Part shown: positions 1 to 64,000 of the stretch, in pieces | Layout of the letters: the number at the start of each line of letters is the position of its first letter | How positions within the stretch are numbered: the first letter of the stretch is position 1 | Assembly: GCF_006438825.1 (NCBI RefSeq) | Contig: NZ_RCZP01000001.1 | Coordinates: forward strand, 311,056-375,055 | Reading direction: 5' to 3' | DNA length: 64,000 nt | DNA from: Muricoccus nepalensis | GTDB lineage: Bacteria > Pseudomonadota > Alphaproteobacteria > Acetobacterales > Acetobacteraceae | Program-made: the position numbers and the translations under genes | Notes under the pieces: generated by a model | Seen by the model: only the letters and a program-made list of their open reading frames with translations | Database searches by the model: none | Told to the model about the DNA's origin: nothing

Positions 1-524
1 CGGCCGGCCCCCGGATGGAGCTCGGGACGCGGACGATCTTCAACCTGCTGGGACCCCTGACCAACCCGGCCAGGGTGCGCCGCCAGATGACCGGCGCCTT
101 CGCCCCGCAATGGCTCCGTCCCATGGCCGAGACGCTCGGCCGGATCGGCACGGAGCACGCCTGGCTCGTCCACGGCCAGGGCCTGGACGAGCTGACCATC
201 GCCGGCCCCTCCAATGTCGTGGAATTGAAGGGCGGCCTCATCCGGGAGTTCGAGGTCTCGCCGGAGGAGGCGGGGCTGCCGCGCCACCCCGCCGAGTCCC
301 TCCGCGGCGGGGAGGCCGCGGAGAACGCGGAGGCCCTTCTCGGCGTGCTCAGGGGCGAGGTGGGCGGCTACCGCGACTGCGTCCTGCTCAACGCCGCCGC
401 GGCCCTGGTCGTGGCGGGGCGGGTGGACAGCCTCCGGGCCGGCGCCGCCATCGCCGCCGAATCGATCGCCGCCGGGGCGGCCCTCTCGGCGTTGGAGCGC
501 TTGAGGGCGGCCACCGCCGCCTGA
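1..524 (+). CDS. trpD: Anthranilate phosphoribosyltransferase, C-terminal part (gene begins before the window)
   Basis: TrpD transfers the phosphoribosyl group of PRPP to anthranilate, the second committed step of tryptophan synthesis, in the cytoplasm. The visible 173 residues start inside the family's conserved segment ([18 protein letters not shown] near the window edge) and run to a TGA at 522-524; the reading frame is open to position 3, so an in-frame ATG at 15 is internal and not the start. The remainder matches the C-terminal alpha/beta domain, with the HG-DEL motif ([10 protein letters not shown]) that forms part of the anthranilate site. trpC follows 125 bases downstream on the same strand, as in most alphaproteobacterial trpGDC clusters. 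Confidence 0.93.
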
Positions 525-649
525 AGCCGCCGCCCGGCCGGCGCCCCGTGCGGCGCGCCGGCCCCGGGGGCGCGGGATGGCTGCCCTGCGGCCGGGGCGG
601 CCGCCTCCGCTTGACGCGCGGCGCGCATCGGCCCCAGGAACCGCCCATC

Positions 650-1473
<824 letters not shown>

Positions 1474-1477
<4 letters not shown>

Positions 1478-1983
1478 GCGCCCCGCCCGCCCCGGGCGGG
1501 GAGCGCGACGGCGGCGCCCTCACCCATTTCGACGCGGCCGGCCGCGCGGCCATGGTGGACGTCTCCGCCAAACCCGAGACGGTGCGCGAGGCCACCGCCC
1601 GCGGGCGCATCACCATGCGGCCCGAAACCCTGGCCCTCATCGCCGAGGGCCGCGCCGGAAAGGGCGACGTGCTCGGCGTCGCGCGGCTGGCGGGCATCAT
1701 GGCGGCCAAGCGCACGGCGGAGCTCATCCCGCTCTGCCACCCCCTCCCCCTCTCCGCCGTCACCCTCGACCTGGAGCTCGCGGCACCCGACGCCGTCGAG
1801 ATCGCGGCCACCGTCCGCACCGCCGGGCGCACGGGCGTGGAGATGGAGGCGATGACCGCCGTCAGCGTCGCGGCGCTGACGATCTACGACATGGTCAAGG
1901 CCGCCGACCGCGGCATGCGGATCGAGGCGGTGCGGCTGGTGCGCAAGTCCGGCGGCAAGTCGGGCCTCTTCGAGGCGCCCTGA
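1474..1983 (+). CDS. moaC: Cyclic pyranopterin monophosphate synthase
   Basis: MoaC converts the MoaA product to cyclic pyranopterin monophosphate, the first stable intermediate of molybdenum cofactor synthesis. The 169-residue protein carries the family signature blocks [16 protein letters not shown] at the N-terminus, [31 protein letters not shown] and the terminal KSGGKSG. No ATG or GTG lies in frame between the trpC stop and the conserved N-terminus, so the best start is TTG 1474, sharing bases with the trpC stop (TTGA). The TGA stop overlaps the moeA start (TGATG). Moco genes following trpC is a common alphaproteobacterial order. Confidence 0.93.
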
Positions 1984-3188
1984 TGATCGCCGTGGACGAG
2001 GCGCTGGCGCGGATCCTCGCGAACCTCCGCCCGACCGGCCCGGAGACGGTCCCCCTGCCCGAGGGCGCCGGCCGCGTCCTCGCGCGCGCCGTCGAGGCCC
2101 GCCTCACCCAGCCCCCCGCGGACGTCTCCGCCATGGACGGCTACGCCCTGCGCGCGGCGGACGCCGCGGTGGGCGCCCGGCTGCGCGTCACCGGCGCCTC
2201 CCCGGCCGGGCATCCCTTCGCGGGGGCCGTTGGGCCGGGCGAGGCCGTCCGCATCTTCACCGGCGGCGCCCTGCCGCCGGGCGCCGACGCCATCCTCCTG
2301 CAGGAGGACGCGACGGCCGGGGACGGGGTCGTGGTGCCCACCGAGGCACCGCGGGCCGGGCGCTGGATCCGCCGCCAGGGCCTCGACTTCCGCGCGGGCG
2401 AGGCGCTGATCGAGCCCGGCCGCCGCCTCACCGCGCGCGACATCGGCCTCGCCGCCGCCGCGAACCACCCCTGGCTCGCCGTGCACCGGCGCCCGCGGGT
2501 CGCCATCCTGGCCACGGGCGACGAGATCGTCCTGCCCGGCGAGGCGCTGCCGGCCGGCGGCATCGTCTCCTCCAACGCCCACGCGCTGGCCGCCCTCGTC
2601 CGCGCCGCGGGGGCGGAGCCGCTGGTGCTGCCGATCGCGGGCGACGACCGCGAGGCAATCGCCGCGGCGGCCGCGGCGGCCGCGGGCTGCGACCTCCTCG
2701 TCACCACCGGCGGCGCGAGCGTCGGCGAGCACGACCTCGTACAGGCGGCGCTCGGCCCGGAGGGCTTCTCGCTCGACTTCTGGAAGATCGCGATGCGGCC
2801 GGGCAAGCCGCTGATCTGGGGCGCGCTGCGGGGCACGCCGCTGCTCGGCCTGCCCGGGAACCCCGTCTCGGCCTTCGTCTGCGCGGTGGTCTTCCTCGTC
2901 CCCGCCCTCCGCCGCCTCTCGGGCCTGCCGGGCGGGCCGGTGGAGACGCGGCAGGGGATCCTCGGCGCGGCGCTGGAGGCGAACGACCGGCGGCAGGACT
3001 ACCTTCGGGCCGCCCTCGCGCGCGACGCCGAGGGGCGCGCCGTGGTCACGCCCTTCCCGGTGCAGGACAGCTCCATGCTGGCCACCCTGGCCCGGGCGGA
3101 GGCGCTGGTGGTGCGCGCCCCCCACGCGCCCTCGCTCGAAAAGGGCGCCCCCGTCGCTTTTGTGGAACTTTCCGCACTGGGTGCCTGA
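1983..3188 (+). CDS. moeA: Molybdopterin molybdenumtransferase
   Basis: MoeA inserts molybdate into adenylated molybdopterin to finish the molybdenum cofactor. At 401 residues it has the normal family length and domains: the N-terminal MoeA region with the SAMDGYAL motif near residue 50, the MoCF/MogA-like central domain with ATGDE and TTGGASVGEHD, and the small C-terminal beta domain. The ATG at 1983 overlaps the moaC stop by one base, which supports operon expression. The last codons lie about 25 bases upstream of the lexA SOS box. Confidence 0.95.
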   Translation: MIAVDEALARILANLRPTGPETVPLPEGAGRVLARAVEARLTQPPADVSAMDGYALRAADAAVGARLRVTGASPAGHPFAGAVGPGEAVRIFTGGALPPGADAILLQEDATAGDGVVVPTEAPRAGRWIRRQGLDFRAGEALIEPGRRLTARDIGLAAAANHPWLAVHRRPRVAILATGDEIVLPGEALPAGGIVSSNAHALAALVRAAGAEPLVLPIAGDDREAIAAAAAAAAGCDLLVTTGGASVGEHDLVQAALGPEGFSLDFWKIAMRPGKPLIWGALRGTPLLGLPGNPVSAFVCAVVFLVPALRRLSGLPGGPVETRQGILGAALEANDRRQDYLRAALARDAEGRAVVTPFPVQDSSMLATLARAEALVVRAPHAPSLEKGAPVAFVELSALGA

Positions 3189-3212
3189 GGAGCAGCATTG
3201 ACCGACACGGTG

Positions 3213-3227
3213 GAACTTTCATAGAAC
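3213..3227 (+). promoter_or_regulatory. SOS box (LexA operator) upstream of lexA
   Basis: The sequence GAACTTTCATAGAAC is an exact GAAC-N7-GAAC direct repeat, the LexA operator form of Alphaproteobacteria. It lies 66 bases before the lexA ATG, so autorepression of lexA is expected. An 11-base copy of its left part (GTGGAACTTTC, 3210-3220) also occurs at 3162-3172 inside the end of moeA, but there the second GAAC half-site is absent. Confidence 0.85.
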
Positions 3228-3293
3228 TTCGCCGTCGGTTGCCCGTTTGTTCGTGCAGAAGACCCCCTTCGCCCCCAGGGAGACGCCCGGACC

Positions 3294-4037
3294 ATGCTGA
3301 CCCGCAAGCAGCACGAACTCCTCATCTTCATCGACAAGCACCTCCGCAGCACCGGCTTCTCCCCCTCCTTCGAGGAGATGAAGGAGGCGCTGAACCTGAA
3401 GTCGAAGTCCGGGATCCATCGCCTGATCACGGCGCTGGAGGAGCGCGGCTTCCTTAAGCGCCGCGCTCACCGCGCCCGCGCCCTCGAGGTGCTGCGCGTG
3501 CCGGACAGCCTCTCGCCCCGCGGCGCCCCCGCGGCGGCCGCCCCGGCCCCGGCCGCGGCGGGCCCCGCGCAGCCCCTCTTCGCGCCGAACGTCATCCGCG
3601 GGAACTTTGCGCCCAACCTGCCGGGCGCCGTCCGCACCGCCAACGACGCCGCCGCCGTCCACCTGCCGCTCTACGGCCGCATCGCCGCCGGCCTGCCGAT
3701 CGAGGCGCTGCGCGACGGCGGCGAGAGCGTGGAGGTCCCGGCCGCGATGCTCGGGGGCGGCGAGCACTACGCGCTCGAGGTCTCCGGCGATTCAATGGAG
3801 GGCGCCGGCATCCTCGACGGCGACACCATCATCATCCGGCGCGGCGACACCGCGGACAACGGCTCGATCGTCGTCGCCCTCGTGGACGAGAACGAGGTGA
3901 CGCTGAAGCGCCTCCGCCGCCGCGGCAACTCCATCGCGCTCGAGGCCGCCAACCCGCGCTACGAGACCCGCATCTTCGGGCCGGACCGCGTGAAGGTGCA
4001 GGGCCGGCTGGTGGGGCTGGTCCGCCGCTACCACTGA
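3294..4037 (+). CDS. lexA: LexA repressor
   Basis: LexA represses the SOS regulon and is inactivated by RecA-stimulated self-cleavage. The 247-residue protein has an N-terminal winged-helix domain (residues 1-70, beginning [10 protein letters not shown]), a Pro/Ala-rich linker (about 72-95), and a C-terminal S24 peptidase domain. The self-cleavage site Ala132-Gly133, the nucleophile Ser167 (SGDSMEG) and the general-base Lys205 are all present. The ATG at 3294 matches the family start. A GAAC-N7-GAAC operator sits upstream at 3213-3227 and a strong hairpin follows the stop, so the gene is likely a single autoregulated unit. Confidence 0.96.
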
Positions 4038-4056
4038 GCGGCCGGGGGATGACCTG

Positions 4057-4090
4057 AAGGGCCGGGGGGGATCCCTCCCCGGCCCTTTCT
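4057..4090 (+). terminator. Intrinsic terminator after lexA (possibly shared with convergent comEC)
   Basis: An 11-bp perfect stem (4057-4067 with 4077-4087, arms AAGGGCCGGGG / CCCCGGCCCTT) is followed on the + strand by TTTCTCTATT. It lies between the convergent stops of lexA (4037) and comEC (4091), and the + direction has the better T-rich tail. Confidence 0.7.
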
Positions 4091-6264
4091 CTATTCGGTC
4101 TCCGCCGGCGGCTCGGCCTGGGGCTGCGCGCGCGGGACGGGCACGGGCGGCACCCAGGGCCGGTCGCCGCGGAAGGCCCGGTCCGAGAGGACGACCACGC
4201 CGTCCCGCCCGAGCCAGATCGCGTGCGACCCGTCGCGCCAGGCGCTGAAGCGGTCGACACGGGGCACGTCGCGGCAGCGGCCCCGGATCGGCTCCAGCGA
4301 CACCAGGACCGCGGCCTCCCCGCAGCCCGTCTCCGCCAGCACCGGCCCGGCCGGCGCGCGCCGCCCGCGGCCCCCCTCTCGCGGCGGCGCGCGGAGAAGC
4401 ACCGCGGCCGGTCCGTCCCCGCGCGGGCGGAGGAGGCAGGAGAGCGGCGTGCAGGCGGCGCCGGGCACCTCCCCCTCCCGCGGCAGGGCCGCCGCGTCAT
4501 CCTCGCCCCAGGCGCGCAGCCAGGATTCCCGCGTCAGCCGGCTCGAACCGGAGGCCCGCTCCGACAGCACGCCGGCGGGCGTGGCCACGGCCAGCATCCG
4601 CCCGTCCGCCGCGAGAAGGATGTCCGGCGGGGCCGTCGCCAGCCCCGAGAGCAGCCCCGCCGCCATCAGCGGCACGCCGGCCCAGCGCCAGGGGAGGCGC
4701 CAGAGGCAGAGCCAGAGCATGCCGAGGGAGAACAGGCCGAGCCCCCAGGCCGGGATCGGCGCCGCCGAGAGCGCGGCCCCCGGCCAGGACGCGACCGTGC
4801 GCCCGACGAGGAGCGTCGCGTCCACCCCCCACCCCATGACCGCCAGCGCCGGCCCTTCCCAGCCCAGCGGCATGAGGAAGGCCGCGAGCATCCCCGCGGG
4901 CATGACGACGAAGGAGGTGAGCGGCACCGCGACGGCGTTGGCCGCGACGCCGTAGAGCTGCAGCCGGCCGAAATGGTGCAGGCCGAAGGGCGTGGTGGCC
5001 GCGCCCGCGACGATCGAGGTTCCCATCAGGCCGATCAGCAGGAGCGCGAGCCGCCCCGCGCCGCCCCTTTCCCGCAGGCGCCGCGTGGGCCCGCGCATCG
5101 CCTCCGCCGCGGCGATGAGGGCGAGGACGGCGGCGAAGGACATCTGGAAGGAGGGCCCGACCAGGGCCTCCGGCGCGAAGAGCAGCACGAGGGCCGCCGC
5201 CACCGCCAGCGCCCGCGGCGAGAGCGCCCGCCGCCCCGTCAGGATCGCGAGGGTAAGAGGGCGGCCATGGCGAAGGACCGCACCATCGGCACCCCCGCCC
5301 CGGTGAGCAGCGTGTAGGCGCCGCCGAGGGCAAGGCCCGCCACCGCCGCCGCCCCCTTGGAATCGAAGCGCAGCGCAAGCCAGGGAATGGCCGCGATTCC
5401 CGCCCGGAGCACAACGAAGGCAAGGCCGATGACGATGGCGACGTGCAGGCCGGAGGGCGAGAGCAGGTGCGCGAGGCCGGAGTCGCGCAGCGCCGCGAGC
5501 TCGGCCGGCGGGATGGCCGATTGCGACCCGGTGAGCAGCGCCGCCGAGACCGCCCCCGTTCCCCCCGGCAGGGCCGCGGTCACGCGCGTCTCGATCGCGG
5601 TGCGGAGCCCGGCGAAGAAGGGCGCCTCCCCCCGCGCGGTGATCTCCGCGGGGTTGAGCGCAAAGCCGGACCCCGCCAGGCCCGAGAAGAAGGCGGCGCG
5701 CTGGAAGTCGAAGGCGCCGGGAAAGGCCGGCGGCATCGGTGGGCGGATCAGCGCGCGCACCGCGATCACGTCCCCCGGCGCCGGCCGCGCGGGGTCGTTG
5801 GCGCGGAGCCGGATGCGGACCCCGCGCGCGAGCGGCGGCCCCTCGCCCAGCCGCGGCGCGTCCAGCAGCACCCGCCGGCCCTCCGGCAGCAGGTCCACCG
5901 CCGCGACGCGCCCGCTGACGACGACCGCGGTCCGCGGCAGCTCCGGCAGCGGCGGCGCCACGCCCGCGTGGAAAATCGCCGCGGCGAAGCCGAGCGCCCC
6001 GGCCCCCGCCAGCGCCAGCCCCGCCCCGAGCAGCGGGTGCCGCGCCCGCGCGAGGAGGGCGAGCGCCAGGATCGGCCAGGGCAGCGCCATCCAGCCCGCG
6101 CCCGGCTCCGCCCGAAGCCCGAAATAGGCGAGCACGCCCGCGCCCATGGCGACGGGCAGCCAGAGCGGCCAGCGGCTCCACTCCGCCACGATCCACCCCT
6201 CCGCCCGCTCGGCAAGGGTCGGTCGGGGGGCGGCGATCAGCCCGGGCGCGGCGTGGGTGAGCAT
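4091..6264 (-). pseudogene. comEC: ComEC/Rec2-type DNA uptake channel, interrupted by a frameshift
   Basis: ComEC is the inner-membrane channel that carries single-stranded DNA into the cytoplasm during natural transformation. Two reading frames must be joined to recover it. ATG 6264 to TGA 5239 encodes 341 residues: N-terminal membrane segments, the soluble DUF4131/OB-like region, and the start of the Competence domain (LLTGSQSAIP, HLLSPSGLH, LLTGAGVPMVRSFAMAALL). The family sequence then continues in another frame (TLAILTGRRALSPRALA onward, many hydrophobic helices) to the TAG at 4091-4093. One base appears to be missing at about 5251-5262. The whole would be about 730 residues, a normal ComEC length, with no recognisable metallo-beta-lactamase domain. 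It is either a real inactivation or a sequencing error. It is divergent from gltX. Confidence 0.8.
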
Positions 6265-6342
6265 GGTCGGCGCCCATCATAGACCAACTGATCACGCGGG
6301 CGTGAGGGGTCAACAGCGGCGCCTTGCGTGATAGAGGGGCGC

Positions 6343-7749
6343 ATGACCGTCCGAACCCGCTTCGCGCCCTCCCCCACCGGCTACCTGCACATCGGGGGCG
6401 CGCGCACCGCCCTCTTCAACTTCCTCTTCGCGCGCCATCACGGCGGGGAATACCTCCTGCGGATCGAGGACACCGACCGCGCGCGCAGCACGCCCGAGGC
6501 GGTGCAGCAGATCCTGGACAGCCTCGACTGGCTCGGCCTCTCGCCGGACGAGCCCCCGGTGATGCAGACCTCGCGCGAGGCGCGGCACGCCGAGGTCGCG
6601 CGGGCGCTGCTGGAGAAGGGCGCCGCCTACCTCGCCTACGACACGGCCGAGGAGCTCGTCGCCATGCGCGAGCGCGCCCAGGCCGAGGGCCGCCCGCCCC
6701 GCTACGACGGCCGCTGGCGCGACCGCGACCCGTCCGAGGCCCCCGCCGGCATCGCCCCCGTCATCCGCATCAAGGCCCCGCGCGAGGGCGAGACGGTCGT
6801 GCGCGACCTAGTGCAGGGCGAGGTGCGGGTCGGCAACAGCGAGCTGGACGACATGATCATCCTGCGCTCCGACGGCACGCCCACCTACCTCCACGCCGTG
6901 GTGGTGGACGACCACGACATGCGCATCACCCACGTCATCCGCGGCGACGACCACCTGACGAACACCTTCCGCCAGTGCATGGTCTACGACGCCATGGGCT
7001 GGGCCCTGCCGGAATTCGCGCATATCCCGCTCATCCACGGCGCGGACGGCGCGAAGCTCTCCAAGCGCCACGGCGCCGTCGGCGCCCTCGAGTTCCGCGA
7101 CCAAGGCCTGCTGCCGGAGGCCGTGTGCAACTACCTCCTCCGCCTCGGCTGGGGGCACGGGGACGAGGAGTTCGTGCCGCGCGAGCGGGCGATCGAGCTG
7201 TTCGACCTCAAGGACGTCGGCCGCGCCGCCTCCCGCATGGACTACGCGAAGCTCATGCACCTGAACGGCCAGTACCTCCGGGCGGCCAGCCCCGAGGCGC
7301 TGCTGCCCCGCGTGCTGGCGCGGCTCGGGGAGGTCGGCGAGGTCCAGGCGGCCCGCGTCGCGGCCCTCATCCCCGACCTCCAGCCCCGCGCGCGCAGCCT
7401 CGAGGAGATGGCCGAGGGCGCGCGCTTCGCCTTCGCCGGCCGCCCCCTGAAATACGAGCCCAAGGCCGCCCTCGCGCTCGAGGACCACGTCGCGCGGGAG
7501 CGGCTCTCCGCGCTGTCGACGGCGCTCGCCGGCGCCGAGTGGGAGCGCGCGTCGCTCGACGCGGCGCTGCGGGCCTTCGCGGAGGCGCAGGGCGTGAAGC
7601 TCGGCCAGGTGGCCCAGCCGCTGCGCGCCGCCCTGACTGGCAGCCTGCAGTCGCCCCCGATCGACGCCGTGCTCGCGGCCCTGGGACGGGAGGAGAGCCT
7701 GGCGCGCATCGGCGACGCGGCGGAGGGCATCACCCTGGTCGGAGGCTGA
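6343..7749 (+). CDS. gltX: Glutamate--tRNA ligase
   Basis: GltX charges tRNA-Glu (and in many alphaproteobacteria also tRNA-Gln, later amidated) with glutamate. The 468-residue class I synthetase shows the N-terminal FAPSPTGYLHIGG (HIGH motif, residues 16-19), the LLRIEDTDRARS block, the RGDDH region, and KLSKRHG (KMSKS-type loop, residues 238-242), followed by the helical anticodon-binding domain. ATG 6343 was chosen over an in-frame GTG at 6328 because it begins at the conserved TVRTRFAPSPTG and has an AGAGGGG ribosome site just upstream. Confidence 0.95.
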   Translation: MTVRTRFAPSPTGYLHIGGARTALFNFLFARHHGGEYLLRIEDTDRARSTPEAVQQILDSLDWLGLSPDEPPVMQTSREARHAEVARALLEKGAAYLAYDTAEELVAMRERAQAEGRPPRYDGRWRDRDPSEAPAGIAPVIRIKAPREGETVVRDLVQGEVRVGNSELDDMIILRSDGTPTYLHAVVVDDHDMRITHVIRGDDHLTNTFRQCMVYDAMGWALPEFAHIPLIHGADGAKLSKRHGAVGALEFRDQGLLPEAVCNYLLRLGWGHGDEEFVPRERAIELFDLKDVGRAASRMDYAKLMHLNGQYLRAASPEALLPRVLARLGEVGEVQAARVAALIPDLQPRARSLEEMAEGARFAFAGRPLKYEPKAALALEDHVARERLSALSTALAGAEWERASLDAALRAFAEAQGVKLGQVAQPLRAALTGSLQSPPIDAVLAALGREESLARIGDAAEGITLVGG

Positions 7750-7754
7750 GGCCA

Positions 7755-7785
7755 GGGGGTTCCATCCACCGCATGGATGGAGCCT
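7755..7785 (+). other. Short hairpin after gltX
   Basis: The arms GGTTCCATCC and GGATGGAGCC pair over ten positions (one G-U) about 10-35 bases after the gltX stop. No T-run follows, so it may stabilise the 3' end more than terminate transcription. The rest of the 134-base interval to the next gene shows only a palindromic ACGACGTCGT and a ribosome site. Confidence 0.35.
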
Positions 7786-7883
7786 ATCCAGGCCTTGGAG
7801 TGGATCATCGCGGGGAGGCGGGCGCATACCGCCGTCACAAGACGACGACGTCGTGCCGCCGCCATCCACCAAGGATATGAGCG

Positions 7884-8123
7884 ATGACCGCTTCCAACCC
7901 CTCCAAGACTCTCCGCGCCCTCGGCCTCGCCGCCGCCGTGATCGGGTCCCTCGCCGCGCAGGGCGCTTCCGCCCGCACCCTCTACACCGTCGACGGCCCG
8001 ATCACCGTGCCCGACGCCGTGCTGACGCAGAGCCGCACGCCGCTGTCGAGCCCGGCCCAGACGCCCGCCCAGATCTTCCTCGAGCGCAGCGGCGCCACCG
8101 GCGGCGGCGGCCAGCACTCCTGA
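7884..8123 (+). CDS. Small secreted protein of unknown function
   Basis: I do not recognise a family for this 79-residue protein. The ATG at 7884 has AAGGA at 7871-7875. The first 30 residues look like a Sec signal peptide: KTLR, then a hydrophobic stretch (ALGLAAAVIGSLAAQ) ending in GASA before RTLYT, a plausible signal peptidase I site. The mature part is about 50 residues, rich in Thr, Ser, Pro and Gly, without cysteines, ending in a Gly run and QHS. It stands alone between gltX and a strong terminator. It is probably exported to the periplasm; real expression is supported by the good ribosome site and the terminator directly after it. Confidence 0.6.
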   Translation: MTASNPSKTLRALGLAAAVIGSLAAQGASARTLYTVDGPITVPDAVLTQSRTPLSSPAQTPAQIFLERSGATGGGGQHS

Positions 8124-8159
8124 CCGCCGGGGCCACCGGCCCCGCCCCGTAGAACGCAG

Positions 8160-8193
8160 AAAGGGCCGCCGGTCATGCCGGCGGCCCTTTCTC
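8160..8193 (+). terminator. Intrinsic terminator after the small secreted protein gene
   Basis: A perfect 13-bp stem (8160-8172 with 8178-8190) encloses the five-base loop TCATG; the + strand arm ends in CCCTTTCTC. Its palindromic AAAGGG/CCCTTT ends also give a short T-run on the - strand, so it may serve the convergent ycjF as well. Confidence 0.8.
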
Positions 8194-8208
8194 ATGCCCG
8201 CGCCGCGC

Positions 8209-9084
8209 TCACATGCGGTCGCGCGGGACGATCCGGCAGGCGGCCGCGGTCGCCCGCGCCAGGGTGATGAGGCGCCGCGCGGCGACCGCCCCCGTGGCCG
8301 CCTCGCCCACCACATGGCCGATGAGGGGGTTGGTGACGATCGCGCGGACCGCCGTGTCGGTCGCGACCTCCGTCGCGGCGACGGTCGCGGCGTCGAAGGC
8401 CGCGCGGCGGAGCAGCGAGGCCGTGGCGACGATCCCCGGCCGCATCCCGTGCAGCGCCGCCACCTGCCGCACCAGCCGCAGCCCGCGCCACCCCACCACC
8501 AGCGCGTCGAGCGAGGGCGAGGGGCTGATCGCCGTGGCCGCGAAGCCCTGCAGCGCCGCCACCCGCCCGAGCGCCCGCGCATCGGCGTCGAGCGCCTCCA
8601 GCGGCCCCGCCTCCAGCAGCGCGCGGAGGGCCGGCAGGTCCGGCGCCTCCCGCAGCGCCGGCAGCGCCGCGGCGGCGAGCGGGATCGGCTCGGCCCAGGC
8701 GAGGACATGCGCCTTCGCCGAGCGCAGGTCGCCGCGCGCGAAGGCCTCGCGGGCCGCGTCCACCTGGCGCAGCCGGAACAGCGCGCGGAACTCCCGCACC
8801 GCCGCCCAGCCGATCACCCCGAAGCCGCCGAGCGACACCGCGAGCGTCAGCCAGCCGAGCCAGGCGGCCCGCGTGAACTGCTCGGCCACGTAGTTCCCGG
8901 CGGCCAGCGCCGAGAAGCCGAGGATGAGGGCCGAGACCCCGATCGCGAGCAGCGAGAGGGTCGAGAAGCCGACGGAAGGGATGGCGAGCGGCTCGGTGCC
9001 GGCCTCCCAGGCGTGGTCGAGCCGCGCCGGGCCGGCTTCCTCCTCCAGGATGATCCGGGGGGGACGGGGGACGGTCTCGCTCAA
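8209..9084 (-). CDS. ycjF: YcjF/TIGR01620-type membrane protein (DUF697)
   Basis: This 291-residue protein is the usual partner of YcjX. Two hydrophobic helices (about residues 42-66 and 77-99) are followed by a soluble helical region and a C-terminal DUF697-like segment (ATASLLRRAAFDAATVAATE, TNPLIGHVVGEAATG). The function of the pair is not settled; it is linked with envelope stress in enterobacteria. The frame requires TTG 9084 as start. A better-looking ATG (9101, with AGGAGG upstream) lies 17 bases earlier in another frame and reads only MSETLP before a stop that overlaps the TTG. ycjX ends 68 bases upstream. Confidence 0.85.
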   Translation of the reverse strand: MSETVPRPPRIILEEEAGPARLDHAWEAGTEPLAIPSVGFSTLSLLAIGVSALILGFSALAAGNYVAEQFTRAAWLGWLTLAVSLGGFGVIGWAAVREFRALFRLRQVDAAREAFARGDLRSAKAHVLAWAEPIPLAAAALPALREAPDLPALRALLEAGPLEALDADARALGRVAALQGFAATAISPSPSLDALVVGWRGLRLVRQVAALHGMRPGIVATASLLRRAAFDAATVAATEVATDTAVRAIVTNPLIGHVVGEAATGAVAARRLITLARATAAACRIVPRDRM

Positions 9085-9152
9085 GGCAGCGTCTCGCTCA
9101 TGCCGGGGGCCTCCTGCGCGCGGGCCCCCGATATGGCCCGCGCCGGCCGCGA

Positions 9153-10556
9153 TTACAGCGCGTCGCCCAGCAGCCCCGCGAGGAGCGCGTCGAGGCCGAG
9201 ATGGGGCACCCCGCCGCGCCCGTCCGCGTCCAGCCCGGGCGGGCGGAAGACGGGCATCTGGAAGTAGGGCGCGTGCCAGAAGCTCTCGGGCGGGCGCCGG
9301 GCGGGCACCAGGCCGGGATCGACCGTCGCCCAGCGCCCGTTCTCGAGGAGGACGCCGCGCACCGCCGGCGAGGGCCGCCCGTCATGCGTCGCCGTCGCCT
9401 CCTGGGTGCAGCGGATGGCCGCGACGGCGTGGACGGAGACGGCCGCCCCCGCGATCTCCGCGCGGCGCCGCGGCGCGTCGACGAGGTCCGACAGGAGCGA
9501 GGAGAGGCTGTCCCGGCTCACCTCCGGCACGTGGTCGGCCTTGGTGGCGGCGAAGGCCACGCGGCCGATGCCGCCGCCCGTCAGCAGGTCGAGCCAGCCG
9601 CGGCCGTAGCGGAGCGTGCCCGAGATGGCCGCCAGCGCCTCCGCCGTGTCGTCGAAGGCCTCCCGCCCGGCGTGCAGCGCGCCGAGCACGTCCACCAGCA
9701 CCACCTGCCGGTCGAAGCGGCGGAAGACGGGATCGAGGAAACGGTCGCGCTGGTCCCGGAGGTAGGCGGCGTGGCGGCGCTCCAGCAGCTCGCCCAGCGG
9801 CGAGCCGCGGGCAGCCTCGGGCAGGGGGAAGAACCAGAGGAGCGGCGCGTCCCCCGCCGGCCCCGGGTTGAGGAAGCGGCCGGGCTGGAGGAAGCGCAGC
9901 CCGAGCTCGTCGCGCGCCGCGAGGAGGAAGCGGCGGTAGAGGGCGTGGCCGCGGCGGGCGAGCGAATCCTCCGCCGGGGCGTTGGCGGGCAGCGCGCGGG
10001 CGAAGGCGAGGAACTCGGCCGCAGGCGCGGCCCGGATGCCCGTCGAGAGGCGCGCCAGGGTCTCGTCCGACCAGGCCGCGAAGTCCTGCAAGAACATGGG
10101 CAGGTCGAGCAGCCACTCGCCGGGGTAGTCGAGCAGGTCGAGCGTCACCTCCCGGTCCGGCAGGAACTGGCCGTAGAGGCCGTGCCGCCGGAGGGTGAGC
10201 GAGAGGGAAAGGGTGGAAAGGTCCTCCGTCCGCGCCGGCCATTCCGGCGGGTCGGCGGCCAGCGCGGCGAGATGCGCCTCCGCGTCGAAGCGCGGCGTCG
10301 CCTCCACCCCCGGCGGGATGGCGCGGGCGCGGCGGAGGCGGCCCTCCCCGAGGTCCAGCCCCGGCAGGGTCCGCCGCCCGGCCCCCGCCGCCACGAGGTT
10401 GGCGACGAGGGAGGTGAGGAAGACGGTCTTCCCGGCGCGCGACAGGCCCGTGACGGCCAGCCGCACGCGCTCGCGCCCCGCCAGCGCGAGGGCCGCCTCC
10501 GCGCTGCGGCTGGCGGCCTCGTTGAGGAGGCGGACGGGATCGGGAAGGAGCGCCAC
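9153..10556 (-). CDS. ycjX: YcjX-family P-loop NTPase (DUF463)
   Basis: The 467-residue protein carries a Walker A loop near residue 40 (GLSRAGKT) followed by TVFLTSLVANLV, and downstream blocks typical of the DUF463/YcjX family (LDLLDYPGEWLLDLP and VVLVDVLGALHAG, Walker B-like; AFAATKADHV, an N/TKxD-type nucleotide specificity motif). It is a GTPase-like protein of uncertain cellular role and is nearly always adjacent to YcjF, as here. GTG 10556 is the start; the gene begins 5 bases after the gloA stop, suggesting one transcript with gloA and lpxI. Confidence 0.88.
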   Translation of the reverse strand: MALLPDPVRLLNEAASRSAEAALALAGRERVRLAVTGLSRAGKTVFLTSLVANLVAAGAGRRTLPGLDLGEGRLRRARAIPPGVEATPRFDAEAHLAALAADPPEWPARTEDLSTLSLSLTLRRHGLYGQFLPDREVTLDLLDYPGEWLLDLPMFLQDFAAWSDETLARLSTGIRAAPAAEFLAFARALPANAPAEDSLARRGHALYRRFLLAARDELGLRFLQPGRFLNPGPAGDAPLLWFFPLPEAARGSPLGELLERRHAAYLRDQRDRFLDPVFRRFDRQVVLVDVLGALHAGREAFDDTAEALAAISGTLRYGRGWLDLLTGGGIGRVAFAATKADHVPEVSRDSLSSLLSDLVDAPRRRAEIAGAAVSVHAVAAIRCTQEATATHDGRPSPAVRGVLLENGRWATVDPGLVPARRPPESFWHAPYFQMPVFRPPGLDADGRGGVPHLGLDALLAGLLGDAL

Positions 10557-10561
10557 GCCGG

Positions 10562-10966
10562 TTACTGGCGCTGGATCAGCTCGATCTTATACCCGTCCGG
10601 GTCCTCGACGAAGGCGATGATCGTCGTGCCGTGCTTCACCGGCCCGGCCTCGCGCACCACCTTGCCGCCCTCGGCGCGGATCCGCTCGCAGGCGGCGGCC
10701 ACATCCGGCACGCCGATGGCCAGGTGGCCGAAGGCGCTGCCGAGGTCGTACTTCTCGGTGCCGTAGTTGTAGGTCAGTTCGATCTCCGCCTCGCCGGTGG
10801 CGTTGCCGCCGTAGCCGAGGAAGGCGAGCGTGTACTGGCCGGCGGGCACGTCGTTACGGCGAAGCTCCCGCATGCCGAACATCCGCGTGTAGAACCCTAC
10901 GCTCCGCTCGAGGTCGCCGACCCGGATCATCGTATGGAGGAACTTGCCCTTCGGGGTGTCGCTCAT
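10562..10966 (-). CDS. gloA: Lactoylglutathione lyase (glyoxalase I)
   Basis: GloA isomerises the methylglyoxal-glutathione hemithioacetal to S-lactoylglutathione, detoxifying methylglyoxal. The 134-residue protein has the two beta-alpha-beta-beta-beta repeats of the family with the four metal ligands: His in FLHTMIRV, Glu in EIELTYN, His in FGHLAIGV and Glu in YKIELIQ. The MFGM and DPDGYKIEL blocks are typical of the short, Ni-type bacterial enzyme. Its ATG overlaps the lpxI stop by four bases (ATGA), so it is co-expressed with the lipid A genes although its function is unrelated. Confidence 0.93.
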
Positions 10967-11835
10967 GCTGTGGCTCCTGCTGTCGCGGCGCCCACATGGT
11001 CACGCGGGTCGATGGCGAGAAGGAAGAGGCCCGCAGAATCCGCGCGCTCGACCATCTGGGCGCGGTCGAGCAGCAGCGCCCCTTCCGCCTCGAAGGCAAT
11101 CCCGGCAAGCCCCGCGGCGACCGCGTTCTCCACGGTGCGCGGGCCGAGAGCGGGCATGTCCACCTCCCGGTCCTGGCCGGGCTTGACCAGCTTCACCAGC
11201 ACGCCGCCAGGGCCGTCCCGCCGCAGCCCGCCCACCCGGGCCAGCAGCGCGTCCGTGCCCTCGATCGCCTCGACGCCGAGCACGAGGCCCTGCTGCACCA
11301 CCGCCCCCTGCCCCACGTCCACGGCGCCGAGCGCGCGCACGACCGCGACGCCGCGGGCGATGTCGGCCATGGCCATGGCGTTCGGCCCCGCGCGCGTCAG
11401 CAGGCCGGACGGCGCCTGGGCCTCCGACAGGAAGCGCGTCGGGCCCACGGGCTCGAACCCCTCCTCGCGCAGGACCTCGCGGACGGCCGAGAGAAGCGTG
11501 TCGTCGCCGCTGAAGGCCTTCATCCCAATCCGGGCGAGGTGCTTGGCCGCGCCCGCGTCGGGCCGGAGCGAGAGGATGGAGGGGCGGCGGATGTCGCCCA
11601 CCAGCACGACCTGCCGGGCGCCCTGGCGCTTCAGCCACTCGATACCGGCGCCGGCCGCGCCGAGGCGGATGCTGATCTGCGGCACCCCCGCCCAGTCGGC
11701 CGGGCGGGCGAACCCCTCCAGCAGCACGGCGACGAAGGGCCGGCCGGTCGCGCGGCACGCGGAGGCCACGCGCAGCGGCATGGCCCCGCCCCCGGCCACG
11801 ATGGCCACGGGCGCCTCGTTGCGGGGATCAGTCAT
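10963..11835 (-). CDS. lpxI: UDP-2,3-diacylglucosamine pyrophosphatase LpxI
   Basis: LpxI hydrolyses UDP-2,3-diacylglucosamine to lipid X, the fourth step of lipid A synthesis, replacing the LpxH of gammaproteobacteria. The 290-residue protein matches the DUF1009 family: the N-terminal [14 protein letters not shown], the central [10 protein letters not shown], the GDDTLL block and the C-terminal [19 protein letters not shown] catalytic region with its conserved Asp, followed by GPRTVENAV. It lies directly after lpxA, with only seven bases between. lpxB, which commonly follows lpxI, is not present in this window. Confidence 0.92.
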
Positions 11836-11842
11836 GCGGGCC

Positions 11843-12661
11843 TCAAGCGGCCTCCGCCTCGGCGTCCCCGGCCTGGCGGCCGGCGCGCATCAGGCCGCGG
11901 CGCGTGGAGGCCTCGATGAAGGCGAGGACCTCCGCCACCTGGGCCTGCTCGCCCAGCTCCTGGGTGACGAGGGCCACCCGCGCGTCGAAGGTGCCGCGGC
12001 CGAGGAAGAGGCCCCGGTAGGCGGCGCGGAGCGCGTTGATCGCCTCCCGCCCGAAGCCGCGGCGCTTGAGGCCGATGAGGTTCAGCCCGATCAGCCGCGC
12101 CCGGTTGCCCATGCAGGAGCCGAAGGGGATCACGTCGCGCTCCACCCCGCTCATGCCGCCGATCACGGCCTGGCGGCCGATGCGGACGGACTGGTGGATG
12201 GCCGTGCCGCCGCCGACGAAGACGTTGTCGCCGATGTGGACGTGGCCGCCGAGCATGACGTTGTTGGCGAGGATCACCCGGTCCTCGAGCACGCAGTCGT
12301 GCCCGACATGGGCGACGCACATGATGAGGCACTCGGCGCCGAGCCGCGTCACCCCCTCGCCGGAGACGCTGCCGCGGTGGATCGTCGCGTGCTCGCGGAT
12401 AACGCTGCGCGGTCCGACCTCGACCCGCGTCGGCTCGCCCTTGTACTTCAGGTCCTGCGGCGGCAGGCCGACCGAGGCGAAGGGCAGCACCTGCACGCCC
12501 TCGCCCAGGTGGGTGATGCCGTCGAGCACCGCGTGGGCGCCGACCTGCACGCCGTCGCCGAGCACGACCTCGGCGCCGACGGTCGCGTAGGGGCCGATGG
12601 TGACGCCGGCGCCCAGGCGGGCGCCCTCGGCCACGATGGCGGTGGGGTGGATCTGGGCCAC
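11843..12661 (-). CDS. lpxA: UDP-N-acetylglucosamine acyltransferase
   Basis: LpxA transfers a 3-hydroxyacyl chain from acyl carrier protein to the 3-OH of UDP-GlcNAc, the first step of lipid A synthesis. The 272-residue protein is a left-handed beta-helix of hexapeptide repeats (IHPTAIVAEGARLGAGVTIGP onward as repeated [LIV]-G-x4 units) with the LKYKGE substrate loop, the catalytic His in the AHVGHDC segment, and the C-terminal helical domain (GLNLIGLKRRGF). The start is GTG 12661, one base after the fabZ stop. The order lpxD-fabZ-lpxA is near universal in proteobacteria. Confidence 0.95.
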   Translation of the reverse strand: MAQIHPTAIVAEGARLGAGVTIGPYATVGAEVVLGDGVQVGAHAVLDGITHLGEGVQVLPFASVGLPPQDLKYKGEPTRVEVGPRSVIREHATIHRGSVSGEGVTRLGAECLIMCVAHVGHDCVLEDRVILANNVMLGGHVHIGDNVFVGGGTAIHQSVRIGRQAVIGGMSGVERDVIPFGSCMGNRARLIGLNLIGLKRRGFGREAINALRAAYRGLFLGRGTFDARVALVTQELGEQAQVAEVLAFIEASTRRGLMRAGRQAGDAEAEAA

Positions 12662-12662
12662 G

Positions 12663-13163
12663 TCAGCCGTCCAGGATCATGGCGGCGTAGGTGGCCTCGG
12701 CGACGACCGCGCCGTCCACCTTCGCCTCGGCGGAGAACTTCCAGACGTTCCCGCGCTGGCGCTCCTTCGTGACGTGCACCCGCATCTGGTCGCCGGGGAC
12801 CACGGGCTTCCGGAACTTCGCGCCCTCGATCGACATGAAGTAGACGAGCTTGCCGCGCGCGCTCTCGCCGAGCGTCTCCACGACCAGCACGCCGGCGGTC
12901 TGCGCCATGCTCTCGATGATCATCACGCCCGGGAAGACCGGGTGGCGGGGGAAGTGGCCCTGGAAGATCCCCTCGTTGATGGAGATGTTCTTGATGCCGG
13001 TCGCGCTGACGCCGGGGATGAGGTCCACCACCCGGTCCACCAGCAGGAAGGGGTAGCGGTGGGGGATCGCCTCCATGATGCGGGCGATGTCGAGCACGCC
13101 GCGCGTCCCGCCCACCGTGTCCTCGCCCCCTTCCCCGGAGGTCTGTGCCTTGCTGTCCGACAT
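12663..13163 (-). CDS. fabZ: 3-hydroxyacyl-[acyl-carrier-protein] dehydratase
   Basis: FabZ dehydrates 3-hydroxyacyl-ACP in fatty acid elongation, competing with LpxA and LpxD for the same precursor. The hot-dog fold protein shows the catalytic block QGHFPRHPVFPGVMIIESMAQ (His and Glu). The N-terminus has about 25 extra polar residues before DIARIMEAIPHRYPFLLVDR. ATG 13163 (166 residues) is preferred; an in-frame TTG at 13169 overlapping the lpxD stop would add two residues. Confidence 0.95.
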   Translation of the reverse strand: MSDSKAQTSGEGGEDTVGGTRGVLDIARIMEAIPHRYPFLLVDRVVDLIPGVSATGIKNISINEGIFQGHFPRHPVFPGVMIIESMAQTAGVLVVETLGESARGKLVYFMSIEGAKFRKPVVPGDQMRVHVTKERQRGNVWKFSAEAKVDGAVVAEATYAAMILDG

Positions 13164-13165
13164 GC

Positions 13166-14218
13166 TCAATCGCTCTTTGTTTCGGGCATGCGGGCCGCTG
13201 CCTTCGATCGTCCCAGCTTCCGCATCGCGGCCGCAACCCGCAAGCCCTCCCGCGCCGGCATGGCGGGGAAGCCGAAGACGTCCATTCCCTCGGGAACGTC
13301 GTCGATCACGCCCGACTTGGCGCCGACGCGCGCCCTGGAACCGATGGTGAGATGGCCGGAGATGCCGGCCTGCGCCGCCACGACGACGAAGTCACCGAGG
13401 ACGGTGGAGCCCGAGATCCCGGCCTGGCCGACGATGACGCAGCCGCGCCCGAGGCGCACGTTGTGGCCGATCATCACCTGGTCATCCAGCCGGCTGCCCG
13501 CGCCGATCACCGTGTCGTTGCCCGAGCCGCGGTCGATGCAGGTGTTGGCGCCCACCTCTACCCCGTCGCCGAGGAGGACGCGGCCGAGCTGCGGCACCGT
13601 GACGTGCTCGCCCTCGCGGGTCGTGGCGAAGCCGAAGCCCTCGCTGCCGATGCGCGCGCCGGGGTTCAGCGTCACGCGGTGCCCGGCGACGCAATGGGTC
13701 GCCGTCGCGTGGGAGAGGATGCGGCACTCGTCGCCGAAGACGCAGTTGGGGCCGACATGCGCGTGCGGGCCGACGATGCAGCGCGCGCCGAGCACGGCGC
13801 CGTCCTCGATGACGGCGTAGGGACCGATCTCGCATCCCTCGCCGAGCACCACCCCCTCGCCGATGACGGCGGTCGGGTGCCGGCGGCCGTCCGCCGCGGC
13901 CGGCGGGTGCAGCAGCGCCGCGATGCGGGCGAAGGCGAGCACCGGGCTCGGCGCGACGAGCGCCACCGTCCCCTCGGGAACCGCTCCCGCGTTCGCCGCG
14001 GCGAGTACGACCGCGCCCGCGCGGCTCTCCCTCAGGCTCGGCAGCCAGCGCCGGCCCTCGAGGAAGGACACGTCCGAGGGGCCCGCCGCCTGCAAGGTGG
14101 CGACGCCGGTGAAGAGGCGGCCCTCCGAACCCTCGGGCGGCGCGATCCCGGCGGCCGCCGCCAGGCACGACAGCGGCAGGGGGCCCGCCGCCGCGTGGAA
14201 GCGCGTGTCCGCCGCCAC
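13166..14218 (-). CDS. lpxD: UDP-3-O-(3-hydroxyacyl)glucosamine N-acyltransferase
   Basis: LpxD adds the second 3-hydroxyacyl chain, to the amine of UDP-3-acyl-glucosamine, in lipid A synthesis. The 350-residue protein has the N-terminal LpxD-specific domain (residues about 1-110, with [13 protein letters not shown]), a long hexapeptide-repeat beta-helix ([20 protein letters not shown] onward) and a C-terminal helix. The catalytic His lies in the MIGHNV segment. Start is GTG 14218, four bases after the ompH stop. The stop TGA abuts the fabZ start. Confidence 0.95.
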
Positions 14219-14222
14219 GGCT

Positions 14223-15041
14223 CTAGCGGCGGGGCTGCGCCGGCGGCGCGGCGGGCTGCGCGGGGGGCGCGGCGGGACGGCCGGCGGGGGCGGCAGCCCC
14301 CTGCCCGGCGGGCTGCGCGGGCGCCTGGCCCTCGGGCGGGAGCGCGACGGTGCGCAGCACGCGGTTCACCTGCTGGCTGATCTCGTCCGTCAGGTCGAAA
14401 GGCGCGTCGTTGAAGATGACGAGCGGGCGCGGCAGCACGAGGTTCACGTTGCGGCTGGCGGCCACCTGGCGGATCACCACGGCCAGCGCCTGCTCGATCT
14501 CGGCCAGCGCCGACTGCGCGACCGCCTCGATCGCACGCGAGCGGTCGCGGAAGACGCGCTGGCTGTCCGTGATGCGCTCCTGCAGCTCGCGCTCGCGCTG
14601 GCGAAGCTGGTCGGGGTTCATCGAGGCGCGCTGGCCGGCGAGCGCGGTCTGCTCGTCGCGCCAGCGGGTCTGCTCGCGCTGCAGGTCGTCGTTCAGGCGC
14701 TGGCGGCGCCGCTCGACCTCCTCGCGCACGCCGTTGAAGGCGGTGGAGTTCCGCTGGATCTCCGGCACGTCCACGATGCCGATGACCGCGGCCGGCGGCG
14801 GCTGGCCGGGCGGCAGGGGCGCGGGGTTGGGCTGGGGCGGGCGCTGCGCCTGCTGCGGCGGCCGCTGGGGCTGCTGCGATTGCTGCGCGGGCCGCGCGGG
14901 CGCCTGCGCCGGGCGCGACTGGTTGCCGCCGCCCTGGGGCGGGATGAAGAAGCCGGGATCGGACTGCGCGAGGGCCGCCCCGCCGAGCACAGGGAGGAGG
15001 AGGGCCGCAAGGGCCGCGATCGCGGGGCGCGCGGGCATCAT
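14223..15041 (-). CDS. skp: OmpH/Skp-family periplasmic chaperone with Pro/Gln-rich extensions
   Basis: OmpH/Skp chaperones hold unfolded outer-membrane proteins on their way to the BAM complex. After a clear signal peptide (residues 1-25, ending GGAALA) comes an unusual Pro/Gln-rich stretch (about 30-85, repeated PQRPPQ-type units), then the OmpH core: [13 protein letters not shown], a long charged coiled-coil region ([16 protein letters not shown]), and the closing beta strands ([20 protein letters not shown]). The last 35 residues are Pro/Ala/Gln-rich. The core is typical; both extensions make the protein (272 residues) considerably longer than E. coli Skp. ATG 15041 is followed by a second ATG at 15038. 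bamA ends 22 bases upstream. Confidence 0.88.
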
Positions 15042-15063
15042 TCGTGTTCCAGTCTCTTCGTTC

Positions 15064-17505
15064 TCAGAACCGCGTGCCGAAGCCGAAGCGGAAGATCTGC
15101 GTCTCGTCGTAGGACTTCTTCACCACCGCCTTGCCGAAATCGAGGTTGATCAGGCCGAAGGGGCTGCGCCAGGACACGCCGACGCCGGCGCCGACGCGCG
15201 GCGAGGATTCATCGACCACGCCCACGCCGCTCGAGGAGCCGCTGAGCCCGCCGACGTCGACGAAGGCGCGGCCGGTGATGCCGATCTCGTCGGGAATGGG
15301 CAGCGGGAAGCGGAACTCGGTGGTCTGCGTGTAGAGGAAGCGGCCGCCGAGGCTGTCGCGCGAGACGCTGGCGACGTCGCGCGGGCCGGCGCCGGCCGTG
15401 CGGAAGCCGCGCAGGTTCTCACCGCCGAGGAAGAAGCGGTCGACGATGCGCTCGTCCTTGCCGCCGAAGGGCGCGAGGTAGCCGACCGAGCCCAGCAGGG
15501 CGAGGACGTAGTTCGGGTCGCCCAGCAGGCGCTCGAAGGGGATGTAGTAGGCGCCGTCCACGCGGCCGCGCACGTAGCTCACGTCGCCGCCGAGGCCGGC
15601 CACGTCCGTGCCGAGGCGGATCAGGTAGCCCGTCCGCGGGTCGAGGCGGCTGTCGCGCCGGTCGTAGGTGAGGGTCTGGCCGACCTGGGAGAGCAGCGTC
15701 TCGCCGCGCTGCTCCTGGATGTAGCGCGAGGCGCCAGCGACGATGTCGTAGATGTTGCGCTGGGACAGCGTGTAGGAGAAGGACTGCCGCAGGAACTCGT
15801 TGTACTCGTAGCCCGCGCGCAGCGCGAAGCCGTAGCGCCGCTCGCGGTAGCCCGAGTAGCTCGTCAGGTCGCGGTTGATGTAGAACACGTCCGCGCCGAC
15901 CGCGAGGTTGCGGTCGAGGAAGGACGGGTCCGTCACCGAGAGGTCGAGCTGGCTGCGGCGCTGGGCGAGCACGCCGTTGATGCGCGCGTCCACGCCGGTG
16001 CCGAGCAGGTTGCGCTCGCGAAGCCCCACGTCGGCCAGCGCGCCGGCGTCGGTGGAGTAGCCGCCGCCGAGCGAGACCTCGCCCGTCGCCCGCTCCGTCA
16101 CGTTGGTGCCGAGGATGACGCGGTCGGGCGCGGAGCCGGGGCTCGTGTTGATCGTCGCGTCGCTGAAGTAGCCGAGGTCGCGGATGCGCTGGCGGGAGCG
16201 CCGCACCTGCGCCGCGTTGAAGGCGTCGCCCTCGGCCAGGCGCAGCTCGCGGCGGATGACGCGGTCCTGCGTGCGGACGTTGCCGGTGACGTCGATGCGC
16301 TCGACGTAGAGGCGGTTGCCCTCCTTCACCTCGAAGGTGATGTCGACCGTCCCCGCCTCGGCGTTGCGGACGATGCGCGGCGTGACCTCGACGAAGGGCG
16401 CGCCAAGGGCGTTGGCGCGGTCGGACATCGTCTCGGCGATCCGCTCCACCGCCTCGCCGTCGTACTGGTCGCCGCTGGAGATCGTGACCTCCGGGCGGAG
16501 CTGGTCGGCGGTGACGTTGCGCAGGCTCGACGTCGTCTCGACCTTACCGAAGCGGTAGCGGCGCCCCTCCTCGACGACGTAGGTGACGAAGAAGCCGGTG
16601 CGGTCGGGCGTCAGCTCGGCGGTGCTCGCCGTCACGTTCACGTCGGCGAAGCCCTGGCGGAGGTAGAAGCGGCGCAGCAGTTCCCGGTCGAAGTTCAGGC
16701 GCTCGGGGTCGTAGGTGTCGCTGCTGCTGAAGGGCCGGTACCAGGCGGCCTCGCGCGTGGCCACGATCTCCTTCAGGCGGCTGTCCGAGTAGGAGCGGTT
16801 GCCGACGAAGTTGATGCGGCTGACGAGCGCGACCTCGCCCTCGTTCACCTCGAAGACGACATCCACGCGGTTCTGGTCGAGGCGGATGATCTTGGGCTCG
16901 ACCGTCGCCGAGAGGCGGCCGCGGCTGGCGTAGAGGTCGAGCACGCGGGAGCGGTCCGCCTGGGCGGCCTGGGGCGTGAAGACGGAGCGCGCGCGAAGCT
17001 GCACGGCGTTGCGCAGCACGTCGTCGCTGAGCTTGCTGTTGCCCTCGAAGGCGACGCGGCTGACGATCGGGTTCTCCTCGACCTGCACGAGGATCCGCTC
17101 GCCCTGGCGCGAGACGCGCACGTCGCGGAACAGGCCCGTCGCGTAGAGAGTGCGCAGCGAGCGGTCGAGCCGGTCCTCCTCGAAGGCGTCGCCGGGCTGC
17201 AGCAGCATGTAGGAGCGGATCGTCTCCGCCTCGATGCGCTGGTTGCCCTGCACGTCGATCGCCTGGACCGTGCCGGGGGCGAAGCGCGACGCGCGCGCGG
17301 CGGGCCGGGCGGCCGGGCGCGGGGCGATGGGGCGGCTCGCCTGGGCCAGGCGCACGCGCGGCTCGGCGCCGCGGCCCGCCTCCGCCCGCGCGCCGTCGCG
17401 CCGCTGCCCGGCCTGGGGCTGCGCGGCCGCGTCCGGGGACGTCACGACGGGGACGAGGCAAGTGGCGGCCAGGAGGAAGGCCCGGGAGATAGGCGAGACT
17501 TGCAA
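15064..17505 (-). CDS. bamA: Outer membrane protein assembly factor BamA
   Basis: BamA is the central barrel of the BAM complex that folds beta-barrel proteins into the outer membrane. The 813-residue product has a signal peptide (hydrophobic AFLLAATCLVPVVTS), a short Gln/Arg/Ala-rich spacer, five POTRA domains (first beginning VQAIDVQGNQRIEAETIRSY), and the C-terminal Omp85 barrel ending in FRFGFGTRF with the terminal Phe that acts as the BAM signal. There is no ATG at the expected place; TTG 17505 was chosen because CAGGA lies 7-8 bases upstream and it gives a complete signal peptide. A longer frame without a ribosome site runs to 17565. Confidence 0.95.
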   Translation of the reverse strand: MQVSPISRAFLLAATCLVPVVTSPDAAAQPQAGQRRDGARAEAGRGAEPRVRLAQASRPIAPRPAARPAARASRFAPGTVQAIDVQGNQRIEAETIRSYMLLQPGDAFEEDRLDRSLRTLYATGLFRDVRVSRQGERILVQVEENPIVSRVAFEGNSKLSDDVLRNAVQLRARSVFTPQAAQADRSRVLDLYASRGRLSATVEPKIIRLDQNRVDVVFEVNEGEVALVSRINFVGNRSYSDSRLKEIVATREAAWYRPFSSSDTYDPERLNFDRELLRRFYLRQGFADVNVTASTAELTPDRTGFFVTYVVEEGRRYRFGKVETTSSLRNVTADQLRPEVTISSGDQYDGEAVERIAETMSDRANALGAPFVEVTPRIVRNAEAGTVDITFEVKEGNRLYVERIDVTGNVRTQDRVIRRELRLAEGDAFNAAQVRRSRQRIRDLGYFSDATINTSPGSAPDRVILGTNVTERATGEVSLGGGYSTDAGALADVGLRERNLLGTGVDARINGVLAQRRSQLDLSVTDPSFLDRNLAVGADVFYINRDLTSYSGYRERRYGFALRAGYEYNEFLRQSFSYTLSQRNIYDIVAGASRYIQEQRGETLLSQVGQTLTYDRRDSRLDPRTGYLIRLGTDVAGLGGDVSYVRGRVDGAYYIPFERLLGDPNYVLALLGSVGYLAPFGGKDERIVDRFFLGGENLRGFRTAGAGPRDVASVSRDSLGGRFLYTQTTEFRFPLPIPDEIGITGRAFVDVGGLSGSSSGVGVVDESSPRVGAGVGVSWRSPFGLINLDFGKAVVKKSYDETQIFRFGFGTRF

Positions 17506-17644
17506 GGCTTGATCCTGTGCCGGCTGTTCCGGTGGGCGGGTCGCACCCCCGCGACCGGGCCGCAACCTAGCGGCAAGGGCGGTGTGTTGCCACCCCCGCC
17601 AGGGTTGCCGGCCGGCCGGTCGAAAAAAAGCGATCTGGTGTGGT

Positions 17645-18772
17645 TCAGCCGAACAGGCCGTGCACCCAGCGGAACAGGCCGAAGTTGGAGAGGTCGTTCC
17701 AGGTCGCGAAGATGAACAGCGTGGCCAGCACCGCGAGCCCGGCGCGGAAGCCGTACTCCACGGCGCGCGGCGGCAGCGGCCGGCCGCGGATCGCCTCGAG
17801 CGCGTAGAAAACGAGGTGCCCGCCGTCGAGCACGGGAATCGGGAAGAGGTTGATGAGGGCGAGGTTGACCGAGAGAATCGCCATGAAGGTCACGAGGCTC
17901 GAGAGGCCGAGGCTCGCGACCTGCCCCGAGAGCTGGGCGATGCGAAGCGGCCCGCCGAGCTCCTCCGTTCCGCGCTCCCCCGCGATCATCTGCCAGATGC
18001 CGCCGAGCGTCTGCACCGTGACCTCGCCGGTGTAGGCGATCCCGCCCCAGACGGCGGAGAACGGGTCCGTCCGCTCGTAGGTCGGCGCGCCGCCGCCGAT
18101 CCCCAGCAGCCCGACCGGCGCCGCGCCCTCCGCCGCGCCCGGGCGGGGCAGCGGGGTCGCGCTGAGGGTCACCTCCCGGCCGTCCCGCATCAGGCGGAGC
18201 TGGATGGGCTGGTTGGCGCGCGGCTGCACATGGGCCTGCACCTGCTCGAAGCGGGTGACGGGCACGTCGTCGAGGGAGAGGATCCGGTCGCCCGCCAGCA
18301 CCCCGGCGCGCTCCGCCGCGCCGCCGGCGACGACGGAGGCCACGGTCGTCGTGCCGACCGGGCGCCCGACCGCCATGAAGAGGGCCGCGAACAGCACGGC
18401 GGCGAGCACGAAGTTGGCCGCCGGCCCCGCCGCGACGACGATCGCGCGGTCCAGCACGGGCTTGTCGTGGAAGCGCGGGCCGCGCGGGTCGTGGCCGGCC
18501 GGGGCGTCGACCGAGTCGGTCACGTCGCCCGGCCCCTCCTGGCCGTAGAGCTTCACGTAGCCGCCGAGCGGCAGCCAGCCGATCTGCCACTCCGTCCCGC
18601 GCCGGTCGGTCCAGGCCGCGATGCGCCGGCCGAAGCCGATCGAGAACTTCTCGACGTAGATGCCGCGCCAGCGGGCCGCGGCGTAGTGGCCGAGCTCGTG
18701 GAAGAACACGAGCACCCCCAGCACGACGACGAAGGCCAGGATGGTGCGGAAGGGATCGGGGAGGAACTGCAC
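17645..18772 (-). CDS. rseP: Site-2 zinc metalloprotease RseP
   Basis: RseP cleaves membrane-embedded anti-sigma factors in envelope stress signalling and clears signal peptides. The 375-residue inner-membrane protein shows HELGH near residue 25 in the first transmembrane helix, the GWLPLGGYVKLYG loop, a single PDZ domain (about 125-210: VVAGGAAERAGVLAGDRILSLDD), the C-terminal PVLDGGH zinc-ligand helix and a last hydrophobic segment. GTG 18772 is the start. It sits between dxr and bamA, the usual proteobacterial order; 139 bases without a clear feature separate it from bamA. Confidence 0.95.
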   Translation of the reverse strand: MQFLPDPFRTILAFVVVLGVLVFFHELGHYAAARWRGIYVEKFSIGFGRRIAAWTDRRGTEWQIGWLPLGGYVKLYGQEGPGDVTDSVDAPAGHDPRGPRFHDKPVLDRAIVVAAGPAANFVLAAVLFAALFMAVGRPVGTTTVASVVAGGAAERAGVLAGDRILSLDDVPVTRFEQVQAHVQPRANQPIQLRLMRDGREVTLSATPLPRPGAAEGAAPVGLLGIGGGAPTYERTDPFSAVWGGIAYTGEVTVQTLGGIWQMIAGERGTEELGGPLRIAQLSGQVASLGLSSLVTFMAILSVNLALINLFPIPVLDGGHLVFYALEAIRGRPLPPRAVEYGFRAGLAVLATLFIFATWNDLSNFGLFRWVHGLFG

Positions 18773-18802
18773 CGGTGTCTCTCTGGCTGGTCGGCTTGCG
18801 GG

Positions 18803-19972
18803 TCAGGCGGGGGCGTGGAGGCTGCCGGCGATGCGCTCCGCCTCGGCACGGGCGGCGGCGTCGAGGTCGAGCACGGCGCCGAGGCTCGCCACCGGCGGCG
18901 CGCCGAGGCGTTCCAGGGTCTCCTCCACCACGCGCGCGATGTCGAGGAAGCCGAGGCGGCGGTCGAGGAAGCGCGCCACCGCTACCTCGTTCGCCGCGTT
19001 GAGGATGGTGGGGGCGCCGCCGCCCGCCAGCAAGGCCTCCCGCGCGAGGCGGAGCGCGGGGAAGCGAACGGGATCGGGCGCCGAGAACTCCAGCCGGCCG
19101 AGGGCGGCGAGGTCCAGGCGGGGCACGTCGGCCCGCATCCGGTCCGGCCAGGCCAGCGCGTGGGCGATGGGCGTCCGCATGTCCGGCGAGCCGAGCTGGG
19201 CCAGCAGCGAGCCGTCCGCGTACTGCACCAGCCCGTGGACGGCGGACTGGGGATGCACCAGCACCTCGATCCGGTCCGGCTCCACCGGGAAGAGCCGCGC
19301 GGCCTCGATCAGCTCCAGCCCCTTGTTGAACATGGTGGCGCTGTCGACGCTGATCTTGGCGCCCATGGACCAGACGGGGTGGCGCACCGCCTGCTCGGGC
19401 GTGGCCGCGCGCATCTCGGCGAGGCTCGCGGTGCGGAACGGCCCGCCCGAGGCCGTGAGGATGATCCGCTCCACCATGGCGGGGTCCCGGGCGTCGAGGG
19501 CCTGGAAGATCGCGTTGTGCTCGGAGTCGACGGGCAGCAGCGTGGCCCCCGCGTCGGCGACGGCGCGGAGGAAGATGTCGCCGGCGCAGACCAGCGCCTC
19601 CTTGTTCGCCAGCGCCAGCGTGCCCCCGCGGCGGAGCGCGGCCAGCGCCGGGCCCAGCCCCGCGGCGCCGACGATGGCGGCCATGGTCCAGTCCACCGGG
19701 CGGGCCGCGGCCTCGGCCACCGCCTCCGGCCCGGCCGCGGACTCGATTCCGCTGCCGGCCAGGGCGTCGCGCAGCGCGGGCAGCCCCGCGGGGTCGGCCA
19801 GCACGGCCAGCCGGGCGCGGAGGCGCCGCGCGGTCGCGGCCAGCGCCACCGCGTCGCGCCCGGCGATGAGCGCCTCCACCGCGAAGGCGCCCTCGGGCGC
19901 CGCCTCGAGGAGGGAAGCGGTGGAGCGCCCGACCGAGCCGGTGGCGCCGAGGATGGTCACGGTGCGCGTCAT
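18803..19972 (-). CDS. dxr: 1-deoxy-D-xylulose 5-phosphate reductoisomerase
   Basis: Dxr (IspC) makes 2-C-methyl-D-erythritol 4-phosphate using NADPH in the non-mevalonate isoprenoid pathway. The 389-residue protein opens with the Rossmann loop [12 protein letters not shown] and carries [11 protein letters not shown], the metal-binding [18 protein letters not shown] and the [18 protein letters not shown] flap region, all invariant family blocks. ATG 19972; cdsA ends about 30 bases upstream. Adjacent uppS uses the downstream product of this pathway. Confidence 0.96.
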
Positions 19973-20003
19973 GGCGTCGCCCCCGGGTTCAGGTTGGGGG
20001 AGC

Positions 20004-20891
20004 TTAGCGCCACAGCGCGCCGCCGTAGCCGATGAGGAGCGCGAGGAGCATGGCGGCCGGCGCCGCGGCCAGCAGCCCGTCCAGCCGGTCCAGCAATCCC
20101 CCGTGCCCGGGGATGAGGCTGGAGGTGTCCTTCACGTTGAAGTGCCGCTTGATGCCGGATTCCAGCAGGTCGCCCGCCTGGGTCGCGACCGCCAGCACCG
20201 CCGCCGCCGCCGCCGCCCGCGCCGGGCTGCCGGGCGCGAGCTCCGGGGCCAGGACCGCGCCGATCGCCATGGCGAGCAGCAGCCCGCCGGCCGATCCGCT
20301 CCAGGTCTTGGCCGGCGAGACCTGCGGCCAGAGCAGCGGCCCGCCGAGCGCCCGCCCCGCCAGGTAGGCGCCGATGTCGCTCGCCCAGACCACCAGCAGC
20401 AGGAAGACGAGGTTGGCCCGCCCCGCCTCGTTCTCGTGCCGGAGCTCGATGAGGCAGAGGCCGGCGACGCCGATGTAGAGGACGCCGAGCGCGAGCCGCA
20501 GCGCCGGCTGGCGCGGCCGGTCCCGCCCCCGCAGCCCCGCGGCGGAGACCCAGGTCAGCAGGAAGCCGCCGCCGAGCACGAGCCAGGCGGCGAGCGGGTA
20601 TTCCAGCACGGCCAGCGTGCCCGCCAGCAGCACCGCCGCCGGCACCACCGCGCCCGGCATGGTCACCGTGCGCAGCCCGCAGAGATGCACCCATTCCCAG
20701 GTCAGGATGGCGGCGCCGAGCGCCAGGAGGAAGGTGTAGGCGTTCGCGCCGAGCCAGACGCAGAGAACGGCGGCCGGGGCGAGGACAATGGCCGAGAGAG
20801 CGCGCTTGCGAAGGTCCCGCCAGTTCTTGCCGGGCGTTGCGGGAGGGGTCGCCGGGGCGCCCCCCTCCGGCACGCTGCCTGCCTGGGCCAC
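20004..20891 (-). CDS. cdsA: Phosphatidate cytidylyltransferase
   Basis: CdsA makes CDP-diacylglycerol from phosphatidate and CTP at the inner membrane, feeding all phospholipids. The 295-residue protein has about eight hydrophobic helices, the [13 protein letters not shown] segment, and the signature block from [19 protein letters not shown] through [12 protein letters not shown] with its conserved Lys and Asp residues. Start GTG 20891, four bases after the uppS stop. Position between uppS and dxr is the standard one. Confidence 0.95.
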
Positions 20892-20895
20892 CGTC

Positions 20896-21642
20896 TCAGC
20901 CGGTCCGGGCGCCGAAGCGGCGGTCCCGGCGGTGGTACTCGGCGACCGCCTCCCGCAGGTGCGCGGCGTCGTAGTCGGGCCAGAGGACGGGCTGGAAGAC
21001 GAGCTCCGCGTAGGCGCACTGCCAGAGAAGGAAGTTCGATAGGCGGCTCTCGCCGGAGGTGCGGATGATGAGGTCGGGGTCGGGCATCCCCGCGGTGTCG
21101 AGATGGGCGGCCAGCGCCGCCTCGTCGATCTGCTCCGCCTTGATCTCCCCGGCCGCGACCCGGCGGGCCAGGGCGCGCGCGGCCCCCACCAGCTCGGCCC
21201 GGCCGCCGTAGGAGAGGGCGACGTTGAGGTTCAGCCGCGCGTTCCCGGCCGTCGCGGCCTCGGCGCGCGCGATCTCGGCCTGCATCCCCGGCCCGAAGGC
21301 GGTGCGGTCGCCGATGACCCGGAGCCGGACGCCCTTCTCGACGAGCTGGCCCACCTCGTGGCGGAGGTAGTGGCGCATCAGGCCGGTGAGGTCCCGCACC
21401 TCGTCCGCCGGGCGGCGCCAGTTCTCGCTGCTGAAGGCGAAAAGGGTGACCCAGGAGATGCCGATCTCCCCCGCCGCCTCGATCAGGCGGCGCGTCGCCT
21501 CGGCCCCGGCCTTGTGGCCGAGCGCGCGGGGCACGCCGCGGGCCGCGGCCCAGCGGCCGTTGCCGTCCATGATGACGCCCACGTGGAGCGGGGCGGGAGG
21601 GGCGTCCCCCCTCATCCGTTGGGTCTGCGTCGCGGCGCTCAT
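20896..21642 (-). CDS. uppS: Isoprenyl transferase (undecaprenyl diphosphate synthase)
   Basis: UppS condenses isopentenyl units onto farnesyl diphosphate to make the C55 lipid carrier for cell-wall and LPS synthesis. The 248-residue cis-prenyltransferase shows HVGVIMDGNGRWA (diphosphate-binding loop and catalytic Asp), LGHKAGAEA, TLFAFSSENWRRP and the C-terminal RTSGESRLSNFLLWQ with the metal-binding Glu soon after (YAELVF). ATG 21642 lies 13 bases after the frr stop. Confidence 0.95.
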   Translation of the reverse strand: MSAATQTQRMRGDAPPAPLHVGVIMDGNGRWAAARGVPRALGHKAGAEATRRLIEAAGEIGISWVTLFAFSSENWRRPADEVRDLTGLMRHYLRHEVGQLVEKGVRLRVIGDRTAFGPGMQAEIARAEAATAGNARLNLNVALSYGGRAELVGAARALARRVAAGEIKAEQIDEAALAAHLDTAGMPDPDLIIRTSGESRLSNFLLWQCAYAELVFQPVLWPDYDAAHLREAVAEYHRRDRRFGARTG

Positions 21643-21655
21643 GATGTCGGGCCGG

Positions 21656-22228
21656 TCAGACGGCCTTGATGTCCTTTTCCTTCTCGGCGTAGGCCGCGTC
21701 CACCTTCTTCACGTACTCGTCCGTCAGCTTCTGGACGTCGTCGGACCAGCGCTTGGCGTCGTCCTTCGATACCTCGGACTTGGTTTCCCAGCCCTTGATC
21801 GTCTCCATCCCATCCCGGCGAACGCCGCGGATGGAGACCTTGTTGGCCTCGGCGTACTTGGCCGCCTGCTTGGCCAGGTCGTTGCGGCGTTCCTGGGTCA
21901 GCGGCGGCAGGGGCACGCGGATGACCTGCCCCTCGGCCTGGGGGTTGAGGCCGAGATTGGCGTCGCGGATGGCAACCTCCACGGCCTTGGTGACGGACTT
22001 GTCCCAGACCTGCACCGACAGCAGCCCGGGGCCGGCGACGGAGATGTTGGCGACCTGGCTCAGCGGCTGGTTGGTGCCGTAGGCCTCGACCCGGATCGGC
22101 TCGAGCAGCGCCGGGCTCGCGCGCCCGGTGCGAAGGCCCGTGAACTCCTTGCGAAGCGTCTCGAGCGCGCCGTCCATCCGGCGGACGAGGTCCTTGCGCA
22201 ACTCGGGGAAGTCAGGGGGAGCGGCCAT
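21656..22228 (-). CDS. frr: Ribosome recycling factor
   Basis: Frr, with EF-G, splits post-termination ribosomes. The 190-residue protein shows the family's RRMDGALETLRKEFTGLRTGRASP in the first helix, the LSQVANISV turn in the second domain and the closing helix (KLTDEYVKKVDAAYAEKEKDI). It begins at ATG 22228, nine bases after pyrH, and is part of the rpsB-tsf-pyrH-frr string. Confidence 0.96.
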   Translation of the reverse strand: MAAPPDFPELRKDLVRRMDGALETLRKEFTGLRTGRASPALLEPIRVEAYGTNQPLSQVANISVAGPGLLSVQVWDKSVTKAVEVAIRDANLGLNPQAEGQVIRVPLPPLTQERRNDLAKQAAKYAEANKVSIRGVRRDGMETIKGWETKSEVSKDDAKRWSDDVQKLTDEYVKKVDAAYAEKEKDIKAV

Positions 22229-22237
22229 GGGTCTGCC

Positions 22238-22957
22238 TCAGCTCTCGTGAACCGTGGTGAACTTGCCCTCGCCCTTCATGACGGCGGTGAAGGCACCCGG
22301 TTCGTGGATGTCGAAGACGATGATCGGGAGCTTGTTCTCGCGGGCGAGCGAGATGGCCGCCGCGTCCATGACGGCCAGGTCGCGGGCCAGCATGTCATGG
22401 TAGGTCAGGGCCTCGTAGCGCTCGGCCAGCGGGTCCTTGCGGGGGTCGGCCGTGTAGACGCCGTCCACCTGCGTGCCCTTGAGGAGCACGTCGCAGCCCA
22501 TCTCGGCCGCGCGGAGGGCGGCCGCCGTGTCGGTCGTGAAGAAGGGGTTGCCCGTGCCGGCGGCGAAGATCACCACCCGCCCCTTCTCCATGTGCCGCAC
22601 GGCGCGGCGGCGGATGAAGGGCTCGCAGAGGGTCGTCATGGGGATGGCGGACTGCACCCGGGTCGCGACGCCCGCCTTCTCCAGCGCGTTCTGCATGGCG
22701 AGCGCGTTGATCACGGTGGCCAGCATGCCCATGCCGTCGGCCTGGGCCCGGTCCATCCCGGCGGCCGCGCCGGAGACGCCGCGGAAGATGTTGCCGCCGC
22801 CGATCACGAGGCCGACCTGGATGCCGAGCTGGGTGACGGCGAAGATGTCCTCGGCGATCGCGTTCACGGTCGCGGCATCGAGGCCGTAGTTGCCCGGCCC
22901 CATCAGGGCCTCGCCGGAAACCTTCAGCAGGACGCGCTTGTAGCGGAGGCTTGTCAT
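22238..22957 (-). CDS. pyrH: Uridylate kinase
   Basis: PyrH phosphorylates UMP to UDP, providing all pyrimidine nucleotides. The 239-residue amino-acid-kinase fold protein has [12 protein letters not shown] at the N-terminus, the GGGNIFRG loop, [16 protein letters not shown] and [19 protein letters not shown] 22957. It is separated from tsf by 166 bases containing two strong hairpins, so it may also have its own promoter. Confidence 0.96.
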
Positions 22958-23041
22958 TCTGTGCTGCGGTCCCGGAAGCTGGCGAGGTTAATCGCGCCCA
23001 GGCGGCCCGGCAAGGCACCGGGCCGGACGGGCAAGGCGTCC

Positions 23042-23090
23042 GCCGCCCGGGCGCCGGGCGGCGGCAGGCCCCCCTCCGCGGCGGAGGGGG
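23042..23090 (-). terminator. Two tandem hairpins between tsf and pyrH
   Basis: On the - strand, read after the tsf stop, come a 9-bp stem with a three-base loop (23070-23078 with 23082-23090, arms CCCCCTCCG / CGGAGGGGG) and then another perfect 9-bp stem (23042-23050 with 23054-23062, arms GCCGCCCGG / CCGGGCGGC). Neither has a clear T-run, so partial termination or RNA-end protection is likely. Confidence 0.5.
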
Positions 23091-23123
23091 CGGTCCGGGC
23101 GCGCGGGGCGCCCGGCGCCGGGC

Positions 23124-24038
23124 TCAGCCGGCGGTGCCGGCCGCGGCGGCGACCTCGGCGGCGAAGTCGCTCGTCTCCTTCTCGATGCCCTCGCCGAGCT
23201 GGAAGCGGGCGAAGCCGATCAGCGTGGCGCCGGCCTTCTGGACGACGGCCTTCACGCGGCTCTCGCCGTCATGCACCCAGACCTGCTCCAGCAGCACCAC
23301 CTCCTCGTAGTACTTGCGGATGCGCCCCTCGACCATCTTCTCGATGACCGCGGGGGGCTTGCCGGAGGCCTGGGCCTGCTCGGTCAGCACCGCGCGCTCG
23401 CGCTCGAGCGCCGCGTTGTCCACGGCCGTGACGTCGAGCGCCTCCGGGCGGGCGGCGGCGACGTGCATGCCGATCTGGCGGCCGAGCGTGACGATGGCGT
23501 CCCCGCCGTCGGCGGCCTCGAGGGCGGCCAGCACGCCGATCTTGCCCAGGCCCGGCTTCACCGCGCTGTGGACGTAGGTGGCGACCGCGCCCGAGGGCAC
23601 GGAGAGCACGCGGGCGCGGCGGATCGTCATGTTCTCGCCGATCGTGGCGATCAGGCGGGTCAGCTCCTCGGCGACCGTGTGGCCGGCGCCCGGGTAGGCC
23701 GCGCCCTTCAACGCCTCCACGTCCTCGCCGGCGTCGAGGGCGATCTTCGCGACCGTCTCCACGAAGCCCTGGAACTGCTCGTTGCGGGCCACGAAGTCGG
23801 TCTCGGCGTTCACCTCGACCATGGCGGCCTTCGTGCCGGCGGCGGCGACGCCGATCAGCCCCTCGGCGGCGACGCGGCCGGACTTCTTGGCGGCGGAGGA
23901 CAGGCCCTTCTTGCGCAGCCAGTCGATCGCGGCCTCGCTGTCGCCGTTGCTCTCCACGAGCGCCTTCTTGACGTCCATCATGCCCGCGCCGGTCTTCTCG
24001 CGCAGGTCGCGCACCATGGCTGCCGTGATCTCGGCCAT
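23124..24038 (-). CDS. tsf: Elongation factor Ts
   Basis: EF-Ts exchanges GDP for GTP on EF-Tu. The 304-residue protein begins [27 protein letters not shown], the invariant UBA-like N-terminal domain, followed by the core ([14 protein letters not shown], the Asp/Phe contact region) and the dimerisation module. The frame is open to 24158, but ATG 24038 matches the family N-terminus and has a GGGA ribosome site. It lies 176 bases downstream of rpsB. Confidence 0.96.
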
Positions 24039-24122
24039 CTCTCTATCCCGTCTTCTGGCGTGCCGGCCCGGCCGGGCGAACCCGGAGCTTGGCATCGCGG
24101 CCACTCGCTCGTGACCGGGGCG

Positions 24123-24163
24123 CGGCGTGTATGCGACACGCCGGGGCGGCAATGCCACCCCGG
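24123..24163 (-). other. Overlapping hairpins in the rpsB-tsf spacer
   Basis: Two stems can form between rpsB and tsf: 24123-24130 with 24136-24143 (CGGCGTGT / ACACGCCG, perfect 8 bp) and 24141-24149 with 24155-24163 (9 bp, one wobble pair in the transcript). They share bases 24141-24143, so they cannot both form completely. No T-run follows. They may act as an attenuator or RNA-processing site between the two genes. Confidence 0.45.
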
Positions 24164-24214
24164 CGCGATCAGTTCATTGCGAGCCTGGCGGGAACACCGC
24201 CGGGCAAGGCCCGA

Positions 24215-25192
24215 TCAGCCCGCGCGGTTGCCGTCGTCGCGGTTGTTCTGGACCATCGTCTCCAGGCTCTCGCCGTCCACGCCGGCGGTGACGCTCGACT
24301 GGGCCGTCTCGAGGGCCGGGCCGGCCGCCACGTCGGCGCCGCCGAGCGTGTCGAGGATGCTCTCGGCGAAGATGCCCACGCCCTCGGTCGAGGCGATGTC
24401 GAGCGGCGCGGAGGGCAGGGCCTCGTCGCCCGGCAGAGCGTCGACCGGCAGCGCGTCGACCGGCAGGTCGGCCTGGGCGCCGACGTCGATGCCGGAGTTG
24501 GACAGCTCGGCCGAGATGCCGTCGAACACGGCCGCTGCCATCATGTCGCAGTAGAGGTTGATGGCGCGGATCGCGTCGTCGTTGCCCGGGATCGGGAAGG
24601 CGACGCCGGAGGGGTCGGCGTTGGAGTCGCAGACGGCGATCACGGGGATGCCGAGCTTGTTGGCCTCCTCGATCGCCAGCTTCTCCTTGATCGTGTCGAT
24701 CACGAAGATCAGGTCGGGCAGGCCGCCCATCTCGCGGATCCCGCCGAGCGCGCGGTCGAGCTTCTCCTTCTCGCGCGTCAGCATGAGGATCTCCTTCTTG
24801 GTGAGACCCTGGGTGTTGCCGCCGAGCTGCTCGTCCATCTGCTTCAGGCGCTTGATGGAGCCGGTGATGGTCTTCCAGTTCGTGAGCATGCCGCCGAGCC
24901 AGCGGTGGTTCACGTAGTACTGGCCGCAGCGGGTCGCGGCCTCGGCCACGTAGTCCGCCGCCGCCTTCTTGGTGCCCACGAAGAGCACGCGGCCGCCGCC
25001 GGCCACCACGTCGCGGACGGTGCGCAGCGCGCGGTCCAGCATGGGGACGGTCTGCTGCAGGTCGAGGATGTGGACCTGGTTGCGGACGCCGAAGATGTAG
25101 GGGGCCATCTTCGGGTTCCACCGGCGGGTGTGATGGCCGAAGTGGACGCCGGCCTCGAGCAGGCCGCGCAGGGTGACATCGGGCATCGCCAT
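24215..25192 (-). CDS. rpsB: 30S ribosomal protein S2 with a long C-terminal extension
   Basis: S2 assembles late on the small subunit and holds S1. Residues 1-235 are canonical ([62 protein letters not shown]). The protein then continues for about 85 residues to 325, against 241 in E. coli. This tail is acidic and low in complexity; it contains a tandem LPVDA repeat ([13 protein letters not shown]) coded by 15-bp DNA repeats at 24431-24470. ATG 25192 has an AAGGA ribosome site. Confidence 0.94.
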
Positions 25193-25323
25193 GGTGGCGG
25201 TTCCTTCTTCCGATTGATCCGGTTAGGCCTCCGCGGCGCTGTACCAGCCGGATGTTCCTGACGGAAAACCGGGAGGACCGGACCCTGCCGCGTGTCTCGG
25301 AAGGGCGCACCGCGTGCGGATTT

Positions 25324-25388
25324 GCCGGGCGGAGGGAGGTCCCCCCGCCCGGCGGGCCGCATATGGCACGCCGGGCCCGGCCGGGCAA
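25324..25388 (-). promoter_or_regulatory. Candidate rpsB promoter and leader hairpin
   Basis: On the - strand, TTGCCC (25388-25383) and CATATG (25365-25360) are separated by 17 bases, an acceptable sigma-70-like pair. The transcript would start near 25353, directly at a 9-bp stem (25345-25353 with 25324-25332, GCCGGGCGG / CCGCCCGGC) with an internal GGG/CCC. Leader structures upstream of rpsB are often used by S2 for feedback. Assigned by eye only. Confidence 0.35.
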
Positions 25389-25451
25389 GGGCGCCCCCCC
25401 GTCCGTGCCTCAGGCCGGCCCGCTCCGACCGGCCCCTTCCAATCGGCCGCG

Positions 25452-25997
25452 TCAGGCGGCGAAGGCGTCCTCCAGCCGCTTGAGCATCGCCTTCTCGTTG
25501 GTCGAGGTCTTGCTCATCAGCCCGAGGAAGCCCCCCGACGCCTCCGCCACCTGGTGGGCGCGGGCCATGACGTCCTTGTGGAGCGCGGCGCGGGCCTCGG
25601 GCGCGAGGGCGTGGACGTAGTCCGTCCAGAGGGCGAGTAGGTCCTGCGGGGGGTGCTGGGCCAGCCAGTGGTCGAGCAGCGCGTGGGCGGCGGTGCCGGC
25701 GGGAATGCCGGCCCCGTCGGCCGCGGCGAGGACGGCGCGGCGCTCCTCCTCGTCCGGGCTGCCATCCGCCCAGGCGACGAGCACGAGGGGGGCGAGGGAG
25801 AGGGCGGCCAGGGCGTTCGTCCCGATGCCGTGGGCCTCCAGCCGCTCCATCATCTTGGGGTCCTGCAGGCCGGCGGCGCCGGAGAGCTCCTTCTGGCCCT
25901 CGGGCGCGTGCAGGCGCCGGATCAGCTCCGCGTTCTCGCGCGCGAAGAAGGCCTCCTCCAGCGCCTTGCGGCGGTCGTCGAGGAAATCGTGGCTCAT
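25452..25997 (-). CDS. TerB-like domain protein, function unknown
   Basis: This 181-residue soluble, mostly helical protein has a TerB-like core: LAPLVLVAWADGSPDEEERRAVLAAADGAGI, the pattern of hydrophobic residues followed by a DGxxxxEE acidic segment that begins TerB/DjlA-type domains. An N-terminal charged helix (DRRKALEEAFFARENAELIRR) precedes it. TerB-like domains bind metal in some proteins; here no other tellurite-resistance gene is near, so a resistance role should not be assumed. It is upstream of rpsB on the same strand but separated by 259 bases. Confidence 0.6.
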   Translation of the reverse strand: MSHDFLDDRRKALEEAFFARENAELIRRLHAPEGQKELSGAAGLQDPKMMERLEAHGIGTNALAALSLAPLVLVAWADGSPDEEERRAVLAAADGAGIPAGTAAHALLDHWLAQHPPQDLLALWTDYVHALAPEARAALHKDVMARAHQVAEASGGFLGLMSKTSTNEKAMLKRLEDAFAA

Positions 25998-26192
25998 GGC
26001 ATGCTCCAGGATGCTTCGTGGCCCTCGCGGGCGGCGGGGCCAGGATATGGGCAGCGGGCGCCGGCTCCAATGCCGGCCGCCGGGCTCGGCGGAAGCGGGC
26101 CGCTCCGGTTGTCAGGCGCGGCCCGCTTCTGCCACGCTCGGCCGCCAGGGCAAGGCGCCGGCAACAGGCGCCCGCCCACGGGAGGTACACGC

Positions 26193-27176
26193 ATGACGAC
26201 GCACCCGCGGGGGCGCCTGCCCCGCCGCCGCCTTCTCGCCCTCGGCGCTGCCGGGTTTGCCGCGCCCGCCATCGCTCAGTCGGGCTTCCCCAACCGGCCC
26301 ATCCGCCTCCTCGTGCCCTGGCCGCCCGGCGGTTCGGCGGACGCCCAGCTCCGGTCGCTCGCGGACATGGCCACGAAGGCCATCGGCCAGCCCGTCCTGA
26401 TCGAGAACCGCTCCGGCGCGCGCGGCCTGCTGGCGGCCCAGGCGCTGCTGCAGGCGGCGCCGGACGGCTACACCCTCGCCCAGCACCACCTCTCGGTCCT
26501 CCGCCACCCCTTCATGACCAAGGCCCGGTCCTGGGACCCGGTCGCGGACTTCACCCCGGTGCTGGGGCTGACGGGATGGCTCTTCGGCGTCGTCGTGCGG
26601 GCGGACAGCCCGATCCAGGACTGGGCGGGCTACGTCGCCGCCGCGCGGGCCCGGCCGGGGCGGATGACCTACTCCACGAGCGGCATCGGGACGAGCAACC
26701 ACATCGCCATGGAGGACATCTGCGCGCGCCTCGGCCTCGAGATGACGCACGTCCCCTTCCGCGGCACCACCGAGGGCGTCACCTCGCTGCTCGGCGGGCA
26801 GATCGACAGCATCGCCGACAGCTCCGCCTGGGTGCCGCAGGTGGAATCGGGCGCCTTCCGGCTCCTCTGCGTCTGGTCGCCCGAGCGCGCGGCGCGCTTC
26901 CCGGCGGTGCCCACGCTGAAGGAGCTGGGCGTGGACGTGGTGGTCACCTCGCCCTACGGCATCGCGGGCCCCAAGGGCATGGACCCCGGCGTGGTGCGCG
27001 CCCTGCACGACGCCTTCAAGGCGGCGCTGATGAGCCCGGAGAACACCGCCGTCCGCGAGCGCTGGGACATGCCCCTCGCCTACATGGACACCGCCGCCTA
27101 CCGCGACTTCATCGCGGAGCGCGTGGCCTACGAGCGCGAGATGGTCGGGCGCCTCCGCCTGAGCATCGACAGCTAG
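26193..27176 (+). CDS. Bug/TctC-family periplasmic solute-binding protein
   Basis: Bug proteins bind small carboxylates in the periplasm and either serve TctAB transporters or act as orphans. The 327-residue protein begins with a twin-arginine-like leader (RRRLLALGAAGFAAPAIAQ), followed by the family blocks FPNRPIRLLVPWPPGGSAD, the ENRSGARG loop, PDGYTL and TYSTSGIGTSNHIAMED. ATG 26193 has GGAGG at 26181-26185. No TctA or TctB gene is adjacent, so this is an orphan binding protein; the ligand cannot be told. Its stop lies in a duplicated 15-bp unit. Confidence 0.88.
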   Translation: MTTHPRGRLPRRRLLALGAAGFAAPAIAQSGFPNRPIRLLVPWPPGGSADAQLRSLADMATKAIGQPVLIENRSGARGLLAAQALLQAAPDGYTLAQHHLSVLRHPFMTKARSWDPVADFTPVLGLTGWLFGVVVRADSPIQDWAGYVAAARARPGRMTYSTSGIGTSNHIAMEDICARLGLEMTHVPFRGTTEGVTSLLGGQIDSIADSSAWVPQVESGAFRLLCVWSPERAARFPAVPTLKELGVDVVVTSPYGIAGPKGMDPGVVRALHDAFKAALMSPENTAVRERWDMPLAYMDTAAYRDFIAERVAYEREMVGRLRLSIDS

Positions 27177-27192
27177 GGCATCGACAGCTAGG
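27163..27192. repeat. Tandem 15-bp duplication across two convergent stop codons
   Basis: The unit GCATCGACAGCTAGG occurs twice head to tail (27163-27177 and 27178-27192). CTAG gives TAG on both strands: the first copy ends the Bug-type gene (+) at 27176 and the second ends dnaE (-) at 27188. Confidence 0.95.
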
Positions 27193-30100
27193 CCGCCTCC
27201 ACCGCCTCCACGCCCGGGATCACCTTCATCGCCTGGGCGAGGCGGGGCGAGACGTTCCAGCGGCCGGGCAGCGTCAGCTCCACCTCCTGGCCCGGCCCGG
27301 TGCGGGGGATGAGGATGACCTCCCCCCGGCCCTTCCCTTCCCGCTCCAGCAGGCTGCGCAGCGGCTCGATCGCCTCCATGCCCGCGACCTCGATCCGCAG
27401 GCCCTGGCCGATCGACTGCGCCGCTCGCTCCAGCGGCTCGCAGTCGAGCGCGGTCAGCCGCACGGCCTCGCCGTCGGCGCGCACCTCGGTCGAGAAGATC
27501 ACGGCGTTCCCCTCCACCAGCATCTCCCGGCACTTGCCGAGGATCTCGGAGAAGCAGGTCACCTCCGTGCTGCCGCTGGCGTCCGAGATCCGGATCCAGG
27601 CCATGCGGCTGCCGGTCTTCGTCGTGCGCTCCTTCGCGCCGATGATGGTGCCCGCCAGCTTCAGCCGCGCGGCGCCGCCCTGGGCGCGCTCCGTCATCTT
27701 CGCGATGGGGCACACGTTCAGCTTGCGCAGCGTGTCGATGTAGGTGTCGAGCGGATGGGCCGAGAGGTGGAAGCCGATCGCCTCCGCCTCCTTCTCCAGC
27801 CGGTCGAGCTGCGGCCAGTCCGGCATGTCCCGCAGCCGCAGCGGCGGCGTGTCGGCGGCGGCGCCGGGCGCGCCGAACAGACCGATCTGCGCGCTTCCTC
27901 GGTCCTCGGCCGCCGCCTGGGCGCGGCGGAGGATTTGCTCGGCGCCCTCCGTCACGCGGGCACGGTTCGGGTCCAGGCACTCAAAGGCGCCGGCGCGCGC
28001 TAGGTTCTCGACCTGCATCTTGTTGAGCTGCTTCGGGTCCACCCGGTCCGCGAAGTCGGAGAGCGATCGGAAGGGTCCGCCCTCCCCCCGCACGCGCACG
28101 AGGTCCTGCATGGCGGCGAGCCCCACGCGCTTGACGGCCGCCAGCGCGAAGCGGATCGCCTCCACTTGCGAGCCGTCCTCGCCCTCCCGCATCTCCACCG
28201 TGAACTCGGCGGCGCTGCGGTTCACGTCCGGCGGCAGCACCTTGATGCCGAGGCGCGACGCCTCCTGCAGGTGGGAGGCGAGCTTGTCGGTGTTCGCCAT
28301 GTCGAGCGTCATGGAGGCCGCGAGGAAGGCCACCGTGTGGTTCGCCTTCAGCCAGGCCGTCTGGTAGGACACCAGCGCGTAGGCGGCGGCGTGCGACTTG
28401 TTGAAGCCGTACTCCGCGAAGCGCTCCATCAGGTCGAAGATCTCGCCGGCCTTGCCCTCCGGGATGCCGCGCTTCGTCGCGCCCTCCACGAAGATGGCGC
28501 GCTGGGCCTGCATCTCCGAGCGGATCTTCTTGCCCATGGCGCGGCGGAGCAGGTCCGCGCCGCCGAGCGAGTAGCCTGCCAGCTCCTGGCTGATCTGCAT
28601 GACCTGCTCCTGGTAGACCAGGATGCCGTAGGTCTCCTCCACCAGCGGGCGCATCGCGGGGTGCACGGGCTCCCAGGGCTCGCCGTGCTTGCGGGCGCAG
28701 TAGGCGGGGATGTTCGCCATCGGCCCCGGCCGGTAGAGCGACACGGCCGCGATCAAGTCCTCGAACCGGTCCGGGCGCATCATACGGAGGCAGTCCCGCA
28801 TGCCCTGGCCTTCGAACTGGAACACCCCGGCCGCGTCGCCCTTGGCGAGCATGGCGTAGGTCTTGGCGTCGTCCAGCGGGATGGTGGTCAGGTCCACCGT
28901 GATCCCCTGACCCTTGAGGATGTTCACCGCGCGCTCGAGCACGGTCAGCGTCTTCAGGCCGAGGAAGTCGAACTTCACCAGCGACGCGCTCTCGACGTAT
29001 TTCATCGAGTACTGCGTCACCAGCATGTCGCTCCGCGGGTCGCGGTAGAGCGGCACGATGTCGATTAGCGGGCGGCGCCCGATCACCACGCCGGCGGCGT
29101 GGGTGGAGGCGTTGCGGTAGAGCCCCTCGAGCTGCAGCCCCGTGTGCATGAGGCGGTCGACGTTCTCGTCGGTCTCGCGCATCTCCTTCAGCCGCGGCTC
29201 GCCGTCCAGCGCCTCCTGCAGGGTGGGCGGCTTGGCGGCGTTGAAGGGAATGAGCTCCGCGATGCGGTTCACCTGGCCGTAGGGCATGCCCATCACGCGG
29301 CCGACGTCGCGCACCACCGCCTTGGCCTGCAAGCGGCCGAAGGTGATGATCTGGCCCACGCGGTCCTCGCCGTATTCCCGCCGCACGTACTGGATCACCT
29401 CCTCCCGCCGGTCCTGGCAGAAGTCGATGTCGAAGTCCGGCATCGAGACGCGCTCGGGGTTCAGGAAGCGCTCGAACAGCAGCCCGAAGCGGAGCGGGTC
29501 GAGGTCCGTGATCAGCAGCGCCCAGGCCGCGACCGACCCCGCGCCCGATCCGCGCCCGGGCCCCACCGGGATGCCCTGCTCCTTCGCCCACTGGATGAAG
29601 TCGGCGACGATGAGGAAGTAGCCCGAGAAGCCCATCTTCTCGATGACGTTCAGCTCGAAGGCCAGGCGCTCGCGGTACTCGGGGCGCTTCTCCTCGGGCG
29701 TGCCCTGGGCATCGAGGCGCCCTTCCAGCCCGCGCGTCGCCATGTCCCGCACCGTCTCCGCCTCGGTCATGCCGGGCTGCACCTTCGGGCAGATCGGCAA
29801 CTCGGGCTTGCGCGTCTCCGCCATGACGGCGCAGCGGCGCGCGATGGCCAGCGTGTTGTCGCAGGCCTCCGGCAGGTCCGCGAAGAGGGCGCGCATGGCG
29901 GCCGGCGGCTTGAACCAATGGTCCGGCGTCACGCGGCGGCGGTCGGGCTCGGCCAGCGTCCGGCCCTCGGCGATGCAGAGAAGCGCGTCATGCGCCTCGT
30001 GCGCGGCCTCGGTCGCGAAGTAGACGTCGTTGGCGGCGACGATCGGCACGGCGGCGGCGTCGGCCAGCGCCAACAGCCCCGGCTCCACCGCGCGGTCGCG

Positions 30101-30646
30101 CTCCGTGCCGTGGCGGGTCAGCTCCACCGCCAGGTCGTCGCCATAGGCCTCCCGCAGCGCGGCCAGCAGCGCCTCGGCCTGCGCGCGGCGCCCCTCCGCC
30201 AGCAGGCGCCCGAGCGGGCCCAGCGTGCCACCGGTCAGCAGGAAGATGCCCCCCGCGTTGGCGCGAAGCTGGTCGAGGTTGATCGCGGGCTTGCCCGAGG
30301 GGTCCTCGCCGAGCCAGCCCAGCGAGGACAGCCGCTGGAGGTTCTGCAGCCCCGGCGCGTCCATCGCCAGCGCCACGACCGGGTCGGGCGGAAGCCGCGC
30401 CGCCTCCGGCCGCTCCGGCTCCTTCGCGCGGGCGAGCCAGAGCTGGCAGCCGATGATGGGCTGCACGCCCTCCTTGGCCGCGTACTGACTGAACTCGAGC
30501 GCGCCGAACATGGTGGCGGTGTCGGTCAGCGCCAGCGCGGGCATGCCGGCCTTGCGGGCGAGGCCGGGGAGCTTGTCGGCCTTGATGGAGCCTTCCGCCA
30601 GCGAGTAGGCGGAGTGGACGTGGAGGTGGACGAAGCTGGAGGCCAT
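27188..30646 (-). CDS. dnaE: DNA polymerase III subunit alpha
   Basis: DnaE is the replicative polymerase subunit. The 1152-residue protein has an N-terminal PHP domain (FVHLHVHSAYSLAEGSI), the polymerase catalytic region with GPGRGSGAGSVAAW and PDFDIDFCQDRREEVI (two of the catalytic aspartates), the fingers, the beta-binding region and a C-terminal OB domain (MAWIRISDASGSTEVTCF). Length is normal for a full replicative DnaE. The frame is open to 30730; ATG 30646 fits the family N-terminus. lolD ends about 100 bases upstream in the same direction. Confidence 0.96.
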   Translation of the reverse strand: MASSFVHLHVHSAYSLAEGSIKADKLPGLARKAGMPALALTDTATMFGALEFSQYAAKEGVQPIIGCQLWLARAKEPERPEAARLPPDPVVALAMDAPGLQNLQRLSSLGWLGEDPSGKPAINLDQLRANAGGIFLLTGGTLGPLGRLLAEGRRAQAEALLAALREAYGDDLAVELTRHGTERDRAVEPGLLALADAAAVPIVAANDVYFATEAAHEAHDALLCIAEGRTLAEPDRRRVTPDHWFKPPAAMRALFADLPEACDNTLAIARRCAVMAETRKPELPICPKVQPGMTEAETVRDMATRGLEGRLDAQGTPEEKRPEYRERLAFELNVIEKMGFSGYFLIVADFIQWAKEQGIPVGPGRGSGAGSVAAWALLITDLDPLRFGLLFERFLNPERVSMPDFDIDFCQDRREEVIQYVRREYGEDRVGQIITFGRLQAKAVVRDVGRVMGMPYGQVNRIAELIPFNAAKPPTLQEALDGEPRLKEMRETDENVDRLMHTGLQLEGLYRNASTHAAGVVIGRRPLIDIVPLYRDPRSDMLVTQYSMKYVESASLVKFDFLGLKTLTVLERAVNILKGQGITVDLTTIPLDDAKTYAMLAKGDAAGVFQFEGQGMRDCLRMMRPDRFEDLIAAVSLYRPGPMANIPAYCARKHGEPWEPVHPAMRPLVEETYGILVYQEQVMQISQELAGYSLGGADLLRRAMGKKIRSEMQAQRAIFVEGATKRGIPEGKAGEIFDLMERFAEYGFNKSHAAAYALVSYQTAWLKANHTVAFLAASMTLDMANTDKLASHLQEASRLGIKVLPPDVNRSAAEFTVEMREGEDGSQVEAIRFALAAVKRVGLAAMQDLVRVRGEGGPFRSLSDFADRVDPKQLNKMQVENLARAGAFECLDPNRARVTEGAEQILRRAQAAAEDRGSAQIGLFGAPGAAADTPPLRLRDMPDWPQLDRLEKEAEAIGFHLSAHPLDTYIDTLRKLNVCPIAKMTERAQGGAARLKLAGTIIGAKERTTKTGSRMAWIRISDASGSTEVTCFSEILGKCREMLVEGNAVIFSTEVRADGEAVRLTALDCEPLERAAQSIGQGLRIEVAGMEAIEPLRSLLEREGKGRGEVILIPRTGPGQEVELTLPGRWNVSPRLAQAMKVIPGVEAVEAA

Positions 30647-30744
30647 CCCCCGAATATAGGCCCTCCCCGCCCGATTCGCGCCCGTCCGCGGGCGGCAGGC
30701 CCGAGAAACGGGCCTCCGCCGGCGGAACATCGGCGCCTGTGGCT

Positions 30745-31425
30745 CTAGGTCGGCACGATCAGCCCGTCGCGCAGCGTGACCGTGCGGTCCATCCGCGCGG
30801 CCAGCTCGGGGTTGTGGGTCGCGATCAGGGCCGCGACGCCGCGCCCGCGCACGGCCTCGAGGAGCTCGGCGAAGACGCGGTCGGCCGTGCCGACGTCGAG
30901 GTTCCCGGTCGGCTCGTCCGCCAGCAGCACCTTCGGGCCGTTCGCCAGCGCCCGGGCGATGGCCACCCGCTGCTGCTCGCCGCCCGAGAGCCGCGTCGGC
31001 CGGTGGTGCCCGCGGTCGGCCAGGCCGAAGGTGGCCAGCAGCTCGCGCGCCCGCGCCTCCGCCTCCCGCCGCGGGCGATTGGCCGCGAGTTGGGGGAGGA
31101 CGACGTTCTCCTCCGCGGTGAACTCCGGCAGCAGGTGGTGAAACTGGTAGACGAAGCCGATCGTGTCCCGCCGGAGCGCGGTGCGGGCGTCGTCGGAGAG
31201 GCCGCCAGAATCGCGGCCCTCCACCAGCACCCGCCCGGCATCCGGCTTCTCCAGCAGCCCCGCGACGTGCAGCAGCGTCGACTTGCCCGTGCCGGAGGGG
31301 GCGACGAGGGCCACGATCTCCCCCGCGAAGAGGTCGAGCTCGGCGCCGCGCAGCACCGGCAGCTCCCCCGCCTCGGTGCGGTAGCGGCGCTCGACGGCAC
31401 GGAGCGCGAGCGGCGCGTCAGGCAT
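30745..31425 (-). CDS. lolD: Lipoprotein-releasing system ATP-binding protein
   Basis: LolD powers extraction of outer-membrane lipoproteins from the inner membrane together with LolC/E. The 226-residue ABC ATPase has Walker [10 protein letters not shown], the Q-loop [18 protein letters not shown] (the LolD-type motif), signature [15 protein letters not shown] and Walker [16 protein letters not shown] 31425 overlaps the end of lolC by eight bases, so translation is coupled. It would serve the two lipoproteins encoded at 52.7-54.5 kb, among others. Confidence 0.95.
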
Positions 31426-32671
31426 TGCGCAGCCCCTCCACCGGGTCCAGCCGCGCGGCGCGCCAGGAGGGATAGATCGTGGCCAGCAGCGAGAGGCCGA
31501 GCCCCATGCCGACCACCTGCGCCACCTCCATCGGCTCCACCACCGCTGGCAGCTTCGTCAGGAAGTAGATCTCCGCGCTGAACAGCTCCGTGCCCGTCAG
31601 CCCCTGGAGGAACTGCCGGATGTTCTCGATGTTGAGGCAGAAGACGAGGCCGATGAGGAAACCGATGAGCGTGCCCGCGATGCCGATGGAGGCGCCGGCG
31701 AGGAGGAAGATGCGCAGGATCGCGCCGCGGGTCGCGCCCACCGTCCGCAGCACCGCGATGTCCCGCCCCTTGTCCTTCACGAGCATGATCAGCGACGAGA
31801 CGATGTTGAAGGCGGCGACGATGATGATCAGCGTCAGGATGAGGAACATCACGTTCCGCTCCACCTGCACCGCGTTGAAGAAGGAGGAGTTGGAGTCCTG
31901 CCAGTCGAGCACCCGCACGGGCAGGCCGCGCAGCGCCCCGAAGATCTCGCGCGTCGCGTTCCGCACGCGGGAGGGATCGTCGACGAAGACCTCCACCTGG
32001 GTCGCGCTGTCGCGGTGCTGGAAATAGATCTGGGCCGCGCCGAAGGGCAGGAAGACGTAGCTGGAATCGTACTCCTGCATCCCCGCCTCGAAGAGCGCGA
32101 CCACCTCGTAGGCGCGCAGCCGCGGCACCGTGCCCATCACCGTCGTGCGCCCCTGGGGCGAGACGAGGGTGATGCGCTCGCCGACGCGGATGCCGAGCTT
32201 CCGCGCCAGGCGCGTGCCGATGACGATGGTGTCGTCGCCGCCGAAGCGCGCGAGGTCGCCCGCGCGGATGTTCCCCGCGATCAGCGGCCGCGCGCGCAGG
32301 TCCTCCGGCCGGATGCCGCGGGCCAGCCCGCCCGTCGCGCCGCCCTCGTCGCTCGTGAAGAGGACCTGCCCCTCCACGATCGGGGTCGCGGAAGCGATGC
32401 CCGGCAGGCCGCGGATGCGGGCGGCGATGTTGTCGAAGTCGCGAAGACCGTCGTTGTCCTGCGCGTAGACGCCGAGATGCCCGTTCAGCCCGAGGATCCG
32501 CCCCAGCAGCTCCTGCCGGAAGCCGTTCATCACGGACATGACGATGATGAGGGTCGCCACCCCGAGCGCGATGCCGACGAGCGAGAAGATCGCGATGACC
32601 GAGACGAAGCGCTCCCCCTTGCGGGCGCGGAGGTAGCGGAAGGCGACGGCGCGCTCGAAGGGGGAGAACAT
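31418..32671 (-). CDS. lolC: Lipoprotein-releasing system permease (LolC/LolE family)
   Basis: This inner-membrane permease is the partner of LolD. The 417-residue protein has the expected topology: a first transmembrane helix near residues 24-46 ([24 protein letters not shown]), a large periplasmic domain (about 50-265), and three C-terminal helices of the FtsX-like domain. Only one permease gene is present, as in most alphaproteobacteria, where a single LolC/E-like protein forms a homodimer. ATG 32671 overlaps the proS stop (TGATG). Confidence 0.94.
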
Positions 32672-33987
32672 CAAGCGAGCGTCGCGCGGATCCGGGCCAG
32701 CGCCTCGTCGAGCGGCAGTTCCAGCCGCTCGCCGGTCGCGCGGCGCTTCAACTCGACCACGCCCTTGGCCGCGCCCCGCGGCCCGACGATGGCCTGCCAG
32801 GGATAACCGACGAGGTCCGCGTCCGCGAACTTCGCCCCCGCGCGCTCCGGCCGGTCGTCCAGCACCGCCTCGCTGCGGAGCGCGCCGTAGAGCTGCTCGC
32901 AGAGCGCGTCCGCCGCGGCGTCTCCCGGCTTGAGGTTGAGGATGGCGCAGGCGTAGGGCGCGACGGCGTCGGGCCAGATGATGCCGCCCTCGTCGTGCCC
33001 GGCCTCGATGATGGCCGCGAGCAGCCGGGAGACGCCGATGCCGTAGGAGCCCATCTCCGGCACCACCGGCGTGCCGTCCGGCCCGGCAACCGTCAGGCCC
33101 ATGGGCTTGGAGTACTTCGTGCCGAAGTAGAAGATGTGGCCGACCTCGATCCCGCGCGCGGTGACCTGGCTCTCCGCGGGGATCGCGCCCCAGGCGGCCT
33201 CGTCGTGCTTCTCGTCGGTCGCGGCGTAGCGGCTGGTCCAGAAGTCCACCACCGGCGAGGGGTCGCCCGTGCCGCTCGGGTCCTGCGCCAGCACGTCGAA
33301 GTCGAGCAGGTCCTTGTGGAGGTAGACGAGGCTCTCGCCGGTCTCGGCGAGGATGATGAACTCGTGGCTGAGGTCGCCGCCGATCGGCCCCGTGTCGGCC
33401 TGCATCGGGATCGCCTTCAGCCCCATCCGCGCGAAGGTGCGCAGATAGGCCCGGAACATCAGCCGGTAGGAACGCCGCGCGCCCTCGGCGTCGAGGTCGA
33501 AGGAGTAGGCGTCCTTCATCAGGAACTCGCGCCCGCGCATGACGCCGAAGCGCGGCCGGATCTCGTCCCGGAACTTCCACTGGATGTGGTAGAGGCTGCG
33601 CGGCAGGTCGCGGTAGGACTTCGCGTAGCCCTTGAAGAGGTCGGTGACCATCTCCTCGTTCGTCGGGCCGTAGAGCATCTCGCGGTCGTGCCGGTCGGTG
33701 ATGCGGAGCATCTCCTTGCCGTAGTCCTCATAGCGGCCGCTCTCCTTCCAGAGGTCGGCGGGCTGCACCGTCGGCATGAGGATCTCCTGCGCGCCGGCGA
33801 GGTCCTGCTCCTGGCGCACGATCTCCGAGACCTTGCGGAGCACGCGGAGCCCGAGCGGCAGCCAGGCGTAGATGCCGGCGCTCGTCTGGCGGATGAGACC
33901 CGCGCGCAGCATGAGGCGGTGCGAGACGATCTGCGCCTCGGCGGGCGTTTCCTTCAGCGTGGGCAGGAAGGCGCGGGAAAGGCGCAA
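32671..33987 (-). CDS. proS: Proline--tRNA ligase
   Basis: ProS charges tRNA-Pro. The 438-residue class II synthetase begins [29 protein letters not shown] and has motif 2 ([27 protein letters not shown]) and motif 3 ([14 protein letters not shown]), with an anticodon-binding C-terminal domain. The length shows the short alphaproteobacterial form without the large editing insertion. The conserved N-terminus has no ATG; TTG 33987, with GGAG upstream, is the best start. Immediately upstream lies the sRNA terminator (34088-34119). Confidence 0.94.
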
Positions 33988-34087
33988 GTGCGGAGGCTCC
34001 GGTGGGCCAGGGGATGCGGTCGGGGCGCAACCTAGAGCAAGGCGCGGGGGGCGCAATCCGTGACGGGCTCCCGCCGCCCCGCGGTGC

Positions 34088-34119
34088 AAAAAAGAAGGGC
34101 CGCCCCGAAGGGACGGCCC
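34088..34119 (-). terminator. Intrinsic terminator with UUCG tetraloop (sRNA end)
   Basis: On the - strand: GGGCCG-T-CCC, loop TTCG, GGG-CGGCCC (34119-34097; nine pairs, one bulged T), followed by TTCTTTTTT (34096-34088). This is the strongest classical terminator in the window. It stands about 100 bases upstream of the proS start. Confidence 0.88.
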
Positions 34120-34229
34120 GAGTTTAGGGAGGAAACGCCAGTCACACGGCGGAAGAGGAAAAGCCCTCTTCCATGTCCCTATGATGAGCCCCGACCTCTC
34201 CCCGGAGAAGAGTTTTTGGCCGCCGGACG
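34088..34229 (-). ncRNA. mmgR: Candidate small RNA resembling the alpha-r8/MmgR family
   Basis: On the - strand this gene-free interval reads as a structured RNA: a stem at 34205-34210/34195-34200, an 8-bp stem (GGAAGAGG / CCTCTTCC, 34172-34165 with 34158-34151, loop GCTTTT), an unpaired TTTCCTCCCT (34135-34126), then an intrinsic terminator with a TTCG tetraloop and T-rich tail. As I recall it, the 10-mer UUUCCUCCCU is the conserved mark of the alpha-r8/MmgR sRNAs, Hfq-bound regulators of rhizobia encoded next to proS, the same place as here. The 5' end is inferred from a promoter at 34236-34265; a shorter form of about 85 bases starting near 34175 is also possible. The alternative is a proS leader with an attenuator. 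Confidence 0.6.
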
Positions 34230-34235
34230 GCGTGA

Positions 34236-34265
34236 AAATAGGCGAATAAGAAGCCTATTGATCAA
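34236..34265 (-). promoter_or_regulatory. Candidate sRNA promoter spanned by an inverted repeat
   Basis: On the - strand, TTGATC (34265-34260) and CTATTT (34241-34236) are 18 bases apart; CTATTT is close to the alphaproteobacterial -10 form. A perfect 7-bp inverted repeat, AATAGGC-N9-GCCTATT (34237-34259), fills the spacer and covers the -10, the arrangement expected of a repressor site. The region is much richer in A+T than its surroundings. Confidence 0.5.
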
Positions 34266-34301
34266 AAAGAAGGCCTCAAGACGCCAAAACCATGCATCTG
34301 C

Positions 34302-34562
34302 CTAATCGTTGGGCTTTGCCAGCCAGCCCTCGCGGAAGGAGAGCCAATCCGCCAGGACGAGCCAGTCGATGAAGAACCACACGAGGATGGAGACAACCGT
34401 GGTGGTGAGCACGACTCGCAGCACCCGCACCTGCCGGGGCGCCCCGCGCCAGCCGCCCGTCGCCTCGGCCTCGGGGTCCGGGTTCACGCCCAGCGGCAGC
34501 ACGGCGAAGAGGACCGTCCACCAGACGAGGAAGTAAACGACCGTTCCGGTAACCCAGCCCAT
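34302..34562 (-). CDS. DUF1467 family membrane protein
   Basis: A small inner-membrane protein of 86 residues with two hydrophobic helices (about residues 5-27, GTVVYFLVWWTVLFAVLPLGV, and 50-71), an Arg-rich loop between them and a short charged tail. The sequence fits the DUF1467 family, which is found in this position (between rnj and proS) in many alphaproteobacteria. Its function is unknown. ATG 34562. It ends 36 bases before the candidate sRNA promoter. Confidence 0.8.
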   Translation of the reverse strand: MGWVTGTVVYFLVWWTVLFAVLPLGVNPDPEAEATGGWRGAPRQVRVLRVVLTTTVVSILVWFFIDWLVLADWLSFREGWLAKPND

Positions 34563-34680
34563 CCCTGTTCCCCACGCCGCCCCGAAGGGGACTGCCGGGC
34601 CGCCCCAGGCGCCCGGACCCTGCCGTATCAGCCGCGATCACCATCAGGCGGAAACGGGAACATACCCCGCGCCTGCCGGA

Positions 34681-36333
34681 TCAGACCCGCAGGAGGTGAA
34701 GCTCCACCAGCGGGCGCTTGCGCACCCGGCGGCCGATGGCCTTGCGCAGCGCGGTCCGGGCCGCCTCGCGCAGCGCCGTGTCCTCGCGCCGCAGCCCCGC
34801 AGGCATGTCGTTGACGAGGCGGGCGAGGTCCGTCGCGATCTGGTTCGTCGCGTCCTCGCCTTGCTCAAAGAGGCCGGGCGCGGAGATCTGCGGCAGGCCG
34901 CGCACCTTCCCGCTGTCGTCCACCGCGAGCGAGCCGACGACGACGCCGTTGAAGAGCATCCGCCGGCGGGCGCCGAGCACCGTCCCCTCCAGCGGCAGCA
35001 GCCGGGCGCCGTCGACGGCGAGCTTGCCGCTCTGCACCGTCTCCGACACCTCCACAGTGCCCGGGCCGAGGCGGAGCATGTCGCCGTCCTCGATCAGGTG
35101 CGGGATGGCGCCGAAGTCGCGGGCCAGCGCCGCGTGCTGCTGCAGGTGACGCCACTCGCCGTGCACGGGTACCGCGTGGCGTGGCTTCACCAGGTCGTAG
35201 AGGCGTCGCAGCTCCTCCTTGGCGGGGTGGCCGGAGACGTGGACCGGGTGCTCGGAGTCCGGCGTAATGACTCGGCAGCCCGCGCGGAAAAGGGCGGACT
35301 CCACGGCCATGATCGCCTTCTCGTTCCCCGGGATCATGCGGGAGGAGAAGATGACGGTGTCCCCCTCCCCCAGCGAGATCTGGGGATGCGTGTCCGCCGC
35401 GATCTTGGCGAGCGCCGAGCGCGGCTCGCCCTGGCTGCCCGTGCAGATGATCAGCAGCTCGTCATCCGGCTGGTAGCCGGCCTCGTCCTCCTCCAGGAAG
35501 GGCGGGATGTCCTTGAAATATCCCGTCTCGCGCGCCGACGCATCGGCGTTGCGCAGCGACCGGCCGAAGAGCGCGACCCGTCGCCCCGCGGCCATGGCGG
35601 CGCGGGCGATCGATTCGACACGGGCGATGTTGGTCGCGAAGCAGGCGACCGCCACCCGGCCCTTCAGCCCCGCGATGAGGCTGGTCAGGGCGACGCGCAC
35701 GTCCGCCTCGCTTCCGGAGAAGCCGTCCACCAGGGCGTTGGTGCTGTCGCAGACCATGGCCAGCACGCCCTCGCGCCCGAGCGCCGCGAAGCCGGCCTCG
35801 TCGGTCGGCGGCCCGATCAGCGGGTCGGCGTCGAGCTTCCAGTCGCCGGTGTGCAGGACCGTGCCGTAGGGGGTGCGGATGGCCAGGGCCTGGGCCTCGG
35901 GCACGGAATGCGCGACGCGGAGGAACTGGAGGTCGAAGGCCCCGATCAGCAGGCGGGAGGCCAGCGGCACGGTGTGGAGCTTCACCTCGCCGAGCAGCCC
36001 GGCCTCGCCGAGCTTGCGGCGCAGGACGGCCGCGGCGAAGGGGCTGGCGTAGAGCGGGCAGCGCAAGAGCGGCCAGAGCGACGCCACCGCGCCGAGATGG
36101 TCCTCGTGCGCGTGGGTGATCACCAAGCCCACCAGCCGGTCCCGCCGCTCCACCAGCCAGGCGGGATCCGGCACGAGGATCTCCGCCTCCGGGAACTCGC
36201 TTCCCCCGAACCCGATGCCGCAATCCACCGCCAGGAGGGCCCCGTCCAGGCGATAGACGTTGAGATTCATCCCGATCTCGCCCGTCCCCCCCAGAGGGAG
36301 GAAGGCGAGGTCGTCCGTTGTATCGAAGGTCAT
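34681..36333 (-). CDS. rnj: Ribonuclease J
   Basis: RNase J is an mRNA-decay and rRNA-maturation nuclease with 5'-3' exonuclease activity, used by alphaproteobacteria alongside RNase E. The 550-residue protein has a metallo-beta-lactamase core ([12 protein letters not shown]; zinc motif HAHEDH near residue 75; HTGDWKLD), the beta-CASP insert ([30 protein letters not shown]), the HVSGH motif and a C-terminal domain. Its ATG overlaps the coaX stop by four bases. Confidence 0.94.
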
Positions 36334-37160
36334 TCGGTCTCGTTCTTGAGAGCTTCTGGAAGCGTTGTCTTGTGGAAGATGGGGGGTGGGTTGCGGCCAG
36401 CCAACAGGCGCAACCCTTCCAGCGTGATATCGGGATCAGTGTGTTGAATGACCGTCGTCCCTTCGGCGAACAAGGGGGCGAGCCCGCCGGTCGCGATCAC
36501 CTTCAGGGGACTGCCGTGCTCGGCCCGGATGCGGCTCACGAGGCCCTCGATGAGGCCCACGTACCCCCAGAAGATGCCCGACTGCATGGCGGGCACGGTG
36601 TCCCGCCCGATCACCGCCTGAGGGCGGCCGATGCCGATCCGGGGCAGCCGGGCGGCGGCGCGGTGCAGCGCCTCGATGGAAAGGTTGATGCCGGGCGCGA
36701 TGACGCCGCCGATGTAGGCCCCCCCCTCCCCCACAACGTCGAAGGTGGTCGCGGTGCCGAAGTCGATGACGATGAGGGGCCCGGAATAGTGGTGGTGGGC
36801 GGCCAGGGCGTTGAGCAGCCGGTCGGCGCCCACCTCCTTCGGCCGGTCCATGAGAATCTCGAAGCCCCAGTTCACGCTGTCCCCGCGCGCGACGAGGGGC
36901 TCGCAGTTGAACCAGTCCCGCACCAGCCGGCGAAGGTTGTAGAGGGCCGCGGGCACGACGGTGCCGAGGGCGCAGCGGGTGATCTCCGCCGGCCTCAGCC
37001 CCGCGTGGGAGAGCAGGGTGAGCAGCCAGACGGCGTACTCGTCGCTCGTCCGGTCCGGCCGGGTGGCGATCCGCCAGCGACCGCGCCACTCCCGGCCGTC
37101 ATGGACGGCGAAGACGACGTTCGTGTTGCCGGCATCGATCGCCAGAAGCATCGCGGTCAT
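36330..37160 (-). CDS. coaX: Type III pantothenate kinase
   Basis: CoaX phosphorylates pantothenate, the first step of coenzyme A synthesis. The 276-residue ASKHA-fold protein has [14 protein letters not shown] (phosphate-1 loop), [25 protein letters not shown] (phosphate-2) and [11 protein letters not shown], all typical of type III. ATG 37160 or the in-frame ATG 37151 may be used; the second gives the more usual N-terminus. It lies 27 bases after birA. Confidence 0.95.
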
Positions 37161-37187
37161 CCTTCTGCGCGGCCCGGGGGGCGCCGT

Positions 37188-37910
37188 TCAGGCGTGAACG
37201 TCCCCGGCCGTCACCGTTTCCATGCCGAGAGCGGTGCGAAGACGCAATGCGCCGGTCTCGTCCAGCCCCTCGAACGCGCCGGTGACGGTCCCGCGCGGCC
37301 CGGTGACGGTCGTGGGGGTGCCGGGCGCCGGGCCGCGCTCGAGCCAAGCCCGCCGGATGGCCGCGAAGCCCTCCGCCTCCCGCACCGCGCGCCAATGATC
37401 GAGCGAGGCCAGGAGCGCCGCGGCCGCCCGCTCCGGCGGGAGGGCAGGCGGCGGCAGGGCGGCGGTCCGCCGGCCGGGCACCTCCGGCGCGAAGGCGAGG
37501 TTCACGCCGATGCCGAGGGCAAGCCAGTCCAGCCGCCCCTCCGCCGAGAGCGCGGCCTCGGCGAGGATCCCCGCGCATTTGGCGCCGCCAAGAAGAAGGT
37601 CGTTCGGCCATTTCAGGCACAGCCCGGCGGCGTGGGGCTCCAGCGCCGAATGCAGCGCGACCGCCACCAGCAGGCCCCATTGCGGGACCTCCCGCACCGG
37701 CGCCGCGGGGCGGAGAAGCACGGAGAGGGAGAGGTTGCCGGGCGGGGACTCCCAGTGCCGCCCCCGGGTGCCGCGCCCCGCGGTCTGCCGCCGGGCGAGG
37801 ATGGCGAGCCGCTCCGGCTCCCCGGCCTCGGCGCGCTCCCGCAGCAGGTCGGCGGTGCTGGGGAGCTGGTCGTGCACCAGCATCCGCCAGCCCGCCGGCA
37901 GGTCGCTCAC
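37188..37910 (-). CDS. birA: Biotin--[acetyl-CoA-carboxylase] ligase
   Basis: BirA activates biotin as biotinyl-AMP and attaches it to the carboxylase carrier protein. The 240-residue protein is the short form without the DNA-binding domain, so it should not act as a repressor. It shows QLPSTADLLRERA, the biotinoyl-AMP loop AGRGTRGRHWESPPGNL, LKWPNDLLLGGAKCAGIL and the C-terminal SH3-like domain. The start is GTG 37910, overlapping the nuoN stop by four bases (GTGA). Confidence 0.94.
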   Translation of the reverse strand: MSDLPAGWRMLVHDQLPSTADLLRERAEAGEPERLAILARRQTAGRGTRGRHWESPPGNLSLSVLLRPAAPVREVPQWGLLVAVALHSALEPHAAGLCLKWPNDLLLGGAKCAGILAEAALSAEGRLDWLALGIGVNLAFAPEVPGRRTAALPPPALPPERAAAALLASLDHWRAVREAEGFAAIRRAWLERGPAPGTPTTVTGPRGTVTGAFEGLDETGALRLRTALGMETVTAGDVHA

Positions 37911-39328
37911 CCCGCCAGCGCCGCGACCGCCGCCGTGGCCGCCGCGACGATCGGCGCGGGGAAGAGGAAGAAGAGCACGTTGAAGAGCCCCGCCCCCGCC
38001 AGCACGAAGGAGACGGCCGAGCTGCGCGGGTCCAGCGCCGCCTCGGCCGCGTCGAAGTACATGATCTTGATGATGCGGAGATAGTAGAAGGCCCCGACCA
38101 CGCTCGTCAGCACGCCCACCGTCGCCAGGACCCAGTAGCCCTCCTGCACCGCGGCGAGGAAGACGTAGAGCTTCGAGAAGAAGCCCGCGAGCGGCGGGAT
38201 GCCGGCCATGGAGAACATGAAGACGGCCATGGCCAGCGCCATCGCCGGATCCGTCCGGCCGAGCCCCGCGAGGTCCTCGATCCGCTCGAGCGAGCGCCCC
38301 TGGCGCCGCATGGCGACCAGCACCGCGAAGACGCCGGCGTTCATGACGATGTAGATGGCCATGTAGAGCATCACGCCGCGAAGCCCGGTGTCGGTCGCGA
38401 CCGCGAGCCCCATTAGCGCGTAGCCGACATGGCCGATGGAGGAATAGGCCATCAGCCGCTTGATGTTCGGCTGCCGGATGGCGGCGAAGGAGCCGAGCAG
38501 CATGGAGCCGAGGGAGGCGAGCCAGATCACCCCCTGCCACTGCGCGGCCAGGTCGGCGAAGGGGTCGGCCAGGACCCGGACCAGCAGCGCCACCGCCGCC
38601 ACCTTCGGCGCCGAGGCGAAGAAGGCCGTCACCGGCGTCGGCGCGCCCTCGTAGACGTCCGGCGTCCACATGTGGAAGGGCACCGCGGAGATCTTGAACG
38701 CGAGCGCCGCGACGACGAAGGTCATGCCGACCACCACGCCCAGCGACACGCCGCCCTCCCCCGACACCGCCGTCGCGATGGCCGAGAAGTTGGTCGAGCC
38801 CGCGAAGCCGTAGGTGAGGCTCGCACCGTAGAGGTAGAGGCCGGAGGCCAGCGCGCCGAGGACGAAGTACTTCAGCCCGGCCTCGGCCGAGCGCGCGTTG
38901 TCACGGTCGAAGGCCGCGATGACGTAGAGCGAGAGCGAGAGGAGCTCGAGCCCCATGTAGAGGGTGATGAGGTCCGAGGCCGAGACCATGGCCATCATCC
39001 CGATCGTGCTGAACAGCACGAGGATCGGGAACTCGAAGCGCGCGATGCCCTGCTTCTCGTTCCAGTCGAGCGCCAGCAGCAGGCCGGTCGCGGCGCCGAG
39101 CAGGATGAGGATCTTGGCGAAGCGCGCGAAGGCGTCGGAGACGAACTGGCCGTGGAAGGCCTGCCCGTCCGCGGATCCCAGCACGAGCACCGCCGCCACG
39201 AGCAGCGCGCCGAGCGTGCCCATGGTGATCGGGAAGGTCATGTCCCGCTTCGGGATCACGCCGGCGAGCAGCAGCACGAGGCCGGCGACCGAGAGCAGCG
39301 TCTCGGGAAGGGCGAGGGTCCAGTTCAT
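37907..39328 (-). CDS. nuoN: NADH-quinone oxidoreductase subunit N
   Basis: NuoN is one of the three antiporter-like proton-pumping subunits in the membrane arm of complex I. The 473-residue protein has about fourteen hydrophobic helices, the LYMGLELLSLSLYV glutamate helix, the FKISAVPFHMWTPDVYEGAPTPVTAF block and the RLMAYSSIGHVGY lysine helix. ATG 39328 was preferred over an upstream in-frame ATG because it gives the family N-terminus (NWTLALPETLLS); four bases separate it from nuoM. Confidence 0.96.
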   Translation of the reverse strand: MNWTLALPETLLSVAGLVLLLAGVIPKRDMTFPITMGTLGALLVAAVLVLGSADGQAFHGQFVSDAFARFAKILILLGAATGLLLALDWNEKQGIARFEFPILVLFSTIGMMAMVSASDLITLYMGLELLSLSLYVIAAFDRDNARSAEAGLKYFVLGALASGLYLYGASLTYGFAGSTNFSAIATAVSGEGGVSLGVVVGMTFVVAALAFKISAVPFHMWTPDVYEGAPTPVTAFFASAPKVAAVALLVRVLADPFADLAAQWQGVIWLASLGSMLLGSFAAIRQPNIKRLMAYSSIGHVGYALMGLAVATDTGLRGVMLYMAIYIVMNAGVFAVLVAMRRQGRSLERIEDLAGLGRTDPAMALAMAVFMFSMAGIPPLAGFFSKLYVFLAAVQEGYWVLATVGVLTSVVGAFYYLRIIKIMYFDAAEAALDPRSSAVSFVLAGAGLFNVLFFLFPAPIVAAATAAVAALAG

Positions 39329-39332
39329 CGTC

Positions 39333-40844
39333 TCACAGCCCGGCCATGCGGGGGATCGCGAGGGCGGCCTCGTGCCGCTCGATGAGCGCGGCGACGGAGG
39401 CCTCCCAGACATGGGTGAAGGAGGAGGGATAGAGGCCCATCCAGAGGGTGAGCAGGATGAGCGGCGCGAAGATCGCGAGCTCGCGCGGCGAGAGGTCGAG
39501 CAGCGCGCGCACCTCCGCCTTCGTCACCTTGGAGAAGATGACCCGGCGGTAGAGCCAGAGCATGTAGCCGGCGCCGAGGATCATCCCCATGGCCGCGCCC
39601 AGCGCCACCCAGCCGTTGGCGCGCCAGGCGCCCGTGATGACCAGGAACTCGCCCGGGAAGCCGGCGGTGCCCGGCAGCGCAACGCTCGCCATGGTGAAGA
39701 GCATGAACACCAGCGCGTAGGCCGGCATGATCTTCGCGACCCCGCCGTAGCGCGCGATCTCCCGCGAGTGGACGCGGTCGTAGAGCACGCCGACGCAGAG
39801 GAAGAGCGCGCCGGAGACGATGCCGTGCGACAGCATCTGGAAGATGGCGCCCGAGATGCCCTGCTGGTTGAAGGTGAAGAGCCCGATTGTGACGATCCCC
39901 ATATGGGCGACCGAGGAGTAGGCGATGAGCTTCTTCATGTCGTCCTGCGCGAAGGCGACGCAGCTCGTGTAGATCACGGCCACGACGCTGAGCGCGAACA
40001 TGAGCGGCGCGAAGAAGGCGGCCGCGTCCGGGAAGAGCGGGATGGAGAAGCGAAGGAAGCCGTAGCCCCCCATCTTCAGCAGCACGCCCGCCAGGATCAC
40101 CGAGCCGGCCGTCGGCGCCTCGACATGGGCGTCCGGCAGCCAGGTGTGCACCGGCCACATCGGCACCTTCACCGCGAAGGAGGCGAAGAAGGCGAGGAAC
40201 ATCCAGTACTGCCAGGAGACGGGCACCGGGTTGTCCATCAGCCCCGCGATGTCGGTCGTGCCGGCACGGTACCAGAGCGCGAGGACCGCGAGCAGCATCA
40301 GCACGGAGCCGAGCAGCGTGTAGAGGAAGAACTTGAAGGCCGCGTAGACCCGCCGCTGCCCGCCCCAGACGCCGATGATGAGGAACATCGGGATCAGCAC
40401 GCCCTCGAAGAAGACGTAGAAGATGATGAGGTCGAGCGCGCAGAACATGCCCACCATCATCGTCTCGAGGACGAGGAAGGCGATCATGTACTCCCGCACC
40501 CGGTTCTGCACGGCCTCCCAGGAGGCGAGGATGCAGATGGGCGTCAGCAGGGTCGAGAGCAGGACGAAGAGCATCGAGATGCCGTCGACGCCCATGTGGT
40601 AGTTGACGCCGAACTCCGGCAGCCAGGTGGCCTGCTCGACGAACTGCGCGTCCGCCACCCGCGGATCGAAGCGGACCCAGAGGATGAGGGAGAGCACGAA
40701 GACGATCAGGCTTGTCCAGAGAGCCGTCCAGCGCGCGTTCGAGGCGACGGTCGCCTCGTCGCCGCGGATGGCCAGGATCGCCAACACCCCCGCCAGCGGC
40801 AGGAAGGTGAGCAGGGAGAGCAGCGGGAAGCCGGCCGCGTTCAT
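39333..40844 (-). CDS. nuoM: NADH-quinone oxidoreductase subunit M
   Basis: NuoM is the central antiporter-like subunit of complex I. The 503-residue polytopic protein carries the [17 protein letters not shown] glutamate helix, [26 protein letters not shown], the [12 protein letters not shown] lysine helix and [13 protein letters not shown]. The reading frame is open far upstream through nuoL, but ATG 40844 is the family start, overlapping the nuoL stop by four bases. Confidence 0.96.
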
Positions 40845-42757
40845 CGGGTGAAGCCCAGGAAGATGACGGATACGAAGACGACGAGGCCCGCGATCATAGT
40901 GAAGGCGTAGTTGGCCACGCGCCCGGTCTGGAAGCGGGCCACGCCGCGGGCGGCGTCGACCGTGATGGCCGCCACCCCGTTCGGCACGCCGTCGATGATC
41001 CTCACGTCGCCGGTGCGCCAGAGCACCCGCGCGAGCCGCCGGAAGGGGCGGACGAAGATCATGTCGTAGAGCTCGTCGAAGTACCACTTGTTGAGGAGGA
41101 ACCGGTAGACGGCCGGGAAGGTCTCCGCCAGCCGCACCGGCAGGCCCGGCGCGAACATGTAGAAGAGATAGGCGAGGGCAATGCCCGCGATGGCCACCAC
41201 GGTGGGGGCGAGCGGAACCCAGCCCGGCACCTCGTGGATCGCGTGCATGATGTGGTTGTGCTCGCCGCTGAAGATGGCGCCGTTCCAGAACTCGCGCTCG
41301 TGGTGGCCCACGAAGAGGTCCGAGAAGGCCGCGCCCGTGAAGAGCGCGCCCAGCGCCAGCACCAGCAGCGGGATGAGCATCACGGCCGGGCTCTCGTGCA
41401 CGTGCTCCATCGTGTGATGGTCCGCGCGCGGCCGGCCGTGGAAGGTCAGGATGAGCAGCCGCCAGGAGTAGAAGGCCGTCAGGAAGGCCGCGATGATGCC
41501 CATGGCGAAGGCGTAGAGCCCGGCGCCGGTGTGGGCGGCGAAGGCGCTCTCGAGGATGGTGTCCTTCGAGTAGTAGCCGGCGAAGAAGGGGATGCCGGCC
41601 AGCGCCAGGCTGCCGATCCACATTACCGCGTAGGTGACGGGGATCTTCGTCCAGATGCCGCCCATCCTGCGGATGTCCTGCTCGTCCGACATCGCGTGGA
41701 TGACCGAGCCCGCGGAGAGGAACAGCAGCGCCTTGAAGAAGGCGTGCGTGAAGAGGTGGAACACCGCCGCCTGGTAGGCGCCGACGCCGATGGCGAAGAA
41801 CATGTAGCCGAGCTGCGAGCAGGTCGAGTAGGCGATGATCCGCTTGATGTCGTTCTGCACGCAGCCGACCGTCGCCGCGAAGAAGGCCGTCGAGGCGCCG
41901 ACGATGGTGACGAGCGTCAGCGCATTCGGCGCGTACTCGAAGAGCGGCGACATGCGCGCCAGCAGGAAGACGCCCGCCGTCACCATCGTCGCCGCGTGGA
42001 TGAGGGCGGAGACCGGCGTCGGCCCCTCCATCGCGTCCGGCAGCCAGGTGTGCAGGCCGAGCTGCGCCGACTTGCCGCAGGCGCCGAGGAAGAGCAGCAC
42101 CGAGATGACCTCGAGCGCCGGCATGCCCGCGAAGGTCGCCGAGCGCATCTCCTCCACCCGGCCGAAGATCTCGCCGAAGTTCAGGGCGCCGAAGGTCCAG
42201 AAGGTCAGGGCCATGCCGAGCATGAAGAACAGGTCGCCGACCCGGTTCACGATGAACGCCTTCATCGCCGCCCGGTTCGCGCTCTCGCGGTCGTACCAGT
42301 AGCCGATCAGAAGGTAGCTCGCGAGGCCGACGCCCTCCCAGCCGAAGAAGAGCTGCACAAGGTTGTCCGCCGTCACCAGCATCAGCATGGCGAAGGTGAA
42401 GAGGCCGAGATAAGCGAAGAAGCGCGGCGGGGTCTCGTCGTGGGACATGTAGCCGACGCTGTAGAGATGGATAAGGGTGGAGATGAAGGTCACCATCCCC
42501 ACCATCATGGCGCTCAGCGTGTCGTAGCGGAGCGCCCAGTCGACGGTCAGCCCGCCGACGTCGATCCACTCGGCGATCGTGACGGTCCGCGGCGCCGAGT
42601 GCAGCCCGACCTCCACGAAGGCGGAGACGCCGCAGATCGCGGCCAGCACCATGCAGCCGACGGAGACCCACATGGCCAGGCGGTCGCCCAGCCAGCGGCC
42701 GAAGAACCCCGCGAGCGTCGCGCCCAGCAGGGGGAAGAAGACGGCACCGACGAACAT
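40841..42757 (-). CDS. nuoL: NADH-quinone oxidoreductase subunit L
   Basis: NuoL is the distal antiporter-like subunit of complex I, with the long lateral helix that braces the membrane arm. The 638-residue protein has [63 protein letters not shown] and the C-terminal extension ([16 protein letters not shown], then a final helix). ATG 42757 lies six bases after the nuoK stop. Confidence 0.96.
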
Positions 42758-42763
42758 GGCGCC

Positions 42764-43075
42764 CTAGCCCTTCAGGGTGGAAACGTCTTCCACCTCGATG
42801 CTTCCGGTGTTCCGGAAGTAGATGACGACGACCGCCAGCCCGATCGCGGCCTCGGCGGCCGCGACGGTCAGGATGAACATGGCGAAGATCTGCCCCGTCA
42901 GGTCCCCGAGCCGGGCCGAGAAGGCCACGAGGTTCAGGTTCACCGAGAGAAGGATCAACTCCACCGACATCAGGATGACGATGATGTTCTTCCGGTTCAG
43001 GAAGATGCCGAAGACGCCCAGCACGAAGAGGATCGCGCTGACCGTCAGGTAGTGGCCGAGGCCGACGTCGAGCAT
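42764..43075 (-). CDS. nuoK: NADH-quinone oxidoreductase subunit K
   Basis: NuoK is a small membrane-arm subunit with three helices; its two membrane glutamates take part in proton transfer. The 103-residue protein shows [23 protein letters not shown] and the [16 protein letters not shown] helix. ATG 43075 overlaps the nuoJ stop by one base. Confidence 0.96.
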
Positions 43076-43761
43076 CAGTGATGGCCCCCGTGAGCGTGGT
43101 CGTCCTGCGCGATGGCCTTCGGCTTCTCCTCCGGCACCGGCGGGCGAAGGATGCCGAGCTCGCCGATGGAGGCGCCGACCGGCACCCGCGCCATATCGAG
43201 CTGCGTCCGGCGCGTCACCTGCGCCTCGATGTCCTGGCGCCGGCTGCGCACGCGGTCGCGGTGGGTCAGCACGATCGCGCCGATCATGGAGACCAGCAGG
43301 ATCAGCCCCGCGCCCTGGAACAGGAACACGTAGTCCGTGTAGAGCACGCGGCCGATGGCCACCGTGTTCTGCACGCCCTCCGGCATGGCGTTCAGGCGAA
43401 GCCCCTCGGCCTGCCCGCTCGACTGCCAGGCGCCGAGCACGAAGACGAGCTCCAGGAACAGGATGCCGCCGATCACGGCGCCGATGGGCGCGTAGCGCTG
43501 GAAGCCCTGCCGCAGCCGCACGAAGTCGATGTCGAGCATCATGACCACGAACAGGAACAGCACCGCGACCGCGCCGACGTAGACGATGACGAGGATCATC
43601 GCCAGGAACTCGGCGCCCGCGATCAGGAACAGCGCGGCGGCGTTGAAGAAGGCCAGGATCAGGTACAGCACGCTGTGCACCGGGTTCCGGCTGGTGACCA
43701 CCATCACGGCGCTGGCGATCAGCACCGCGGCGAAGGCGTAGAAGGCGAGGCCGGCGATCAT
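43075..43761 (-). CDS. nuoJ: NADH-quinone oxidoreductase subunit J
   Basis: NuoJ is a five-helix membrane-arm subunit, with a pi-bulge helix that changes conformation during turnover. The 228-residue protein has [20 protein letters not shown] and [27 protein letters not shown]. The C-terminal 60 residues are a polar tail ending His-rich (DDHAHGGHH). ATG 43761 overlaps the nuoI stop by four bases. Confidence 0.95.
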
Positions 43762-44246
43762 CGGAAGGGCGCATCCGCCTTGAGGCGGGCCGCGAGAACG
43801 GGCTCCCAGCGGTCGCCGTTATCGAGCAGCTTCTCCTTGTTGTAGAGCAGCTCCTCGCGGGTCTCGGTCGCGAACTCGAGGTTCGGTCCCTCGACGATGG
43901 CGTCCACCGGGCAGGCCTCCTCGCAGAGGCCGCAGTAGATGCACTTCGTCATGTCGAGGTCGTAGCGGGTCGTCCGCCGCGACCCGTCCTCGCGCGGCTC
44001 GGCCTCGATCGTGATGGCCAGCGCCGGGCAGACCGCCTCGCAGAGCTTGCAGGCGATGCAGCGCTCCTCCCCGTTCGGGTAGCGCCGCAGCGCGTGCTCG
44101 CCCCGGAAGCGCGGGCTCAGCGGGGAGCGCTCGGAGGGGTAGTTGATGGTGGCCTTCGGCTTGAAGAAGGCACGCAGCGTCAGCCCCATGCCGGAGATGA
44201 TCTCCGTCAGCAGGAGGCTGCGCGCGATACGGTCGAGCGTCGCCAT
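43758..44246 (-). CDS. nuoI: NADH-quinone oxidoreductase subunit I
   Basis: NuoI carries iron-sulfur clusters N6a and N6b on the path to quinone. The 162-residue ferredoxin-like protein contains two complete CxxCxxCxxxCP motifs ([12 protein letters not shown] and [12 protein letters not shown]) and the [15 protein letters not shown] approach. ATG 44246; nuoH ends 44 bases upstream. Confidence 0.97.
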
Positions 44247-44290
44247 TCAGCGGACCTTTCGCGGGCGCAGGGTGCGCCGGGGTGTCGGAA

Positions 44291-45301
44291 TCATGTCGGG
44301 AGCCAGCCCCCGACCTTCAGCACGCCCGCCGTGATGACGAGCCAGATGAGGCTGATGGGCAGGAAGACCTTCCAGCCCAGCCGCATGAGCTGGTCGTAGC
44401 GGTAGCGCGGGAAGGTCGCGCGGACCCAGACGAAGACGAAGAGGCAGAAGCAGACCTTCAGGATGAACCAGACCGGCCCGGGCAGCCAGTTGAAGGGCGC
44501 GACGTCCATCGGCGGCAGCCAGCCACCGAGGAAGAGGATGGTGGTCAGCGAGGACATGAGGATCATGTTCGCGTACTCGCCCAGGAAGAAGAGGGCGAAG
44601 GTCATCGCGGAGTACTCGACGAAGAACCCCGCCACCAGCTCGGACTCGCCCTCGGGCAGGTCGAAGGGCGCCCGGTTTGTCTCGGCGAGCGTCGAGATGA
44701 AGAAGATGACGAACATCGGGAAGAGCGGGATGAAGAACCACACGGTCTTCTGCGCCAGCACCACGTCCGTCAGGTTCAGCGACCCCACGCAGAGCAGCAC
44801 GGTGACGATCACGAAGCCCATCGAGACCTCGTAGGACACCATCTGCGCCGCCGAGCGAAGCGCGCCGAGAAAGGCGTATTTCGAGTTCGACGCCCAGCCC
44901 GCGATGATGATCCCGTAGACCCCGAGCGAGGAGATCGCGAAGAGGTAGAGCACGCCGACGTTGATGTCGGCCACCGCCCAACCCTCGTTCACGGGGATCA
45001 CCGCCCAGGCGATCATCGCGAGCGAGAAGGTGAGCATCGGCGCCATGATGAAGAGGATCCGGCTCGCGCCCGCGGGCACGATGGTCTCCTTCATCAGCAT
45101 CTTGCCGGCGTCGGCGAAGGGCTGCAGCAGGCCGAAGGGCCCGACCACGTTCGGCCCCTTGCGGAGCTGCATCGCGCCCAGGATCTTGCGCTCGGCCCAG
45201 GTCAGGTAGGCCACGAAGATGAGCAGCGGCACCAGGAGCGCGAGCGCCTGGGCCACCGTCAGCGACAGCACCCCGATGGGGGAGTTGAGGAAGTCGGTCA
45301 T
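44291..45301 (-). CDS. nuoH: NADH-quinone oxidoreductase subunit H
   Basis: NuoH is the membrane subunit that forms the quinone chamber at the junction of the two arms. The 336-residue protein has the family motifs [56 protein letters not shown] and [24 protein letters not shown] 45301 overlaps the nuoG stop by one base. Confidence 0.96.
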
Positions 45302-47364
45302 CACTCGGCCGCCATGGCGGGGGTTGGCGCGTGGGTGCGGGCGCACTCCGCCATCACGTCGCTCGCCCGGCCCATGACGTCGGCCTGGTAGTAGTTCGTG
45401 ATGAAGGGCTGGAAGGGCTCGCCGCCCACCGCCCCGGCGTCGCCGCCCGGCGTGGCGGAGACGGCGGCCGGCGCCGGCACCTCGTCGGTGCGCGCGAAGG
45501 CCGGGTTCACCTCGGCCAGCCGCGTCCGAACCGCGAAGAGGTCGTCATAGGGCAGCGGGTGCCCCAGCACCTCGCTCGCCGCGCGGAGGATCCGCCAGTC
45601 CTCGCGCGCCTCGCCCGGCGGGAAGACGCCGCGGCGGCCGCGCTGCACCCGGCCCTCGGTGCTGACATAGGTGCCGTCCTTCTCGAGGTAGGTCGCGCCC
45701 GGAAGGATCACGTCCGCCCGCCCGGCGCCGCGGTCGCCGTGGTGGCCCTGGTAGATGACGAAGGTGCCGGGCGCGATCAGCGCGGGGTCGAAGCCGTCCG
45801 CCCCCAGCAGCCAGAGCGCGTCCACGCCGCCGCCGAGCATGGCGCCGAGGTCCTTGCCCCTCTCCCCCGGCAGGAAGCCGAGGTCGAGCGCGGCCACCTG
45901 CCCGCCCTGGGTGTGCAGCAGGTTGAAGCCGTTCCAGTCCTCCCGCACCGCGTCGAGCGACCGCGCGAGGCCCCAGGCCGCCGCCAGCACCGCCGCGCCG
46001 TCCGGCCGCGCGAGCGCGCCGCGCCCGACGATGATCATCGGCCGCTTGGCGCTGCGCAGCACCTCGCCGTAGGCGCCGCCCATCACCTCGGCGATCGCCG
46101 ACGGCCCCTCGCCCAGGTACTGCACGGGGTAGGTGAGGTCCGCCCGCGGCCCGATCGCCGCGGCCGGCATGCGGTTGTTCATCACCTTGCGGCGGATGCG
46201 CGAGTTCAGCACCGGCGCCTCGAGCCGCGGGTTGCTGCCGATGATCAGCACCGCGTCCGCCACGTCGATCCCGGCGATGGCCGAGTTGAAGAGGTAGAAG
46301 GCCCGCTCCGACCCGTCGAGCGCCGCCCCGTCCTCGCGGCAGTCGAGGTTGGAGGAGCCGAGCGCCCCCATCAGGTCGCGCAGCGCCACGATGCTCTCGG
46401 CATCGGCCAGGCCGCCGGCCACCGCCCCGATGCGCTCGCCCGGCAGGCCCTTGAGCTTCGCCGCGATCGCCCCGAAGGCCTCCGGCCAGCTGGCCGCGCG
46501 AAGCTTGCCGTTCTCCCGGATCCAGGGACGGTCCAGCCGCCGCTTCTTGAGAGCGTCGAAGGAGAAGCGGCCGCGATCGGCCATCCACTCCTCGTTCACC
46601 TCCTCGTGCACGCGCGGCAGGATGCGCAGCACGTCCGGCCCGCGCGCGTCCACGCGAATGTTCGTGCCCGTCGCGTCCAGCACGTCCACGCTGTCGTTCT
46701 TCACGAGCTCCCAGGGGCGCGTCATGAAGGCGTAGGGCCGGCTGGTCAGCGCGCCGACCGGGCAGATGTCGATCAGGTTGCCCGAGAGCTCGGAGGACAG
46801 CGCCTTCTCGACATAGGTCGTGATCTCCATCGCCTCGCCGCGGCCGACCGCGCCCAATTCCGGCACCCCGGCCACCTCGGTCGCAAAGCGGACGCAGCGC
46901 GTGCACTGGATGCAGCGCGTCATGATCGTCTTGATCAGCGGGCCGAGATACTTGTCGGTCACCGCCCGCTTGTTCTCGTGGTAGCGGCTGCTGTCGCCGC
47001 CATAGGCCATCGCCTGGTCCTGCAGGTCGCACTCGCCGCCCTGGTCGCAGATCGGGCAGTCCAGCGGGTGGTTGATCAGCAGGAACTCCATCACGCCCCG
47101 GCGCGCGTTGCGCACCACCGGGCTGTCCGTGATGATCTTCATGCCGTCCATCACCGGGAAGGCGCAGGAGGCGACGGGCTTCGGCGCCTTCTCCACCTCC
47201 ACGAGGCACATCCGGCAGTTGCCGGCGATCGACAGGCGCTCGTGGTAGCAGAAGCGCGGGATCTCCGCGCCGGCCAGCTCCGCGGCCTGGAGGGCCGTGG
47301 CGCCCATCGGCACCTCGACCTCCTTCCCATCCACCGTGACCTTGATGAGCTTCACCTCGCTCAT
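45301..47364 (-). CDS. nuoG: NADH-quinone oxidoreductase subunit G
   Basis: NuoG is the largest peripheral subunit of complex I. The 687-residue protein has an N-terminal [2Fe-2S] ferredoxin domain ([16 protein letters not shown]), the His/Cys cluster region ([18 protein letters not shown]), two Cys groups for [4Fe-4S] clusters ([11 protein letters not shown] and a later DICPVGALT) and a molybdopterin oxidoreductase-like C-terminal domain that no longer binds cofactor. ATG 47364, five bases after nuoF. Confidence 0.96.
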
Positions 47365-47369
47365 GGTTC

Positions 47370-48692
<1,323 letters not shown>

Positions 48693-48694
48693 GG

Positions 48695-49351
48695 TCAGTC
48701 CCCTCCCGGGACGTCAAGCAGCGTCAGCGGGCCGCCCTCCGGCGCGCTCGTCTGGCGCCCGGTGGTGCTGCCCGGCGCCGGGCGCTCGCCGCGGCGCAGC
48801 TCCTCGATCAGCTGGACCGTGCGGTCGTAGTCCAGGTCCTCGTAGTAGTCGTCGTCCACCTGCAGGATCGGCGCGTTCACGCAGGCGCCGAGGCACTCCA
48901 CCTCGGTCATGGTGAAGAGCCCGTCCTCGCTCGTGTGGCCGTAGCCCGGCAGCTTCGCCGCGTCCTTGCAGGCGCGCAGCACGTCATCCGAGCCGCGCAG
49001 CATGCAGGGCGTCGTCCCGCAGACCTGGAGGTGGTAGCGCCCGATCGGCTTCGTGTTGAACATGAAGTAGAAGGTCGCGACCTCGTAGACGCGGATCGGC
49101 GCCATGCCGAGGCGCTCGCCCACCCGGTCCATCGCGATCCGCGGCACCCAGGCGCTGCCCGTCTGCCGCCCCATCTGCTTCTGCACGACATAGAGCAGCG
49201 GGATGACGCCCGAGGCCTTCTTGCCCTCCGGGTAGCGCGCCAGGATCTTGGCGATCTGCGCCTCGCTCTCGGCGTCGAAGTCGAAGCGGTCGGGCTCCGC
49301 GCGGCTGTTCCGCCAGTTCGGGTCGAGGTGGTCGACGGCGGCTTCGGTCAT
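48695..49351 (-). CDS. nuoE: NADH-quinone oxidoreductase subunit E
   Basis: NuoE carries [2Fe-2S] cluster N1a next to NuoF. The 218-residue thioredoxin-like protein has the cluster ligands in [10 protein letters not shown] and [10 protein letters not shown], preceded by the helical [11 protein letters not shown] segment. The last 40 residues are a Pro/Gly-rich tail beyond the conserved fold. ATG 49351 overlaps the nuoD stop by four bases. Confidence 0.96.
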
Positions 49352-50601
49352 CGGTCGATCTCCCCGAACACGATATCGAGGCTGCCGATCACCGCGACGG
49401 CGTCGGCCAGCATGTGGCCTTTGGACAGCACCTCCATCGCCTGGAGATGCGCGAAGCCCGGCGCCCGGATCTTGCAGCGATAGGGCCGGTTGGTCCCGTC
49501 CGCGACCAGATACACCCCGAACTCGCCCTTCGGCGCCTCGACCGCCGTGTAGGTCTCGCCGGCCGGCACGTGGTAGCCCTCGGTGTAGAGCTTGAAGTGG
49601 TGGATCAGCGCCTCCATCGAGCGCTTCATCTCGCCCCGCTTCGGCCCAACGATCTTGCGGTCGTCGATCTTCACCGGCCCCTCCGGCATCTGGTCGAGGC
49701 ACTGGTGGATGATCTTCAGGCTCTCCGTCATCTCGGCCATGCGGACGAGGTAGCGGTCGTAGCAGTCGCCGTGGCGCCCGACCGGGATCTCGAAGTCCAT
49801 GCGGTCGTACATGTCGTAGGGCTGCTGCCGGCGCAGGTCCCAGGCCATGCCGGAGGCGCGGAGGCAGGGGCCCGAGAAGCCCCACTCCATCGCCTGCTCG
49901 GGCGTCATGATGCCGATGTCGACGGTGCGCTGCTTGAAGATGCGGTTGTCCGTCAGCAGCCCCGCCACCTCGTCGATGAACTTCGGGAAGCCGTTCGCCC
50001 AGGCGCGGATGCGCTCCGGCAGCCCGTCCGGCAGGTCCTTGGCCACGCCGCCCGGCCGGAAGTAGTTCGCGTGGTAGTGGCTGCCCGAGACCTGCTCGTA
50101 GAACTCGAGCAGGGTCTCCCGCTGCTCGAAGCCCCAGAGGGAGGGCGTGATGGCGCCGCAATCGAGCGCGTAGGTCGTGATGTTCAGCAGGTGGTTCGCG
50201 ATGCGCGTGATCTCGGCGAACATCGTGCGGATGTACTTGCCGCGCTCCGGCGCCTCGATGCCGAGCAGCCTCTCCTGCGCCAGCGCGAAGACGTGCTCCA
50301 TGCACATCGGCGAGACGTAGTCGAGCCGGTCGAAATACGGCATCGCCTGGATGTAGGTCTTGTGCTCGATCAGCTTCTCGGTACCGCGGTGCAGCAGGCC
50401 GATATGCGGGTCGGCGCGCTCCACCACCTCGCCCTTCATCTCGAGGATGAGGCGGAGCACGCCGTGGGCGGCGGGGTGCTGCGGGCCGAAGTTGATGGTG
50501 TGGCTGTCCACCTCGACGCGGCGCGTCTCGGCCGCCGTCTCGGCATTGGCCCCTGGCGCCGAGGCGCCAAGCGGCATGGACTCGGCCGTGGTCAGGCTCA
50601 T
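49348..50601 (-). CDS. nuoD: NADH-quinone oxidoreductase subunit D
   Basis: NuoD forms the quinone-binding cavity with NuoB. The 417-residue protein retains the hydrogenase-derived fold: [16 protein letters not shown] with the key quinone-site His, [12 protein letters not shown], the Tyr-containing [11 protein letters not shown] and the C-terminal DIVFGEIDR. About 28 extra residues precede the conserved region. ATG 50601 overlaps the nuoC stop by four bases. Confidence 0.96.
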
Positions 50602-51275
50602 GGCTGCTTCTCCGCCGCCGGGCCCTCGACCTGCGGCTTGTCCAGCAGCGAGGTCTCGGAGGGCGCGATGCGGTTCAGGTGGACCTTCTCGTCGCCGGGC
50701 AGGGTCGTCAGGCCCTCCCAGGGAGAAAGGAAGTCGAAGTTGCGGAAGTCCTGCTGGAGCTTCACGGGCTCGTAGACCACCTCGCGCCGCTCCTGGTCGT
50801 AGCGGACCTCGACATGGCCGGTGAGCGGGAAGTCCTTGCGGAGCGGATGCCCCTTGAAGCCGTAATCCGTGAGGATCCGGCGCATGTCCTCCAGCCCCTC
50901 GAAGGCGATGCCGTACATGTCCCAGGCCTCGCGCTCGAACCAGCCCGCGCTCGGCCAGATCGCGGTCACGCTCGGCACGGCGTTCTCGGCGTCCGTGCGG
51001 GCCACCACGCGGATGCGATGGTTGTGCGTCAGCGAGAGAAGGTTCCACACCACGTCGAAGCGCTCCTCGCGCTCCGGGTAGTCGGCGCCGCACACATCCA
51101 TGCACTGCTCAAAGGCGAAGCGCGGGTCGGTGCGCAGCACCGTCATGACGTTGCGCACCTGGTCGCGGTGGATGCGGATGGCCAGCTCCGCCCCGCGGGC
51201 GATGGTGGCCTCCAGCAGCACGCCCGCCGGCAGGGTCTCGGTGAGGGCGGTGCCGAGCGCGGAGAGGTCAGCCAC
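50598..51275 (-). CDS. nuoC: NADH-quinone oxidoreductase subunit C
   Basis: NuoC (30 kDa subunit) packs on NuoD in the peripheral arm. The 225-residue protein has the family's [20 protein letters not shown], the [16 protein letters not shown] signature and [22 protein letters not shown] 51275 is the start, overlapping the end of nuoB by eight bases. NuoC and NuoD are separate here, unlike the fused E. coli form. Confidence 0.96.
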
Positions 51276-51840
51276 GGAGGATGGTTCCCGTCCTGCGGAT
51301 CTTCTTCTGGAGCTGCATGATCCCGTAGACCAGCGCCTCGGCCGTGGGCGGGCAGCCCGGCACGTAGACGTCCACCGGCACGATCCGGTCGCAGCCGCGC
51401 ACCACGCTGTAGGAGTAGTGGTAGTAGCCGCCGCCGTTCGCGCAGGACCCCATGGAGATCACCCAGCGCGGCTCGCTCATCTGGTCGTAGACCTTGCGCA
51501 GCGCGGGCGCCATCTTGTTGGTCAGCGTGCCCGCCACGATCATGACGTCCGACTGCCGCGGCGACCCGCGCGGGATCACGCCGAAGCGGTCGAGGTCGTA
51601 GCGCGCCATGTAGGCGTGGATCATCGGCACGGCGCAGCAGGCCAGGCCGAAGGTCATCGGCCAGAGGCTGCCCGTGCGGGCCCAGTTCACCACCTTGTCG
51701 AGGTTGGCGACCACGAAGCCCTTCTCCTCGACCTCGTCGGTCACGCCGCGCAGCAGCGCGTCCTGTTCCGGGCCGGGCGGCAGTGCTTTGCCGTTCCAGG
51801 CGATCTGAGGTTCGTTCATCGGTTCGCTGACGCCGCTCAT
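51268..51840 (-). CDS. nuoB: NADH-quinone oxidoreductase subunit B
   Basis: NuoB carries cluster N2, the last electron donor to quinone. The 190-residue protein contains the adjacent Cys pair in [19 protein letters not shown], the third ligand in [17 protein letters not shown] and the fourth in [14 protein letters not shown] 51840 has GGAGG upstream; an in-frame ATG seven codons later is possible. Confidence 0.97.
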
Positions 51841-51957
51841 CGCATCGTCCTCCGCGCGTTGCCGCGCGTCATGTTCCTGCGCGCACGCCCCGGATGGGCC
51901 GCCGCGTCTCGCCGCGCGACTACGCGCGACTCGTTTTCCCGCGCGTCGAAGCGCCGG

Positions 51958-52326
51958 TCATTCCCAGTCCAGCGCGCCCTTGCGCCACTCGTACACGAAG
52001 CCGACCGTCAGCAGGCCCAGGAAGCCCATCATCGACAGGAAGCCCAGCCAGCCGATCCCGCCCAGCGCCACGGCCCAGGGGAACAGGAAGGCCACCTCCA
52101 GGTCGAAGATGATGAACAGGATGGCCACGAGGTAGAAGCGGACGTCGAAGCGCCGCCGCGTGTCGTCGAAGGGCTCGAAGCCGCACTCGTAGGTCGAGAG
52201 CTTCTCCGAGTCCGGCTTCTGGCGCGCCGCCAGGACGGAACCCCCGACCATGGCGATGCTGATCGCCGCGGCAATGCCCAGGAAGACCAGGATCGGGAAG
52301 TAGTTGGCCAGCAGCGGCTGGGTCAT
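51958..52326 (-). CDS. nuoA: NADH-quinone oxidoreductase subunit A
   Basis: NuoA is the first gene of the complex I operon and encodes a three-helix membrane-arm subunit near the quinone site. The 122-residue protein has the diagnostic [19 protein letters not shown] loop and the [22 protein letters not shown] helix. ATG 52326 has GAGGG five bases upstream. An open frame continues upstream to 52416 but does not look like family sequence. A 117-base spacer rich in GCGCG separates it from nuoB. Confidence 0.96.
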
Positions 52327-52494
52327 CGTGCCCTCAGTGCTCTCGGGCGGACCGGGACCAGAACGAGGCACCGGATACGCCCATGGGCGCTGGGGCGATG
52401 CCGCAGCGCAACGCACGCTACATATAGGCCCCGCGCCCCTTCCGCCATAGGGCTCCGGCCGCGCGGCCGCAGAATAAACGCAGCGTAATCAATG

Positions 52495-52513
52495 GTTGCG
52501 AGACGTTCGCAAC
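52495..52513. promoter_or_regulatory. Inverted repeat in the nuoA upstream region
   Basis: GTTGCGA-GACGT-TCGCAAC is a perfect 7-bp inverted repeat, about 170 bases before nuoA and inside a relatively A+T-rich stretch (52470-52550) after the tRNA-Asp terminator. It may be an operator for the nuo operon or an RNA hairpin. The remainder of 52327-52494 shows only a GCGGCCGC palindrome and no convincing promoter. Confidence 0.35.
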
Positions 52514-52535
52514 AGCGCTTCCGCACGGTAAGGCG

Positions 52536-52570
52536 CGCAAAACGAAAACGCCGCCCGGTGAGGGGCGGCG
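52536..52570 (-). terminator. Intrinsic terminator after tRNA-Asp
   Basis: On the - strand, 16 bases after the tRNA 3' end, an 8-bp perfect stem (52570-52563 with 52556-52549, CGCCGCCC / GGGCGGCG) is followed by TTTTCGTTTTG. It separates the tRNA transcript from nuoA. Confidence 0.8.
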
Positions 52571-52586
52571 CTTCGATTTCGTCGCG

Positions 52587-52663
<77 letters not shown>

Positions 52664-52714
52664 TCGCGTCGTGGGGGCCGTTTATGAGGTCCGCCCCGCG
52701 GTGTCAAGCAGGCC

Positions 52715-53668
52715 TCAGCGCAGCACGACGACAACCGGCGGCGGCGCGAGCCAGGAGGCCAGCAGCGCGGCGTTCCAGAGCGCGCGCGTCTCCTCCTGCC
52801 GCAGGGCGAGCGCGCGCTGGAAGTCCCGCTCCTCCCGCTCGGCGCGGTCGATCGCGGCAAGGTCACGCCGCGCGGCCGCGTCGCCGCGCCCGGCTGCGAG
52901 CGACAGCCAGCTCCGCGCCTCGCCGAGGTCCTGTCCCATCTCCTCCAGCCCGGTCATGTAGAGCCGGCCGACCGCCCGCTGCGCGCGCAGGTCACCCCCC
53001 TGCGCCGCGCTCCGCATCCACTGCAGCGCTTGGTAGGACTGGCGCGGCACCCCCTCGCCGCGGAAGAGCATCGTCCCGAGCGCGTACTGCGCCTCCGGGA
53101 CCCCGCCCTCCGCCGCGCGCGTCATCCAGCGCGCGGCCTCGCCGCCGTGGCGCGGCAGGCCGCGGCCCTCCTGGTAGGCCACGGCCAGGTTGTAGGCCGA
53201 CGGCGCGTGCCCGGCCGCGGCCGCCGCGCGCGTGAGGTCGAGCGCCCGGCGCCGTCCCCCCGGCGCCACCCCGCGCTCGACCAGCGTGGACAGGCGCCAG
53301 GTGGCCCAGGGATGCCCCTCCGCCGCCGCGTGCTCGTAGGAGCGGGCCGCCGCCGAGGGGCTGCGGGCCGCGCCACCCAGGCCGAACTCCTGGGCCTGGC
53401 CGAGCTTGTAGGCGGCCCGGGCGTCCCCGGCGGCGGCGGCGTCCCGCAGCGCCCCGACCTCCTCCCCCGCGTAGGCGTCCGCGTCCGTCGGACGCTCGGG
53501 CTCCCGCGCGTAGGTTGCCGTCACCTGCTGGGAGGACTGGGTCCGGCACGGAACCCCGGGCGGGCAGACCACCACCGAGGGCCCGAAGCCGCCGCCGGGT
53601 TGCCCGGAGGAGGCGCAGGCGGCGAGGCCGAGGCCCGCCCCGAGGAGGGCCAGTCGGACGACGCTCAC
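52715..53668 (-). CDS. Sel1-repeat (TPR-like) lipoprotein
   Basis: A 317-residue putative outer-membrane or periplasmic lipoprotein. The lipobox is LAAC near residue 18 after a short signal sequence, with a Ser-Ser-Gly start to the mature protein. From residue 70 onward it is built of about five Sel1-like repeats of 36 residues (AAYKLGQAQEFGLGG, SAYNLAVAYQEGRGLPRHGGEAARWMTRAAEGGVPEAQYALGTMLFRGEGVPR split over several units), usually a protein-interaction scaffold. The C-terminus ends in a hydrophobic APPPVVVVLR. GTG 53668 starts seven bases after the CsgG-like gene, with GAGG upstream, so the two are likely one operon. Confidence 0.82.
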   Translation of the reverse strand: MSVVRLALLGAGLGLAACASSGQPGGGFGPSVVVCPPGVPCRTQSSQQVTATYAREPERPTDADAYAGEEVGALRDAAAAGDARAAYKLGQAQEFGLGGAARSPSAAARSYEHAAAEGHPWATWRLSTLVERGVAPGGRRRALDLTRAAAAAGHAPSAYNLAVAYQEGRGLPRHGGEAARWMTRAAEGGVPEAQYALGTMLFRGEGVPRQSYQALQWMRSAAQGGDLRAQRAVGRLYMTGLEEMGQDLGEARSWLSLAAGRGDAAARRDLAAIDRAEREERDFQRALALRQEETRALWNAALLASWLAPPPVVVVLR

Positions 53669-53675
53669 GGCGGCC

Positions 53676-54467
53676 TCAGTTCACCCGCAGCCGGCCGCCG
53701 GTGCCCATGCCGCCGCGCACCTCCTGCGCCTGATAGTTCTGCAGGGCCACGACCATCTTGTTGTAAGCGTCCACGAAGGCCGCGACCGTCGCCTGCCCCG
53801 CCGGCGTCCGCTGGTAGCCGCCAAGCGCCCCGGCCGCGCCGCCGCCGAAGCCCGCCAGCACCGCGCCGAAGTTGGTGGCGGTGGAGGACCCCTCCGACGC
53901 CGCGACCTGCACGCCCGCCCGCATGTTGAACACCGAGAGCGTGACCTGCGTGGAGGAGCTGGACATGGCGGCGCCCGCCAGGCCGACGGCGAGCCCGCCC
54001 CAGCCGCCGATCCCCGCGCCCAGGCCGCTCGTGTCCTGGTTGGCGAAGAGGATCGCGGGCTCCATGAAGTAGTCCGCCGCCACGCGCTGGCCGCGCTGCA
54101 TGTTGGAGCCGGCGCGGAACTCGCCGCTGTTGCGCATGTCGCCGATCATGCCGCGCATGCGGCCCTCGAGCCGGTCGTTGCCCATGGCCGTGATGACGAA
54201 GCAGTTCGACTGCTGGACGATCAGCCGCACCATCGGCTCGATCGTCGTGATCTGCGTGCGCTGCGTGAAGGGGCCGAACCAGCTCGCCTGCCGCCCGTCG
54301 TCGATGGCGATCGTGCCCAGCGTCTCCGGGCAGCGGACGATGCCGCCGCCGACGCTGGTGCCGCCCGCCGCGGCCCCGGTGACCGGGCCGCTGGCGGTCC
54401 CCTGCTGGAGGCAGCCACCGAGCGCCACGGCGGCGACGGCGGCCAGGAGGCCGTTGCGGAAGATCAT
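53676..54467 (-). CDS. CsgG/HfaB-like secretion-associated lipoprotein
   Basis: The 263-residue product has a signal peptide with a lipobox (ALGGC near residue 19) and a mature region resembling the CsgG/HfaB family: CPETLGTIAIDDG, then TTIEPMVRLIVQQSNCFVITAMG, matching the segment of CsgG that precedes its pore loop, and a later Gly/Ala/Ser-rich stretch. CsgG proteins form outer-membrane pores for curli-type fibres; HfaB helps attach the holdfast. No curlin-like gene is adjacent, so a specific export role is not shown. ATG 54467; followed by the Sel1 lipoprotein seven bases later. Confidence 0.65.
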   Translation of the reverse strand: MIFRNGLLAAVAAVALGGCLQQGTASGPVTGAAAGGTSVGGGIVRCPETLGTIAIDDGRQASWFGPFTQRTQITTIEPMVRLIVQQSNCFVITAMGNDRLEGRMRGMIGDMRNSGEFRAGSNMQRGQRVAADYFMEPAILFANQDTSGLGAGIGGWGGLAVGLAGAAMSSSSTQVTLSVFNMRAGVQVAASEGSSTATNFGAVLAGFGGGAAGALGGYQRTPAGQATVAAFVDAYNKMVVALQNYQAQEVRGGMGTGGRLRVN

Positions 54468-54539
54468 GGAATGGATGGTCCCTCTGAGCCGGCCGCCGAT
54501 TCGGCCTCCAGACGAAACATTCCACAAGGGGATTAACAG

Positions 54540-54569
54540 GACAATATTGCAACACCGCGACGATATTAC
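54540..54569. repeat. Imperfect direct repeat in the CsgG-like promoter region
   Basis: GACAATATTGC (54540-54550) and GACGATATTAC (54559-54569) match at 9 of 11 positions with starts 19 bases apart, about two helical turns. The 114-base interval between tRNA-Val and the CsgG-like gene is locally A+T-rich, and a weak TTGTCC-N17-AATGTT promoter can be drawn on the - strand. This may be a regulator site. Confidence 0.35.
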
Positions 54570-54581
54570 GGCCTGCGGGCA

Positions 54582-54653
54582 TGGGCGCTGAGGGATTCGA
54601 ACCCCCGGCATCCTCGGTGTAAACGAGGCGCTCTACCGCTGAGCTAAGCGCCC
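54582..54653 (-). tRNA. tRNA-Val (anticodon TAC)
   Basis: The 72-base cloverleaf reads GGGCGCT (acceptor), TAGCTCAGCGGTAGAGC, anticodon stem CCTCG/CGAGG with loop TTTACAC (anticodon TAC), GGGGGTTCGAATCCC T arm, AGCGCCC and discriminator A. CCA is not encoded. All stems pair perfectly. Confidence 0.95.
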
Positions 54654-54720
54654 GCGCGAGGCGAACCTAGCGCAGCGCCCGCCGCAGCGCCATGCCGCCC
54701 GCCGGCCGGCCCGAACGCGA

Positions 54721-54752
54721 GAAGGGGCGCCGGCCCTCGCCGACGCCCCTTC
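54721..54752 (-). terminator. Terminator hairpin after lon
   Basis: A 14-bp stem on the - strand (54752-54739 with 54734-54721; one U-G pair) with loop GAGG lies 21 bases after the lon stop. The tail is CTTCTCG rather than a full T-run. Confidence 0.6.
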
Positions 54753-54773
54753 CCTGATCCAGCCGCCGCCCGG

Positions 54774-57194
<2,421 letters not shown>

Positions 57195-57274
57195 CGGGAC
57201 CTCACTTGGACAGTCGGCGCGGGACCGCCCCAAACGGGCACGGCCCCTTGCCACGGGGGAGTGCCCTATGTGGT

Positions 57275-57330
57275 ACCGGGGCGCCCCTCTCACAACAGCG
57301 GACCCCGCAGCAGGAGAATGGCGCCCCGGT
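57275..57330. repeat. Perfect 11-bp inverted repeat in the clpX-lon spacer
   Basis: ACCGGGGCGCC (57275-57285) and GGCGCCCCGGT (57320-57330) are perfect complements with a 34-base loop. On the - strand they lie after clpX and before lon. The structure may end the clpX transcript, or be a leader structure of lon, perhaps temperature-sensitive. No T-run follows and no typical heat-shock sigma-32 site with correct spacing was found by eye. Confidence 0.5.
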
Positions 57331-57400
57331 GAAAGGGACATAGCAAGAATGATGCCTCTCCCGAGGGAGAGAGGCCGCCCGGCGGGGACGGCCCGCCCGG

Positions 57401-58657
57401 CTAGGCGCTAGTCTGCTCCGCCGGTCGTTCACCGTAGATGAACAGCGGCTGCGCCCGCGTCTCGGCCACCTCCTTGTTGACGACAACCTCCTCCACCTCG
57501 TCGAGGCCCGGAAGCTCGAACATGGTGGAGAGAAGGATGCCCTCCATGATGGAGCGCAGGCCGCGGGCGCCCGTCTTGCGCTGGATGGCGCGGGTGGCGA
57601 CCGACTTCAGCGCGTCCTCGGTGAAGGTGAGCTTCGTCCCCTCCATCTCGAACAGCCGCTGGTACTGCTTCAGCAGGGCGTTCTTCGGCTTCGTCAGGAT
57701 CTCGATGAGGGCCTTCTCGTCGAGATCCTCGAGCGTCGCGATCACCGGCAGGCGCCCGATGAACTCGGGGATGAGGCCGAACTTCAGCAGGTCCTCGGGC
57801 TCCACCTCGCGCAGGATCGCGCCCTGGCGGCGCTCGTCCGGCCCCTTGACGTCGGCCCCGAAGCCGATCCCCGACCCCTTGCCCTTCGCCGCGATGATCT
57901 TCTCGAGCCCCGCGAAGGCGCCGCCCACGATGAAGAGGATGTTGGAGGTATCCACCTGCAGGAACTCCTGCTGGGGATGCTTCCGGCCGCCCTGGGGCGG
58001 CACGGAGGCCACGGTGCCCTCCATGATCTTCAGCAGCGCCTGCTGGACGCCCTCGCCCGACACATCGCGCGTGATCGAGGGGTTGTCCGACTTGCGGGAG
58101 ATCTTGTCGACCTCGTCGATGTAGACGATGCCGCGCTGGGCCCGCTCCACGTTGTAGTCCGCGGACTGGAGGAGCTTGAGGATGATGTTCTCGACGTCCT
58201 CGCCCACGTAGCCCGCCTCGGTCAGCGTGGTCGCGTCGGCCATGGTGAAGGGCACGTCGAGGATGCGGGCCAGCGTCTGGGCCAGCAGCGTCTTGCCCGA
58301 GCCCGTCGGGCCCACGAGCATGATGTTACTCTTGGCGATCTCCACCTCGCCGGTCTTGGCGCCGTGCGCCAGCCGCTTGTAGTGGTTGTGCACGGCCACC
58401 GAGAGCACCTTCTTCGCGTGCTCCTGCCCGATGACGTAGTCGTCGAGGACCTTGCAGATCTCCTTCGGCGTCGGCACCCCGTCCCGGGACTTCACGAGGT
58501 GCGTCTTGTGCTCCTCGCGGATGATGTCCATGCACAACTCGACGCACTCGTCGCAGATGAACACGGTCGGGCCCGCGATGAGCTTGCGCACCTCGTGCTG
58601 CGACTTCCCGCAGAACGAGCAGTACAGGGTATTCTTCGAATCGGCGGATTTGCTCAT
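57401..58657 (-). CDS. clpX: ClpXP protease ATP-binding subunit ClpX
   Basis: ClpX unfolds tagged substrates and feeds them to ClpP. The 418-residue AAA+ protein has the N-terminal zinc-binding domain ([15 protein letters not shown]), Walker A GPTGSGKT, Walker [10 protein letters not shown], the pore-loop GYVGEDVE, the ClpP-contact loop IGFGADVK and sensor 2 (GARGLRSI). ATG 58657 with GAGGAG upstream is the correct start of a longer open frame. It follows clpP by 190 bases. Confidence 0.97.
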
Positions 58658-58847
58658 GCGCGCTCCTCGCCCCCGGGCCGGCCATACGGCGCGACAGGGG
58701 CGTTTAGGGGGCAGAATAACCCCGCCCTCCCCCCGGGGGAAGCGCGGGACGAAATCGTGAAGGCCGCCCCGTCCCAGCGCCAGCCGGCCGGCCCGGGGCT
58801 CTCCCGGGCCGAATCGGCGCGGCGCGGCGCGGGTCCGGGGGCACCCA

Positions 58848-59522
58848 TCAGGGCCGCGGCGGCTCCACCGCGGGGGTCGCGACATTCGCGCCCGCGGGCA
58901 GCTTCACCACCACCTGGTCGATCAGGCCGAACTCCTGGGCCTCCTCGGCGGACATGTAGCTGTCGCGCTCGAGCTTCTTCTCGATCTCCTCGATCGGCTG
59001 CCCGGTGTGGTGGACATAGATCTGGTTCAGGCGCTTGCGGAGGCTGAGGATCTCGCGGGCCTGGATCTCGATGTCCGTCGCCTGCCCCTGGGCGCCGCCG
59101 GAGGGCTGGTGGACCATGATCCGGCTGTTCGGCAGGGCGAATCGCTTGCCCTTCTCGCCGGCGGTAAGCAGCAGGGACCCCATGGAGGCCGCCATGCCGA
59201 GGCAGACCGTGGACACGGGGCTGCGGATGTACTGCATGGTGTCGTACATCGCGAGGCCCGCGGAGACCACGCCGCCGGGGCTGTTGATGTAGAAGGCGAT
59301 GTCCTTGTTGGGGTTCTCGCTCTCCAGGAACAGCAACTGGGCGCAGATCAGGGACGACATCTGGTCGTAGACCTGACCCGTCAGGAAGATGATCCGCTCC
59401 TTCAGCAGGCGCGAATAGATGTCGAAGGCGCGCTCCCCGCGGGCGGTCTGCTCGACCACCATGGGAACGAGGTTGTTGTACAGTTCCACCGGATCGCGAT
59501 CGACGAATACTGAGCGAGTCAT
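58848..59522 (-). CDS. clpP: ATP-dependent Clp protease proteolytic subunit
   Basis: ClpP forms the fourteen-subunit proteolytic chamber used with ClpX. The 224-residue protein has the catalytic triad Ser113 (GMAASMGS), His138 ([10 protein letters not shown]) and Asp187 ([11 protein letters not shown]), with [15 protein letters not shown] forming the oxyanion region. The C-terminus carries about 15 extra residues rich in Ala and Pro. ATG 59522 has AAGGA seven bases before; the frame is open further upstream without a ribosome site. Confidence 0.97.
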
Positions 59523-59649
59523 CGTTTGTCCTTCCCCGCCGGCGAGGAGGCGCGTCCCCGATGGCACTGCCCGGAGGGACACCCGGCCAGGCCGCGGCGT
59601 CCGCCCGGCCCACTTCGCCGGCATTCTTCAAACCCCAAGATGGGGCAAG

Positions 59650-59674
59650 CCGCCCCCCCGCGAAAGGGGGGCGG
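59650..59674 (-). terminator. Hairpin between tig and clpP
   Basis: A 9-bp stem (59650-59658 with 59666-59674, CCGCCCCCC / GGGGGGCGG) is followed on the - strand by a short CCCC-loop-GGGG hairpin and TTTG. It probably reduces read-through from tig into clpP, which would then need its own promoter in 59523-59649. Confidence 0.45.
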
Positions 59675-59744
59675 AGCCGGTATTCAACCCGTGACCGTCG
59701 GCCCGGCCCAGAGGAGGCCCCGGAGAGGGGGCCCGGGCCGCTCC

Positions 59745-61088
59745 TCAGGCCGCCTGGAGGTCCGAGGCCGAAACGGTCGTGTCCGTCACCTTGGCCAGCT
59801 CGAGCATGAAGTCGACCACCTTCTCCTCGAAGATCGGCGCCCGCAGGTTCTCGAGCGCCTGCGGGTTCTTCTGGAAGAACTCGAAGACCTGCCGCTCCTG
59901 GCCGGGGTAGCGGCTCGCCTCGGTCCGCATCGCCTGGGCCAGCTCGTCCTGGGCGACCTGGATGTTGTTCGTGCGCCCGATCTCGGACAGTAGCAGGCCC
60001 AGCCGGATGCGCCGCTCGGCGATCTTCCGGTACTCGGCGCGCAGCGTCTCCTCGTCCTTGCCGGCGTCGTCGGCGTCCAGGCGGCCCGCCTTGCGGTCCT
60101 CCTCCACCCGGCCCCAGATCTGGCCGAACTCGGCCTCCACCATGCCCTCGGGTACCGGGAAGTCGGCGCGGTCGGCGAGCTGGTCGAGCAGGGAGCGCTT
60201 CACGCGCAGCCGCGTGAGCTGGTCGTACTCCCGCTGGATCGAGGCGCGCAGCTCGTCCCGCAGCTTCTCGGCGCTCTCGAGGCCGAGGGACTTGGCGAAC
60301 TCGTCGTCCGCCGGGGCCGCGGAGCGCTTCTTCAGGGCCTTGGCCGTGATCTCGAACTCGGCGGGCTTGCCGGCCAGCTCGGCCGAGCCGTAGCCCTCGG
60401 GGAAGCTCACCCGCACCTTGCGGGTCTCGCCGACGCGGATCCCCTCCAGCCCCTCGGTGAAGCCGGGGATGAAGCCCTCGCCGCCGACGTCGATCGGCAT
60501 GTCCTGGGCCGTTCCGCCCGGGAAGGCCTCGCCGACCACGGCCTCGTCGCCCTCGCCCTCGACCAGCCGGCCCACGAAGTCGGCGACCACCGTGTCGCCC
60601 TTCTCGGCCGGGCGCTCCTCGGTCACGTCCTCGAGCTTCGCGTTGCGCGACGCCAGCCCGTCCAGCGCCTTCTGCACCTCCTCGTCCGAGGGCTCGGCGC
60701 GCGGGCGCTCGATCTCGATCCCGGAGAAGTCCGGCATCGGGATCTCGGGCAGCAGCTCCATCTCGATGTTGAAGGATAGGTCCTGGCCATCGGCGAAGTC
60801 GCCCGCCAGCTCCACCTTCGGCTGCAGCGCCGGGCGCAGGCCGCGGCCGGTCAGCAGCTCGCGCGTCGCGCTCTGGACCTGCTCCTCCAGCACCTCGCCG
60901 GTGACGGCCGTGCCGTAGCGCTTCTTGACGACCGACATCGGCACCTTGCCGGGGCGGAAGCCGGGCATCCGCAGGTCGCGGCCCAGGGCTGCCAGCCGCT
61001 TGTCGCGCGTCGCCTCGATATCGGCCGCCGGCACAACCACCGAGAAGGACCGCTTCAGCCCCTCGGCCGAAAGCTCCGTCACCTGCAT
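59745..61088 (-). CDS. tig: Trigger factor
   Basis: Trigger factor is the ribosome-bound chaperone and peptidyl-prolyl isomerase that meets nascent chains. The 447-residue protein has the N-terminal ribosome-binding domain with the signature loop GFRPGKVP (residues 43-50), the FKBP-like PPIase domain (about 150-245, KGDTVVADFVGRL, PIDVGGEGFIPGFTEGLEG) and the long helical C-terminal arms. ATG 61088. Upstream is tRNA-Leu, the common alphaproteobacterial neighbour. Confidence 0.96.
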   Translation of the reverse strand: MQVTELSAEGLKRSFSVVVPAADIEATRDKRLAALGRDLRMPGFRPGKVPMSVVKKRYGTAVTGEVLEEQVQSATRELLTGRGLRPALQPKVELAGDFADGQDLSFNIEMELLPEIPMPDFSGIEIERPRAEPSDEEVQKALDGLASRNAKLEDVTEERPAEKGDTVVADFVGRLVEGEGDEAVVGEAFPGGTAQDMPIDVGGEGFIPGFTEGLEGIRVGETRKVRVSFPEGYGSAELAGKPAEFEITAKALKKRSAAPADDEFAKSLGLESAEKLRDELRASIQREYDQLTRLRVKRSLLDQLADRADFPVPEGMVEAEFGQIWGRVEEDRKAGRLDADDAGKDEETLRAEYRKIAERRIRLGLLLSEIGRTNNIQVAQDELAQAMRTEASRYPGQERQVFEFFQKNPQALENLRAPIFEEKVVDFMLELAKVTDTTVSASDLQAA

Positions 61089-61146
61089 TCGCTCAGTTCC
61101 ACATCCAAGACATTACAAAGGACAATCGGGGCGGCGCCGGGCTGGT

Positions 61147-61231
61147 TGGTGCGGGCGGAGGGATTTGAACCCCCACGGCTTGCGCCACTGGAACCTAAAT
61201 CCAGCGTGTCTGCCAGTTCCACCACGCCCGC
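61147..61231 (-). tRNA. tRNA-Leu (anticodon TAG)
   Basis: The 85-base class II tRNA reads GCGGGCG (acceptor), a D arm with GGAACTGGCAGACAC, anticodon stem CTGGA/TCCAG with loop TTTAGGT (anticodon TAG), a long variable arm (TGGCGCAAGCCG), T arm GGGGGTTCAAATCCCTC, CGCCCGC, discriminator A and an encoded CCA. Confidence 0.95.
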
Positions 61232-61334
61232 CTCGCGCAGGCACCGAAGGGGCGGGCCATAGCGCACCCGCGCCCGCTTTCCAAGCGGCGGCCGAATCGG
61301 GCCGCCCCGCCCGCGGTGCCGGACCCCGCCGGCC

Positions 61335-62894
61335 TCAGCCCCGGTCGAAGCCCCGCCCCGCCGCCCGCAGCGCCGCCGGCAGCCCCGCGACCACGTCCTC
61401 CGCCACCACCCCGGGGCCCGCCGGCACCGCCGCGCCCTGCAGCCAGACGGCGGCGCAGGCGGCCTCGAAGGGGGCCATGCCCTGCGCCAGCAGCCCGCCC
61501 AGCGTGCCCGCCAGCACGTCCCCCGTCCCCGCCGTGGCCAGGCTCGGCGGCGCGTTGTGGTTGATGGCGGCGCGCCCGTCCGGCGCCGCGATCACCGTGT
61601 CCGGCCCCTTCAGCACCACCACCACCCCCGTCCGCCAGGCGGCGTCCCGCGCGGCGGCGAGGCGGTCCGGCCCGGGCTCCCCGAAGATGCGCGTGAACTC
61701 GCCGGCGTGCGGGGTGAGCACCGCGGCCCCCCGCAGCGCGTCCGGCCGCCCCGCGCAGGCGCCGAGCGTGCCGGCATCGGCCACGATCGTCCGCCCGGCC
61801 CAGATCGCGGCGTCCAGCAGCTTGCGCGTGTCCCGGTCGGGCGCGAGGCCGGGGCCGATCACCCAGGTGCCGCGCCGCGCGTCCTCCAGCAGCGGGCGCA
61901 CGGGCGGGCCGGCGACGATGATGCCGGGCTCCCCCGTCAGGAAGGCCGTGGCCGCCTCGGGCGTCTCGGCGGCCAGCGTCACCAGCCCCGCCCCCGCCCG
62001 GCGCGCGGCCGAGGCCGCCAGCCGCGCCGCGCCGGGCATGGCCCCCCCGGCCACCACGACGTGGCCGCGGTGGTACTTGTGCCCCCCCACCTCCGGCGCC
62101 GGCAGGCGCCAGAGGCCGGGCGCGTTGCGGAAGCTCCGGGGCTCGTCCCCCGCGAGCGCCTCGGCCAGCGCCGCCTCCGGCAGGCCGATATCTGCCAGGA
62201 CCAGCTCCCCGCAGAGCGTCCGCCCCGGCAGCAGCAGGTGGCCGGGCTTCAGCCGCGCGAAGGTGACGGTGACCGCCGCCCCCACCACCTCCCCCAGCGG
62301 CTGCCCCGTCGCGCCGTCGAGGCCGCTCGGCACGTCGACCGCCAGCACCGGGCCGCCCGCCGCGCGCAGCACCGCCAGGGCCCCCCCGGGCAGCGGCCGG
62401 GACGGCGCGGCGCCGAGGAGCGCGTCGATCACGAGCCCGGCCCGCGCCGCCTCCGCCGGCTCGAAGGGCACGACCGGTCCCCGCCAGCGCGCCGCGGCCG
62501 CTTCCGCCGGCCCGCCCGGCCGGGGCGGCGCCAGGGCCGCCACGGCCACCCCCCAGCCCGCCTCCTCCAGCCGGCGGGCCGCGACGTAGCCGTCCCCCCC
62601 GTTGTTCCCCGGCCCGGCGAGCACGAGCACGCGCGCCCCGCGGAACCGCGCCGCCGCCTCCCGCGCGACGGCCAGCCCCGCCGCCTCCATCAGGCGCTCG
62701 ACCGATACTGACGACGCCGCGTCCGCCCGCGCCATCGCGGCCGGCGAGAAGAGGTCCAGCGGCCAGGCGCTCGGGACGGACCGGCCGGGGGCGGGAAGGC
62801 CCGGCGCCGCCCCGCCGTCCGTGCCGCCGGGCTCCCGGCCGCGCTCCCTCACCGATCTGGCGCGGCGGAAGCCACCAGGGGGACGTTTTGTCAT
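61335..62894 (-). CDS. nnr: Bifunctional NAD(P)H-hydrate epimerase / ADP-dependent dehydratase
   Basis: This fused enzyme repairs hydrated NAD(P)H: the N-terminal YjeF_N half epimerises NAD(P)HX and the C-terminal ribokinase-like half dehydrates it with ADP. The epimerase signature VLAGPGNNGGDGYVAARRL and DVPSGLDGATG are present, followed by the dehydratase blocks GGHKYHRGHVVVAGGAMPGA, VLKGPDTVIAAPDGR and LATAGTGDVLAGTLGG. ATG 62894 gives 519 residues with an odd Arg/Gly/Pro-rich first 45; the family usually begins near LDLFSPAAMARAD, so an internal GTG (in ARSVRERG) or another start may be used. Confidence 0.9.
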   Translation of the reverse strand: MTKRPPGGFRRARSVRERGREPGGTDGGAAPGLPAPGRSVPSAWPLDLFSPAAMARADAASSVSVERLMEAAGLAVAREAAARFRGARVLVLAGPGNNGGDGYVAARRLEEAGWGVAVAALAPPRPGGPAEAAAARWRGPVVPFEPAEAARAGLVIDALLGAAPSRPLPGGALAVLRAAGGPVLAVDVPSGLDGATGQPLGEVVGAAVTVTFARLKPGHLLLPGRTLCGELVLADIGLPEAALAEALAGDEPRSFRNAPGLWRLPAPEVGGHKYHRGHVVVAGGAMPGAARLAASAARRAGAGLVTLAAETPEAATAFLTGEPGIIVAGPPVRPLLEDARRGTWVIGPGLAPDRDTRKLLDAAIWAGRTIVADAGTLGACAGRPDALRGAAVLTPHAGEFTRIFGEPGPDRLAAARDAAWRTGVVVVLKGPDTVIAAPDGRAAINHNAPPSLATAGTGDVLAGTLGGLLAQGMAPFEAACAAVWLQGAAVPAGPGVVAEDVVAGLPAALRAAGRGFDRG

Positions 62895-63038
62895 GCGATC
62901 AGGACGCTCACTCGCCGAAGTTGCCGAAGCTTACGCCCTGCCTCCGGAAAGGCGAGATGCCCCCTCCCCGGGAAGCCGGCTCGCCCGCTCGCGGCCGATA
63001 CGCGCTAGGCTCGCCCCGAATCGGGTGGGGGTGCGGGC

Positions 63039-63662
63039 ATGGCCTTCGTGGTGGCGGTGGCGCAGCGGAAGGGCGGGGCCGGCAAGTCGACCGTCGCGGC
63101 GAACCTCGCGGTAGCCCTGGCCGAGGCCGGCTTCAGCGCGGCCCTCCTCGACACGGACCCGCAGGGAACCCTCACCCGCTGGCACGCGCTACGGGGCCAG
63201 GCCGCCCGCGACCTCCATTTCGACAACCCCGCGGGCTGGCGCGTGCCCCAGGCCGTCACCCGGCTCCGGAAGGCCGTGGACTTCGTCGTCCTCGACACCC
63301 CGCCCCACGCGGACACGGACAGCCGGCTGGCCATGCGCTCGGCCGACCTCGTCCTCATCCCCCTCCAGCCCTCGGTCGCGGACCTCTGGGCCATGGAGGG
63401 CACGCTCGAGGTGGCGGCGGCCGAGAAGCGCTCCGTCGCCCTCATGCTCAACCGGGTGCCCGCGCAGGGCCGGGCGGCGCAGGAGGTGGCGGCGACGCTC
63501 GATCAGCGGAAGCTCCCCCTCCTCCCCTCCCCCTTCGGCAACCGCACTGCCTTCGCCGCCGCCTTCGCGGAGGGGCTCGGCGTCACCGAGCACGCCCCCC
63601 GCAGCCAGGCCGCCACCGAGGCCCGCGCCCTGGCCGAGGCCGTCCGTCGCGAGAGCGCCTAG
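63039..63662 (+). CDS. Orphan ParA-family ATPase
   Basis: The 207-residue P-loop protein begins VVAVAQRKGGAGKSTVAANLAVALAE, the deviant Walker A of ParA/MinD ATPases, with LLDTDPQGTLTRW (Walker A') and VVLDTPPHAD (Walker B). No ParB or parS-like sequence is next to it, so this is not the main chromosome partition pair. Proteins of this short type position plasmids, chemoreceptors or other cargo; which applies here cannot be told. ATG 63039 is the start, divergent from nnr across 144 bases in which I see no distinct feature. Confidence 0.8.
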   Translation: MAFVVAVAQRKGGAGKSTVAANLAVALAEAGFSAALLDTDPQGTLTRWHALRGQAARDLHFDNPAGWRVPQAVTRLRKAVDFVVLDTPPHADTDSRLAMRSADLVLIPLQPSVADLWAMEGTLEVAAAEKRSVALMLNRVPAQGRAAQEVAATLDQRKLPLLPSPFGNRTAFAAAFAEGLGVTEHAPRSQAATEARALAEAVRRESA

Positions 63663-63682
63663 CGGCCCCGGCGCGAAGCAGC

Positions 63683-64000
63683 CTAGCCCGCCCGCACGAC
63701 CTCCGTCCGCCAGAGCGCGAGCCCCGCGCCGACGAGGACGAGGAACCCCGCCAGGTCCCACTCGTCCGGCACCTCCCCCCAGAGCAACACGCCGAGCGCC
63801 GTGGTCCAGAGGATCGCCGAGTACTCGAAGGGCGCGACCAGCGTCGTGTCCTCCGCCCGGTAGGCCGCGGTCATGAGCATCTGCGCCACGACCGAGACGA
63901 ACCCCACCACCAGCAGCAGCCCCCATTGCAGCGGCGTCGGCCAGGTCCAGCCCGGGATCGCCGCGAGGCCCGTGGCGAGGGCGGCGCCGATGGCGAACCA
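63683..64000 (-). CDS. EamA-type (DMT superfamily) transporter, C-terminal part
   Basis: The gene runs out of the window at 64000; its TAG is at 63685-63683. The visible 105 residues are four hydrophobic segments of the last EamA domain, including GLLLVVGFVSVVAQ, MLMTAAYRAEDTTLVAPFEYSAILW (the Pro-Phe-Glu-Tyr pattern of this group), LGVLLWGE and LAGFLVLVGAGLALW. Such proteins export or import small metabolites across the inner membrane; the substrate is not evident. It converges on the ParA-like gene with 20 bases between stops. Confidence 0.82.
   Translation of the reverse strand, partial: WFAIGAALATGLAAIPGWTWPTPLQWGLLLVVGFVSVVAQMLMTAAYRAEDTTLVAPFEYSAILWTTALGVLLWGEVPDEWDLAGFLVLVGAGLALWRTEVVRAG

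Follow-up and report, generated by a model that had tools for sequence, protein, structure and literature searches.

The interval between a DUF1467 gene and proS raises the question of whether it encodes an RNA regulator of its own, to which family such an RNA would belong, and on which mRNAs it could act. Within the window, i.e., the whole stretch of 64,000 nucleotides analysed here, the interval is bordered on the minus strand by the DUF1467 gene upstream (34302..34562, PF07330) and by proS downstream (32671..33990, approximate start; proline--tRNA ligase, NCBIfam NF008979, 701.8 bits). An RNase J-type gene, which scored under the cut-offs of the RNase J models, lies upstream of DUF1467 (34681..36333, minus strand; PF22505 and others). 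No supported gene was found in the interval itself, for which a single open frame of 81 aa is listed (34060-34305, plus strand). When the whole window was screened against 4227 Rfam families, the covariance model RF00519 matched at 34082-34157 on the minus strand with 47.2 bits against a cut-off of 41 (E = 1.4e-6), covering all 77 model positions. RF00519 is named suhB in Rfam, with mmgR as its description, belongs to clan CL00108 and corresponds to alpha-r8. The RNA is thus a member of the alpha-r8/MmgR family, and this membership is secure. The initial annotation had recognized a structured small RNA of this family between DUF1467 and proS from the letters alone and had named the Rfam covariance search as a check; the full-length match above the cut-off, the terminator, the fold and the exposed, unpaired 10-mer described below all bear it out. 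An overlapping weak match to SorY (RF02651, 22 bits versus a cut-off of 111) was rejected, as were the other sub-threshold Rfam matches.

The likely transcript, as read from conservation and folding, would run from 34173 to 34088 on the minus strand (86 nt). It begins with a 5′ hairpin of eight pairs that lies mostly beyond the Rfam model (GGAAGAGG-GCTTTT-CCTCTTCC, 34172-34151), followed by a short, near-invariant second hairpin (GCCGTGTGACTGGC, also given as GCCGUGUGACUGGC; 34137..34150), by the single-stranded seed UUUCCUCCCU (placed as TTTCCTCCCT at 34135-34126, minus strand) and by an intrinsic terminator (34119-34088) with 10 pairs, nine of them G-C, a UUC loop and the U tail TTCTTTTTT. 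The fold of 34173-34088 reaches -40.9 kcal/mol versus -27.5 +/- 3.1 for shuffled sequences (z -4.27, with none of 200 shuffles as good), and the 10-mer is unpaired with a mean probability of 0.915 (0.716 at its lowest base). In this anatomy the RNA resembles alpha-r8/MmgR of S. meliloti, with which it shares all 77 model positions, the exposed 10-mer, the weak hairpin upstream of it, the Rho-independent terminator downstream of it, and the presence of hfq in the genome (one gene in the genome of the window, 110.7 bits).

The 5′ hairpin covaries. A mean of 8.39 of nine pairs is kept with both arms varying (31 distinct of the 44 aligned sequences), and exchanging the 3′ arms among the hairpins gave 7.48 pairs, with a highest value of 7.94, so that none of 1000 exchanges reached the observed one. 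RNAalifold did not predict this hairpin on the plain alignment (A1), because differing loop lengths shift the 5′ arms out of register there. Several other alpha-r8 copies in the genome of the window also fold with a 5′ stem, and MmgR has three stem-loops according to a review (PMC7143759); thus, the stem may not be peculiar to the lineage found next to proS.

Given that the RNA follows immediately after DUF1467 and shares its strand, and that its terminator could end that mRNA, it could also be a 3′-UTR fragment cut from an RNase J-DUF1467 mRNA and no independent gene. The upstream sequence speaks against this. We compared 47 distinct regions (that of the window and those of 46 related loci), and in 46 of them the 5′ hairpin is preceded, at 6-8 nt, by the end of a hexamer that has A as its second and T as its sixth base; in the window, this -10-like element reads CATCAT (34181..34186, minus strand). 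At 16-19 nt before the hexamer, a -35-like element reads TTGnnn in 19 of the 47 regions and TGGACn/TAGACn in 16, while the window (TTCTCC, 34204..34209, minus strand, at 17 nt) and eight close relatives have a weaker TTCnnn; the -35 match is partly fitted, because the spacing was picked as the best of several. A sigma-70 consensus scan of 33800-34600 returned no promoter, so the promoter call rests on conservation and not on consensus. This putative element pair keeps its place relative to the 5′ hairpin at 46 of the 47 loci, the rest of the interval drifting. In addition, separate promoters were inferred for SisA-D, the alpha-r8 siblings of Caulobacter crescentus, in PMC12559287. We therefore regard an origin as a 3′-UTR fragment as improbable. 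From the same comparison we infer a 5′ end near 34173. Of the span 34088-34229 first assigned to the RNA, the 34088 end stands; the 34229 end is too far upstream, because the conserved block starts near 34187, and 34174-34229 looks like a promoter region rather than RNA. The explanation we favour, and hold to be very probable, is an independently transcribed Hfq-type trans-acting sRNA of the alpha-r8 (RF00519) family, whose seed represses a set of mRNAs.

The genome of the window (G000, 6.53 Mb) contains seven RF00519 copies over the cut-off, and these fall into two sequence lineages. The loci examined comprised all 81 RF00519 matches (E of 0.001 or less) of the genomes G000-G023, with seven from the genome of the window, 57 from 14 others of the genus and 17 from nine others of the family, together with 15 of the 22 matches that other families of the class had given. 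The 8-mer TTTCCTCC is present in 90 of these 96 loci, and the ones without it (L036, L160, L171, L201, L211 and L212) were left unclassified. Type I, the kind found in the window, has GCCGUGUGAC or GCCGUGUGAU before the core and makes up 21 of the 81 family loci. All 15 genus genomes and six of the nine other family genomes have one copy of it each, and the locus is fixed: proS or DUF1467 is a neighbour in all 21 cases, and both are in 19. Type II has UCUUGGACG before the core and accounts for 54 of the 81 family loci, including the other six copies of the window's genome. One of those six is linked to an FGase (N-formylglutamate amidohydrolase) gene (L001; PF05013, 242.4 bits), and such an FGase-linked Type II copy is found in all 15 genus genomes. 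Three of the 81 loci (L026, L033 and L177) belong to neither type and another three lack the 8-mer, while the number of RF00519 matches per genome in the genus ranges from 3 to 8.

The linkage to proS is thus real, and it marks an Acetobacteraceae lineage of the alpha-r8 family. It had initially been taken for the usual position of the rhizobial gene, and this is not supported and has to be corrected: PMC12559287 describes most species as having one alpha-r8 copy, adjoining the FGase gene, and among 12 loci of other families of the class that have the core, seven lie by FGase and none by proS (within ~1.5 kb on each side). Two further loci of the class are also found by FGase (L414 and L415) and two by none of the probe genes (L416 and L417). 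FGase adjacency, as the mark of a strict MmgR orthologue, is found at L001 and not at the copy in the window. Unlike FGase-linked alpha-r8/MmgR, the latter lies between DUF1467 and proS, has the near-invariant GCCGUGUGACUGGC hairpin, and carries its 5′ hairpin mostly beyond the model. Nor does its occurrence in Acetobacteraceae extend the family to a new group, as had been suggested, since alpha-r8 is already reported from all Alphaproteobacteria except Rickettsiales (PMC12559287). What the locus adds is a strongly conserved alpha-r8 site in Acetobacteraceae, together with the distinction between a fixed lineage and another that is carried by plasmids as well. Among the papers listed by our literature search, which covered titles and the beginnings of abstracts, none concerned an alpha-r8 RNA in Acetobacteraceae. 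Lagares et al. reportedly published a phylogenetic survey of the alpha-r8 family in 2016, which may already describe members from Acetobacteraceae. Outside the family, one of the 12 core-bearing loci has its alpha-r8 RNA downstream of an RNase J-like gene (L207, genome G026), a hint that the DUF1467/proS site is perhaps older than the family.

The RNA could also be a cis-acting proS leader or attenuator, i.e., a controlled terminator at which read-through sets proS expression. At all 20 proS-linked loci for which proS itself was located, the RNA is oriented toward it, with the seed 126-346 nt before the proS match. However, this distance varies, alpha-r8 is also located at FGase and other genes, and at the FGase loci a leader role is impossible, because FGase is encoded on the opposite strand. 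Moreover, the most conserved part of the RNA is the exposed seed. A role as proS leader is therefore unlikely, and a trans-acting sRNA is again the better account.

A 24-nt signature of the proS-linked lineage was searched with one mismatch allowed. It was found in 59 of 100 family genomes, once in 58 of them and twice in G394, "Acetobacteraceae" being used here in the wider sense that includes Roseomonadaceae. Within the family it was present in 42 of 49 genomes of at least 4 Mb, in 16 of 34 with 3.0-3.9 Mb and in one of 17 with less than 3 Mb. A draw of 289 genomes from the class yielded it in one, the window's own, with no occurrence in 285 genomes from other families and none in the three other family members drawn (small genomes, 2.0-2.5 Mb). 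Eight Type I loci taken from the 60 signature places each adjoin at least one of RNase J, DUF1467 and proS. Two family genomes (G021 and G077, 2.9 and 2.5 Mb) gave no RF00519 match at E 0.001, and this absence suggests loss in reduced genomes. In the control panel, Thermus composti also matched RF00519, and one of the two, either it or Caulobacter, was over the cut-off.

The survey of DUF1467 loci covered the best 80 of 273 and relied on an exact search that a diverged RNA would escape. Among these 80, a Type I RNA was present ~900 nt downstream or nearer in 49 loci, a variant in one (L078) and a more diverged core in four (L054, L058, L090 and L104), while 26 were without TTTCCTCCC. By record title, the last group includes Reyranella, Skermanella, Stella, Niveispirillum, Brevundimonas, Fulvimarina, unspecified Alphaproteobacteria and others, with one locus each from Acetobacteraceae (L057), Acidisphaera (L063) and Rhodospirillales (L067); in L067, L095 and L101 of the survey the sequence stops at most 300 nt from the gene. 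The nearest named locus among the best 80 of 273 is that of Roseomonas aerilata (92% identity), which is Muricoccus aerilatus, family Roseomonadaceae, in the current NCBI taxonomy. At loci with DUF1467 proteins of 43-92% identity to that of the window, the core, the second hairpin and the terminator are conserved and the flanks drift. UUCG-type loops are frequent in terminators, and the whole feature could in principle be a mere terminator hairpin beside a purine-complementary stretch that arose by chance. Against the complete covariance-model match, the signature shared by 59 of the 100 family genomes and the covariation of the extra 5′ hairpin, this is hardly conceivable.

The second lineage, Type II, is also found on plasmids in relatives. 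One Type II copy (L005) is convergent to a long helicase-like gene, an arrangement that occurs on two Roseomonas plasmids as well (L447, NZ_CP025059.1, and L448, NZ_CP087720.1), with RF00519 scores of 57.3 and 61.7 bits; there, alpha-r8 is flanked by a ParB-domain gene on one side and a long gene called "N-6 DNA methylase" on the other. The RNA of the window itself gave short partial matches in 24 plasmid records (nine Methylobacterium, nine Roseomonas, three Azospirillum and three others), none of which covers 80% of the query. Four plasmid regions were run against Rfam, and three were over the cut-off, with R. haemaphysalidis under it. Elsewhere, three alpha-r8 copies of the genus member G010 (L013, L182 and L187) adjoin relatives of the L005 helicase-like gene, and at L151 a helicase-like protein of ~1380 aa (26-4174, plus strand), with weak ResIII/SNF2/Helicase_C and DrmD-like matches, is encoded convergent to an alpha-r8 copy. 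On plasmid pMNOD02 of Methylobacterium nodulans, an alpha-r8 RNA (L449:2484-2559, plus strand, 64.0 bits) lies ~200 nt upstream of an annotated phasin gene. MmgR is known to affect phasins in S. meliloti (PMC7143759).

As to how the sRNA would act, the most likely mode, by analogy with SisA of Caulobacter, is Hfq-assisted repression in trans by covering Shine-Dalgarno sequences. Transcription would start near 34173 and end at the terminator at 34088, the stems would protect the RNA, and the U-rich tail probably binds Hfq. The exposed CGUUUCCUCCCU could then pair with purine-rich ribosome-binding sites AGGGAGGAAACG and keep a group of mRNAs from being translated, the most plausible ones being those of nutrient-uptake receptors. 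In PMC12559287, SisA-D are described as alpha-r8 siblings that base-pair at the start sites of their targets and are sponged by CrfA, and SisA was shown to repress by covering Shine-Dalgarno sequences. The likeness to the present case consists of several siblings, one common seed and seed-complementary start sites among the candidate targets; it differs in the candidates, which here are TctC/Bug receptors, whereas TonB-dependent receptors are stressed in the same source. A scan of 1.30 Mb of G000 (no more than a fifth of this genome) for a CrfA-like sponge, with seed-complementary 9-mers as the query, gave none that was convincing: of 126 places complementary to the seed region, one (L282) had a terminator-like fold within 140 nt after it.

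At least 150 TctC/Bug receptor genes were found in G000, and one such gene lies inside the window (26352-27152, plus strand). The motif AGGGAGGAA occurs 3-12 nt upstream of an ATG at nine places in G000, versus three for the reversed control pattern; eight of the nine belong to open frames of at least 130 codons, and three of these eight are TctC/Bug genes (PF03401). In the 14 other genomes of the genus the motif has 148 such places versus 22 for the control, and 10 of the 28 examined (two per genome) are Bug genes, the others including some short frames and an alpha-r8 locus (L261). With AAGGAGGAA, which is one base off, Bug genes were obtained in seven of 30 loci, a share close to the 10 of 28 for AGGGAGGAA.

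The main target test used 1.25 Mb of G000 that were picked as Bug-rich, with 860 genes called, 96 of them Bug. At least 7 complementary nt in the 22 nt before the start codon were found in 21 of 96 Bug genes versus 50 of 764 others (odds ratio 4.0, p 7e-6), at least 8 nt in 11 versus 14, and at least 9 nt in six versus six, a few of these hits being to the seed flank because the complement was sought anywhere in the 22 nt around the seed. In the ribosomal anti-Shine-Dalgarno register at 7 nt, the counts were six of 96 Bug and 43 of 764 other genes. The Bug counts were reached by 23, 12 and 5 of 300 flank-shuffled decoys at 7, 8 and 9 nt, respectively. A less refined gene caller gave sites at 7 nt in 12 of 46 Bug versus 21 of 308 other genes, none of 40 decoys reached 12 (or 8 at 8 nt), and in a run with 500 decoys the Bug counts were reached by 14, 2 and 1 of them at 7, 8 and 9 nt; the main test, with the better caller and about three times the sequence, supersedes both of these runs, and its outcome against the decoys is less favourable. 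Secreted-like genes other than Bug had no excess of sites (nine of 156 versus 41 of 608).

The remaining controls are divided. In terms of duplex energy, 59 of 60 decoys gave a smaller mean difference between Bug genes and others than the seed did, but the Bug mean alone was reached by six of 60, and the best 40 genes by seed energy include two Bug genes versus 4.5 expected. Pairing with the ribosomal anti-Shine-Dalgarno is likewise better for Bug genes (-11.67 versus -10.78 kcal/mol). In G013, none of six sampled Bug genes has a site. In G058, a genome without RF00519, seed sites were found in none of 24 Bug genes, a weak control because anti-Shine-Dalgarno-register sites were also found in none of the 24. 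Overall, the target evidence is mixed: Bug genes here have strong GGAGGAA start sites that suit the seed, which makes them candidate targets. The early proposal that the RNA could silence many mRNAs agrees with SisA in Caulobacter (PMC12559287) and in part with the target test. Should the TctC/Bug genes prove to be true targets, at least 150 genes of one receptor family would be tied to a single sRNA seed, and the cause of the multiplication of alpha-r8 copies would become directly testable.

Combining the two lineages with these candidates, one may tentatively propose, although we consider it rather doubtful, a sibling system in Acetobacteraceae with one anti-Shine-Dalgarno seed, in which a vertical, single-copy, proS-linked RNA and variable, partly plasmid-borne siblings of the FGase type would jointly repress the expanded TctC/Bug receptors. 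If so, gain or loss of plasmids would alter the dosage of a chromosomal nutrient-uptake regulon.

Two minor observations concern other loci. At L219, in the genome of the window, the start codon of a photosynthetic reaction centre gene (PF00124) is preceded by AAGGGAGGAACGG (near 1501-1518), a long complement to the alpha-r8 seed. At L121 (near 1501), a putative stem-loop was noted by eye before an acyl-carrier-like frame, with a G/A-rich loop, GAGGGTGGAAA, that is one base off the seed complement.
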